From NCBI GenBank assembly GCA_012518685.1, contig JAAYRQ010000064.1, positions 1 through 42,367 of the forward strand: DNA of 42,367 bases, read 5' to 3'. The DNA is from Syntrophomonadaceae bacterium (GTDB taxonomy: Bacteria; Bacillota; Syntrophomonadia; Syntrophomonadales; Syntrophomonadaceae). How positions within the stretch are numbered: position 1 is the first letter of the stretch; every line of letters begins with the position of its first letter. The notes beneath the pieces are model-generated. The model ran no database searches. It saw only the letters and a list, made by a program, of their open reading frames with translations, and was not told the DNA's origin. Of the stretch, positions 1-42,367 are shown piece after piece. The translations under genes and the position numbers were made by a program.

Positions 1-293
1 AAATCACGGGCTCCAAAAACTAATCGTCCTAATCTTACATTTACCATAGCACCAGCACACATGGCACATGGTTCTAGTGTTGTATATAATGTAACATCAT
101 TAAGACGCCATCTATTTAAATATTTAGCAGCTCTTTGCAAAGCTAGTAATTCTGCATGCTTAGTCGCATCTTGTTTAAATTCTTTTTCATTATGAGCCCA
201 AGCAATTATTTCATCATCATGGACTACCACAGCCCCGATAGGAACTTCTCCTAATAATGCTGCTTTCTTAGCCAGATAAAGTGCCAGTCTCAT
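1..293 (-). CDS. tadA: tRNA-specific adenosine deaminase TadA (partial, C-terminus off the left edge)
   Basis: TadA deaminates adenosine 34 to inosine in the anticodon of tRNA-Arg(ACG), letting one tRNA read CGU, CGC and CGA. The visible 97 residues carry the cytidine/adenosine deaminase zinc site: a HAE-type motif (KHAELLAL) with the proton-shuttling Glu, and PCAMCAGAM with the two zinc-binding cysteines (PCxxC). The N-terminus MRLALYLAKKAALLGEVPIGAVVV is the standard start of the family. ATG at 293 is chosen because an AAGGGA ribosome site lies about 10 nt upstream and no other ATG is in frame before the tRNA. The C-terminal third is outside the window. The gene follows tRNA-Arg(CCU) by 39 nt and is probably co-transcribed with the tRNA cluster, which includes its own substrate tRNA-Arg(ACG). 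Confidence 0.93.
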   Translation of the reverse strand, partial: MRLALYLAKKAALLGEVPIGAVVVHDDEIIAWAHNEKEFKQDATKHAELLALQRAAKYLNRWRLNDVTLYTTLEPCAMCAGAMVNVRLGRLVFGARD

Positions 294-332
294 ATATAGT
301 TGATCCCTTTTAATCGGGACATCACCGCCATA

Positions 333-409
333 TGGTGCGCCCGAGAGGACTCGAACCCCTGGCACGCGGTTTAGGAAACCGCTGCTCTATCCACCTGAGC
401 TACGGGCGC
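333..409 (-). tRNA. tRNA-Arg (anticodon CCU)
   Basis: The reverse strand folds into a complete cloverleaf: acceptor stem GCGCCCG/CGGGCGC, D arm with AGCTCAGGTGGATAGAGC, anticodon stem GCGGT/ACCGC around loop TTCCTAA (anticodon CCT), T arm with GGTTCGAGTCC, discriminator A and an encoded CCA end. It reads AGG arginine codons. It is the last tRNA of the cluster before tadA. Confidence 0.95.
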
Positions 410-527
410 CTAAATTTTAATTATAATTATAATTTTTAATCCTTCATTCTTAATTAAGGCTATATAGCTTAGGCTTTCCTTCTATAACTCAAAATTCATA
501 ATTAAGAATTCGTAAGTCCAATAAAAA
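410..527. other. AT-rich spacer between two tRNA-Arg genes
   Basis: This 118-nt spacer has no ORF. It contains related AT-rich words, one near 445-460 (CTTCATTCTTAATTAAGG) and one near 490-512 (AATTCATAATTAAGAATTCG), which are partly self-complementary and could form weak hairpins. They may be remnants of a small repeat or tRNA processing context; no function is claimed. Confidence 0.35.
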
Positions 528-604
528 TGGCGCGCCCGCAGGGATTCGAACCCCGGACCTCCAGATTCGTAGTCTGTCACTCTATCCAGCTGAGCTACGG
601 GCGC
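528..604 (-). tRNA. tRNA-Arg (anticodon ACG, substrate of TadA)
   Basis: The reverse strand gives a full cloverleaf: acceptor stem GCGCCCG pairing with CGGGCGC, D arm AGCTCAGCTGGATAGAGT, anticodon stem CAGA/TCTG with seven-base loop CTACGAA (anticodon ACG), T arm GGTTCGAATCC, discriminator G and an encoded CCA. A34 of this anticodon is the site that TadA converts to inosine, and the tadA gene is in the same cluster. Confidence 0.96.
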
Positions 605-704
605 ATACTATTTTAATTTTTAATTATTTATTAACCCTGATTTACGCTGATTTTAACCTTTCAATTCTTACTTTTTATTTTTCACCCTTCACTTTTTAGT
701 TAAA
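605..704. repeat. Degenerate repeated tRNA spacer, copy 1
   Basis: This spacer and the one at 799-879 share several blocks in the same order: TTTTAATTATTTATT, ACGCTGATTTT, CTTACTTTT and a 20-nt identical end (CACTTTTTAGTTAAATGGCG, running into the 3' end of the next tRNA). The matching order indicates that a tRNA-plus-spacer unit was duplicated, consistent with the two adjacent tRNA-Ser genes. Confidence 0.55.
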
Positions 705-798
705 TGGCGGAGAGAGCGGGATTTGAACCCGCGAGACAGTTATTAGCCGTCTACTCGCTTAGCAGGCGAGCGCCTTCAGCCAACTCGGCCACCTCTCC
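705..798 (-). tRNA. tRNA-Ser (anticodon GCU)
   Basis: A 94-nt class II tRNA with a long variable arm. Acceptor stem GGAGAGG pairs with TCTCTCC (one G-U pair), anticodon stem CTCGC/GCGAG encloses loop CTGCTAA (anticodon GCT), T arm has GGTTCAAATCC, discriminator G and encoded CCA. It reads AGC and AGU serine codons. Confidence 0.96.
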
Positions 799-879
799 CT
801 ATATATAATTTTAATTATTTATTTTATTGACACTAATTAACGCTGATTTTCACTTCTTACTTTTCACTTTTTAGTTAAA
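799..879. repeat. Degenerate repeated tRNA spacer, copy 2
   Basis: Second copy of the spacer described at 605-704, shorter by about 19 nt. It shares TTTTAATTATTTATT, AACGCTGATTTT and the identical 3' block that runs into the next tRNA. No ORF or terminator is seen. Confidence 0.55.
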
Positions 880-969
880 TGGCGGAGGAGGTAGGATTCG
901 AACCCACGGAACCCGCAAAGGTTCAACGGTTTTCAAGACCGCCTCCTTCAACCACTCGGACACTCCTCC
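880..969 (-). tRNA. tRNA-Ser (anticodon UGA)
   Basis: A 90-nt class II tRNA with a long variable arm. Acceptor stem GGAGGAG/CTCCTCC is perfect, the anticodon loop is CTTGAAA (anticodon TGA) on a CGGT/ACCG stem, T arm has GGTTCGAATCC, discriminator G and encoded CCA. It reads UCA and other UCN serine codons and is the first tRNA of the cluster after the promoter. Confidence 0.96.
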
Positions 970-1006
970 ACTAAATTAAAAGCATCATTAACATAATGCA
1001 AGTGAA

Positions 1007-1036
1007 AGTATATCATACGATAATATCGGTTGTCAA
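1007..1036 (-). promoter_or_regulatory. Sigma-A promoter of the tRNA-tadA cluster
   Basis: On the minus strand a perfect -35 TTGACA (1031-1036) is followed after 18 nt by a -10 TATACT (1007-1012) with an upstream TG dinucleotide (TGATATACT). Transcription would begin near position 1000, about 30 nt before tRNA-Ser(UGA). This is the only strong promoter seen between serS and the tRNAs, so the four tRNAs and tadA are likely one transcript. Confidence 0.75.
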
Positions 1037-1050
1037 TAAGTCTAGATAGC

Positions 1051-2373
<1,323 letters not shown>

Positions 2374-3966
2374 TTAAAAGTGTAATAATAAGGGTTTACT
2401 AATAATCCCATCTACTTCGCTAAGCTTATCTAAAACTTCTTCACTAACTTCGTGGTCAACATTGACTAACATAATGGCGGTATCACCTTTAGTTTTTCGG
2501 GCCACCTTCATAGAAGCAATATTAACCCCCTCATCACCTAAGAAAGTAGCAAAGGGTCCAATAACTCTAGGACGGTCATGGTTTTCTACCATAATTACAT
2601 AACCCTGTAAATCAGTTTCCGTTTCAAAACCATTAATTTCTACTAATAAAGGATTTCTAGCCCTAGATAAAGTACCTACAATCTCAAAAGACTTGTCTTG
2701 GCTGACAATTCTAGCAGTAATAACATTCTTGTATCTTTTATTACTTTGGGGTTCCTTATTTTCAAAAATTTTAATACCACGATCATCAGCAATCAATTTA
2801 GCATTAACATAGCTTACCTTGCTCCACATAACTTGCTCTAGTAGGCCTTTTAAAAATGCTACCGTAAGCATTTCAGTTTCATTCATCGTAATAGGACCAC
2901 CATAATTTAATTCAATCCTACTAACCGAGGATTTTTCTATTTGATGATATACACTACCCATTTTTTCGGCTAAGTTAATATAGGGTTTTAGGTAATTTAA
3001 TTCCTCACTTAACATAGTGGGTAAGTTGACTACATTTGGTACAATATCGCCCTTTAGAGCCTTAATAACTTGCTCGGCTATATTTTCTCCTACCCTTTTT
3101 TGGGCTTCAAAAGTATCAGCTCCTAAGTGAGGAGTAACGACTACATTATTAAATGCAAATAAAGGATTATCAATCGCAGGTTCTTTTTCAAATACATCTA
3201 AACCAGCCGACTTAATTTTTCCCGATTTTAAACCCTCTAAAAGAGCCGCTTCTTTTATGATTCCACCCCGAGCACAATTAACTACCCGTACCCCGTCTTT
3301 GGCTATAGCAAACATCTTTTCATCTAACATATGCATAGTTTCTTCATTACGGGGAGTGTGAACCGTAATAACATCTGATTGCTTCACTAATTCCTCTAAG
3401 CTGTCAATCTTTTTACTACCATATCTTTCAAATCTTTCTTCCGAAATATAAGGATCATAAGCAATAACTTGCATATTAAAAGCCTTTAACCTAGTGGCTA
3501 CCATAGAGCCAATACGACCTAAACCTATAACCCCTACAGTTTTACCATATAACTCCATGCCCCTAAAAGGTTTCCGATCCCAAGTGCCCCCTTTTAGAAA
3601 ATCATTCGCATAAGCCGTATTACGCACAGAAGCCAAAAGCAAGCTAATGGTCTGTTCTGCAGCAGAAATAGTATTGCTATCTGGGGTATTGGCTACAATT
3701 ACACCATTACGAGTACAAGCATCCACATCAATATTATCTATACCATTACCTGCACGCCCTACCACTTTAAGTTTAGTAGCCTTACTAATTAATTCTTCAT
3801 TAACCTTAGTAACACTTCTAACGATTAAGGCATCATATTCGTGAATAATCTCTAGTAATTCTTCCCTAGGAATACCATCCCTAAAGTCAACTTCTAAGTC
3901 CTGTCTTAATAAATCTAATCCTTCTTCGGCTATTCGTTCTGTAACGATTACTTTTTGCCTAGTCAT
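2374..3966 (-). CDS. serA: D-3-phosphoglycerate dehydrogenase
   Basis: SerA oxidises 3-phosphoglycerate to 3-phosphohydroxypyruvate with NAD, the committed step of serine synthesis. The 530-residue protein has the long (type I) layout: substrate/nucleotide domains (about 1-315) with the dinucleotide-binding loop VGVIGLGRIG, catalytic RGGI arginine, a Glu in the KEPA segment and the TPHLGA histidine; an intervening domain (about 320-450); and a C-terminal ACT domain (from about 455, DRPRVIGPFATFLGDEGVN) that usually binds serine for feedback inhibition. ATG at 3966 (MTRQKVIV) has AGGAG upstream; an extended N-terminus from an earlier in-frame start is not needed. It lies 17 nt after the aminotransferase gene and shares its T-box leader. 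Confidence 0.96.
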   Translation of the reverse strand: MTRQKVIVTERIAEEGLDLLRQDLEVDFRDGIPREELLEIIHEYDALIVRSVTKVNEELISKATKLKVVGRAGNGIDNIDVDACTRNGVIVANTPDSNTISAAEQTISLLLASVRNTAYANDFLKGGTWDRKPFRGMELYGKTVGVIGLGRIGSMVATRLKAFNMQVIAYDPYISEERFERYGSKKIDSLEELVKQSDVITVHTPRNEETMHMLDEKMFAIAKDGVRVVNCARGGIIKEAALLEGLKSGKIKSAGLDVFEKEPAIDNPLFAFNNVVVTPHLGADTFEAQKRVGENIAEQVIKALKGDIVPNVVNLPTMLSEELNYLKPYINLAEKMGSVYHQIEKSSVSRIELNYGGPITMNETEMLTVAFLKGLLEQVMWSKVSYVNAKLIADDRGIKIFENKEPQSNKRYKNVITARIVSQDKSFEIVGTLSRARNPLLVEINGFETETDLQGYVIMVENHDRPRVIGPFATFLGDEGVNIASMKVARKTKGDTAIMLVNVDHEVSEEVLDKLSEVDGIISKPLLLHF

Positions 3967-3983
3967 TATTTTACTCCTTCCTC

Positions 3984-5141
3984 TTAACAATGATTATCGT
4001 ATAATAAGGTTTGGGCTTTTTTAATACCACAACCTAATTCCAGATTAAAACCTAATTTTACTAAAGCCATTTCCAAAGCTGCCAAACAAGAAAGTAAATC
4101 CAACTCCCTGATGTAGCCTAAATGACCAATTCTAAAAACTACATCATCCAATGATTTTTGACCGCCAGCTAAGGTAATGTTAAATTCATCCTGCATGACC
4201 CTTCTAATCCTATTTGCCCCAATATTATTAGGGGCTATTACTGAAGTAACTGCTGGTGAAGCATTACTCTCTGGTGCTAATAAGTTAAGCCCCATTTCCT
4301 TTACGCTCAGCCTTACTATTTGCCGATAAAACTGGTGCCTATTTAAAATATTATCTAAGCCTTCTTCTAACATCATTCGCAGTGATTCTTGTAAACCGTA
4401 AAAAATAGAAATTGCAGGGGTAAAGGGTGTTTGCCCTTTTTCCAAATAATCTAAACCTAGACTTATATCCCAATAAAACTTAGGCATCCTAGAGTTTTCA
4501 TAAGCCTGCAAAGCCTTCTCATTAAAAGCCATAAAACTTAGACCAGGTGGCACCATAAAGGCTTTTTGCGAGCCACTAATGACTACATCTAACTCCCAAT
4601 CGTCCATTTTTAAATCCAAAGCGGCTAGACTGCTAACAGCATCGACCATTACTAAAGCAGGATGATCACCTAAAACTTCTTTTAATAGCTTAATATCATT
4701 AAAAACACCTGTGGAAGTTTCATTATGGGTAATTAATATCGCCTTAATTTCATTATTAACATCTTTTAAAACTCTATCCCTAATAAGCTGAAAGTCGATA
4801 GGCTTACCCCATTCACTTTCGATAATTTCCACATCAGCCCCAAATTTTTGGGCAATAGTTGCAAATCTTTCCCCGAATACACCTATAGAAACAGCTAAGA
4901 CCTTATCTCCTGGTGAAATAAAATTAACAATAGCAGCTTCCAAGGCTCCTGTACCTGAAGAAGGATAAATCAAAATATTATGCTTCGTCTGATAAATCTT
5001 TTTAACGCCTTCCATTATTTCAAAAATAATATTTTTAAATTCAGGCCCCCTATGGTTAATCATAGGTCTGTTCATAGCCCTTAAGACCCTATCTGGTATA
5101 GGGGTTGGTCCAGGAAGCAGCAAAAACTGTTCTCCTGTCAT
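3984..5141 (-). CDS. Class V PLP-dependent aminotransferase (serine/alanine-glyoxylate type), probable phosphoserine-forming step
   Basis: The protein belongs to the class V (AGAT/serine-pyruvate) aminotransferase family. It starts with LLLPGPTPIPDRVL, contains the aspartate of the PLP site (VMVDAVSSLAAL) and the PLP lysine in SGSQKAFM, and ends at 385 residues, the usual length. In fermentative Clostridia and archaea such enzymes stand beside serA. The placement as first gene of a Ser T-box operon with serA and serS argues that it supplies the aminotransferase step of serine synthesis in place of a classical SerC. That role is inferred from context; the family also includes alanine-glyoxylate and serine-pyruvate aminotransferases. 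The ATG at 5141 follows AAGGAGG by 9 nt. Confidence 0.88.
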   Translation of the reverse strand: MTGEQFLLLPGPTPIPDRVLRAMNRPMINHRGPEFKNIIFEIMEGVKKIYQTKHNILIYPSSGTGALEAAIVNFISPGDKVLAVSIGVFGERFATIAQKFGADVEIIESEWGKPIDFQLIRDRVLKDVNNEIKAILITHNETSTGVFNDIKLLKEVLGDHPALVMVDAVSSLAALDLKMDDWELDVVISGSQKAFMVPPGLSFMAFNEKALQAYENSRMPKFYWDISLGLDYLEKGQTPFTPAISIFYGLQESLRMMLEEGLDNILNRHQFYRQIVRLSVKEMGLNLLAPESNASPAVTSVIAPNNIGANRIRRVMQDEFNITLAGGQKSLDDVVFRIGHLGYIRELDLLSCLAALEMALVKLGFNLELGCGIKKAQTLLYDNHC

Positions 5142-5183
5142 TAAAATAAAACCTCCTTAGGCATCTAAAATATTAACATACAA

Positions 5184-5218
5184 CAAAAAACCTCTTCATC
5201 CCTGATAGGGACGAGAGG
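5184..5218 (-). terminator. T-box-controlled intrinsic terminator
   Basis: On the minus strand CCTCTCGTCCC pairs imperfectly with GGGATGAAGAGG around a short TATCA loop and is followed by TTTTTTG. It lies directly after the T-box antiterminator sequence and is the off-state structure of the riboswitch. Confidence 0.88.
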
Positions 5219-5414
5219 TTTAATCCCGCGTTGCCACCCTTGTTGGTGATTAACACCCACTTAAAGTTATAACGGCACTACCGGTTCTGCTATTAACAGT
5301 CTGCTTCAGGGTGGATTCAAAACTATCCTGTACTGATTTTCACCTGCCATCAGCTCTCTTAAAACAGGATTAAGTTTTTACTATGTCCTTGCATCGCATT
5401 TTAAAAATTAATTT
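5184..5414 (-). promoter_or_regulatory. Serine T-box riboswitch leader (specifier UCC)
   Basis: Read on the minus strand, this untranslated leader has the T-box hallmarks: an AGAGAGCTGATGG element in Stem I, the specifier-loop sequence GAATCCACCCTGAAGC with serine codon UCC at 5313-5315, and the 3' T-box sequence AAGGGTGGCAACGCGGG (5225-5241). An intrinsic terminator follows. Uncharged tRNA-Ser is expected to pair with the specifier and the T-box bulge, stabilise the antiterminator and allow transcription into the aminotransferase-serA-serS operon. The specifier assignment comes from alignment by eye to the usual GAA-NNN-ACC context and agrees with the downstream genes. Confidence 0.93.
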
Positions 5415-5420
5415 GACTGA

Positions 5421-5449
5421 ATTATATAATATTTTTAAATACATTTCAA
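5421..5449 (-). promoter_or_regulatory. Sigma-A promoter of the serine operon
   Basis: On the minus strand TTGAAA (5444-5449) and TATAAT (5421-5426) are separated by exactly 17 nt. Transcription would start near 5414, which fits the 5' end of the T-box leader. Confidence 0.75.
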
Positions 5450-5529
5450 GATGTTATCTTGAAATAATAATATCCTTTTTTACTTTTTTCCCTCGAGCTA
5501 ATAATACTTTTTCTAAACCCTCGCCTTAT

Positions 5530-5555
5530 GTCATCCTGAACGAAGTGAAGAATCT
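5530..5555. repeat. Possible dispersed intergenic repeat next to pdxS
   Basis: The stretch beginning GTCATCCTGAACGAAGTGAA and ending in GAATCT has the look of a dispersed intergenic element found in many bacterial genomes (from memory, not searched). It sits 6 nt beyond the pdxS stop codon. The rest of the 5450-5560 gap holds no gene that I can support. Confidence 0.4.
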
Positions 5556-5560
5556 TCTCC

Positions 5561-6442
5561 CTACCAGCCCCTATCCTGCATACGCTCTTCAGGTTTTAGG
5601 CTGTCAATATTAATGCCCACCATAGGTTCACCTAAATCTTTTGAAATCTCGGCTAATAGTCTAGCATCTTGATAATGCTTAGTAGCCTCTACGATAGCTT
5701 TAGCTCTTTTTATAGGTTCACCTGATTTAAAAATACCTGAACCAACAAAAATTCCATCGCAGCCTAGCTGCATCATTAAGGCAGCATCGGCAGGTGTAGC
5801 TATACCCCCTGCTGCAAAATTAACCACTGGTAGTTTTTTTAACTTATTGACTCTTAGAACTAATTCATAAGGTGCTTGTAATTCTTTGGCAGCTGACATT
5901 AGTTCTTCTTCTGGTAAATTAGCTATCCATCTTATATCATCATTAACCTGCCTAATATGCCTTACTGCTTCTACGATATTACCTGTACCAGGTTCACCCT
6001 TAGTCCTAATCATAGCAGCTCCTTCGCCAATTCGACGAAGGGCTTCTCCTAAGTTACGAGCCCCACATACAAAAGGGGCTTTAAAATCATTTTTATTAAT
6101 ATGGTACTTGTCATCAGCAGGTGTTAATACTTCACTTTCATCTATAAAATCAATGTCTAAAGATTCTAAAATCCTTGCTTCCACTATATGCCCAATACGG
6201 CATTTTGCCATAACAGGAATACTAACCGCTTCTTTAATCTTAATAACTATACTAGGATCAGCCATACGAGCAATTCCCCCTGCCGCCCTAATATCAGCAG
6301 GTACCCTTTCCAGGGCCATAACCGCACAAGCTCCAGCTTTTTCAGCTATTTTAGCTTGTTCAGGGCTAGTGACATCCATTATCACTCCTCCAGCTAGGGA
6401 TATAGCAATATCTAGTTTACTTTGGTAATCATTTTGTCCCAT
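5561..6442 (-). CDS. pdxS: Pyridoxal 5'-phosphate synthase lyase subunit PdxS
   Basis: PdxS condenses ribose 5-phosphate, glyceraldehyde 3-phosphate and ammonia (delivered by the glutaminase PdxT) into pyridoxal phosphate. The 293-residue product has the family length and a (beta/alpha)8 barrel. Recognisable segments are [20 protein letters not shown], the [10 protein letters not shown] segment, the lysine-bearing VMAKCRIGH segment, a phosphate-binding [14 protein letters not shown], and the terminal [11 protein letters not shown] at 6442 (MGQNDYQSK) follows GGAGG by about 8 nt; a longer frame that overlaps gyrA is unlikely to be the start. It is 34 nt downstream of gyrA and probably shares its transcript. 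No pdxT follows in this window. PLP is the cofactor of the aminotransferase in the next operon. Confidence 0.96.
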
Positions 6443-6476
6443 TGAATTAACCTCCACAAGTATAAAATCTTTAGGA

Positions 6477-8924
6477 TTATACCCCTTCTTCATCTTCCTC
6501 TTCCACTTTAAACCTAGCGATAGCCGCTATCTTATCTTCATCATCAATTCTCATTAATAATACCCCTCTAGCATAACGCTTTTGTTCAGATATTTCATTA
6601 GCTAAAAGTCTAATAATATGACCTTCATTAGTCAATATTACTATCTCATCCTCCATAGCAACTATCTTAAAGCCTACTAAAATTCCATTTTTCTTAGTAA
6701 GTTCTATAGATTTTAAGCCTCGGCCAGCTCGATTTTGAGTTTTGAATTCTGTTAAGCTAACCCTTTTGCCGTAACCATTTTCAGTAACTAGTAAGACATC
6801 AGCATCTTCCCGATATTTATCCATCCCTATTACATAATCATCCGCTGTTAGAGAAATGCCTATTACACCAGTTGCAGTCCTGCCCATACGCCTAATTTGT
6901 TCTTCCAGAAAAGATATGGAATAACCATTAGCCGTAACTAGCATAATAATATCATTTTTCTTAACTCTTATTACACCTACTAGCTCATCATCTTCTAAAA
7001 GGTTCACTGCTATAAGACCATTTCTACGAATATTAGCAAATTCAGATAAGGCTACTTTTTTAATAATTCCTTTTTTAGTAACCATAATAAGATTTCTTTT
7101 ATTATAATCCCTAGCCGCAATAATTGTAGTAACTTTTTCATCAGGCCTTAATTCTAAAAAATTAATTAAGGGCAAACCCTTAGCTTGTCTAGAAGCCTCT
7201 ACAATATTAAAAGCTCGGTTAGAAAAAACTCGACCTTGATTAGTAAAATACAATATATCTGCTAAGACGCTAGTTACTAAAATATTAGTAACAAAATCCT
7301 CCGTCCTAATAGAAGTAGCACTAACTCCCCGTCCACCCCTTCTTTGGGCACGGTAAGTGTCTAAAGGTTGTCTTTTAATATAACCTTTATTACTTAGGGT
7401 AATTACCACCTCATGTTCATCAATAAAATCTTCGATGTTAAATTCGCCATCATCTGGACTAATTTCAGTTCTCCTAGCATCACCATAAGTCTTTTTAATA
7501 TCTTCTAAATCATCTTTTATCAAGCTTAGTACCCGCTCAGGTCTAGCTAAGATATCTTCAAAGTCAGCTATCTTATCTAACAAGTCGGCAAATTCATCTT
7601 CTAGCTTAGTTCTTTCTAGATTAGTCAGTTGGGCTAGTCTCATATCTAAAATAGCATTAGCTTGGATTAGGGTAAAATCAAACTGGTCTATCAAGGAATT
7701 CCTCGCCATTTCCCTATCCTTACTAGCCCTGATAATGCTAATTATTTCATCTAAATGATCTATAGCCTTTCTAAGACCTTCGACAATATGTAATCTAGCT
7801 AAAGCTATCCTTAATTCATATTCAGTCCTTCTAGTTATAACATCCTGCCTATGTGCGAGATAATGCTGCAACATTTCTTTTAAGTTAAGCAATTTAGGTT
7901 CACCATTGACTAAAGCCAACATGTTAAAACCAAAACTACCTTCTAGCTGGGAATGCTTAAATAAATTATTAATTAAGACATTAACATTAACATCTCGTCT
8001 AACTTCAATAACTACGCGAATACCATTTCGATTAGATTCATCCCTTAAGTCAACAATGCCTTCTACCTTTTTATCCCTAACCAATTCGGCTATTTTCTCT
8101 ACTAGCCTAGCCTTATTAACTTGGAAAGGTATTTCCGTAATTACTATAGCATTTCTGCCATTCTTTCTTTCTTCAATCTCATACTTAGCCCTAATTCTAA
8201 TACTGCCCCGGCCAGTTTGATAAGCTTTTTTAATACCTGCAGTACCCATAATAATACCAGCAGTCGGAAAATCAGGACCTTTAATGACCTCACTCAATTC
8301 ATCAATAGTAATTTCAGGATTATCTATTAAACAATTAAGCCCTTCAATAACTTCTGTTAGATTATGGGGAGGAATATTAGTAGCCATACCTACTGCAATA
8401 CCAGCCGAACCATTAATTAATAAATTAGGAATTCTTGCAGGTAATACGGCTGGTTCTTCCCTACTATCATCATAATTAGGTCGCCAATCCACCGTATCTT
8501 TGTCAATATCTTTTAACAATTCGGAAGCTATTTTAGCCATACGGCTTTCTGTATAACGCATAGCCGCAGCCGAATCACCATCGATATTACCGAAGTTACC
8601 ATGTCCATCTACCAGAGGATACCGGGTCGAAAAACTCTGAGCCATTTTAACCATTGATTCATAAATGGCACTATCACCGTGGGGGTGATACTTACTCATA
8701 ACTTCCCCTACTACAAAAGCCGATTTTTTATGAGGTTTATCATGTGTCATCCCTTGGTCAAAAATAGCATACAATATTCTGCGATGCACAGGTTTTAACC
8801 CATCCCTTACATCTGGAAGAGCCCTAGAAACTATGACACTCATAGAATATTCTAAAAAAGACTTCTTGACCTCTTTTTCAATATCTATAAGAATAGTTTT
8901 ATCAAATAAATTACCATTTCCCAT
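6477..8924 (-). CDS. gyrA: DNA gyrase subunit A
   Basis: GyrA is the DNA-cleaving subunit of gyrase. The 815-residue protein has the winged-helix/tower breakage-reunion domain with catalytic Tyr124 in AAMRYTES and the quinolone region [10 protein letters not shown] (Ser85 and Glu89 look like a susceptible type). The C-terminal beta-pinwheel begins near residue 500 and contains the GyrA box QRRGGRG, which separates gyrase from topoisomerase IV. The C-terminus is acidic (EEEDEEGV). It starts 15 nt after gyrB with its own AGGTGA site, so the two are translated from one transcript. Confidence 0.98.
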
Positions 8925-8939
8925 TAAAAAATCACCTCA

Positions 8940-10844
<1,905 letters not shown>

Positions 10845-11096
10845 TTAGACCTCCTTAAATTGGTTAAATGATCTTTTATATAAAGTCATAGATGAGATGG
10901 GAGATATATAGATATTATCATTACAAATAATTAAAGATTTTTCTTTATTTTTTTCACTAATTTTAACTAAATTTTTATTTTCCACAGCTAACTGGATAAT
11001 ATCTTCCATATCTTCAGATAGAGGTGATTCAATATTTATAATCGCAATAATACCCGTAGTTGATATAACATAATTATTTCCTAAATGAATATACAT
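10845..11096 (-). CDS. remB: DUF370-family protein, RemB (YaaB) type
   Basis: An 83-residue protein located between recF and gyrB, exactly where yaaB/remB lies in Bacillus. It begins MYIHLGNNYVISTTGIIAIINIE, typical of the DUF370/extracellular matrix regulator family. RemA-type members bind DNA; the role of this RemB-type member is not established. ATG at 11096 follows AGGAGG by about 9 nt. It is 14 nt after recF and 3 nt before gyrB, so it is an internal operon gene. Confidence 0.85.
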   Translation of the reverse strand: MYIHLGNNYVISTTGIIAIINIESPLSEDMEDIIQLAVENKNLVKISEKNKEKSLIICNDNIYISPISSMTLYKRSFNQFKEV

Positions 11097-11110
11097 AGCT
11101 CTTTTACCTC

Positions 11111-12202
11111 CTAGACCAAACTACCATCAACTATAGAATCAAGATGTGCATCACCTATATTCAGCTTATCTATATTAACCGAAGTTAAGAAACTTTGATA
11201 ATCTGCATTAATTAATAAATCCATTAATAATTGTCTTTTCTCATTATCAAGTTCAGCTAAAACTTCATCTAATAAAAATAAAGGATAAAATCCCATAATT
11301 TTTTTAAATACATATAATTCTGCTAATTTCATAGTAATAGCAATATTCCTCTGCTGGCCTTGTGAGGCAAAATTTCTTGCTATTCTATTATCTAGATAAA
11401 TATGTAAATCGTCCAAATGTGGTCCAGCTACTGTACTCCTTCTACGCTTTTCGATAGTACTTTTTGCTTGTAATTGCTTAGCTAGCGAATTAATAAGTAT
11501 ATCCAAATTAATTTTATCACTATTAACTGGAAAAGATAGTGCATAACGGATTTTTAAATTATTAAGATTATTATTTATCTCTTTAAAAACTTCTTTAGCT
11601 ATTTCTTCATAGATGGTAATAAAATTTAAACGAAGTAATATTAATTTACTAGCATTTTCTAGGAATAAATCATTTACAATAGTAAAATTCTTACTATTAG
11701 TTTGGTCATTTTTAAGTAATAAATTCCTTTTTCTTAGTAATTTACTATAATTATCTAAGATTAATTTATATTCAGCATCTAACTGTTTTAAAATAAAATC
11801 TAAAAAATACCGCCTTTTTTGCGGCGAGCCTTTTACTAAATATAAATCATCTGGAGTAAATAATACTACTTTTAGTAATTCGTCATTACTTAATGCTACT
11901 TTTTTATTATTAAGTTTCATTTCCTTACTTACATTAAGATTATAATTTAAAATTATATTATAATCTTTCTCTAAGCAATTATACTTCGCTCTTATTATAT
12001 AATATAGGGCATCATAATTAATTAAGTCTTGATCGGTATTAGTCCGAAAAGAGCTATTTCCAGACATCATATAAATAGCTTCCAGTAAATTAGTCTTACC
12101 TTCGCCATTTTTACCTATAATTATATTTAAATGCGATATAGGCTGATATTCTAAACGCCTAATATTTCTAAAATTAGTAACCTTTAATTGGTCAATTTTC
12201 AA
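11111..12202 (-). CDS. recF: DNA replication and repair protein RecF
   Basis: RecF is an SMC-like ATPase that helps load RecA at gaps during recombinational repair. The 363-residue protein has Walker A GKNGEGKTN, the ABC-type signature region (FASQGQQRNIAI) and Walker B LFLLDEVLAELD. The start is TTG at 12202 (MKIDQLKVTNFRNIRR). The nearest AGGAG is about 14 nt upstream, longer than usual, and no alternative in-frame start exists, so translation may be weak or coupled to dnaN, which ends 20 nt earlier. The S4-domain gene yaaA, often found between dnaN and recF, is absent. Confidence 0.96.
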   Translation of the reverse strand: MKIDQLKVTNFRNIRRLEYQPISHLNIIIGKNGEGKTNLLEAIYMMSGNSSFRTNTDQDLINYDALYYIIRAKYNCLEKDYNIILNYNLNVSKEMKLNNKKVALSNDELLKVVLFTPDDLYLVKGSPQKRRYFLDFILKQLDAEYKLILDNYSKLLRKRNLLLKNDQTNSKNFTIVNDLFLENASKLILLRLNFITIYEEIAKEVFKEINNNLNNLKIRYALSFPVNSDKINLDILINSLAKQLQAKSTIEKRRRSTVAGPHLDDLHIYLDNRIARNFASQGQQRNIAITMKLAELYVFKKIMGFYPLFLLDEVLAELDNEKRQLLMDLLINADYQSFLTSVNIDKLNIGDAHLDSIVDGSLV

Positions 12203-12222
12203 AGTGTTATACTCTACTCCTT

Positions 12223-13362
12223 TTAAATATTAGTCCTTAAAGGAACTAAAACATAAAGATAATTTTCATTCAAAGGATTTTTAACTACTGCAGGGCTTAA
12301 AGCACCAGATAAATCTATTATAATTTCTTCACACTCACTATCATATATTTTCGCAATATCTAAAAAATAATTAGTATTAAAAGTAATTTTTAAGTCAGTA
12401 TCCCCTGAAATTTCATTAAATTCTATTATTTCTTGTATCTCTCCAATAACTTCAGAGTGTGCATTAACCATCACTTCTTTTTCATCAAATTGAAATTTTA
12501 CATGTTGTATTTTAATTTTATCATCTAAAGGCATAAGCCTAGCTCTTTCTAAAGTAGTTACTAAGGTATTCGGATTAAATTTTACATTAGTAGTATATTT
12601 TTCTGGAATTACTTGTTCATAGTTAGGATATTGCCCTTCTATAAGTCGGGAAAATAATAAAAAATCAGCTTGGTAAAAGATAATGTTATTATCACTAAAG
12701 GCAATATTAATTATATCTTCCCCATCATCTAATAATCTTAATAATTCCTGAACGGTTCGATTAGGAATTATAAAATTAAAAGGTTCTATATCCTTATCTT
12801 CTAACATATAAGTATAATACGCTAAGCGATGTGTATCAGAAGCTATTATATTAAGTTTACCATTTTCAAGTATATCAAAAAGTACTCCTGTAAAGACAGG
12901 TCGAAAATGATTAGCTGCAGCTGCAAAGGCAGTTTTTCTTAAAGCTTCTTTTAAAATATTTTGCGGTAAGGTAAATTTAGCAGATAAATTTTGTAGGGGT
13001 AAACTAGGATATTCCTGAACATGAAATAAATTAATAATACCATTAGATCTGCCATATTTTATGTTAAGTCTAGTTGCCTTTTCATCTAGTTCTATGGAAA
13101 TAGTAGTGTCAGGTAGTAATTTTATAAAATCAGCAAAGTAATGAGCATCTACCAAAACAGTACCTTCCTCAATTATATCAACTAAGTTAGTAGAAGTTTT
13201 TATACCTATTTCCATATCTGTAGCTGTCATAGTCAGCCCTGTTTCTTTACTAGCCTCTATTAATATACCAGATAATACGGGGGTAATATTTTTATTAGAT
13301 GCTGCCCTGGAAACTAAGGTAGTTATGGTTGACAATTCTTTTTTTTCAATATTTAATTTCAT
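12223..13362 (-). CDS. dnaN: DNA polymerase III beta subunit (sliding clamp)
   Basis: The beta clamp tethers the replicative polymerase to DNA. The 379-residue product has the three-domain clamp layout, with recognisable segments LSGILIEA, ATDMEIGI, FAAAANHFRPVFTGVLF, IIASDTHRLAYY and the C-terminal region that forms the partner-binding pocket. ATG at 13362 follows GGAGG by about 7 nt. It lies in the dnaA-dnaN-recF series, 153 nt from dnaA; that gap carries two DnaA boxes. Confidence 0.97.
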   Translation of the reverse strand: MKLNIEKKELSTITTLVSRAASNKNITPVLSGILIEASKETGLTMTATDMEIGIKTSTNLVDIIEEGTVLVDAHYFADFIKLLPDTTISIELDEKATRLNIKYGRSNGIINLFHVQEYPSLPLQNLSAKFTLPQNILKEALRKTAFAAAANHFRPVFTGVLFDILENGKLNIIASDTHRLAYYTYMLEDKDIEPFNFIIPNRTVQELLRLLDDGEDIINIAFSDNNIIFYQADFLLFSRLIEGQYPNYEQVIPEKYTTNVKFNPNTLVTTLERARLMPLDDKIKIQHVKFQFDEKEVMVNAHSEVIGEIQEIIEFNEISGDTDLKITFNTNYFLDIAKIYDSECEEIIIDLSGALSPAVVKNPLNENYLYVLVPLRTNI

Positions 13363-13436
13363 ATTGATTCCTCCTGCCCTTTATTTATTATATATTTATT
13401 AAACTTTAGTAGTAATAGTAGTAGGGACACTTAATA

Positions 13437-13501
13437 TGTGGATAAGACTTCTAATACTGCTATTACCTTAATTTAATAGAGGTTGATAAGTATGTGGATA
13501 A
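13437..13501. promoter_or_regulatory. DnaA boxes in the dnaA-dnaN gap
   Basis: Two perfect TGTGGATAA sites (13437-13445 and 13493-13501, the same strand, 56 nt apart) lie between dnaA and dnaN. They match the consensus DnaA box (TTATCCACA on the other strand). Together with the sites upstream of dnaA they suggest a bipartite origin of the Bacillus kind. Confidence 0.75.
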
Positions 13502-13515
13502 AATTATTATTTTTC

Positions 13516-14814
13516 TTAATAAGGGTTGATAATTCTGGATAACTCTCCTATGGCAATTTTTAGTTCCTCATCTTCTTTTATTTGCTTATCTATTTTTTCG
13601 TATGCGTGTAAAATAGTAGTATGGTCACGACCTCCAAACTGATCACCTATTTGCGGATAGGATGCATCAGTTAGGTTGCGACATAAGTACATAGCTATTT
13701 GCCGAGGAAAGACTATTTGCTTATGTCTTTTTTTCGATAGTAGTTCATTCATTTGTACATCATAGTATTCGCATACAGTTTTTTGAATAGTTTCTATTGT
13801 AATTGTTTTGGGCCTAGGAGGGGGTAGTATATCTTTTAAGGCTTCGTTAGCGGTTGCCAAATTAAGTGGCATATCATTAACCGTAGCAAAGGCGGCAAAT
13901 CTAATTAAAGCCCCTTCTAATTCTCTAATATTAGAATCTATGTAATTAGCAATATAATCTATAACATCGAAAGGTATATTAAGATTATCAAGTTGGGCTT
14001 TTTTCCTAAGTATGGCTATCCTAGTTTCTAGATCAGGTATTTGGATATCGGTTATCAAGCCCCATTCAAATCGCGACCGTAACCTATCTTCTAGAGTGGG
14101 AATATTCCTAGGTGGTCTATCACTAGAAATAACTAATTGTTTATTAGCATCATATAAGGTGTTAAAGGTATGGAAGAATTCTTCTTGAGTCCGCTCTTTT
14201 CCCGCTAAAAATTGTATATCATCTATTAATAAGACATCAATATTCCTATACTTTTGTCTAAAAACGGGTGTAGTATCATCCTTAATAGCACTAATTAATT
14301 CATTAGTAAATTGTTCAGAAGAAACATACATTACAGAATAAGTAGGATTTTTCTGTAATATTTTATGTCCAATAGCTTGCATAAGATGTGTTTTTCCTAA
14401 GCCTACTCCCCCATATATAAAAAGCGGATTATAAGCTTTAAAAGGAGATTCACCTACCGCATAACAAGCTGCATGGGCAAATCTATTGCTATTACCTACT
14501 ACAAAGGTGTCAAAAGTATATTTGGAATTAAGCGAGTATGTCCGATCTTTTTCTATGATATTATCGGTAGTAAATATAATTTGCATATTTTGATTAGTTA
14601 AGGTACGAAACTTGGTTAAAATAGTTTCCAGGTAACGGGCTTCAATCCATTCCTTAGTCAGACTATTAGGTACAGTAATATATACTTTATCATTTTGATA
14701 AGTATTGTATTTAACTGTGGAAAACCAAATATCAAAACTAGTTGCACCTATCTCTGCTTTAATTTCATTTAATACTTTGTGCCAAATTACTGGATAGTCT
14801 AAGTCATAAGACAT
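13516..14814 (-). CDS. dnaA: Chromosomal replication initiator protein DnaA
   Basis: DnaA binds DnaA boxes and melts the origin. The 432-residue protein has domain I (about 1-80), a short linker, the AAA+ domain with Walker [11 protein letters not shown], Walker [24 protein letters not shown] and the RLRSRFEWG box VII region, and the C-terminal DNA-binding domain with the signature [15 protein letters not shown]. The linker is short, which accounts for a length slightly below that of Bacillus DnaA (about 446). ATG at 14814 follows GGAGG by about 10 nt. It is divergent from rpmH, the usual arrangement at oriC. Confidence 0.98.
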
Positions 14815-15000
14815 TAATATAAATCCTCCTGTTAGTATGTGGAAAACTAAATTGTTAATAACTATTATAGTTGTGGATTACTAGATTAGTAAGAGTGATA
14901 TAATATAATTAGTTAATTAATAAAAACTAGCCTCATTTAAAAATTATAATATAATCATAGCAAATTTAGGCTTAAAATAGAAGTAATTATCAGCTATGCC
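14815..15000. other. Putative oriC segment upstream of dnaA
   Basis: The gap between divergent dnaA and rpmH holds two near-consensus DnaA boxes (TGTGGAAAA at 14838-14846 and TGTGGATTA at 14872-14880) beside a long AT-only tract (about 14890-14960, with GATATAATATAATTAGTTAA and TTATAATATAATC) that could unwind. With the two perfect boxes on the other side of dnaA this is the expected replication origin. A GC-skew switch here would confirm it. Confidence 0.65.
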
Positions 15001-15030
15001 TTGACAGGTACAGGCATTAGGGCATATTAT
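15001..15030 (+). promoter_or_regulatory. Sigma-A promoter of rpmH-rnpA
   Basis: TTGACA (15001-15006) and TATTAT (15025-15030) are separated by 18 nt, giving a start near 15037, about 30 nt before the rpmH start codon. Confidence 0.75.
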
Positions 15031-15066
15031 TAAAAGGTATCGGAACTTTAAGGAGGATAATATAAA

Positions 15067-15201
15067 ATGAAAAGGACTTATCAGCCCAAAAATAGGCAAA
15101 GAAAAAAAGAACATGGTTTTAGAAAAAGAATGTCAACTGCTAGTGGCAGAAAAATAATAGCTGCTAGAAGGAAAAAAGGTAGGAAAGTTTTATCTGCATA
15201 G
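15067..15201 (+). CDS. rpmH: 50S ribosomal protein L34
   Basis: A 44-residue, highly basic protein beginning [20 protein letters not shown] and ending with the [11 protein letters not shown] tail, the standard L34 sequence. It is a structural protein of the large ribosomal subunit. ATG at 15067 follows AAGGAGG by 10 nt. It is the first gene of the plus-strand series that starts opposite dnaA, as in most bacteria. Confidence 0.98.
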
Positions 15202-15227
15202 GTCGTATTTAAGCGACCTTTTATTTT
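15200..15227 (+). terminator. Weak intergenic terminator/attenuator between rpmH and rnpA
   Basis: AGGTCG (15200-15205) pairs with CGACCT (15214-15219) and is followed by TTTTATTTT. The six-base stem overlaps the rpmH stop codon and is modest, so it probably lowers rather than stops transcription into rnpA, fitting the need for far more L34 than RnpA. Confidence 0.5.
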
Positions 15228-15261
15228 ACTATTTTAAAAATTTGACCTAAGGTGTTTTAAA

Positions 15262-15606
15262 ATGTTAGCTAAAAAATATAGAATTAATCAAAATAAGGAA
15301 TATAATGCGGTTTTTAATGGTGGAGTTAAGGTAATAGGAAGATATATAATAGTCTATATATTAGCTAATAATTTGGATTATAATCGCTATGGCATTATTA
15401 CTAGTAAGAAAATTGGCAATGCAGTTATTAGGAATAATGCCAAAAGAAAATTGCGTCATCTTATTAGAGATAACCTGCAAAATGTTAAAATGGGGCACGA
15501 TGTGGTTATTGTTGCTAGATACACTATTAATGAGATAGATTTTAATTTATTAAAAGGCGACTTTAAGATAGTTTTAAGGAAATTAGGAATATGGTGCGTA
15601 GATTAG
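15262..15606 (+). CDS. rnpA: Ribonuclease P protein component
   Basis: RnpA is the protein partner of RNase P RNA, which removes 5' leaders from precursor tRNAs. The 114-residue product has the family's central beta-sheet ([16 protein letters not shown]) and the RNR motif region [14 protein letters not shown]. It sits in the conserved rpmH-rnpA-yidD-yidC order and overlaps yidD by 16 nt, implying translational coupling. No strong AGGAGG is seen before the ATG at 15262; the weak AAGG near 15249 is the best candidate. Confidence 0.96.
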
Positions 15607-15800
15607 CTATTTTTTTAATAAAAGGATATCAAAAAATTACCCTGTTTAAAAAACCTTCGTGTCGTTTCTACCCTTCCTGTTCTAATTATTCAATAGAAGC
15701 ATTAGAAAAATATGGTCTTATTAAAGGGGGATGGTTAGCTACAAAAAGAATTTTAAGGTGTCATCCTTTTAATGCAGGAGGATATGACCCAGTACCATAA
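15591..15800 (+). CDS. yidD: Membrane protein insertion efficiency factor YidD
   Basis: A 69-residue, basic protein of the YidD family, which helps membrane protein insertion beside YidC. The family's conserved cysteines are present in [15 protein letters not shown] and RCHPF, with the typical GGYDPVP end. An amphipathic N-terminal helix ([15 protein letters not shown]) probably contacts the membrane. The ATG at 15591 lies inside rnpA, a common overlap for this gene. Confidence 0.96.
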
Positions 15801-15865
15801 TTACTCATATTATTTTTTATAATAATTAGGATTAGGACAATTATTAGGGTAAAAGTTACTCATTC

Positions 15866-15915
15866 CAAGGAGGTGAAACCTGCTATAGACCGCTAAACGG
15901 CCAGCAGGGTTTAAT
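15866..15915 (+). promoter_or_regulatory. Structured leader between the ribosome site and TTG start of yidC
   Basis: A strong AAGGAGGTG site (about 15867-15875) lies some 40 nt before the TTG start of yidC, too far for normal use. Between them is a hairpin: AAACCTGCT (15876-15884) pairs with AGCAGGGTTT (15903-15912, one bulged G) around an inner CCG/CGG stem with a CTAAA loop. If the hairpin folds, the ribosome site ends up only a few nt from the TTG. A weak attenuator is the alternative reading. Confidence 0.55.
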
Positions 15916-16809
15916 TTGTGGCAATCTTTTGTACAATGGTTTGCTAGCGTTATTGAATTTATGTATGGTATTACTGCTAGTATTGGTATGCCTAACTATG
16001 GTTTAGCTATAATATTTTTAACGATTACGATTAAAATAATTCTTTTTCCGCTAACCCAAAAACAAATGAAATCAATGCGGGGTATGCAAGAAATACAACC
16101 TAAAATTAAATATATACAAGAGAAATATAAAGATGACCCGCAAAAAATGCAGGCAAAAGTTATGGAATTATACAAAGATAATGGGGTTAATCCTTTTGGA
16201 GGATGTTTACCATTATTAATCCAAATGCCTATTTTTATAGCATTTTATCAATCTTTGTACAAGTTTAATTTTGCTGTTGCAGAACATGCTAAGTTTTTAT
16301 GGATTCAAGATATTGGGCAACCTGATACTTTTTATTTATTAGCCATTTTAGCAGCTGCCACTACTTATTTACAGCAAAGGGTATCTATGATTGATACTAA
16401 GGATCCTACCCAAAAATCAATGTTATATGTAATGCCTCTATTTATGGCTTGGATAGCCGCAACAATGCCAGCAGGGCTACCTTTATATTGGGTAACTTTT
16501 AATATTTTAGGGATACTACAACAGTTATATGTTAACTGGAGTAGTAGTAAGGCTAAATTAGATACAGGAACAGGCTTACTTGAGGAAGAGATAGTAGAAA
16601 CGAAAACAGCTAAAGATGCTAAGGGTGTTAAAAAGGTTAAACAAACTAATCAACCTAAAAAAACCGAAAAAGCATCAGCAAATGAAGCAAAAAATGAAAG
16701 CAAGAATAATGCCCAAAAAAAAGTTAAGAAGGTTAATGATACAGGGAGGGACAAAGGAGGAAAGAAAAGTAATGGCACTCCAAATAGAAAAAAGGGGAAA
16801 AAGCGTTGA
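15916..16809 (+). CDS. yidC: Membrane protein insertase YidC (Oxa1/SpoIIIJ family)
   Basis: YidC inserts and folds inner-membrane proteins. The 297-residue product has the Oxa1 core: a first membrane segment (about 18-42, GLAIIFLTITIKIILFPLTQ) with the lysine expected in the hydrophilic groove, a cytoplasmic hairpin (KYIQEKYKDDPQKMQAK), then PFGGCLPLLIQMPIFIAFYQ and further membrane segments to about 225. A long lysine-rich tail (from about 230) fits ribosome binding. No lipoprotein signal peptide is encoded. The start is a TTG; the frame is closed by TAG at 15886, so no earlier ATG is possible. The gene overlaps jag by 38 nt. Confidence 0.95.
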   Translation: MWQSFVQWFASVIEFMYGITASIGMPNYGLAIIFLTITIKIILFPLTQKQMKSMRGMQEIQPKIKYIQEKYKDDPQKMQAKVMELYKDNGVNPFGGCLPLLIQMPIFIAFYQSLYKFNFAVAEHAKFLWIQDIGQPDTFYLLAILAAATTYLQQRVSMIDTKDPTQKSMLYVMPLFMAWIAATMPAGLPLYWVTFNILGILQQLYVNWSSSKAKLDTGTGLLEEEIVETKTAKDAKGVKKVKQTNQPKKTEKASANEAKNESKNNAQKKVKKVNDTGRDKGGKKSNGTPNRKKGKKR

Positions 16810-17395
16810 TGAAGCTATAAAAAATGCTTTGGATGAACTTAACTGTACGATTGAAGATGTGATTATTGATGTTTTAGAAGAACCTAGTAAGGGATTATTA
16901 GGTATTGTTAAAAGACCTGCTATAATAAAAGTTACTTTACGAGAAAAACCTGAGGATAATGCCTTAAGGGTAGTGCAAGAATTATTAGCTAAAATGAATA
17001 TCAACTACGAGATTGATAAGGTAGAAGTCAAGGATAATCAGGTTAGAATTAATTTTACGGGTAAGGATATGGGGCTATTAATAGGTTACAGAGGGGAAAC
17101 TCTAAATGCCTTACAATTTTTAGCAGGATTGATTATTAATAAGAATAAGGAAGAAAGAATAAACCTTACTTTAGATGTAGAGGATTACAGAAAGAAAAAA
17201 GAAGAATCATTAGAAGCTTTGGCCATAAGATTATCTAATAAGGTAAAAGAAACGAGAAAGAATGTAATAATGAGGCCAATGAATTCCCAAGAACGACGCG
17301 TTGTCCATACGGTTTTACAGGGCGACCCTAATGTTTCTACATATTCAATGGGTGATGAGCCTAATCGCAAGGTGGTAATAGCGTTTAAAAAATAG
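16772..17395 (+). CDS. jag: RNA-binding protein Jag/KhpB
   Basis: Jag (KhpB) is an RNA-binding protein that works with KhpA and influences cell elongation and division in Gram-positive bacteria. The 207-residue protein has the N-terminal Jag domain (MALQIEKRGKSVDEAIKNAL), a KH domain (GLLIGYRGETLNALQFLAG) and a C-terminal R3H domain (PMNSQERRVVHTVLQ). ATG at 16772 follows AAAGGAGG by about 10 nt and lies inside the 3' end of yidC, in a different frame, which suggests coupling. Longer upstream frames only translate the yidC tail out of frame. Confidence 0.95.
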   Translation: MALQIEKRGKSVDEAIKNALDELNCTIEDVIIDVLEEPSKGLLGIVKRPAIIKVTLREKPEDNALRVVQELLAKMNINYEIDKVEVKDNQVRINFTGKDMGLLIGYRGETLNALQFLAGLIINKNKEERINLTLDVEDYRKKKEESLEALAIRLSNKVKETRKNVIMRPMNSQERRVVHTVLQGDPNVSTYSMGDEPNRKVVIAFKK

Positions 17396-17403
17396 TATTT
17401 TAT

Positions 17404-17430
17404 AAAGACCTATTTATTAGGTCTTTTTTT
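17404..17430 (+). terminator. Intrinsic terminator after jag
   Basis: AAAGACCTA (17404-17412) pairs perfectly with TAGGTCTTT (17418-17426) around a TTTAT loop, followed by TTTT. It ends the rpmH-jag unit. Confidence 0.85.
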
Positions 17431-17493
17431 ATGGGTAAAATAAGCATAAGAGCTTCTTAAAATAAATGATATAAGAATTAGGATGTGAGTATT

Positions 17494-18873
17494 TTGCTTT
17501 ATGATGATATAGCTGCTATTGCTACCCCTCCAGGTGAAGGGGGCATATCCATAGTGAGGTTAAGTGGTTATAATGTAATTTCTAAAGCTAATAAGATATT
17601 TAAAGCTTATAAAAAAGAAAAAGAACTTACTAATCAGGCTGCTTATACTTTAACCCTAGGTTGGATAATAGATGAAGAAGGCAATATTCTTGATGAAGTT
17701 TTAGTTACCATTATGAGAAGTCCCCATAGTTATACAGGTGAAGATGTAGTAGAGATTAATTGTCATGGGGGCTCTATTCCTGCCAGAAGATGTCTAGAGG
17801 AAGTATTGAAAACTGGGCTTAGGTTAGCTGAACCTGGAGAATTTACTAAAAGGGCTTTTTTAAATGGTCGTTTAGATGTTAGCCAAGCGGAAGCTGTTAT
17901 TGAAATAATTAGATCTAAAACTGATAAAGGACTTAAACTAGCCCTTAACCAACTTACGGGTAAGAATAGTCTTATTTTTAACCGCTTAGAAGATGACTTA
18001 ATTAGGGTTAATGCTATGGTGGAAGCTAGCCTAGACTTTCCCGATGATGTGGGGGATTTAGATACTGCGGAAGCTTTAGGCTTAATTAATAATGTTTTAA
18101 TTAACATTGACAAATTGTTACTAGCGGGGGAAAGGGCTAATATATATCGAGAAGGTATTGATATAGCTATATGTGGTAAGCCCAATGTCGGTAAATCTAG
18201 CCTTCTAAATGCCTTACTTAAAAAAGAGAAGGCGATTGTTACTAATATTCCTGGTACTACGAGGGATGTAATTGAAGATTTTATTAATATTAAGGGTATT
18301 CCAGTTAGACTAAGGGATACTGCAGGTATTAGGCTAACGGATGATCTGGTAGAAAGGATTGGAGTAGAAAGGTCTAGGCAGGTCATCTTAGATGCTGAAT
18401 TAGTCATATTTATATTAGATGTTGAAACGGGTATTACGGTAGAGGATAAAGAAATTTTTAAGGCTATTGATAATAATAATGTTATTGTCTTAGTTAATAA
18501 AGAGGATGTGGAAGCAAAAAGAATTACTGACGGGGAATTAACAGATTTATTCGGTGACACTAAAATTATTAGGGGCTCGGTTAAGGAAGATATTGGCTTA
18601 GAGGAATTAGAAAAAACCATTGAGGATCTAGTTTTAAGTGGGGATGTTTTGTATGATAATGAGGAAATTATGATTAATCTGCGACAAAAGAACGCTCTAT
18701 TAAAGGCGAAGAAGTATTTGACTGATACTCTGGTACTTATAGAGGATCTTCCTCTTGATTGTATAGGGGTGGATGTCTGGGGGGCCTTAGAGGCTATCGG
18801 AGAAATTACAGGTAAAAGTCTTAAAGAAGAAGTTATTGATCGCATATTCACCGAATTTTGTATTGGAAAATAA
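17494..18873 (+). CDS. mnmE: tRNA modification GTPase MnmE
   Basis: MnmE acts with MnmG to add an aminomethyl or carboxymethylaminomethyl group to U34 of certain tRNAs. The 459-residue protein has the N-terminal folate-binding domain (DDIAAIATPPGEGGISIVR), a helical domain interrupted by a GTPase domain with G1 GKPNVGKSS, G3 DTAG and G4 NKED, and the C-terminal CIGK motif, whose cysteine is characteristic. I prefer TTG at 17494: AGGATGTGA, one mismatch from AGGAGGTGA, lies 5 nt before it. An in-frame GTG at 17485 is inside that ribosome site. Confidence 0.96.
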   Translation: MLYDDIAAIATPPGEGGISIVRLSGYNVISKANKIFKAYKKEKELTNQAAYTLTLGWIIDEEGNILDEVLVTIMRSPHSYTGEDVVEINCHGGSIPARRCLEEVLKTGLRLAEPGEFTKRAFLNGRLDVSQAEAVIEIIRSKTDKGLKLALNQLTGKNSLIFNRLEDDLIRVNAMVEASLDFPDDVGDLDTAEALGLINNVLINIDKLLLAGERANIYREGIDIAICGKPNVGKSSLLNALLKKEKAIVTNIPGTTRDVIEDFINIKGIPVRLRDTAGIRLTDDLVERIGVERSRQVILDAELVIFILDVETGITVEDKEIFKAIDNNNVIVLVNKEDVEAKRITDGELTDLFGDTKIIRGSVKEDIGLEELEKTIEDLVLSGDVLYDNEEIMINLRQKNALLKAKKYLTDTLVLIEDLPLDCIGVDVWGALEAIGEITGKSLKEEVIDRIFTEFCIGK

Positions 18874-18901
18874 TTTTATGGCTAGTAAATAGGAGGCAGA
18901 A

Positions 18902-20779
18902 ATGGTTATTTATGAAGCTGGTGCTTATGATGTAATTGTAATAGGGGCAGGTCATGCAGGTTGTGAAGCGGCCTTAGCTGCTGCTCGCTTAGGCTGTAAT
19001 ACTTTGTTAATTACGCTTAGCATGGAAGGAATAGCTTTAATGCCTTGTAATCCTTCTATAGGTGGACCTGCTAAAGCTCAACTAGTAAGAGAAATAGATG
19101 CTCTGGGCGGTGAAATGGGCATTAATATTGATAAAGCTAATTTACAAGTAAGAACCATTAATACTGGTAAGGGGCCTGCAGTTCAAGCGATTAGAGCCCA
19201 AGCTGATAAATACGAATACCATCAGGTTATGCTTAAAACGCTACTAACGGAAAGAAACCTGCATGTTCTGATGGCAGAAGTGGAAGAAATAGAAGTAAGT
19301 AATTATAAGGTTACTAGTATCATCACGAAAACTGGGGCGAGATTTCTTACTAAGGCGATTGTAGTCACATCAGGTACTTATCTGAAGGGTAGAATAATAG
19401 TGGGAGATGTAGCCTTTGATGGTGGACCTGGTAATCAATTCCCTGCAGTAAGATTATCAGACTGCTTAAAAGAATTAGGCTTTACTATGGGCCGCTTTAA
19501 AACGGGTACTCCCCCCCGTATAGACAGAAAAAGTGTAGATTTTTCTAAAATGGTTGAACAACCTGGTGATGACATGGATTTACGCTTTTCTTACATTACT
19601 GAGCCTAATCAGCGTGAACAATTATCTTGCTGGCTTACCCATAGCAATACGAAAACCCATGCCTTAGTAATGGATAACTTAGATAGGGCCCCTATGTACA
19701 CAGGGGCTATTACAGGAAAAGGTCCTCGTTATTGTCCCTCTTTTGAGGATAAAGTAGTGAGATTTTCTCATAAGGATTCCCATCAACTATTCATTGAGCC
19801 TGAAAGTAGAACTACTGATGAAATGTATATCCAGGGCCTAAATACTAGTTTGCCCGAAGATGTGCAAATTCAGGTATTACATTCTATAAAAGGGCTAGAA
19901 AATGTCCGCATTATTAGGACAGGTTATGCGATAGAATATGACTATATATTACCTTCCCAACTTAAACTTACTTTAGAAACGAAAAATATCGCAGGTCTTT
20001 TCACGGCGGGGCAGATTAATGGTACTTCTGGCTACGAGGAAGCCGCAGCCCAAGGCTTAATAGCTGGGATTAACGCGGCCTTACAAGTACAGGAAAAAGA
20101 GCCTTTTGTCTTGAAAAGAAATGAGGCCTTTATCGGGGTATTAATTGATGACTTGCTAACGGGAGAAATAGATGAACCCTATCGTTTGCTTACTTCTAGG
20201 GCGGAGTATAGATTACTATTAAGGCAAGATAATGCTGATTTGCGATTAACAGAAATAGGCAGAAAAATAGGCTTAGTAGATGATTATCGCTGGCAGATTT
20301 TCCAACAGAAAAAAGCTGAACTAGAAGAAGAAATTGACCATCTAAAAAAAACCACCTATACTCCAGCAGATAACTTTATGACCGATTTTCTTAAACAGAA
20401 GGATAGTGCAGCTCTAAAAGATCGCACATCCTTATGGGATATCTTAAAAAGACCTGAAATAACGGTTAATGACTATATTAACTTAGGTCTAATTAACACA
20501 CAGACCCCTAGTATTTTAGAACAAATTCAAATTCAATCTAAATATGAAGGTTATATTAACAAACAAGCTGACCAAGTTAAAAAGTTTCTTAAAATGGAGA
20601 ATAAAAAGATTCCTCTAAATATTAAATATGAAGAAGTGATGAGCCTATCTAATGAAGCTACCCACAAGTTAAATCAAGTTCGCCCTACATCCATTGGACA
20701 AGCATCTAGGCTTTTTGGGGTTAATCCTGCTGACATTAATGTTTTATTAATATATTTAGAAAAAGAAAAGAGGAAATAA
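18902..20779 (+). CDS. mnmG: tRNA uridine-5-carboxymethylaminomethyl modification enzyme MnmG (GidA)
   Basis: MnmG is the FAD/NADH partner of MnmE in wobble-uridine modification. The 625-residue protein has the FAD-binding motif [19 protein letters not shown], the family blocks [24 protein letters not shown] and [12 protein letters not shown], the [18 protein letters not shown] segment, and the C-terminal MnmE-binding helical domain. ATG at 18902 follows AGGAGG by 5 nt. It is 28 nt after mnmE. Confidence 0.98.
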
Positions 20780-20788
20780 GAAAGCTAT

Positions 20789-21442
20789 ATGGAATATAAT
20801 GTAAATAAGTTCAAAAATATTTTATTAGCAGAAAACCAGAAATATAACTTGGTAAGTAGAAGGACTATTGCTACCGATATTGATAAACATATTGAAGATA
20901 GTTTAGCAATCTTAAATTACGAATTATTAGATGAAAAGGATGTAGTTGATATTGGTAGTGGGGCGGGGTTTCCTGGCCTTATTTTAGCCATTTTAGCAGC
21001 TAATAGCCATTTTACTTTATTAGAATCAGATTTAAAGAAGAGTAATTTTTTAAAGCTGCTAGCAAGCGAATTAAGTCTAGCAAATGTTACGGTGATTAAG
21101 GACAGGGTGGAACAAATCGGTAAAGACAGCATATATCGTGAAAGGTTCGATATATGTACAAGTAGAGCAGTAGCTCCTATTAATGTAATGTTGGAATACG
21201 GTTTACCTCTTTTAAAGGTAGGGGGCGAAATCTGCTTATGGAAGGGTCGCAATTATCTTAAGGAGTTAGAAGAGGCGGAAAATGCCCTAGCTATCCTTGG
21301 GGGTGAGCTGACAACTGTCCATAGCTATAAGCTAATGAATGATGAAGAAAAGGATAGGGTTCTTGTCGTAATAAAAAAACTTACTCATACTCCTGATAAA
21401 TATCCTAGAAGGGTAGGAATACCAACGAAAAGGCCATTATAG
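20789..21442 (+). CDS. rsmG: 16S rRNA (guanine-N7) methyltransferase RsmG
   Basis: RsmG (GidB) methylates G527 of 16S rRNA with S-adenosylmethionine. The 217-residue product is shorter than the usual 240 or so because its N-terminus begins close to the conserved QKYNLVSR block. The SAM site DIGSGAGFPG and the later FDICTSRAVAP block are intact. It begins 9 nt after mnmG, in the usual mnmG-rsmG-noc order. Confidence 0.95.
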   Translation: MEYNVNKFKNILLAENQKYNLVSRRTIATDIDKHIEDSLAILNYELLDEKDVVDIGSGAGFPGLILAILAANSHFTLLESDLKKSNFLKLLASELSLANVTVIKDRVEQIGKDSIYRERFDICTSRAVAPINVMLEYGLPLLKVGGEICLWKGRNYLKELEEAENALAILGGELTTVHSYKLMNDEEKDRVLVVIKKLTHTPDKYPRRVGIPTKRPL

Positions 21443-21455
21443 AGGGGGGAGCTAT

Positions 21456-22307
21456 ATGGTTCGTAAACAGTTAGAAAAGTTATGGGGAAAAAATAGTTAT
21501 GGGCTTAGGGTATCCCATATTCCTGTAGAAAAGATTAGTTTTAACCCTTTTCAACCTCGTAAAATAATAGATGGGCAGGAATTAAAAGAACTAGCCGAAT
21601 CGATAAAATACTATGGCATAATCCAGCCTATTATAGTTAGACCAGATGGCGACAATTATCAAATAGTAGCAGGAGAAAGAAGGTACAGGGCCATTCTTTT
21701 GCTAGGACATAAGGAGATACCTACTATAATTCAAAACATGGATGATGAGAAAGTGGCGGCAGTTTCGCTCATTGAGAACTTACAAAGGAAAGAATTAAAT
21801 TACTTTGAAGAAGCTTCTGCCTATAATGTATTAATTAATGCCTTTGGTCTTACCCAAGAGGAGTTAGCCAAAAGGATAGGTAAAAGCCAATCAGCTATAG
21901 CTAATAAACTTAGACTATTAAAACTTCCAGTAGAAGTTAGAGCCAAAATTACGGCACAAATTACCGAAAGACATGCTAGGACCCTATTAAGGCTGAATAA
22001 CCCAGAAATCCAGCTAAAAGTCTTAGACGAAATTATAGATAAGGAGTTAACCGTTAAGGAGACTGAAGAATTAGTAGAAAAACTTAGCTACAATAATATT
22101 CCTATGGAACAGATTAACACAGAACCTGCACAAAACATATCTATGATCATAAAAGATGCCCGTATTTTCTTAAATACTATTAAAGAAACGGTGAAAAGAG
22201 CTAAGGGTACAGGTATAGATATACTTATGGTAGAAAACGATTATGAGGATAATTATGAATTAGTAATCAAAATAGCTAAGAATAAAAGAAAACTTAAAAC
22301 TAGTTAA
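21456..22307 (+). CDS. noc: Nucleoid occlusion protein Noc (ParB/Spo0J family)
   Basis: Noc is a ParB paralogue that binds DNA sites and the membrane to keep division off the nucleoid. The 283-residue protein has the ParB N-terminal CTPase domain (NPFQPRK, GERRYRA, SLIENLQRKELN), a helix-turn-helix (QEELAKRIGKSQSAIANKLRLLKLP) and a C-terminal dimerisation region. Its N-terminus (VRKQLEKLWGKN) could serve as the membrane-targeting helix. Its position after rsmG is the normal place for noc; the canonical parB is a separate gene at 30761. No clear Noc-binding site was spotted in the window. Confidence 0.88.
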   Translation: MVRKQLEKLWGKNSYGLRVSHIPVEKISFNPFQPRKIIDGQELKELAESIKYYGIIQPIIVRPDGDNYQIVAGERRYRAILLLGHKEIPTIIQNMDDEKVAAVSLIENLQRKELNYFEEASAYNVLINAFGLTQEELAKRIGKSQSAIANKLRLLKLPVEVRAKITAQITERHARTLLRLNNPEIQLKVLDEIIDKELTVKETEELVEKLSYNNIPMEQINTEPAQNISMIIKDARIFLNTIKETVKRAKGTGIDILMVENDYEDNYELVIKIAKNKRKLKTS

Positions 22308-22309
22308 AA

Positions 22310-22336
22310 AAAAGGGGGTTTTTACCCCCTTTTAAT
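22310..22336. terminator. Bidirectional terminator between noc and gctB copy 1
   Basis: AAAAGGGGGT pairs with ACCCCCTTTT (22310-22333) around a TTTT loop, with A- and T-runs on both sides. It separates two convergent genes and would work on both strands. Confidence 0.85.
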
Positions 22337-22340
22337 ATTT

Positions 22341-23123
22341 TTACATACCAGGCATTTTGGTAAAAACACCTCTTGGGTCAACTACATTACGCAAAATGTT
22401 TAGAACTTCATCAGAAGGTGCTTCAATATAATGTATTTCATCTGGAACAATTAATTCAAAACCTGTACAAGCTTGGGCTATTTCTACTGTCATACCAGGG
22501 TTTAAGCCTTTGATACGCATTTTCTTACTAATGGGATCAAAATCATAAACACCTACTTGGGTTATAACAGCAGTAGGCCCACCTAATAAGCCCGCTTTCT
22601 CCCTAGTATCCCCACCTTCGAGGTAGCCAGGAGTAGTAATAAAGTCAACTTTGGCTGGGAAGCGGTCAGGAGTTTGTAATCCAACTAATACGGAGTTTTG
22701 AGTTAAGGAACCAATGTCATTTCCCCCTCCACTACCAGGTAGGATGGATTTTAGATTTTCATAGCTACCTATAACGGAAGTGTTGACATTACCATACATG
22801 TCAATTTGAGCTCCACCTTGGAAAGCTATATCAACATAACCGATGGCACATTGTCCGAAAGAAATAGACATTTCCATAGACATAGGGGATTTTCTAAATG
22901 TAAAAGGACACCCTACTGACCATGGCATATCACCTTCTAGTGGGTCTTGCCCACCACTTTCATAAACCATCGTAATATTTTTAGCATGAGTCTTTTTAGC
23001 TAGCATGCCTCCTACCATAGGAAGCCCAGTTCCGACATAAACGATTTGACCATCTACAATTTCCAAAGCAATATTATAAGCTAACATTTCTAATGGATTA
23101 GCTGGTGCTACAGCAGTCATCAT
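22341..23123 (-). CDS. Glutaconate CoA-transferase-like subunit B (copy 1)
   Basis: This is a family I CoA-transferase beta-type subunit (GctB-like), which forms a glutamyl-CoA intermediate to move CoA between carboxylic acids. The 260-residue protein has the catalytic-glutamate segment MVYESGGQDP (Glu55) and glycine-rich GSGGGNDIGS. ATG codons at 23123 and 23120 are tandem; the AAGGGGG site is 4 nt from the first and 7 nt from the second. It follows its alpha partner by 12 nt and the two form one enzyme. The real substrate (glutaconate, a 3-oxoacid or another acid) cannot be read from sequence. A close paralogue lies at 27690-28472. Confidence 0.85.
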   Translation of the reverse strand: MMTAVAPANPLEMLAYNIALEIVDGQIVYVGTGLPMVGGMLAKKTHAKNITMVYESGGQDPLEGDMPWSVGCPFTFRKSPMSMEMSISFGQCAIGYVDIAFQGGAQIDMYGNVNTSVIGSYENLKSILPGSGGGNDIGSLTQNSVLVGLQTPDRFPAKVDFITTPGYLEGGDTREKAGLLGGPTAVITQVGVYDFDPISKKMRIKGLNPGMTVEIAQACTGFELIVPDEIHYIEAPSDEVLNILRNVVDPRGVFTKMPGM

Positions 23124-23135
23124 TATACCCCCTTT

Positions 23136-24182
23136 TTAATCCCATTTTGGTATTACTTCTTGGTAATTAAAATCAACTAAGGAATCGTCTATAATCAGTT
23201 GAGCAGCTTCCATTTGACGGCGTGCCTCATTAATAAAACGAATTCCTCCTAGTTTTTCTATGAATTCAAACTGATCTTTAGTGGAAAATACCCAATTGTC
23301 GAAGAAATCTTGACAGTTTTCTTCGGTTGGTGTCGCTATGCGAACTAACCACTCCCACCATTCACGAGACCAGTAGTAATGACCAGGACAACACCCAGGT
23401 AAAGCCCCATAAGGTAACTCAACCACAGCATCAACATACCAGAAAGGTATGGTACCTGTGCTATTTTCCCTTAAGGTCATTTCGGGTACAATTTTTTCTG
23501 CAGTAATAATTACTTTGCGGCAGGCTGCTGATAAGGCAATATCATTAATAGCAGGTCCTTCGATAACAGCATTACCATAGCGGTCTGCTTTTTGTACATG
23601 AATTATACAAACATCAGGAAATAGTGCTGGAATAAGAGCCACTGGTGAATTATCTGCACCAACTGGACTATCAATAACCTTTATATAAGGGTTTTGTTTT
23701 AGCATATCTGAGCCTAGAACCTGCTTAGATGCTATAAAGGGGGCTCCTAATTGGGCAGCCTTAAAACCTAATGCCATTGAACCATGGCTCCACAAGGATA
23801 CAAGTTCAGCTCTATTGGTTTTAATCATACGGGCAAAGTTTTTGTCATTACCTCGCATTTCTACACCTATGTAGGATAGATGGAGTGCATAAACAGCACC
23901 AAAAGTCATTAAGTATGAACAGTTTGACATAGGTGAACCAATTCCAACCATATTCTTCTTTTTTTGTCTAAGTATTTCAAAATACGATTGTATAGGGGAT
24001 CTTACATAGGAAAAGCCAGTTTCAGCTAAGATATCGCCATCCTCGACATAAGCTGCAATAGCTTCATTTAAAGACATTCTTTTATCTTTCTTAGAACGGT
24101 CTTTGTTTAAATGAAATTCACGAGCGCCTTTATAATCTACTAGGCGATTCATTTGCTCTTCAGTTGCAAAACGATAACTCAT
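23136..24182 (-). CDS. Glutaconate CoA-transferase-like subunit A (copy 1)
   Basis: The alpha-type partner of the gene above, 348 residues. It carries the family segments KRMSLNEAIAAYVEDGDILAETGFSYVR, WSHGSMALGFKAAQLGAPF, VCIIHVQKADRYGNAVIEGP, SAACRKVIITAEKIV and the PGCCPGHYYWSREWW block seen in this subgroup. The ATG at 24182 follows GGGAGG by about 10 nt. It is first of a two-gene operon; the 407-bp region before it holds a perfect palindrome. The paralogue at 28489-29580 shares most of these blocks, so the two pairs came from a duplication. Confidence 0.85.
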   Translation of the reverse strand: MSYRFATEEQMNRLVDYKGAREFHLNKDRSKKDKRMSLNEAIAAYVEDGDILAETGFSYVRSPIQSYFEILRQKKKNMVGIGSPMSNCSYLMTFGAVYALHLSYIGVEMRGNDKNFARMIKTNRAELVSLWSHGSMALGFKAAQLGAPFIASKQVLGSDMLKQNPYIKVIDSPVGADNSPVALIPALFPDVCIIHVQKADRYGNAVIEGPAINDIALSAACRKVIITAEKIVPEMTLRENSTGTIPFWYVDAVVELPYGALPGCCPGHYYWSREWWEWLVRIATPTEENCQDFFDNWVFSTKDQFEFIEKLGGIRFINEARRQMEAAQLIIDDSLVDFNYQEVIPKWD

Positions 24183-24589
24183 TAAATCTAAACCTCCCTC
24201 AATTTTTATTTATATAAGGTTCTGTATAAAAAGTTCACCCCCCCAGTAAGAATAAAAAATAAAACTATAAACTTAATGATAAATAAAGATGATAAAAAAG
24301 ACAAGGTGTTATATATATAACAGCGTGTAATAATTATATTATATTATTAATTTATTTATAAGCTTATTAAATATTTAAATAAATAAATATATGAAATTGA
24401 CTTTTTACAAAAGCTAAAAAAACTTATAACTAAGCTTTAAAAGATTGCTGTTACTAGGCTAATGTATTACGATCTAGTTAAGGATTTAAAAAACATATTT
24501 CAATTTTAACCACCTGAGACCATAAAGTGAAAGATGCCTAATTACTATAATAAAATTTTTAAAAATAAAAATGAAGGTGATAGATTAAA
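24183..24589. other. AT-rich intergenic region between divergent gctA copy 1 and the methyltransferases
   Basis: A 407-bp, very AT-rich gap with no supported gene. It holds a perfect 16-bp palindrome TGTTATATATATAACA at 24307-24322 that could be an operator for either side. A TATAAT hexamer near 24545-24550 could be the -10 of the methyltransferase genes, although no good -35 accompanies it. Confidence 0.5.
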
Positions 24590-25594
24590 GTGAATTATAT
24601 TGGTTCAAAACTGTCATTATTAGATTTTTTAGAAGAAACTATAGCCAAGGTTACAGGACATAAAACAGGGAAGAAACTAGTTTTTGCGGATTTATTTGCT
24701 GGAACAGGTATAGTAGGGACGACATTTAAGAAAAAAGGATATACGGTAATCGCGAATGATATTCAACATTATAGTTATGTATTAAATAAGCATTATATTG
24801 AAAATAGCCCACCTTTAGATAAGAGCTTATTAGGGCATTTGAACTCTTTGGCAGGAATTGATGGATTTATTTATAATAATTATTGTTTAGGCTCAGGAAG
24901 TGGTAGAAATTATTTTACAGACTATAATGGCAGAAAGTGTGATGCTATAAGGCAGGAAATAGAACAATTATATGCTAAAAAAGAAATAAGCGAATCAGAG
25001 TATTACTTCTTTCTAGCTAGTTTAATCAACTCTATAGATAAGTATGCTAACACAGCCTCTGTGTATGGGGCATTTTTAAAACATATTAAAAAATCCGCAG
25101 CGAGAAAGTTCCATTTAGAGTTACTACCTGTTATTGATGGTTGCAAAAATGGTAGGGTATATAACCACGATGTTAATGACCTAATCCAAAACATATCAGG
25201 GGATATTCTATATTTAGATCCACCCTACAATGCTAGACAATACTGTACTAATTATCATGTCTTAGAAACTATTTCTCGTTATGATAATCCGACTTTATAT
25301 GGTAAAACTGGTTTAAGGGAGTATGCCGAGCAAAAAAGTGCTTTCTGTTCTAAGAGGACGGTAGAAATTGTTTTTGAAGACTTGATAGCTAAGGCGGATT
25401 TTGACTATATTTTCTTAAGTTATAATAACGAGGGGCTTATGAGCATAGATAATATTAGGGCTATTATGGAAAAGTATGGTCAGTATGACTTATTTACTAC
25501 TGATTATCGAAGATTTCGAGCGGATAAAGAGGAAAGCAGAAACCACAAGGCTTCAGCTACTTTAGAATACCTCCATTGTCTTATCAGGAATTAG
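24590..25594 (+). CDS. DNA adenine methyltransferase, D12 (alpha-class) family
   Basis: A 334-residue DNA N6-adenine methyltransferase. It starts MNYIGSKLSLLDFL (motif X-like), has SAM motif I FAGTGIVG at 36-43 and catalytic motif IV DPPYN at 210-213, separated by a region that may hold the target-recognition part. The start is GTG at 24590 with AAGGTGA 9 nt upstream. The next gene, 11 nt on, is a second methyltransferase, and a putative nuclease is convergent; together they look like a restriction-modification system with one methylase per strand of an asymmetric site. The specificity is unknown. Confidence 0.85.
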   Translation: MNYIGSKLSLLDFLEETIAKVTGHKTGKKLVFADLFAGTGIVGTTFKKKGYTVIANDIQHYSYVLNKHYIENSPPLDKSLLGHLNSLAGIDGFIYNNYCLGSGSGRNYFTDYNGRKCDAIRQEIEQLYAKKEISESEYYFFLASLINSIDKYANTASVYGAFLKHIKKSAARKFHLELLPVIDGCKNGRVYNHDVNDLIQNISGDILYLDPPYNARQYCTNYHVLETISRYDNPTLYGKTGLREYAEQKSAFCSKRTVEIVFEDLIAKADFDYIFLSYNNEGLMSIDNIRAIMEKYGQYDLFTTDYRRFRADKEESRNHKASATLEYLHCLIRN

Positions 25595-25605
25595 GTGGTG
25601 ATTAT

Positions 25606-26397
25606 ATGGCAAAATATAATGATTTGGATATGAAAAGTTGGAAACAGTATGAGGATATTTATACAGATTCTTTATGGATAATAGAAAAAAGAGATAATTC
25701 TGGTGCCCATAAGGGAGATTATCATGGTAACTTTATCCCGCAAATACCTAATCAACTTTTTCGTAGATATACAAAAATGCAAGATTGGATTCTAGATCCT
25801 TTTATGGGTAGTGGCACTTCAATTATCGAAGCCCAAAGATTAGAACGCAACTACATAGGTATAGAGTTAGATGTGGATGTGGCAACTGCAGCTAAGGATA
25901 GAATACTAAATGGAGAAAATATTAATCTGACCACAGGTAAGGTATGCATAGGCGATAGTAGGACTTTTAATATAGCTGGAATACTAGATGAAGTGGGAAT
26001 TAATAAAGTCCAATTCGTAATCTTGCATCCTCCTTATTGGGATATTATTAAGTTTACTGAACATAAGAAGGATTTATCAAACACTAAAACTATAGAAGAA
26101 TTTCTGCAGGGTTTAGGGGAGATCATCGATAATACTTGCCAGCATTTAGAAAAGGATCGCTACTGTGCCCTAGTCATGGGTGATAAATATGCCAATAAGG
26201 AGCTAGTGCCTTTAGGTTTTCGGACTATGAATTTATTTTTAGAGCGGGGTTTTATCTTAAAGGCCATTCTAGTTAAGAATTTTGAGGAGACTCGGGGTAA
26301 GGCTAATCAAAGGGCAATTTGGCGTTATCGGGCTTTAGCAAGTGATTTTTATATATTTAAACATGAATATATTTTTGTATTTAAAAAGGTAGAATAA
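25606..26397 (+). CDS. Second DNA methyltransferase (N4-cytosine/N6-adenine type)
   Basis: A 263-residue methyltransferase of the N6/N4 amino-methylase superfamily. The SAM motif I is DPFMGSGTS at about 64-72 and the catalytic motif is HPPYW at 141-145, in place of the commoner DPPY or SPPY. ATG at 25606 follows AGGTGGTGA by 5 nt; a longer frame overlapping the first methylase is not needed. Placed directly behind the D12 methylase, it probably modifies the other strand of the same asymmetric recognition site. Whether it methylates adenine or cytosine is open. Confidence 0.8.
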   Translation: MAKYNDLDMKSWKQYEDIYTDSLWIIEKRDNSGAHKGDYHGNFIPQIPNQLFRRYTKMQDWILDPFMGSGTSIIEAQRLERNYIGIELDVDVATAAKDRILNGENINLTTGKVCIGDSRTFNIAGILDEVGINKVQFVILHPPYWDIIKFTEHKKDLSNTKTIEEFLQGLGEIIDNTCQHLEKDRYCALVMGDKYANKELVPLGFRTMNLFLERGFILKAILVKNFEETRGKANQRAIWRYRALASDFYIFKHEYIFVFKKVE

Positions 26398-26415
26398 TTA
26401 GCCTACCTTTTTAAA
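26380..26415. terminator. Bidirectional terminator between methyltransferase and nuclease genes
   Basis: TTTAAAAAGGTAG (26380-26392) and CTACCTTTTTAAA (26403-26415) form a perfect 13-bp stem with a 10-nt loop that contains the methyltransferase stop codon. The A/T tracts on both arms allow termination on both strands. Confidence 0.8.
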
Positions 26416-26418
26416 CTA

Positions 26419-27564
26419 CTAGATGATTTTGATAAAGTTGATATGATTATTGCTTATAGTAAATCCGATATATTCTAGGGGGCTTACAAGAGTATGGGGG
26501 TGGGGGCTAGGATAACTAGCCTTACTAGCTTGGCTTAGAAAACTAGTATTATTTGTACTTAGAGCAATTATGGAGGGAATTATGTGTATTCTTTTTCCTA
26601 AGTGCAGGTAATTAGGAATCACATAATCATTAACCCATTCAATATACCAGGGAATTTGCACATCTATAATATCCTGATATGGTTCTACACATTTTAATTC
26701 TATAATCTTAAAATAAATATCCGTTTCTGACTCTTGTTTTACTAGGATATCAATTCGCTGCATACCTACTCCACAGGATACTTCATTACCTATCCAAGGC
26801 TTAATATTAGGCTGGGGTAAAAGCAGACTATTTAAGGGTAAGGTATCATAATTTTGTAATATGTAGGCTTGCAGATGGACTTCAAAGGCATTATGGCGGT
26901 TAGCCTTATGTATTAAGCGAGCGGTAATATCTAAGGAGTCTTGTCTGCCTTGGTAATTAGGCTGAATATTACAGGGAACTATGCTATCCATAGGGGCGGC
27001 AAAGGAAAAAGAAGGAGAGTTAAGTGGGCTTTGATTATTTTTAGCCTTTAACTTAGCAAGTAAATCATTAAATTCATGCTCCATAATCATAGTACAGCCT
27101 CGATTACCCTTTAATTTACGATAAATTAAGCTCCAACATAATTGGTAGGGGTGATTTTTGCCATCTAAGCTATCAAGGTATTCGTGTTCGGTAATACCTA
27201 AGGGGAAGACCATATCGGGTTCAATTTCAATCCGAAAGGATAAACCCTTTCTTAAATCGACTTTTAGATAATTATCCTCATCATTTTCATCGAAAAAGGC
27301 TCTTGAGGCAGCCTTAAAAATTCCAAAAAACATGCCTTGTCTTTGAGTGGTGGCCTGTAAGTAAAATATTATTTTATCCCCTAGCCGAATTTTAGAAACA
27401 TCGGCAATCATACCCACTAAATTTCTTTCAGTCGTACTATGTATAGCAGAGGTAGAGGGATTGTCCAAAAAGACACTCAACCTATCTTGGGCACCAGTCC
27501 CCGCAAATAAATATTCTAAGTGATATTTAAAGGTATTTTCATCAACAATAAAGACATGATACAT
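26419..27564 (-). CDS. Putative restriction endonuclease: possible EVE/PUA-like N-terminus plus NucS-like PD-(D/E)xK nuclease
   Basis: A 381-residue protein I do not match to a named enzyme. Residues about 1-95 (YHVFIVDEN, then GDKIIFYLQ and GMFFGIFKA) resemble EVE/PUA-like domains that bind modified bases; this is a moderate call. Residues about 222-315 look like a PD-(D/E)xK nuclease of the NucS/EndoMS style: Glu228, GNEV, RIDILV with Asp272, and IIELKC with Glu289 and Lys291. ATG at 27564 has GGGGTGA 5 nt upstream; the GTG at 27573 lies inside that site. It converges on the two methyltransferase genes, so it is most likely their restriction partner. Confidence 0.6.
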   Translation of the reverse strand: MYHVFIVDENTFKYHLEYLFAGTGAQDRLSVFLDNPSTSAIHSTTERNLVGMIADVSKIRLGDKIIFYLQATTQRQGMFFGIFKAASRAFFDENDEDNYLKVDLRKGLSFRIEIEPDMVFPLGITEHEYLDSLDGKNHPYQLCWSLIYRKLKGNRGCTMIMEHEFNDLLAKLKAKNNQSPLNSPSFSFAAPMDSIVPCNIQPNYQGRQDSLDITARLIHKANRHNAFEVHLQAYILQNYDTLPLNSLLLPQPNIKPWIGNEVSCGVGMQRIDILVKQESETDIYFKIIELKCVEPYQDIIDVQIPWYIEWVNDYVIPNYLHLGKRIHIIPSIIALSTNNTSFLSQASKASYPSPHPHTLVSPLEYIGFTISNNHINFIKII

Positions 27565-27588
27565 ATAATTCACCCCTGTGATTAAATA

Positions 27589-27623
27589 TAAAGGTATAGT
27601 CGTATTTTACGACTATACCTTTA
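27589..27623. repeat. Perfect 16-bp inverted repeat upstream of the nuclease gene
   Basis: TAAAGGTATAGTCGTA (27589-27604) and its exact complement (27608-27623) flank a 3-nt TTT loop. The hairpin is 25 nt before the nuclease ATG and 66 nt after the end of gctB copy 2, both on the minus strand. No long T-run follows on either strand, so it may be a weak terminator of the CoA-transferase operon, an operator, or a structure in the nuclease mRNA leader. Confidence 0.6.
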
Positions 27624-27689
27624 AAATACAAATACTATATTTAATTATACTTAGAATAAGATTTATTTAAAATATTATATAGAGATTAA

Positions 27690-28472
27690 TTATTGAGGGG
27701 GAAAGGTGATAAACATTTTCTGAGGATCAACTTCTTCCCTTAATAATCTTAAATCTTCTGCAGTTGGAATTGGCGTAACTGGTATTTCATCCTCGGGAAC
27801 TAATAATTCAAAACCCGTACAAGCTTGAGCAATTTCTACTGTCATACCTGGATGAAGTGATTTTATCCTCATTCTTTTTGATTCTGGTTCAAAATCATAT
27901 ACTCCAACTTGGGTAATTACTGCCACAGGTCCATTTCCTAGTAAACCAGCTTCCCTACGGGTATTTCCCCCTGTAAGATGACCTGGACTAGTCATAAAAT
28001 CAAGCTTAGCTGGGAATTTTTCTGGGGTTTGTAAGCCCACTATAATAGAATTTTCGGTTAGAGATGATAGGTCGTTTCCTCCCCCACTACCAGTAAGCCT
28101 AGCTTTGGGTTTATTAAAATCACCTATAACATGGGTGTTTAGATTTCCATACATATCTATTTGAGCAGCCCCTTGGAATGCTACATCTACAAAACCATTA
28201 GCAGCTTGAGCAAAGGATAAAGACATTTCCATAGTAAGAGGAGCTTTTCTCCAAGTTACGGGGTCGGCTACTGACCAAGGCATAGGTCCTTCAATAGGAT
28301 CTTGTCCGCCACTTTCATAAACTAATGTAATATTTGGTGCGTGGGTTTTTTTAGCTAAAATGGCACCCACCATAGGTAAACCTGTGCCGACATATACGAT
28401 TTGCTTATCTTCAATTTGTTTAGCAACCACAAAGGCTAACATTTCTAAAGGATTAGGTTGTGCCTTACTCAT
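27690..28472 (-). CDS. Glutaconate CoA-transferase-like subunit B (copy 2)
   Basis: A 260-residue GctB-type subunit, paralogous to the gene at 22341. The catalytic Glu is Glu53 in LVYESGGQDP. Other shared blocks are YVGTGLPMVG, MEMSLSF, FQGAAQIDMYGN, GSGGGND and QACTGFELLVP, and identity by eye is around two thirds. ATG at 28472 (MSKAQPNPLEML) follows AAGGAGG by 8 nt; a longer frame reaching back over gctA is not real. It lies 16 nt after its alpha partner. The substrate is not known. Confidence 0.85.
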   Translation of the reverse strand: MSKAQPNPLEMLAFVVAKQIEDKQIVYVGTGLPMVGAILAKKTHAPNITLVYESGGQDPIEGPMPWSVADPVTWRKAPLTMEMSLSFAQAANGFVDVAFQGAAQIDMYGNLNTHVIGDFNKPKARLTGSGGGNDLSSLTENSIIVGLQTPEKFPAKLDFMTSPGHLTGGNTRREAGLLGNGPVAVITQVGVYDFEPESKRMRIKSLHPGMTVEIAQACTGFELLVPEDEIPVTPIPTAEDLRLLREEVDPQKMFITFPPQ

Positions 28473-28488
28473 TAAATATACCTCCTTG

Positions 28489-29580
28489 CTAGTCCCATTT
28501 TGGAATAACGCTAGTGTAACTAAAGTCAACACCATCGTCTTCATAGGTTAAATTAGATGCCTTTTCTAGTTTTCTATGCTGTTCAATCCAGCGAACTCCA
28601 CCCAATTTTTCCACAAATTCTAACTGGTCTTTACAATCGAAAACCCAATAATTCCAGAAACTATCCCGGGCTTCGTCTGATTTGCCTGATAAGGTTATTC
28701 TAATTCCCCACTCCCAGAATTCACGGGACCAATAGTAGTGGCCTGGACAATTACCTGGGGCGGCTCCAAAGGGCAAGTCAACTACAGCATCCACGAACAT
28801 AAAAGGAATAATATTTCCGCCAGTGTTATTCCTTAGGTCTGATTCTGGCACTATTTCTTCTGCGGTAATAATTACCTTACGGCAGGCAGAAGCTAAGGCA
28901 ATGTCATTTACGGAAGGACCGTAAATCCTAGCGTTTCCGTACTTATCTGCTTGTTGAACATGAATAAAAACTACATCAGGATGTAAGGCAGGTACTAAAC
29001 ACACAGGGTCTTTGTCCTTTTTAAAAGGATTATCAACTACTTTTACATAAGGGTTATGATTAATCATATCACTAGCTAACATAGACTTAGAGGCTAAATA
29101 GGGAGCACCTATTTGGGCTGCCTTAAAGCCTAAAGCCATTGCACCGTGGCTCCATTCAGAAAGGATATCAACTTTTTTCTGCTGCACAGAGATACTATAT
29201 GATCTATCTGTACCTCTCATTTCGGCTCCTAAATAAGAATTATGTGAGTAGGAAAATACTCCATAAGGAATGCCATAACTATGGTTCGTATTAGGTGAAC
29301 CAATTCCTTGTAGTCCTTTTTTTCCTTGTCTCATTACTTCAAATAAGGCTTGAAGTGGAGTCCGAACATAGCTAAAACCACTATCTGCATAAATATCCCC
29401 ATCAGACACATACTCGGCGACCGCTTCCTTAAGTGTCATCCTCTTGTCAACTTTGGCCCGCTCTTTTTTCAAGTTGCCTTGACGAACTGACTCCGTATCA
29501 ATAAGGCGATCCAGTATTGAAGGGTCTTTGATTTGCAGATTTTCTAGAGCAACTGGATTGTACTCAAATTTCGACTTCAT
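28489..29580 (-). CDS. Glutaconate CoA-transferase-like subunit A (copy 2)
   Basis: A 363-residue GctA-type subunit, slightly longer at the N-terminus than copy 1. It has KRMTLKEAVAEYVSDGDIY, WSHGAMALGFKAAQIGAPY, VVFIHVQQADKYGNARI, SACRKVIITAEEIVPE and PGNCPGHYYWSREFW. ATG at 29580 (MKSKFEYN) follows AAGGGGG by 6 nt; the ATG at 29598 overlaps that site. It starts the second gct operon, whose upstream region carries a spaced direct repeat. Two such operons near one another suggest two related substrates or differential regulation. Confidence 0.85.
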   Translation of the reverse strand: MKSKFEYNPVALENLQIKDPSILDRLIDTESVRQGNLKKERAKVDKRMTLKEAVAEYVSDGDIYADSGFSYVRTPLQALFEVMRQGKKGLQGIGSPNTNHSYGIPYGVFSYSHNSYLGAEMRGTDRSYSISVQQKKVDILSEWSHGAMALGFKAAQIGAPYLASKSMLASDMINHNPYVKVVDNPFKKDKDPVCLVPALHPDVVFIHVQQADKYGNARIYGPSVNDIALASACRKVIITAEEIVPESDLRNNTGGNIIPFMFVDAVVDLPFGAAPGNCPGHYYWSREFWEWGIRITLSGKSDEARDSFWNYWVFDCKDQLEFVEKLGGVRWIEQHRKLEKASNLTYEDDGVDFSYTSVIPKWD

Positions 29581-29611
29581 TCTAATCCCCCTTACCATAT
29601 ATTTACTATTT

Positions 29612-29688
29612 TATGTCGATTATAAATAAAGATAAGTCGTAATATTCTACACATAACGACATAAATAACTATGTAACGACATAAATAA
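29612..29688. repeat. Direct repeats TAACGACATAAATAA and one inverted half-site upstream of gctA copy 2
   Basis: The 15-mer TAACGACATAAATAA occurs at 29654-29668 and again at 29674-29688, 20 bp apart (about two helical turns). An inverted half-site TATGTCG is at 29612-29618, nearer the gene. The minus-strand sequence TATAAT near 29620 may be the -10 of the gct operon, so the repeats would lie just upstream of the promoter, as an activator or repressor site. Confidence 0.55.
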
Positions 29689-30006
29689 ATAACAAACATC
29701 TATATTATATTCCAATCTTAGATAACATGGAAGGGGGAAATACATTATTAAAGATTAGCAAAACTCGGTGAAATGGGAAGAGTGCTAAAAATAATACAAT
29801 TTCGACAATTTACTTAACTGGGATATTATGGACCAGATTATAATGCTGTCAAAAATATAAAATTATAGTCCTTAAAAATAATTTTGCCTAAGTTAAGTTT
29901 TTAGCCTAGGGCTAAGCTAATTGTGTCTGATTTTATATTTATGGCAGGATTTTCTTTTGATTTCAGAGAATATAACTAAGGCAGAGTTAAGAAAGGTGGA
30001 CAGGTA
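29689..30006. other. Intergenic region between gctA copy 2 and parA
   Basis: A 318-bp AT-rich gap between divergent genes, without a supported ORF. I found no further parS-like site or clear terminator here. An AGGTGG-like ribosome site precedes parA. Confidence 0.45.
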
Positions 30007-30768
30007 ATGGGGAAGATTATTAGCATTGCTAACCAAAAAGGTGGAGTAGGCAAGACTACTACTGCCATTAATTTGGCCGCATACATTGCAAATTATAGTT
30101 ATCGAGTTTTATTAATAGATATTGATCCACAGGGTAATGCTACTAGTGGTGTAGGAATTAATTATAGAAAACCAAAATATTCATCTTATAATTTATTAAC
30201 TGAGCAATTATCTGCTGAAAAGGCTATAATTACTACAGAGTTTCGTAACTTGGATATTATTCCCGCAAATATTGAACTGGCAGGGGCTGAAATAGAATTA
30301 GCCCTTATAGATGAAAGGGAAAGGGTTCTGCAAAATGCCTTAAGGCCTATACAAAATAAGTATGATTATATATTTATAGATTGTCCACCATCATTGGGGC
30401 TTATTACAGTTAATGCTTTGACAGCTAGTCATTCTATAATTATACCTTTACAATGTGAATACTATGCCTTGGAAGGCTTAAGCCAACTATTAGACACTAT
30501 AAAATTAGTTAGAAAAAGATTAAATAAAGATTTAAAAATTGAAGGGATTTTATTTACTATGTTTGATGGCAGGACTAACCTAGCTATACAAGTAGTAGAT
30601 GAGGTGAAAAAACATTTTGCTAGGGAAGTTTATAAAACCATTATTCCTCGAAATGTTCGATTAAGTGAAGCACCAAGTCATGGTAAGCCGATACTATATT
30701 ATGATGATAAATCAAAAGGTGCTGGGGTATATAAGGAACTTGCAATGGAGGTATTACAGCGTGGTTAA
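30007..30768 (+). CDS. parA: Chromosome partitioning ATPase ParA (Soj)
   Basis: ParA/Soj is a Walker-type ATPase that works with ParB and parS in origin segregation and influences DnaA activity. The 253-residue protein lacks the long N-terminal DNA-binding domain of plasmid ParA and starts with the deviant Walker A KGGVGKTTTAIN (with the signature lysine early in the loop), followed by LLIDIDPQGNATSG and FIDCPPSLGLITVNAL. It overlaps parB by 8 nt. In most relatives it lies right after noc; here about 7.7 kb separates them. Confidence 0.95.
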   Translation: MGKIISIANQKGGVGKTTTAINLAAYIANYSYRVLLIDIDPQGNATSGVGINYRKPKYSSYNLLTEQLSAEKAIITTEFRNLDIIPANIELAGAEIELALIDERERVLQNALRPIQNKYDYIFIDCPPSLGLITVNALTASHSIIIPLQCEYYALEGLSQLLDTIKLVRKRLNKDLKIEGILFTMFDGRTNLAIQVVDEVKKHFAREVYKTIIPRNVRLSEAPSHGKPILYYDDKSKGAGVYKELAMEVLQRG

Positions 30769-31597
30769 AAAAGAAAGGGGATTAGGCAGGGGATTAGATG
30801 CACTGTTTTCTAACTCTGCTCCTTACAGCGATAGTGAAGAAATAAACCAAATTGATATGGACTTAATACTGGCTAGGGAAAACCAACCCCGGCAAAATTT
30901 TAACGAGGAATTACTGGAGGAATTAGCTACATCTATAAAAGAGCATGGCTTATTGCAACCTATTTTAGTAAGGCCATTAGGAGAGCAATACGAAATTATA
31001 GCTGGGGAAAGACGGTATCGGGCAGCAAGAATAGCCGACTTGGAAAGCATACCTGTAATAATTAAAGATATTACCGATGAGGAGGCCTTTGCTATAGCCT
31101 TAGTAGAAAATCTACAAAGAGAAGATTTATCAACTATAGAAGAAGCTAGGGCATATAAAAGTATGCTTAACAGTCTTAACTATACCCAAGAAGAAATAGC
31201 CCAAAAAGTCGGTAAAAGTAGGGCTTATATAGCTAATACCCTAAGAATGTTGAATTTACCCCCAAAAATTCAGCAAATGCTCGAAGACAAGCTTTTAACT
31301 CCAGGACATGCCCGCACCTTACTAACTCTTACGGATGCCAAAGAACAGATTAAATTAGCAAACAAGATTATTGATCAAAAAATAACAGTTAGGGAAGCTG
31401 AACAAGAAGCAAGTCGCCGCAAAATACATCAAACAACTAAGCCTGTAGAGATTATAGAGTTAGAAGACATTTTACAGAAGCATTTTGCGACTAAAGCCGA
31501 AGTAGTAGTAAAAAAACAGGGAGGAGCTATTCAAATACCATATTATGATGAAGATGATTTGGAAAGAATAATAGATTTGCTAGGAATAACCTTATAA
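30761..31597 (+). CDS. parB: Chromosome partitioning protein ParB (Spo0J)
   Basis: ParB binds parS, loads with CTP as a clamp and spreads along DNA. The 278-residue product has the RGLGRGLDALF N-terminal ParA-stimulating motif, NQPRQNF, GERRYRAAR and a helix-turn-helix (QEEIAQKVGKSRAYIANTLRML), then a C-terminal dimerisation domain. The GTG at 30761 follows GGAGG by 9 nt and overlaps the parA stop, a coupled arrangement. A longer frame starting inside parA is not used. The stop codon lies inside the parS palindrome. Confidence 0.95.
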   Translation: MVKKERGLGRGLDALFSNSAPYSDSEEINQIDMDLILARENQPRQNFNEELLEELATSIKEHGLLQPILVRPLGEQYEIIAGERRYRAARIADLESIPVIIKDITDEEAFAIALVENLQREDLSTIEEARAYKSMLNSLNYTQEEIAQKVGKSRAYIANTLRMLNLPPKIQQMLEDKLLTPGHARTLLTLTDAKEQIKLANKIIDQKITVREAEQEASRRKIHQTTKPVEIIELEDILQKHFATKAEVVVKKQGGAIQIPYYDEDDLERIIDLLGITL

Positions 31598-31601
31598 TAA
31601 A

Positions 31602-31617
31602 TGTTTCACGTGAAACA
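31602..31617. promoter_or_regulatory. parS centromere site
   Basis: TGTTTCACGTGAAACA is a perfect 16-bp parS. It sits at the exact centre of a 46-bp perfect palindrome (31587-31632), whose left arm includes the last codons and stop of parB. It lies close to the origin, where ParB loads condensin. Confidence 0.93.
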
Positions 31618-31732
31618 TTTATTATAAGGTTACTTAAACATATACTTTTCAAAATGAACTTATATGTTTATTATCTACTAATAAATGTGCATAATAGACA
31701 TAGAACATTAATTATCAATAATGGGGATAGAC

Positions 31733-32665
31733 ATGATTAAAACACTTTTTAATAACTTGGACGAAAAAAAGAAAAAAAGAAATAACAAACAATTAACCTT
31801 CTTAGTAATACCTGAGACTACAAGTAAGACTTATAGGTTCAATATATCAACAAGGCTGATAAAATCGACCCTTGCTTTGGTAAGCATATTAATATTAATC
31901 ACAGTAAGTATTAGTATATTATTTTATGGATCGAGGCTAGAAATAAGTGGTGTAAATGAACTGAAGAGGGATAATGCAAGTAAAGCGGAAGCCATAGAAC
32001 TACTAAACAACGAGATAGAATTAATAGAAGCCCAAAAAGAACAGATAACGAAAAAACAAAATGAAATTAAGAAACTAATGGGAATTAAAGAAGATGAAAT
32101 TAATGAAGTGAAGTCTAGTGAAGGTGGACAAGGTGGAGCAGATATTAAAGAGTATCCTAAAGAACAAGTAGAAGTGCTAAATAGGCTTCAAGATATTAAA
32201 ACTTATTTAAATCGTCAAGAACAAGAATTAGATGAGTTAATAGCCCAAGTTGACAATAAGAAGGAATATTTTAGATCTATACCTAACCAGTGGCCAGTTA
32301 CAGGGGATATAACTTCACCCTATGGTTGGAGGAAGTCACCATTTGGAGGTAGAAGTCAGTCCTTCCATGATGGCATTGATATAGCTAATAATGTGGGTAC
32401 AGAAATTGTGGCAGCGGCCGATGGAAAAGTGATTTTTTCTGGATATCAAGCAGTATATGGCAGAACGGTTATAATTGACCACGGTTATGGTTTTAATAGT
32501 AAATATAGCCACAACTCAGCACTACTTGTAGAAGAAGGAGATAGGGTTAAAAAAGGCGATGTAATAGCAAAACTAGGTAATACTGGCAGAAGCACAGGAC
32601 CTCACTTGCATTTTACGGTAACTAAGTGGGGGGTTACTCTTGACCCATTAATATATTTACCATAA
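31733..32665 (+). CDS. M23-family membrane-anchored metallopeptidase
   Basis: A 310-residue LytM/M23 endopeptidase expected to cleave peptidoglycan cross-links outside the membrane. A basic N-terminus (KKKKRNNK) is followed by one membrane segment (about 36-60, STLALVSILILITVSISILFYG), a coiled coil (about 70-175, rich in E/Q/K) and the catalytic domain with HDGIDIA, SPYGWR and the GPHLHF motif (zinc and general-base histidines). I choose ATG at 31733, which has a GGGGA site 5 nt upstream; the ATG at 31721 has none. The neighbour is a bactofilin, a common partner of M23 enzymes. Confidence 0.88.
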   Translation: MIKTLFNNLDEKKKKRNNKQLTFLVIPETTSKTYRFNISTRLIKSTLALVSILILITVSISILFYGSRLEISGVNELKRDNASKAEAIELLNNEIELIEAQKEQITKKQNEIKKLMGIKEDEINEVKSSEGGQGGADIKEYPKEQVEVLNRLQDIKTYLNRQEQELDELIAQVDNKKEYFRSIPNQWPVTGDITSPYGWRKSPFGGRSQSFHDGIDIANNVGTEIVAAADGKVIFSGYQAVYGRTVIIDHGYGFNSKYSHNSALLVEEGDRVKKGDVIAKLGNTGRSTGPHLHFTVTKWGVTLDPLIYLP

Positions 32666-32693
32666 TCTTAAGATCGTATAGGAGGATGGCGTA

Positions 32694-33092
32694 ATGAGGA
32701 AAAAGCGGAATACTAGTTTTCAGGATATAGAAAGTGTTATTTCAACTGGTGTAGAAATTAAAGGGGAAATTAACTCTAAAGGCTCGCTTAGAATAGATGG
32801 TAAGGTAGAAGGCAAACTGGATATATTAGGCGACATTGTCTTAGGGGAAAAAGGCTATATTAATGGAGAAATTAAGACCGAAAATATCATCTTGGCTGGG
32901 AAAATTGAAGGAAATGTATATGCAAAAAACCGTTTAGAAATTACAGCTAGCGGCACACTTTACGGTGATATTACTTGTAATACCTTAATTGTAGAAGAAG
33001 GTGGCATTCTCGAAGGAAAAACTAAGATGACTAAAATTAATGAAAAGTCGGAAGTGGGTAAATTGACTGATTTTAAAAAAAGCAAGGCATAG
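32694..33092 (+). CDS. Bactofilin family protein
   Basis: Bactofilins are self-polymerising cytoskeletal proteins made of a right-handed beta-helix. This 132-residue protein has the repeating hydrophobic-glycine pattern from about residue 17 to 112 (EIKGEINSKGSLRIDGKVEG, then KLDILGDIVLGEKGYING). It begins 28 nt after the M23 gene with AGGAGG before the ATG, so the two are one operon. In other bacteria bactofilins position M23 enzymes for local cell-wall remodelling, and the same is inferred here. Confidence 0.9.
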   Translation: MRKKRNTSFQDIESVISTGVEIKGEINSKGSLRIDGKVEGKLDILGDIVLGEKGYINGEIKTENIILAGKIEGNVYAKNRLEITASGTLYGDITCNTLIVEEGGILEGKTKMTKINEKSEVGKLTDFKKSKA

Positions 33093-33183
33093 GCTAAGAA
33101 TTTTTGCATAAATTTGATATAAGTCAATTTGTTTTTTATAGAAATAGTTTATGCTAAAACCAAAAGCGGAAAGGGGTTTTAGT

Positions 33184-33492
33184 ATGACCAATGTGACCTT
33201 TGCAGAACTTGTTAAAGAAGAATTTCCTATTATAGGGCAATATACCCCCGTATTAGTAAGGGTTCATGGGGAGGCTCATCCTGAATTAGCCAGTGTTTTA
33301 GAAGTCTTTAAGAAGATAAATAAGGCCGCTAATGAAAAAAACCTGGATGAACTAGAGTTAAGAGCAAATTTTCAAAAGTTAAGGGAGATTACTCAGGATT
33401 ATTCACTACCTAGTGATGCCTGTGAGACTTACATTGAAACATATAATATGCTAGCTAGGGCAGATAAGACATACCATCTGGAAAACAATTAG
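33184..33492 (+). CDS. Small RIC-like (iron-centre repair) protein, tentative
   Basis: A 102-residue protein with the pattern VPVLVRVHG-type start (here TPVLVRVHGEAHPEL) followed by helices FKKINKAANE, FQKLREITQDYSLPSDACETYIETYNMLARAD and a final YHLENN. This resembles short proteins annotated as RIC iron-sulfur cluster repair (hemerythrin-like), with histidines in HGEAHPEL as possible ligands, but only part of the full RIC domain is present. The function is tentative. ATG at 33184 follows AAGGGG by 7 nt; a longer frame upstream is not needed. A terminator follows at 33517. Confidence 0.5.
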   Translation: MTNVTFAELVKEEFPIIGQYTPVLVRVHGEAHPELASVLEVFKKINKAANEKNLDELELRANFQKLREITQDYSLPSDACETYIETYNMLARADKTYHLENN

Positions 33493-33516
33493 GATAAAGC
33501 ACAAGGAATGTGTATA

Positions 33517-33547
33517 AGGGGAAGCTTGAAAAGCACCCCTTTTTTTA
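33517..33547 (+). terminator. Intrinsic terminator after the RIC-like gene
   Basis: AGGGG pairs with CCCCT and an inner AGCTT with AAGC around a short A-rich loop, followed by seven T residues. It separates the RIC-like gene from the Crp/psr region. Confidence 0.75.
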
Positions 33548-33929
33548 TGCTTTTTAATTTAAGGTTAAAACTGAAAGTAAATAAAAGAAGCTGTATTCTT
33601 TTGCAAAAAAAAGTGCTACTACAACTATTATAATAGTATATGCTAGAGCCCTAAAAGGGTATTTTTAACTAATAATTCTATGGATAATAATTGTTAAATA
33701 TAATACCAAAAAAAGGGATTAGAAGCATTTAACAAAACAACTGACCATTAATTTGCTTTTTGCTAACTAAATTAAGTTCGCTATGGCTTAATAGGAAAGG
33801 ACATTCATATTATCCTAGAATATCTTAGTCAATGCTGTTATATTAATTAATAACAGGATGCGGTGCTATAATAGTAAATTGTAAATTGAAATTAGTAATA
33901 AAAAGGGAAAAGTAAAGGGTGAATTGAGG
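33548..33929. promoter_or_regulatory. Long upstream region of the Crp/Fnr gene, with promoter and inverted repeat
   Basis: A 382-bp AT-rich gap without a supported ORF. Near its end TGCTATAAT at 33864-33872 is an extended -10 without a good -35, placing a start near 33879. The inverted repeat TGTTAT-N8-ATAACA at 33836-33855 sits where the -35 would be, so the promoter may depend on a bound regulator. Confidence 0.5.
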
Positions 33930-34625
33930 ATGAAAGAACATACCAGGAGTATGGCGGATGAGTTGTTGGATACTTTTGAATTTGCACATTTGTTAAATGA
34001 CGAGCAGTTGCATAACCTAATTACACATTCTGATATCCAAGAAGTTGAGGCAGGGACGATAATAGCTGAAAAGGGATCTTATTGTCATGGTTTGGCCTTA
34101 TTATTATTTGGTCAGCTAAGGGTAGCGGTGAATTCTATAGATGGACGGGAAGTAACTATTTATAATATTAGTAAGGGGAGAGTCTGCCCTTTGTCTGCTG
34201 CTTGTGTCTTAGGGGATTTTAAAGGAAATGCGGTAACGGTTTCTGCTAAGACTGATGCGAGGGTCATTTGGGTTATGCGGGATTTTTTTGTCCGTTCTTT
34301 TGCCGAGGCGGAACCTTTTTATAGGTTTGTTATCGGGGATATTTCCAACCGCCTTTTTGAAGCGACTGAGGTACTGGATAATATTGCTTTTGTTTCAGTA
34401 AAAAAAAGGTTGGCTCAGTTGTTAGTTACGAACAGTAGGGCTGGCAAGGCTCCTATATATATAACCCATGAGGAAATAGCTAGGGAATTAGGAACGGCTA
34501 GGGAGGTAGTTAGTCGTGAATTAAAAGGCTTTGAACGGCTGGGCTTACTGGCATTATCCCGTGGACGCATAGATCTTATAGACTCAGAGAAACTAGAAGA
34601 AATTTGTCATAATGGAGTTGATTAG
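33930..34625 (+). CDS. Crp/Fnr-family transcriptional regulator with clustered cysteines
   Basis: A 231-residue regulator with an N-terminal cyclic-nucleotide-binding-like beta-barrel (about 20-125) and a C-terminal winged helix (THEEIARELGTAREVVSRELKGFERLGLL). It has Cys52, Cys86 and Cys92, the last two in RVCPLSAACVL at the effector pocket. This pair is absent from classical cAMP-binding Crp and suggests a redox, thiol or metal input. ATG at 33930 follows AAGGGTGA by 7 nt; the TTG at 33924 is too near that site. It precedes the psr-like operon by 220 nt in the same direction and is its likely regulator. Confidence 0.85.
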   Translation: MKEHTRSMADELLDTFEFAHLLNDEQLHNLITHSDIQEVEAGTIIAEKGSYCHGLALLLFGQLRVAVNSIDGREVTIYNISKGRVCPLSAACVLGDFKGNAVTVSAKTDARVIWVMRDFFVRSFAEAEPFYRFVIGDISNRLFEATEVLDNIAFVSVKKRLAQLLVTNSRAGKAPIYITHEEIARELGTAREVVSRELKGFERLGLLALSRGRIDLIDSEKLEEICHNGVD

Positions 34626-34634
34626 ATTTTAGTG

Positions 34635-34670
34635 CTAGCTTTATAAAATTATATTATTAAGCTAGTTTTA
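34635..34670 (+). terminator. Weak terminator after the Crp/Fnr gene
   Basis: CTAGCTT (34635-34641) pairs with AAGCTAG (34659-34665) with an AT-rich loop, followed by TTTTA. It is modest, so some read-through towards the operon is possible. Confidence 0.45.
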
Positions 34671-34701
34671 CTTCCTAAGCGTAGAGTATATGTACCAATT
34701 T

Positions 34702-34741
34702 GGCGGGCACCATTTTTATAATGGTATCAGCCTTTTTTTTT
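34702..34741 (+). terminator. Intrinsic terminator or attenuator before the psr-like operon
   Basis: GGC and ACCAT pair with ATGGT and GCC around a TTTTATA loop, with an unpaired internal section, followed by nine T residues. It lies 105 nt before the rhodanese lipoprotein gene, so it either ends the Crp transcript or attenuates an upstream promoter. Confidence 0.55.
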
Positions 34742-34845
34742 GCAACTGTACTTTAGTCACAGAAGATAAAAAATATTTATGCTAGGATAATGAAAATTGT
34801 GATATAAGGTACAAACTTTGCGGTGTTAAAAAGGGGGCAAGCTCA

Positions 34846-35907
34846 ATGAAAGATCGGATCGGAATGTTTATGCTTTTAGGATTGTCGTTTCTAATGCTTA
34901 CTCTGGCAGGGTGTTCTAGTACGAATTCATCAGTTGTATATGGTTCGGAGAGTGAAGAGCTAATTTTAGTGGAACAATTTGAGGCTGTCAGGCAAGTGAT
35001 GGATAACTTTTTCTCTTGTGGCAGGATTGTATCTATAAGAGCGGAAGATTTGCATGAAATTATAGAAGAGCAAAACGAAGATTACTATTTGGTTGACATT
35101 AGGGCTAATCAAGATTTTACTAAGAATAATATTGCTGGTTCTGTAAGTATTCCCTATGCGGAAACCCTAGATGTAAAGAAATTAGAGACCTTACCTAAGG
35201 ATAAGACTATTGTAATTATTGATTATAATGGACACCAAGCTGCCCAAACAGCGGCTACTTGGAAACAGCTTGGATATAAAACTATGCCTCTTTACTATGG
35301 GATTCAAAGCTGGACTAATGAACTAGCTGCCATTAATTATGATGTATTTCCTAGCAAACCTTTAGAATTTCCTTTAGTTACAGAAGAAGAAATATCAGTA
35401 GCAGAGCATAAGCTGCCAGAAATACTTTATCCTGAGGATGAAACAGAAGCATATATTACCCAGACAGTAAATACCTACCTTGACCGTAACTACAAGGGTA
35501 TTATTACAGCTGAAGAACTTCAGGCTAGTCTTAGTAGCGATGGGGAAAAGCAGTATATGTTAATAGATATTCGTGAACCAAAACACTATAAAATGGGGCA
35601 TGTGGAGGGTGCGATTAATATCCCCTTACACAAATTAGCTGAAATGAAAAGCCTTAAATCCTATCCTCAAGATAAGCGGATTGTTTTAATAGGTTATGAT
35701 GGTTTGGATGGAAGTCAAGCAGCTAGAGCCTTAGTTACACTGAGTTATGATGCTGTGGCCTTAAAATATGGCATGAGTTATTGGAGTTCTAATGAAACTG
35801 TAACTGGGATAATTCCTATAAATAATCAGGTTAAAGTTAGAGAAGATTACTTATTACTTCCTTTGAATTATCTGGCACCTACAACTGCTGTGGCAGGTTG
35901 TGCTTAG
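34846..35907 (+). CDS. Tandem rhodanese-like lipoprotein, apparently without catalytic cysteines
   Basis: A 353-residue surface lipoprotein: signal peptide ending in LAGC with lipidated Cys23, then two rhodanese domains (about 62-165 and 218-320) with the usual DIR start (YLVDIRANQD, MLIDIREPKHY). In each, the active-site loop CxxGxR is changed: the first reads DYNGHQ (126-131), the second GYDGLDGSQ (283-291), so neither has the sulfur-carrying cysteine. The remaining cysteines are Cys58 and a Cys at the very C-terminus (GCA). It is 22 nt before psrA-like gene, likely its operon leader. The domains may bind rather than transfer sulfur. Confidence 0.85.
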   Translation: MKDRIGMFMLLGLSFLMLTLAGCSSTNSSVVYGSESEELILVEQFEAVRQVMDNFFSCGRIVSIRAEDLHEIIEEQNEDYYLVDIRANQDFTKNNIAGSVSIPYAETLDVKKLETLPKDKTIVIIDYNGHQAAQTAATWKQLGYKTMPLYYGIQSWTNELAAINYDVFPSKPLEFPLVTEEEISVAEHKLPEILYPEDETEAYITQTVNTYLDRNYKGIITAEELQASLSSDGEKQYMLIDIREPKHYKMGHVEGAINIPLHKLAEMKSLKSYPQDKRIVLIGYDGLDGSQAARALVTLSYDAVALKYGMSYWSSNETVTGIIPINNQVKVREDYLLLPLNYLAPTTAVAGCA

Positions 35908-35929
35908 TTTTGGGTAAGGAGGTAAGCTA

Positions 35930-38122
35930 ATGCAAGCTATGACGCGTAGATCGTTTTTAAAAGCTGGAGCTGCTACTACAGCTACACTAGCAATTACTAA
36001 AAATTTAAAAATGGATTTTAATGTTTATGCCCAAGATGCAAAATCTGCTGAACTTATAAAAATCCCTTCACTTTGTAATGGATGCTCCACCTATTGTGGG
36101 GTATGGGCTTATGTTAAAAACGGTAGGCTTTGGAAGATAGAAGGTAACGAAGTTCATATGAAATCTCGGGGTCATCTATGTGCAAGAGGACACGGGATAG
36201 CCCAAAATGTCTATAATCCTGGACGAATAACCCAGCCCATGAAAAGAGTGGATAATAAAAACAATTTTAAACCTATTTCTTGGGAGGAGGCTTTTCAGGA
36301 AATAGGAGAAAAGATGCAGGATATAGTAGAGGAGTATGGCGGAGATAAAATGGTTTGGGCCTGCCATGGTGGCAAGGAGACTTATGCCAAACAATTTATG
36401 GATGTTATAGGTTCTTCTACTTATATAACCCATTATACAACCTGTTTTACTGCCAAAACTAACATTTGGTCCAATATGGCTGGGGGTATGTTCTATGCAG
36501 ATTTTGATAATGCCAAGCTTATGCTTTTCGTAGGGCGAAATTATGCAGGGGGAATTCTCCCTGCCGCTATGAAACGCATTACTGCTGCTAAAGAAAAGGG
36601 TAGTAAAATAATTGTAGTTGATCCTCGTTTTTGCGAATTAGCTACTATAGCTGACGAATGGATACCTATTCGTCCTGGAACTGATTTAGCTTTTTTCTTA
36701 GGGCTTGCTCACACATTAATTACGGAGGGACTCTATAATAAGGAATTTGTAGAGGAGTATGTCTATGGTTTTGATGAATTTTGGATGCATAACAAAGATT
36801 TCGATGCAGAAAAGGCTGCAGCAATATGCGGTATTGGGGCTGATAAAATACGGGAAATAGCTAGGCTGCTAGGGGAGAATGCTCCTAATGCCTTTTTGGA
36901 ACCTGGTTACCATGGCTTAGCCGCACATTATCAAAATTCTAATGAAATCATGATGATGAATGTTATTATTAATGCCCTTATCGGAAACTTCTGGAAGAAG
37001 GGCGGTATCTTTCCAGCTGCTACTAGCTCATTAGGTGCTCCTGAACCTACTTATTATGGACCAATTGCTCCCGAGGGAGTCAGGGCTGATGGGGCTGGAG
37101 TAGCAGGACAATACCCACTTGTCGAGCCTTCCCGAGGAATTCCTCAGCGTATTCCCGATATGATTGAAAAGGGTAAAGCTAGAATTGTATTTTTCTATTC
37201 CTATAATCCTTTGCGTTCGGCTCCCGAACCAGAATATCAGAAAAAGATAAAAAATGCCGATTTAGTTGTAAGTATTCCTTATGATTGGAATGAAACTTCT
37301 TATTATACGGCTGATTATATTTTGCCAGAAAATCATTATTTAGAAAGGGCAGAATCTCCTAAGGTGGTTAATGGACATATTTATTGGCCAGCAGCTCAAA
37401 TCGCGGCTCGTTTTAAAGCTTTACAGGCTTCAGATGATAGTCTAGCACTTTTAGATATATTAAAAGGCATAACCACCGCATACGGAATTGAAAATCTGTA
37501 TGGCTATACAGTGGAAGAAGAAATGGAAGCTGCCCTAGCACCTTTGGGAATAAGTGTAAAGGAACTTCAAGAAAAGGGTTGCATAGAGCTTAGACCAACT
37601 GTCTTACCAAAAGAAGAGGGTCTTTCCTTTAATACATTTACCAAAAAGATTGAGTTTTCTATCGGTGCTTGGAGGAAAGAGGGCTATTTGGGTGTGCCTA
37701 CTTGGGTGCCTCCTTTGGTTGTGCCTAGAGAAAAGAATGAATTTCGCTTAATTCATGGCAAGCAACCTTGGCATTCTCATATTATGACTACTAATAACCC
37801 TTATTTAATGGCTATAACTGCGGAAAAAAACGGTACTTTTATGTGGATGAATAGTAGCAGGGCTGATGAACTAGGCATTAGGGAAGGGGATTTAGTTACG
37901 ATTACGAGTGATATAGCTACTAAACAAATAAATGTTCATGTAACAGAAGGACTTCATCCAGAATGTGTTTGGTTGCCTTCCACTTATGGAACTTTCTCTG
38001 AAAAATTGAAGCTAGGGTATGATAAAGGTATTAATTACAACGATTTTATTCCTGCTCGGGTTGATGAAAAAACAGGTCATGTCATGGGACAAGAATGTAT
38101 CGTGACAATTACAAAGGGGTGA
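35930..38122 (+). CDS. Molybdopterin oxidoreductase catalytic subunit, PsrA/PhsA-like
   Basis: A 730-residue DMSO-reductase-family subunit with a Tat signal (TRRSFLKAG), so it is exported folded. The [4Fe-4S] cysteines are Cys49, Cys52, Cys56 and Cys84 (CNGCSTYC ... LCARG). The likely molybdenum ligand is Cys172 in HYTTCFTAK, as in polysulfide, thiosulfate, tetrathionate and arsenate reductases; formate dehydrogenases have Cys/Sec followed by His. The two rhodanese lipoproteins next to it argue for sulfur substrates. ATG at 35930 follows AAGGAGG by 7 nt. Acceptor specificity cannot be settled from sequence. Confidence 0.85.
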   Translation: MQAMTRRSFLKAGAATTATLAITKNLKMDFNVYAQDAKSAELIKIPSLCNGCSTYCGVWAYVKNGRLWKIEGNEVHMKSRGHLCARGHGIAQNVYNPGRITQPMKRVDNKNNFKPISWEEAFQEIGEKMQDIVEEYGGDKMVWACHGGKETYAKQFMDVIGSSTYITHYTTCFTAKTNIWSNMAGGMFYADFDNAKLMLFVGRNYAGGILPAAMKRITAAKEKGSKIIVVDPRFCELATIADEWIPIRPGTDLAFFLGLAHTLITEGLYNKEFVEEYVYGFDEFWMHNKDFDAEKAAAICGIGADKIREIARLLGENAPNAFLEPGYHGLAAHYQNSNEIMMMNVIINALIGNFWKKGGIFPAATSSLGAPEPTYYGPIAPEGVRADGAGVAGQYPLVEPSRGIPQRIPDMIEKGKARIVFFYSYNPLRSAPEPEYQKKIKNADLVVSIPYDWNETSYYTADYILPENHYLERAESPKVVNGHIYWPAAQIAARFKALQASDDSLALLDILKGITTAYGIENLYGYTVEEEMEAALAPLGISVKELQEKGCIELRPTVLPKEEGLSFNTFTKKIEFSIGAWRKEGYLGVPTWVPPLVVPREKNEFRLIHGKQPWHSHIMTTNNPYLMAITAEKNGTFMWMNSSRADELGIREGDLVTITSDIATKQINVHVTEGLHPECVWLPSTYGTFSEKLKLGYDKGINYNDFIPARVDEKTGHVMGQECIVTITKG

Positions 38123-38126
38123 AGTA

Positions 38127-38675
38127 ATGCCTAATTATGTGATGTTTATAGATCAAGATAAATGTACAGGCTGTAATGCTTGTCGCATAGCTTGTCAAAC
38201 TCAATGGGGGTTACCTCCAGAAATGAATTATAACTTTCTAATTGAACAAGAAAGAGGGAAATACCCTAATGTAGAGCGACTTATTATACCTATGCAATGC
38301 CAGCATTGTGATAATCCGCCTTGTCTAACAGTTTGCCCGACAGGTGCTACTTATAAAAGGGATGATGGCATAGTCTTAGTCGATCCTAAGAAATGTATTG
38401 GTTGTAAATACTGCATGATTGCCTGTCCGTATAATGTAAGAATTATTAATGAACAGGGAGTACCAGAAAAGTGTAGGTTTTGTGCTGAATATGTGACCAA
38501 TGGAGAAACACCTGCTTGTGTTTCAACTTGTATGAACGATGTTAGGGTGTTTGGTGATTTGGATGATCCTAATTCACCTCTGCATGATTTGCTTAAGGAA
38601 CATGAGCTAATGCAGATGAGAGAAGATCTAAAAACTAGGCCCAGAATCTATTATGCACAAAGTAAGCGGGGTTAA
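38127..38675 (+). CDS. Four-cluster [4Fe-4S] ferredoxin subunit, PsrB/PhsB-like
   Basis: A 182-residue electron-transfer subunit with four cysteine groups, CTGCNACRIAC, CQHCDNPPCLTVC, CIGCKYCMIAC and CRFCAEYVTNGETPACVSTC, enough for four [4Fe-4S] clusters. It should carry electrons from the membrane subunit to the molybdenum subunit. It lacks its own signal peptide and would be exported bound to the Tat-tagged A subunit. Only 4 nt separate it from psrA-like gene. Confidence 0.93.
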   Translation: MPNYVMFIDQDKCTGCNACRIACQTQWGLPPEMNYNFLIEQERGKYPNVERLIIPMQCQHCDNPPCLTVCPTGATYKRDDGIVLVDPKKCIGCKYCMIACPYNVRIINEQGVPEKCRFCAEYVTNGETPACVSTCMNDVRVFGDLDDPNSPLHDLLKEHELMQMREDLKTRPRIYYAQSKRG

Positions 38676-38689
38676 GGAGGCAACTGTTA

Positions 38690-39832
38690 ATGGAAATTAG
38701 AAAGTACAAGGTTAGTTTTAATACTATTATATACCTTCTCTTAATTGCTTTTGCAGTAGCTGGAGCTATTAATAAATATTTTATATCTGGTGACCATGCC
38801 TTTGGTATTTCCCCAGAAGTTCCTTGGGGAATGTTAATTTCGGGTTATGTTTTCTTTGCTGTTGCTGCAACGGGCACAGGATTTATAAGCTCCCTAGGGC
38901 ATGTTTTTGGTATTAAAAAGTTTCAAGCCCTATCTAAACAGGCCTTATTAGCTTCTACAGTATTGCTTATTACCGCCTTTGGGGTTTTAGCTGTAGAGTT
39001 ATCTAACCCTTTTAAATTAGTTTATTTGTTAATCACACCTAACTTTACCAGCCCTATTTTCTGGATGGGTTTTTTCTATGGGCTATATTTGTTTTTGCTT
39101 TTTGTAGAATTATTCTTCACTATTAAAGATAATCACAAAATGATTACTCGTACGGCTTATGTAGCCTTAGCAGTTAAACTGTTAGCTGTGACTAACCTAG
39201 GCTTTGTATTTAGTTATAGTGCTACTCGTAATTTCTGGCATGGTTATTATTACCCCATATATATGGCTGTTTCTGCAGTGGTTGCGGGTGCGGCAGTCTT
39301 ATTAATAATCCACTATCTGACTAAAAAGGGCTCAGGTAAGTTTCTCATACAGATCTCCCCAGAAACAGAATTAGCTAAGAGCCTGAGCCATATATTAGCA
39401 GCTTCTTTAGTCGTTTTTGCACTTATGCAGGCGGTAAATGTGGGCTTATCTTTGAATAGTGCTAACTTAGCGGTTGCTCAAGCTGCTAAAGCCTTAATAT
39501 CTGGACCGATTGCGATGTCTTTCTGGACTATGGAAGTTGTCATAGGTATTATTATCCCTTTACTAATTCTTTTTATAACTAAATTTTCTTCCCCAAAGAT
39601 GGCTTTTGGGGCGGGGGTATTAACTATGATAGGATTATTCTATTCCAGATTAGACTTTATCTTTGCTGGTCTAGTGGTGCCCCTACAGACTACAGATAGT
39701 GTAACTAAGAGCATCTATACAGTTAATGTCTATTCACCAACTTGGAGTGAATGGGCCTTGATTTTTGGGGCATTTGGCTTTGTCCTTTTAGTTTTTGACT
39801 TTGTTTTGAGCAAATTTTCGCTCGATGCCTAG
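38690..39832 (+). CDS. NrfD/PsrC-family membrane subunit
   Basis: A 380-residue integral membrane protein with about ten hydrophobic segments (including FNTIIYLLLIAFAVAG, GMLISGYVFFAVAATG, FWMGFFYGLYLFLLFV and WALIFGAFGFVLLVFDF). NrfD-type subunits oxidise menaquinol and pass electrons to the ferredoxin subunit. It completes an A-B-C respiratory complex with the two preceding genes, 14 nt apart. No haem-binding histidine pattern typical of cytochrome b was seen. AAGGAGG precedes the ATG. Confidence 0.92.
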   Translation: MEIRKYKVSFNTIIYLLLIAFAVAGAINKYFISGDHAFGISPEVPWGMLISGYVFFAVAATGTGFISSLGHVFGIKKFQALSKQALLASTVLLITAFGVLAVELSNPFKLVYLLITPNFTSPIFWMGFFYGLYLFLLFVELFFTIKDNHKMITRTAYVALAVKLLAVTNLGFVFSYSATRNFWHGYYYPIYMAVSAVVAGAAVLLIIHYLTKKGSGKFLIQISPETELAKSLSHILAASLVVFALMQAVNVGLSLNSANLAVAQAAKALISGPIAMSFWTMEVVIGIIIPLLILFITKFSSPKMAFGAGVLTMIGLFYSRLDFIFAGLVVPLQTTDSVTKSIYTVNVYSPTWSEWALIFGAFGFVLLVFDFVLSKFSLDA

Positions 39833-39859
39833 CCTTATCTTGAAAATGTAGGTGAAATT

Positions 39860-40507
39860 ATGAGCATAAATTGTCCTTCTCCCCAAGCCTTATGTGACTT
39901 ACTAGAGCTCTTCATAGGTTTTTTCATATTTCCCGAAAAGGAATTATATGAAGAAATCAATCAAGGGAATATTGACCTATTGATAAAAGAGCTAAGTCAA
40001 AAGGCTGGGTTACCAATAAAAAGTGAATTTCAAGCAATACCCTTAAATTATGCGGGGTGGATAGACTCTTACAACCGTTGTTTTTTAGGGGTGGAAAAGC
40101 CTTTTGCACCACCTGTTGAATCTGTATATAAAGTTTGGACCCAAGATGAAAGTTTTCAGCTGCCATTTAAAAATCAAAAAGGATATCTGATGGGGGATTC
40201 AGCTCAACATATACAACATATTTTAGATTATTTTGGCTTAGTTGTGCCAGCCGAATATAGCCTAATGCCAGATCATCTTATTATACTTTTGGAATTATTA
40301 ATCTTTCTTTTAGATAATAATTTGGAAAAGGAAGCCAAACAGCTATGTATTGACCATTTTGATTGGTTGCCAGACCTACAAATGGCTATTGCTAACCTAG
40401 CTACTGATGGAGAAATATATATTTATGCTCTGGAGATTTTGGGGAAAATCATTAAGGGCTTTGTAAATAATCCTAGCTATACTGATAGCCGTAGCGTTCA
40501 GGATTGA
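39860..40507 (+). CDS. TorD-family molybdoenzyme maturation chaperone
   Basis: A 215-residue, helical protein of the TorD/DmsD family, which binds the Tat signal of a molybdoenzyme and holds it until the cofactor is inserted. Family blocks are YNRCFLGVEKPFAPPVESVY, KGYLMGDSAQHIQHILDYF and MPDHLIILLELLIFLLD (the PDH-LELE motif region). It lies 27 nt after the membrane subunit and its client is very likely the psrA-like protein. AGGTGA precedes the ATG at 39860. Confidence 0.85.
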   Translation: MSINCPSPQALCDLLELFIGFFIFPEKELYEEINQGNIDLLIKELSQKAGLPIKSEFQAIPLNYAGWIDSYNRCFLGVEKPFAPPVESVYKVWTQDESFQLPFKNQKGYLMGDSAQHIQHILDYFGLVVPAEYSLMPDHLIILLELLIFLLDNNLEKEAKQLCIDHFDWLPDLQMAIANLATDGEIYIYALEILGKIIKGFVNNPSYTDSRSVQD

Positions 40508-40559
40508 ATTTACTCTACATAGGGTAGATTTAAATAAAAAATTTATAGGGGGATGAAGA

Positions 40560-41414
40560 ATGTTAAAAAGAACCAAATTGTTAAGTCTTTTTCTTTCACT
40601 GTTAATTGTTTTTAGTCTTGTTACAGGTTGTGGTACTCCTGATACTAACACAGAAGTGCCTGTGCAAGGCAATGTCCAAACAGGAACAGAAACCCAAGAT
40701 GTCGCACAGGATACTCATGTTCTAGCCTGGGATGATTGGTCAGCTAAAATGCAAGGCACTATTAACCAAGATTATTATGTAGTAGATTTGCGGACTCCAG
40801 ATGAAATTAAGCTGGAAAAATTCTTAGAAGGTTCTATCAACATTGATGCAAACACAACTTTAGCTACGGGGAATACGGATGTTATTGATGAAAAACTAGC
40901 AGCTATTGCCAAAGATGAACTAATCTTAATTCATTGTAAATCAGGGATGAGGGCTAAAAAGAACCTACAAATCTTCATAGACAAGGGTTATCTAAATACT
41001 TTTGCCTTAGATGCTTGGACTGCTTTTGATAGCAAGAGTTATTTTAGTGGGGCTAAAATCGATGCCAATACTGAACAAGTAAAGCCTGATGCTTGGCTAG
41101 ATAAAATGCAGGGAACTTTGGGCAAGGATTATTATATAATTGATGCTAGGGATAAAAGCGAATATGATGCTGGACATATTGCAGGTGCTTTAAATTACGG
41201 GGTTAGGGATCAATTTACCATTGATCATCCCGAGACTATAGCCAAAGTAAAAGAGGCTATCCCTAATCAGAATGACTTAATTTTACTCCATTGTGCAGTA
41301 GGGACTCGGGGAAAGGTAGCCCAAGCCCATCTCAAAGCGGAAGGATATACTAATGTAATTCTATTAGATAATAAAATTACCATTGATGCTAAGGGAAATT
41401 ATGAATTTGAATAG
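40560..41414 (+). CDS. Tandem rhodanese lipoprotein with intact active sites
   Basis: A 284-residue lipoprotein: signal peptide ending VTGC (Cys24), a flexible Thr/Gln-rich linker, then two rhodanese domains. The active-site loops HCKSGMR (Cys126) and HCAVGTR (Cys245) both match CxxGxR, so both can hold a persulfide. It would act outside the cytoplasm as a sulfane-sulfur carrier, like the Sud protein that feeds polysulfide reductase in Wolinella; that role is inferred from placement as last gene of the operon. ATG at 40560 follows a GGGGGATGA site. The other lipoprotein of the operon has lost these cysteines. Confidence 0.88.
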   Translation: MLKRTKLLSLFLSLLIVFSLVTGCGTPDTNTEVPVQGNVQTGTETQDVAQDTHVLAWDDWSAKMQGTINQDYYVVDLRTPDEIKLEKFLEGSINIDANTTLATGNTDVIDEKLAAIAKDELILIHCKSGMRAKKNLQIFIDKGYLNTFALDAWTAFDSKSYFSGAKIDANTEQVKPDAWLDKMQGTLGKDYYIIDARDKSEYDAGHIAGALNYGVRDQFTIDHPETIAKVKEAIPNQNDLILLHCAVGTRGKVAQAHLKAEGYTNVILLDNKITIDAKGNYEFE

Positions 41415-41441
41415 ATAGGGATATAAGATATTATCTTTTTT

Positions 41442-41477
41442 ACTAGCTACCATACATAAAGGTAGCTAGTCTTTTTT
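41442..41477 (+). terminator. Intrinsic terminator of the psr-like operon
   Basis: ACTAGCTACC (41442-41451) pairs perfectly with GGTAGCTAGT (41461-41470) around a 9-nt loop, followed by CTTTTTT. It overlaps the 3' end of the convergent GAF gene, whose stop codon is inside the stem. Confidence 0.85.
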
Positions 41478-42367
41478 ATAATCAAATAGTAGGGAAAGCA
41501 TATCCTTGGTATTTTTAAGGGATAAAAACTGGTACTCTTCAACATATTTACTGAGTTGGTTTTTAATCGTTATTTCCTCTAGCGGTGATATAATAACACC
41601 TACATCAGGAAGAAGTACAAATCCCTCTGACCATTCTCTACAAGCTATTAATACTTCTTGTGGGTTTGGATGGTGAAATCGCACTATGTTTGGGTTTAAT
41701 CCCAGATCTAACATTTGTTCAATTTCTTTAGTCATACGATGAGAAATTAGTAATGGGTAGTTAATTATACCTTCCCTAGATATGGCGTTTTTTTCTAACA
41801 AATTAGTAAAGGTCTCCCCTATGATAAGGGAAATTATACGCAAAACTTGTAATTTATCAGCATCATCAATAGTTGAATTGGAAAAATCGTGAATGAGAAG
41901 ATAGCCTTGAATAGAAGTTTGCTTAGTAATAGGAAAAACTAAAGTCGGCAATAATTTGTCACCTAGGGGTAAATTGTATATGTCGTCACTTGATATGTGA
42001 TAAAGTTCGGGAAATAAGTGATTATAGGTATAGTTGGAATTGGAGTAAACGATAAAATAATCAGAATTATTTTTAGCAATGATGGCGGCACTTTTAACAC
42101 CTAGACCTAATGTTAGTATTTCCAATAATAATTGACCAAATTGCTCAATGTTATCCGCATTCCTAATTGTGCTAAGGATTTCTTGTATAGCGTATAGGTT
42201 TTGTAGGCTATTATATAGCATTAGGCTTTTTTCATTTAGCTCATTTAAGATTAGGCTATTTTCTATGGCAATACATATAGAGGCTAGCAGCAAAGTGAGT
42301 AATTCTTTATCCTCATCACTATAAACTTCTCCTGTTACGCGATTAGATAAGCTAATAAAACCATAAT
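41466..42367 (-). CDS. GAF-domain protein (partial, N-terminus off the right edge)
   Basis: About 300 residues are visible and the frame is open to the window edge, so the N-terminus is missing; an internal TTG near 42293 is not the true start. The upstream residues GFISLSNRVTGEVYSDED and ELLTLLLASICIAIEN are the end of a GAF domain. After a linker helix (about 20 residues) a second region resembles another GAF-like fold (GVKSAAIIAKNN). The C-terminal 90 residues (LDLGLNPNIVRFHHP onwards) do not match a family I know. It is convergent to the psr-like operon and may be a sensory regulator, but no DNA-binding domain is visible. Confidence 0.6.
   Translation of the reverse strand, partial: YGFISLSNRVTGEVYSDEDKELLTLLLASICIAIENSLILNELNEKSLMLYNSLQNLYAIQEILSTIRNADNIEQFGQLLLEILTLGLGVKSAAIIAKNNSDYFIVYSNSNYTYNHLFPELYHISSDDIYNLPLGDKLLPTLVFPITKQTSIQGYLLIHDFSNSTIDDADKLQVLRIISLIIGETFTNLLEKNAISREGIINYPLLISHRMTKEIEQMLDLGLNPNIVRFHHPNPQEVLIACREWSEGFVLLPDVGVIISPLEEITIKNQLSKYVEEYQFLSLKNTKDMLSLLFDYKKD

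Follow-up and report, generated by a model that had tools for sequence, protein, structure and literature searches.

The selenite reductase (Srr) operon of B. selenitireducens MLS10 reportedly has the gene order E-A-B-C-D-F (srrEABCDF), as attributed to Wells et al. 2019. Its subunits are of 80 (A), 17 (B), 43 (C), 24 (D), 38 (E) and 45 kDa (F), with E and F being rhodaneses, and this selenite reductase is the one characterised member of the Srr clade (PMC12481199); rhodanese genes near SrrA are regarded as indicative of selenite reducers (PMC8528874). In Desulfitobacterium hafniense DCB-2, Dhaf_1508-1513 comprise two rhodanese genes plus Mo, 4Fe-4S, Psr-type and TorD genes, for which a ~40-fold induction, specific to Fe(III) citrate, was reported; the authors considered them an Fe(III) reductase candidate and made no connection to Srr (PMC3306737). 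No paper tying Dhaf_1508-1513 to Srr was found, nor was, in the literature, an enzyme assay for members of the Desulfitobacterium-type subclade delineated below. To our knowledge, the classical psr operon does not harbour a flanking rhodanese pair. The Mo/FeS/NrfD architecture and the Cys ligand of Mo are nevertheless shared with Wolinella PsrABC/Sud and T. thermophilus PsrABC (2vpw). In Geobacter, a rhodanese lipoprotein (ExtH) together with the ExtI porin is likewise linked to selenite handling, yet via a cytochrome/porin conduit devoid of a Mo enzyme (PMC5877670, PMC8981825).

Gene content and surroundings of the operon

Six ORFs, all on the + strand of the window (that is, the whole 42,367-nt stretch of Syntrophomonadaceae DNA analysed here) and separated by intergenic gaps of 4-52 bp, are located at 34846-41414. 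A srrE-like gene for a lipoprotein with two rhodanese domains (34846..35907; 353 aa; Pfam, alignment and AlphaFold2 model) is followed by those for a srrA-like, Tat-exported Mo-bisMGD catalytic subunit (35930..38122; 730 aa; Pfam, NCBIfam, tree and Mo-site signature), a srrB-like four-[4Fe-4S] ferredoxin subunit (38127..38675; 182 aa; ferredoxin families in Pfam), a srrC-like, putatively quinol-oxidising membrane anchor of the NrfD family (38690..39832; 380 aa; Pfam NrfD, E value 3e-22), a srrD-like TorD-family chaperone (39860..40507; 215 aa; Pfam Nitrate_red_del/TorD type) and a srrF-like lipoprotein whose two rhodanese domains are Cys-active (40560..41414; 284 aa; Pfam). Direct reading identified the lipoboxes LAGC in E and VTGC in F and four Cys clusters in SrrB, which is 52-80% identical to its clade homologs. 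The gene set described in the initial annotation, with a Cys-ligated, Tat-exported Mo subunit, a four-cluster ferredoxin, NrfD and TorD between two rhodanese lipoproteins, was confirmed by ORFs, Pfam and motifs. The arrangement is not due to chance, as it recurs in 25 further loci; the operon is real, conserved and functional-looking. Its layout, which had been put forward as a sulfur relay, is however not new but the published srrEABCDF one, described also in D. hafniense in 2012. Further features beside those already annotated are an upstream Crp gene, two operator-like boxes and a penultimate Cys in SrrE.

The Crp/Fnr-family regulator (33924..34625, + strand; Pfam) is 68-70% identical to the product of the same-place gene in the two closest loci (L183 and L184). 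An operator-like box (TGTGACTAAAGTACA; 34747..34761, − strand), identical in L183 and L184, and a second one of the same motif in the opposite orientation (TGTGATATAAGGTACA; 34798..34813, + strand) are both conserved ahead of the operon in the three loci that have the Crp link (the window, L183 and L184), and are candidate sites of the adjacent Crp-family protein. A promoter scan was uninformative (19 found versus 28 expected).

The operon adjoins dnaA, gyrAB and parAB and is thus chromosomal, next to the replication origin of the host; a contaminating or stray contig was ruled out, as the same 42-kb contig carries dnaA, gyrAB, parAB and gidAB. Several other loci in the window were noted. CoA-transferase subunit genes in two paralogous pairs (22341-24182 and 27690-29598, − strand) flank D12-class and N6/N4 DNA methyltransferases (24590-26397) and an unassigned 384-aa ORF (26419-27573); this stretch near the origin resembles an insertion island and is possibly a restriction-modification unit. 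Two genes upstream of the operon, a 113-aa ORF (33151-33492, + strand) matches only the C-terminal part of the Fe-S repair protein RIC/ScdA, and convergent with the operon is a partial 299-aa ORF (41466-42365, − strand) with no Pfam or NCBIfam match.

For comparison with the type operon, genome G102 was taken as B. selenitireducens MLS10, because one of its proteins is identical over 382/382 residues to PDB 4ktp, which we take to be the MLS10 glucosylglycerol phosphorylase. An MLS10 enzyme of this family is described in PMC3899277. The G102 operon encodes proteins of 38.4, 82.2, 19.9, 43.1, 24.2 and 46.0 kDa in E-A-B-C-D-F order. The window and MLS10 operons share the six genes, their order, the subunit types and near sizes except for F, with their SrrA in one clade, yet SrrF has two domains (284 aa) in the window and three (421 aa) in MLS10, both CGGxxC domains being missing from the former; moreover, the window SrrE has neither loop Cys whereas MLS10 SrrE keeps one, and a Crp gene adjoins the window operon. 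With Dhaf_1508-1513, which were matched to the window operon by gene-type description, the likeness is at the level of gene types, while L183 and L184, probably from Desulfitobacterium, are identical in layout to the window, including the Crp gene and the two-domain F.

Clade of the Mo subunit and transfer of the cluster

The window SrrA features the Pfam domains Molybdopterin, Molydop_binding and Molybdop_Fe4S4 plus a weak TAT signal, and direct reading revealed the Tat motif TRRSFLK, Cys49/52/56/84 of the proximal cluster and, supported by the Mo-site alignment, Cys172 (codon 36443..36445, + strand) as the Mo ligand; a Tat leader, one 4Fe-4S site and a Cys ligand are all present, as in the Srr type. 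Among solved structures this subunit is closest to T. thermophilus PsrA, and the NCBIfam model that fits it best is PhsA (NF012032 equivalog), with 371.9 bits being below the curated cut-off of 694 bits; the scores for ArrA (140 versus a cut-off of 1600 bits) and TtrA (59.7 versus 1750 bits) are below their cut-offs too. NCBIfam, the structure match and the tree each place this Cys-ligated subunit nearer to PsrA/PhsA than to ArrA/TtrA. Among named genomes, the best matches (52-56%) are from Negativicutes, Clostridia and Bacilli, including Mesobacillus selenatarsenatis SF-1.

In a maximum-likelihood tree of 82 Mo subunits (from a short search, with branch support given by SH-aLRT only), 24 sequences that include the window and MLS10 (G102) form an Srr clade with an SH-aLRT of 100 and a long stem; the window SrrA is sister of L183/L184 and 53% identical to that of MLS10. 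When the 24 Srr rows were compared with the 19 nearest outgroup rows, the Mo-ligand Cys was kept in all of both (24/24 and 19/19), and the surrounding signature TCFxxKTNxW was confined to the Srr clade. T. thermophilus PsrA is outside the clade, with LCTAPREV at the Mo site as opposed to CFTAKTNIW in the window. The assignment of the operon to the Srr family is firm and leaves little room for doubt. A firm grouping of the Mo subunit with a non-sulfur enzyme, named beforehand as counting against the proposed sulfur relay, is largely what is seen, as the subunit falls inside a clade whose single biochemically characterised member is a selenite reductase. SrdA, the selenate reductase of SF-1, was set aside as a counterpart: it is grouped with TtrA and encoded in a published srdBCA operon, while the SF-1 locus L036 is a full Srr-type operon and the ArrA-type proteins of SF-1 fall far outside the Srr clade.

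Linkage to rhodaneses is a property of the whole clade. Besides the window, a rhodanese gene was found upstream in all 25 clade loci and one or more downstream in all 24 that were readable, but no rhodanese gene was found at the nearest outgroup loci (Mo subunit 36-42% identical). The lipoprotein-A-B-C-TorD-lipoprotein order, for which a search in other genomes had been proposed, was recovered at most loci of the 52-56% matches, with a few having C and D rearranged or undetected, or F split. The view of a Psr/Phs-family respiratory complex with two co-occurring rhodanese lipoproteins is thus upheld, as a conserved unit in 25 further loci. Outside the clade, several loci with Mo subunits of 36-42% identity (L021, L195, L199, L201 and similar) adjoin YedE/TusA sulfur-import genes without a rhodanese, which suggests that these are sulfane-sulfur enzymes; L186 is an Srr-clade locus that also has YedE/TusA upstream. 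Two loci from the host's own family (L026 in G030 and L027 in G012) harbour a Cys-active tandem rhodanese lipoprotein ~3.5 kb downstream of a Mo subunit and beside a gene of the LysR type; this association of Mo enzyme and rhodanese is an independent one, and the two loci were set aside as their Mo subunits are 30% identical and outside the Srr clade.

The two closest genomes (L183/L184; SrrA 79-81% identical) have the entire cluster in common with the window, Crp gene and two-domain F included, yet their GyrB is only 64% identical to that of the host, as compared with 74-76% within the host's own family, where no close SrrA homolog was found. The host's gyrB thus lies elsewhere than with the genomes closest in SrrA, and the cluster was transferred between families; these identities and the missing family homolog rule out inheritance within its own family. 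From the absence of the gene in the host's family, we infer the direction of this transfer, with a Desulfitobacterium-like lineage as the donor. The genomes of L183/L184 themselves appear Desulfitobacterium-like, because candidate places for Mo enzymes number 57-72 in them and the neighbours are the same as those described in DCB-2. The known Srr layout is therefore present here as a horizontally acquired, Desulfitobacterium-type variant.

The two rhodanese lipoproteins

At the two rhodanese catalytic-Cys positions, the window SrrE has Asp126 and Gly283, while SrrF has Cys126 (CKSGMR) and Cys245 (CAVGTR). The idea of one catalytic and one non-catalytic lipoprotein thus holds in the window (no loop Cys in E and two in F) but not in general, since most SrrE from Bacilli, unlike that in the window, keep one loop Cys. 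The window SrrE is 58-60% identical to its L183/L184 homologs, and SrrE has two rhodanese domains, or one in L032/L033. The AlphaFold2 model of the window SrrE, built with the 26-sequence alignment (pLDDT 85.8), features two confident rhodanese domains, and a PDB fold search returned generic rhodaneses only.

The C terminus of SrrE carries Cys352 (codon 35899..35901, + strand) as the penultimate residue, within a stretch (residues 349-353) that is modelled as a disordered end (pLDDT<50). In the 26-sequence alignment a tail Cys is penultimate in 17 and antepenultimate in L185. Loop Cys are wholly absent in SrrE of the window, L183, L184, L032 and L033, and all five keep the tail Cys; conversely, the eight SrrE without a tail Cys each have at least one loop Cys, so that every SrrE has a candidate carrier thiol. 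This complementarity is suggestive and not proof, because the loop-Cys losses represent few independent events. The penultimate Cys of most SrrE, on a tail modelled as disordered, is apparently undescribed. In the cytoplasmic carriers DsrC/TusE, a penultimate Cys is located on a flexible C-terminal arm; the likeness of the SrrE tail is analogy only, as the folds are unrelated.

In most members, SrrF has three domains, of which the first two carry the loop CGGxxC and the third another Cys loop, whereas both domains of SrrF in the window and L183/L184 resemble the third domain of canonical SrrF. As L183/L184 have the same form, the two-domain SrrF is a subclade variant; two-domain second lipoproteins are also found in clade members L030, L031 and L034. 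The window SrrF departs from the MLS10 size feature (~45 kDa, three rhodanese domains) with its 284 aa and two domains, a feature that describes the type operon and is no stated definition of the family.

Rhodanese is able to hold selenium as perselenide (Ogasawara 2001, as cited in PMC5877670). E and F of Srr operons probably handle the reduced, zero-valent chalcogen. A Sud-like polysulfide shuttle, as originally proposed, becomes one of several possible roles. By analogy, we tentatively consider SrrE as a degenerate tandem rhodanese that, tethered to the membrane, works as a scaffold; its penultimate Cys, carried by a flexible arm, might accept Se(0) or S(0) at the Mo site and hand it to the Cys-active SrrF, although the chance of this specific scheme being right is modest.

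Substrate, rival readings and host biology

The best explanation, which we hold to be probable but well short of certain, is that SrrABC, with D as chaperone and E and F as lipoproteins, forms a respiratory complex of the Srr type that came from a Desulfitobacterium-like donor. SrrC would oxidise menaquinol, and electrons would pass via the four SrrB clusters and the single SrrA cluster to the Mo with its Cys ligand, which would lie outside the membrane and there reduce a chalcogen compound, most likely selenite to Se(0). E and F would be anchored on this outer side as well and may pick up the zero-valent product, which is sticky, in the form of protein-bound per(seleno)sulfide to remove it; were polysulfide or sulfur the substrate, they would deliver it instead. 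Selenite as the substrate here is only the leading choice. Counting against this explanation are the membership of the window in a Desulfitobacterium-type subclade, with 53% identity to MLS10 SrrA, a two-domain F and a linked Crp gene, and the Fe(III)-specific induction of the matching D. hafniense operon, with its proposed role as an Fe(III) reductase.

A polysulfide or S(0) reductase with E and F as Sud-like sulfur-delivering carriers is the less probable but still serious competitor, being consistent with T. thermophilus PsrA as the closest solved relative, with PhsA as the top NCBIfam family (although at 372 of 694 bits) and with YedE/TusA genes often adjoining the next clades and found upstream of the Srr-clade locus L186. 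It would also account for the induction by Fe(III): the latter would oxidise sulfide, and the enzyme would reduce the S(0)/polysulfide so formed, making the effect an indirect one; such a sulfur shuttle could in turn reconcile a selenite-type operon with that induction. The separate, strongly supported Srr clade with its changed Mo-site motif, and the naming of its single characterised member as a selenite reductase, argue against a polysulfide enzyme. A role in Fe(III) respiration, with the complex of Desulfitobacterium and its recipients reducing Fe(III) directly or as a chelate, is improbable: the ~40-fold, Fe(III)-specific induction of Dhaf_1508-1513 and the lack of multihaem cytochromes in D. 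hafniense favour it (PMC3306737), yet the medium and electron donor in that experiment differ from those of the pyruvate reference (PMC3306737, Table 2), rhodaneses have no rationale in Fe(III) reduction and orthologs are present in selenite respirers. Given the catalytic diversity of the wider family (PMC10100899), another oxyanion (tellurite, tetrathionate or arsenate) or operation in the oxidative direction can be envisaged, but the ArrA and TtrA scores (140/1600 and 60/1750 bits) and the distant position of the SF-1 ArrA-type proteins make this very improbable.

Selenite respiration would be compatible with other genes of the host. One host contig carries MqnP, UbiX, UbiD, polyprenyl synthase and TatC genes, and a SelD match with one in-frame TGA (G000:C78:21341-22261) is probably selenocysteine-containing, which would make the host a selenium user; together these make menaquinol, Tat export and selenium use plausible. 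The host's only rhodanese match outside the operon is a CoA-disulfide-reductase-like gene with a C-terminal rhodanese (L216; G000:C12:2225-3868), and in L183/L184 a rhodanese-bearing gene similar in length to L216 is located directly upstream of the Crp gene.

What is new comprises the clade markers, the tail cysteine of SrrE and the link to an Fe(III)-induced operon. Through this link, work on the selenite reductase of MLS10 and work on the so far unexplained six-gene operon that Fe(III) induces in Desulfitobacterium come to concern a single type of operon. A respiratory chalcogen reductase is thereby placed, via horizontal transfer, in a syntroph of the Syntrophomonadaceae type. Testable markers for distinguishing Srr from Psr/Phs in genomes are the Mo-site signature TCFxxKTNxW and the SrrE tail Cys in penultimate position, and the operon also offers a testable idea for how an insoluble product exits the enzyme. 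If the carrier reading of SrrE is true, then together with the Desulfitobacterium-type operons it would imply one relay for the respiration of selenite, sulfur and, via a sulfur shuttle, Fe(III).
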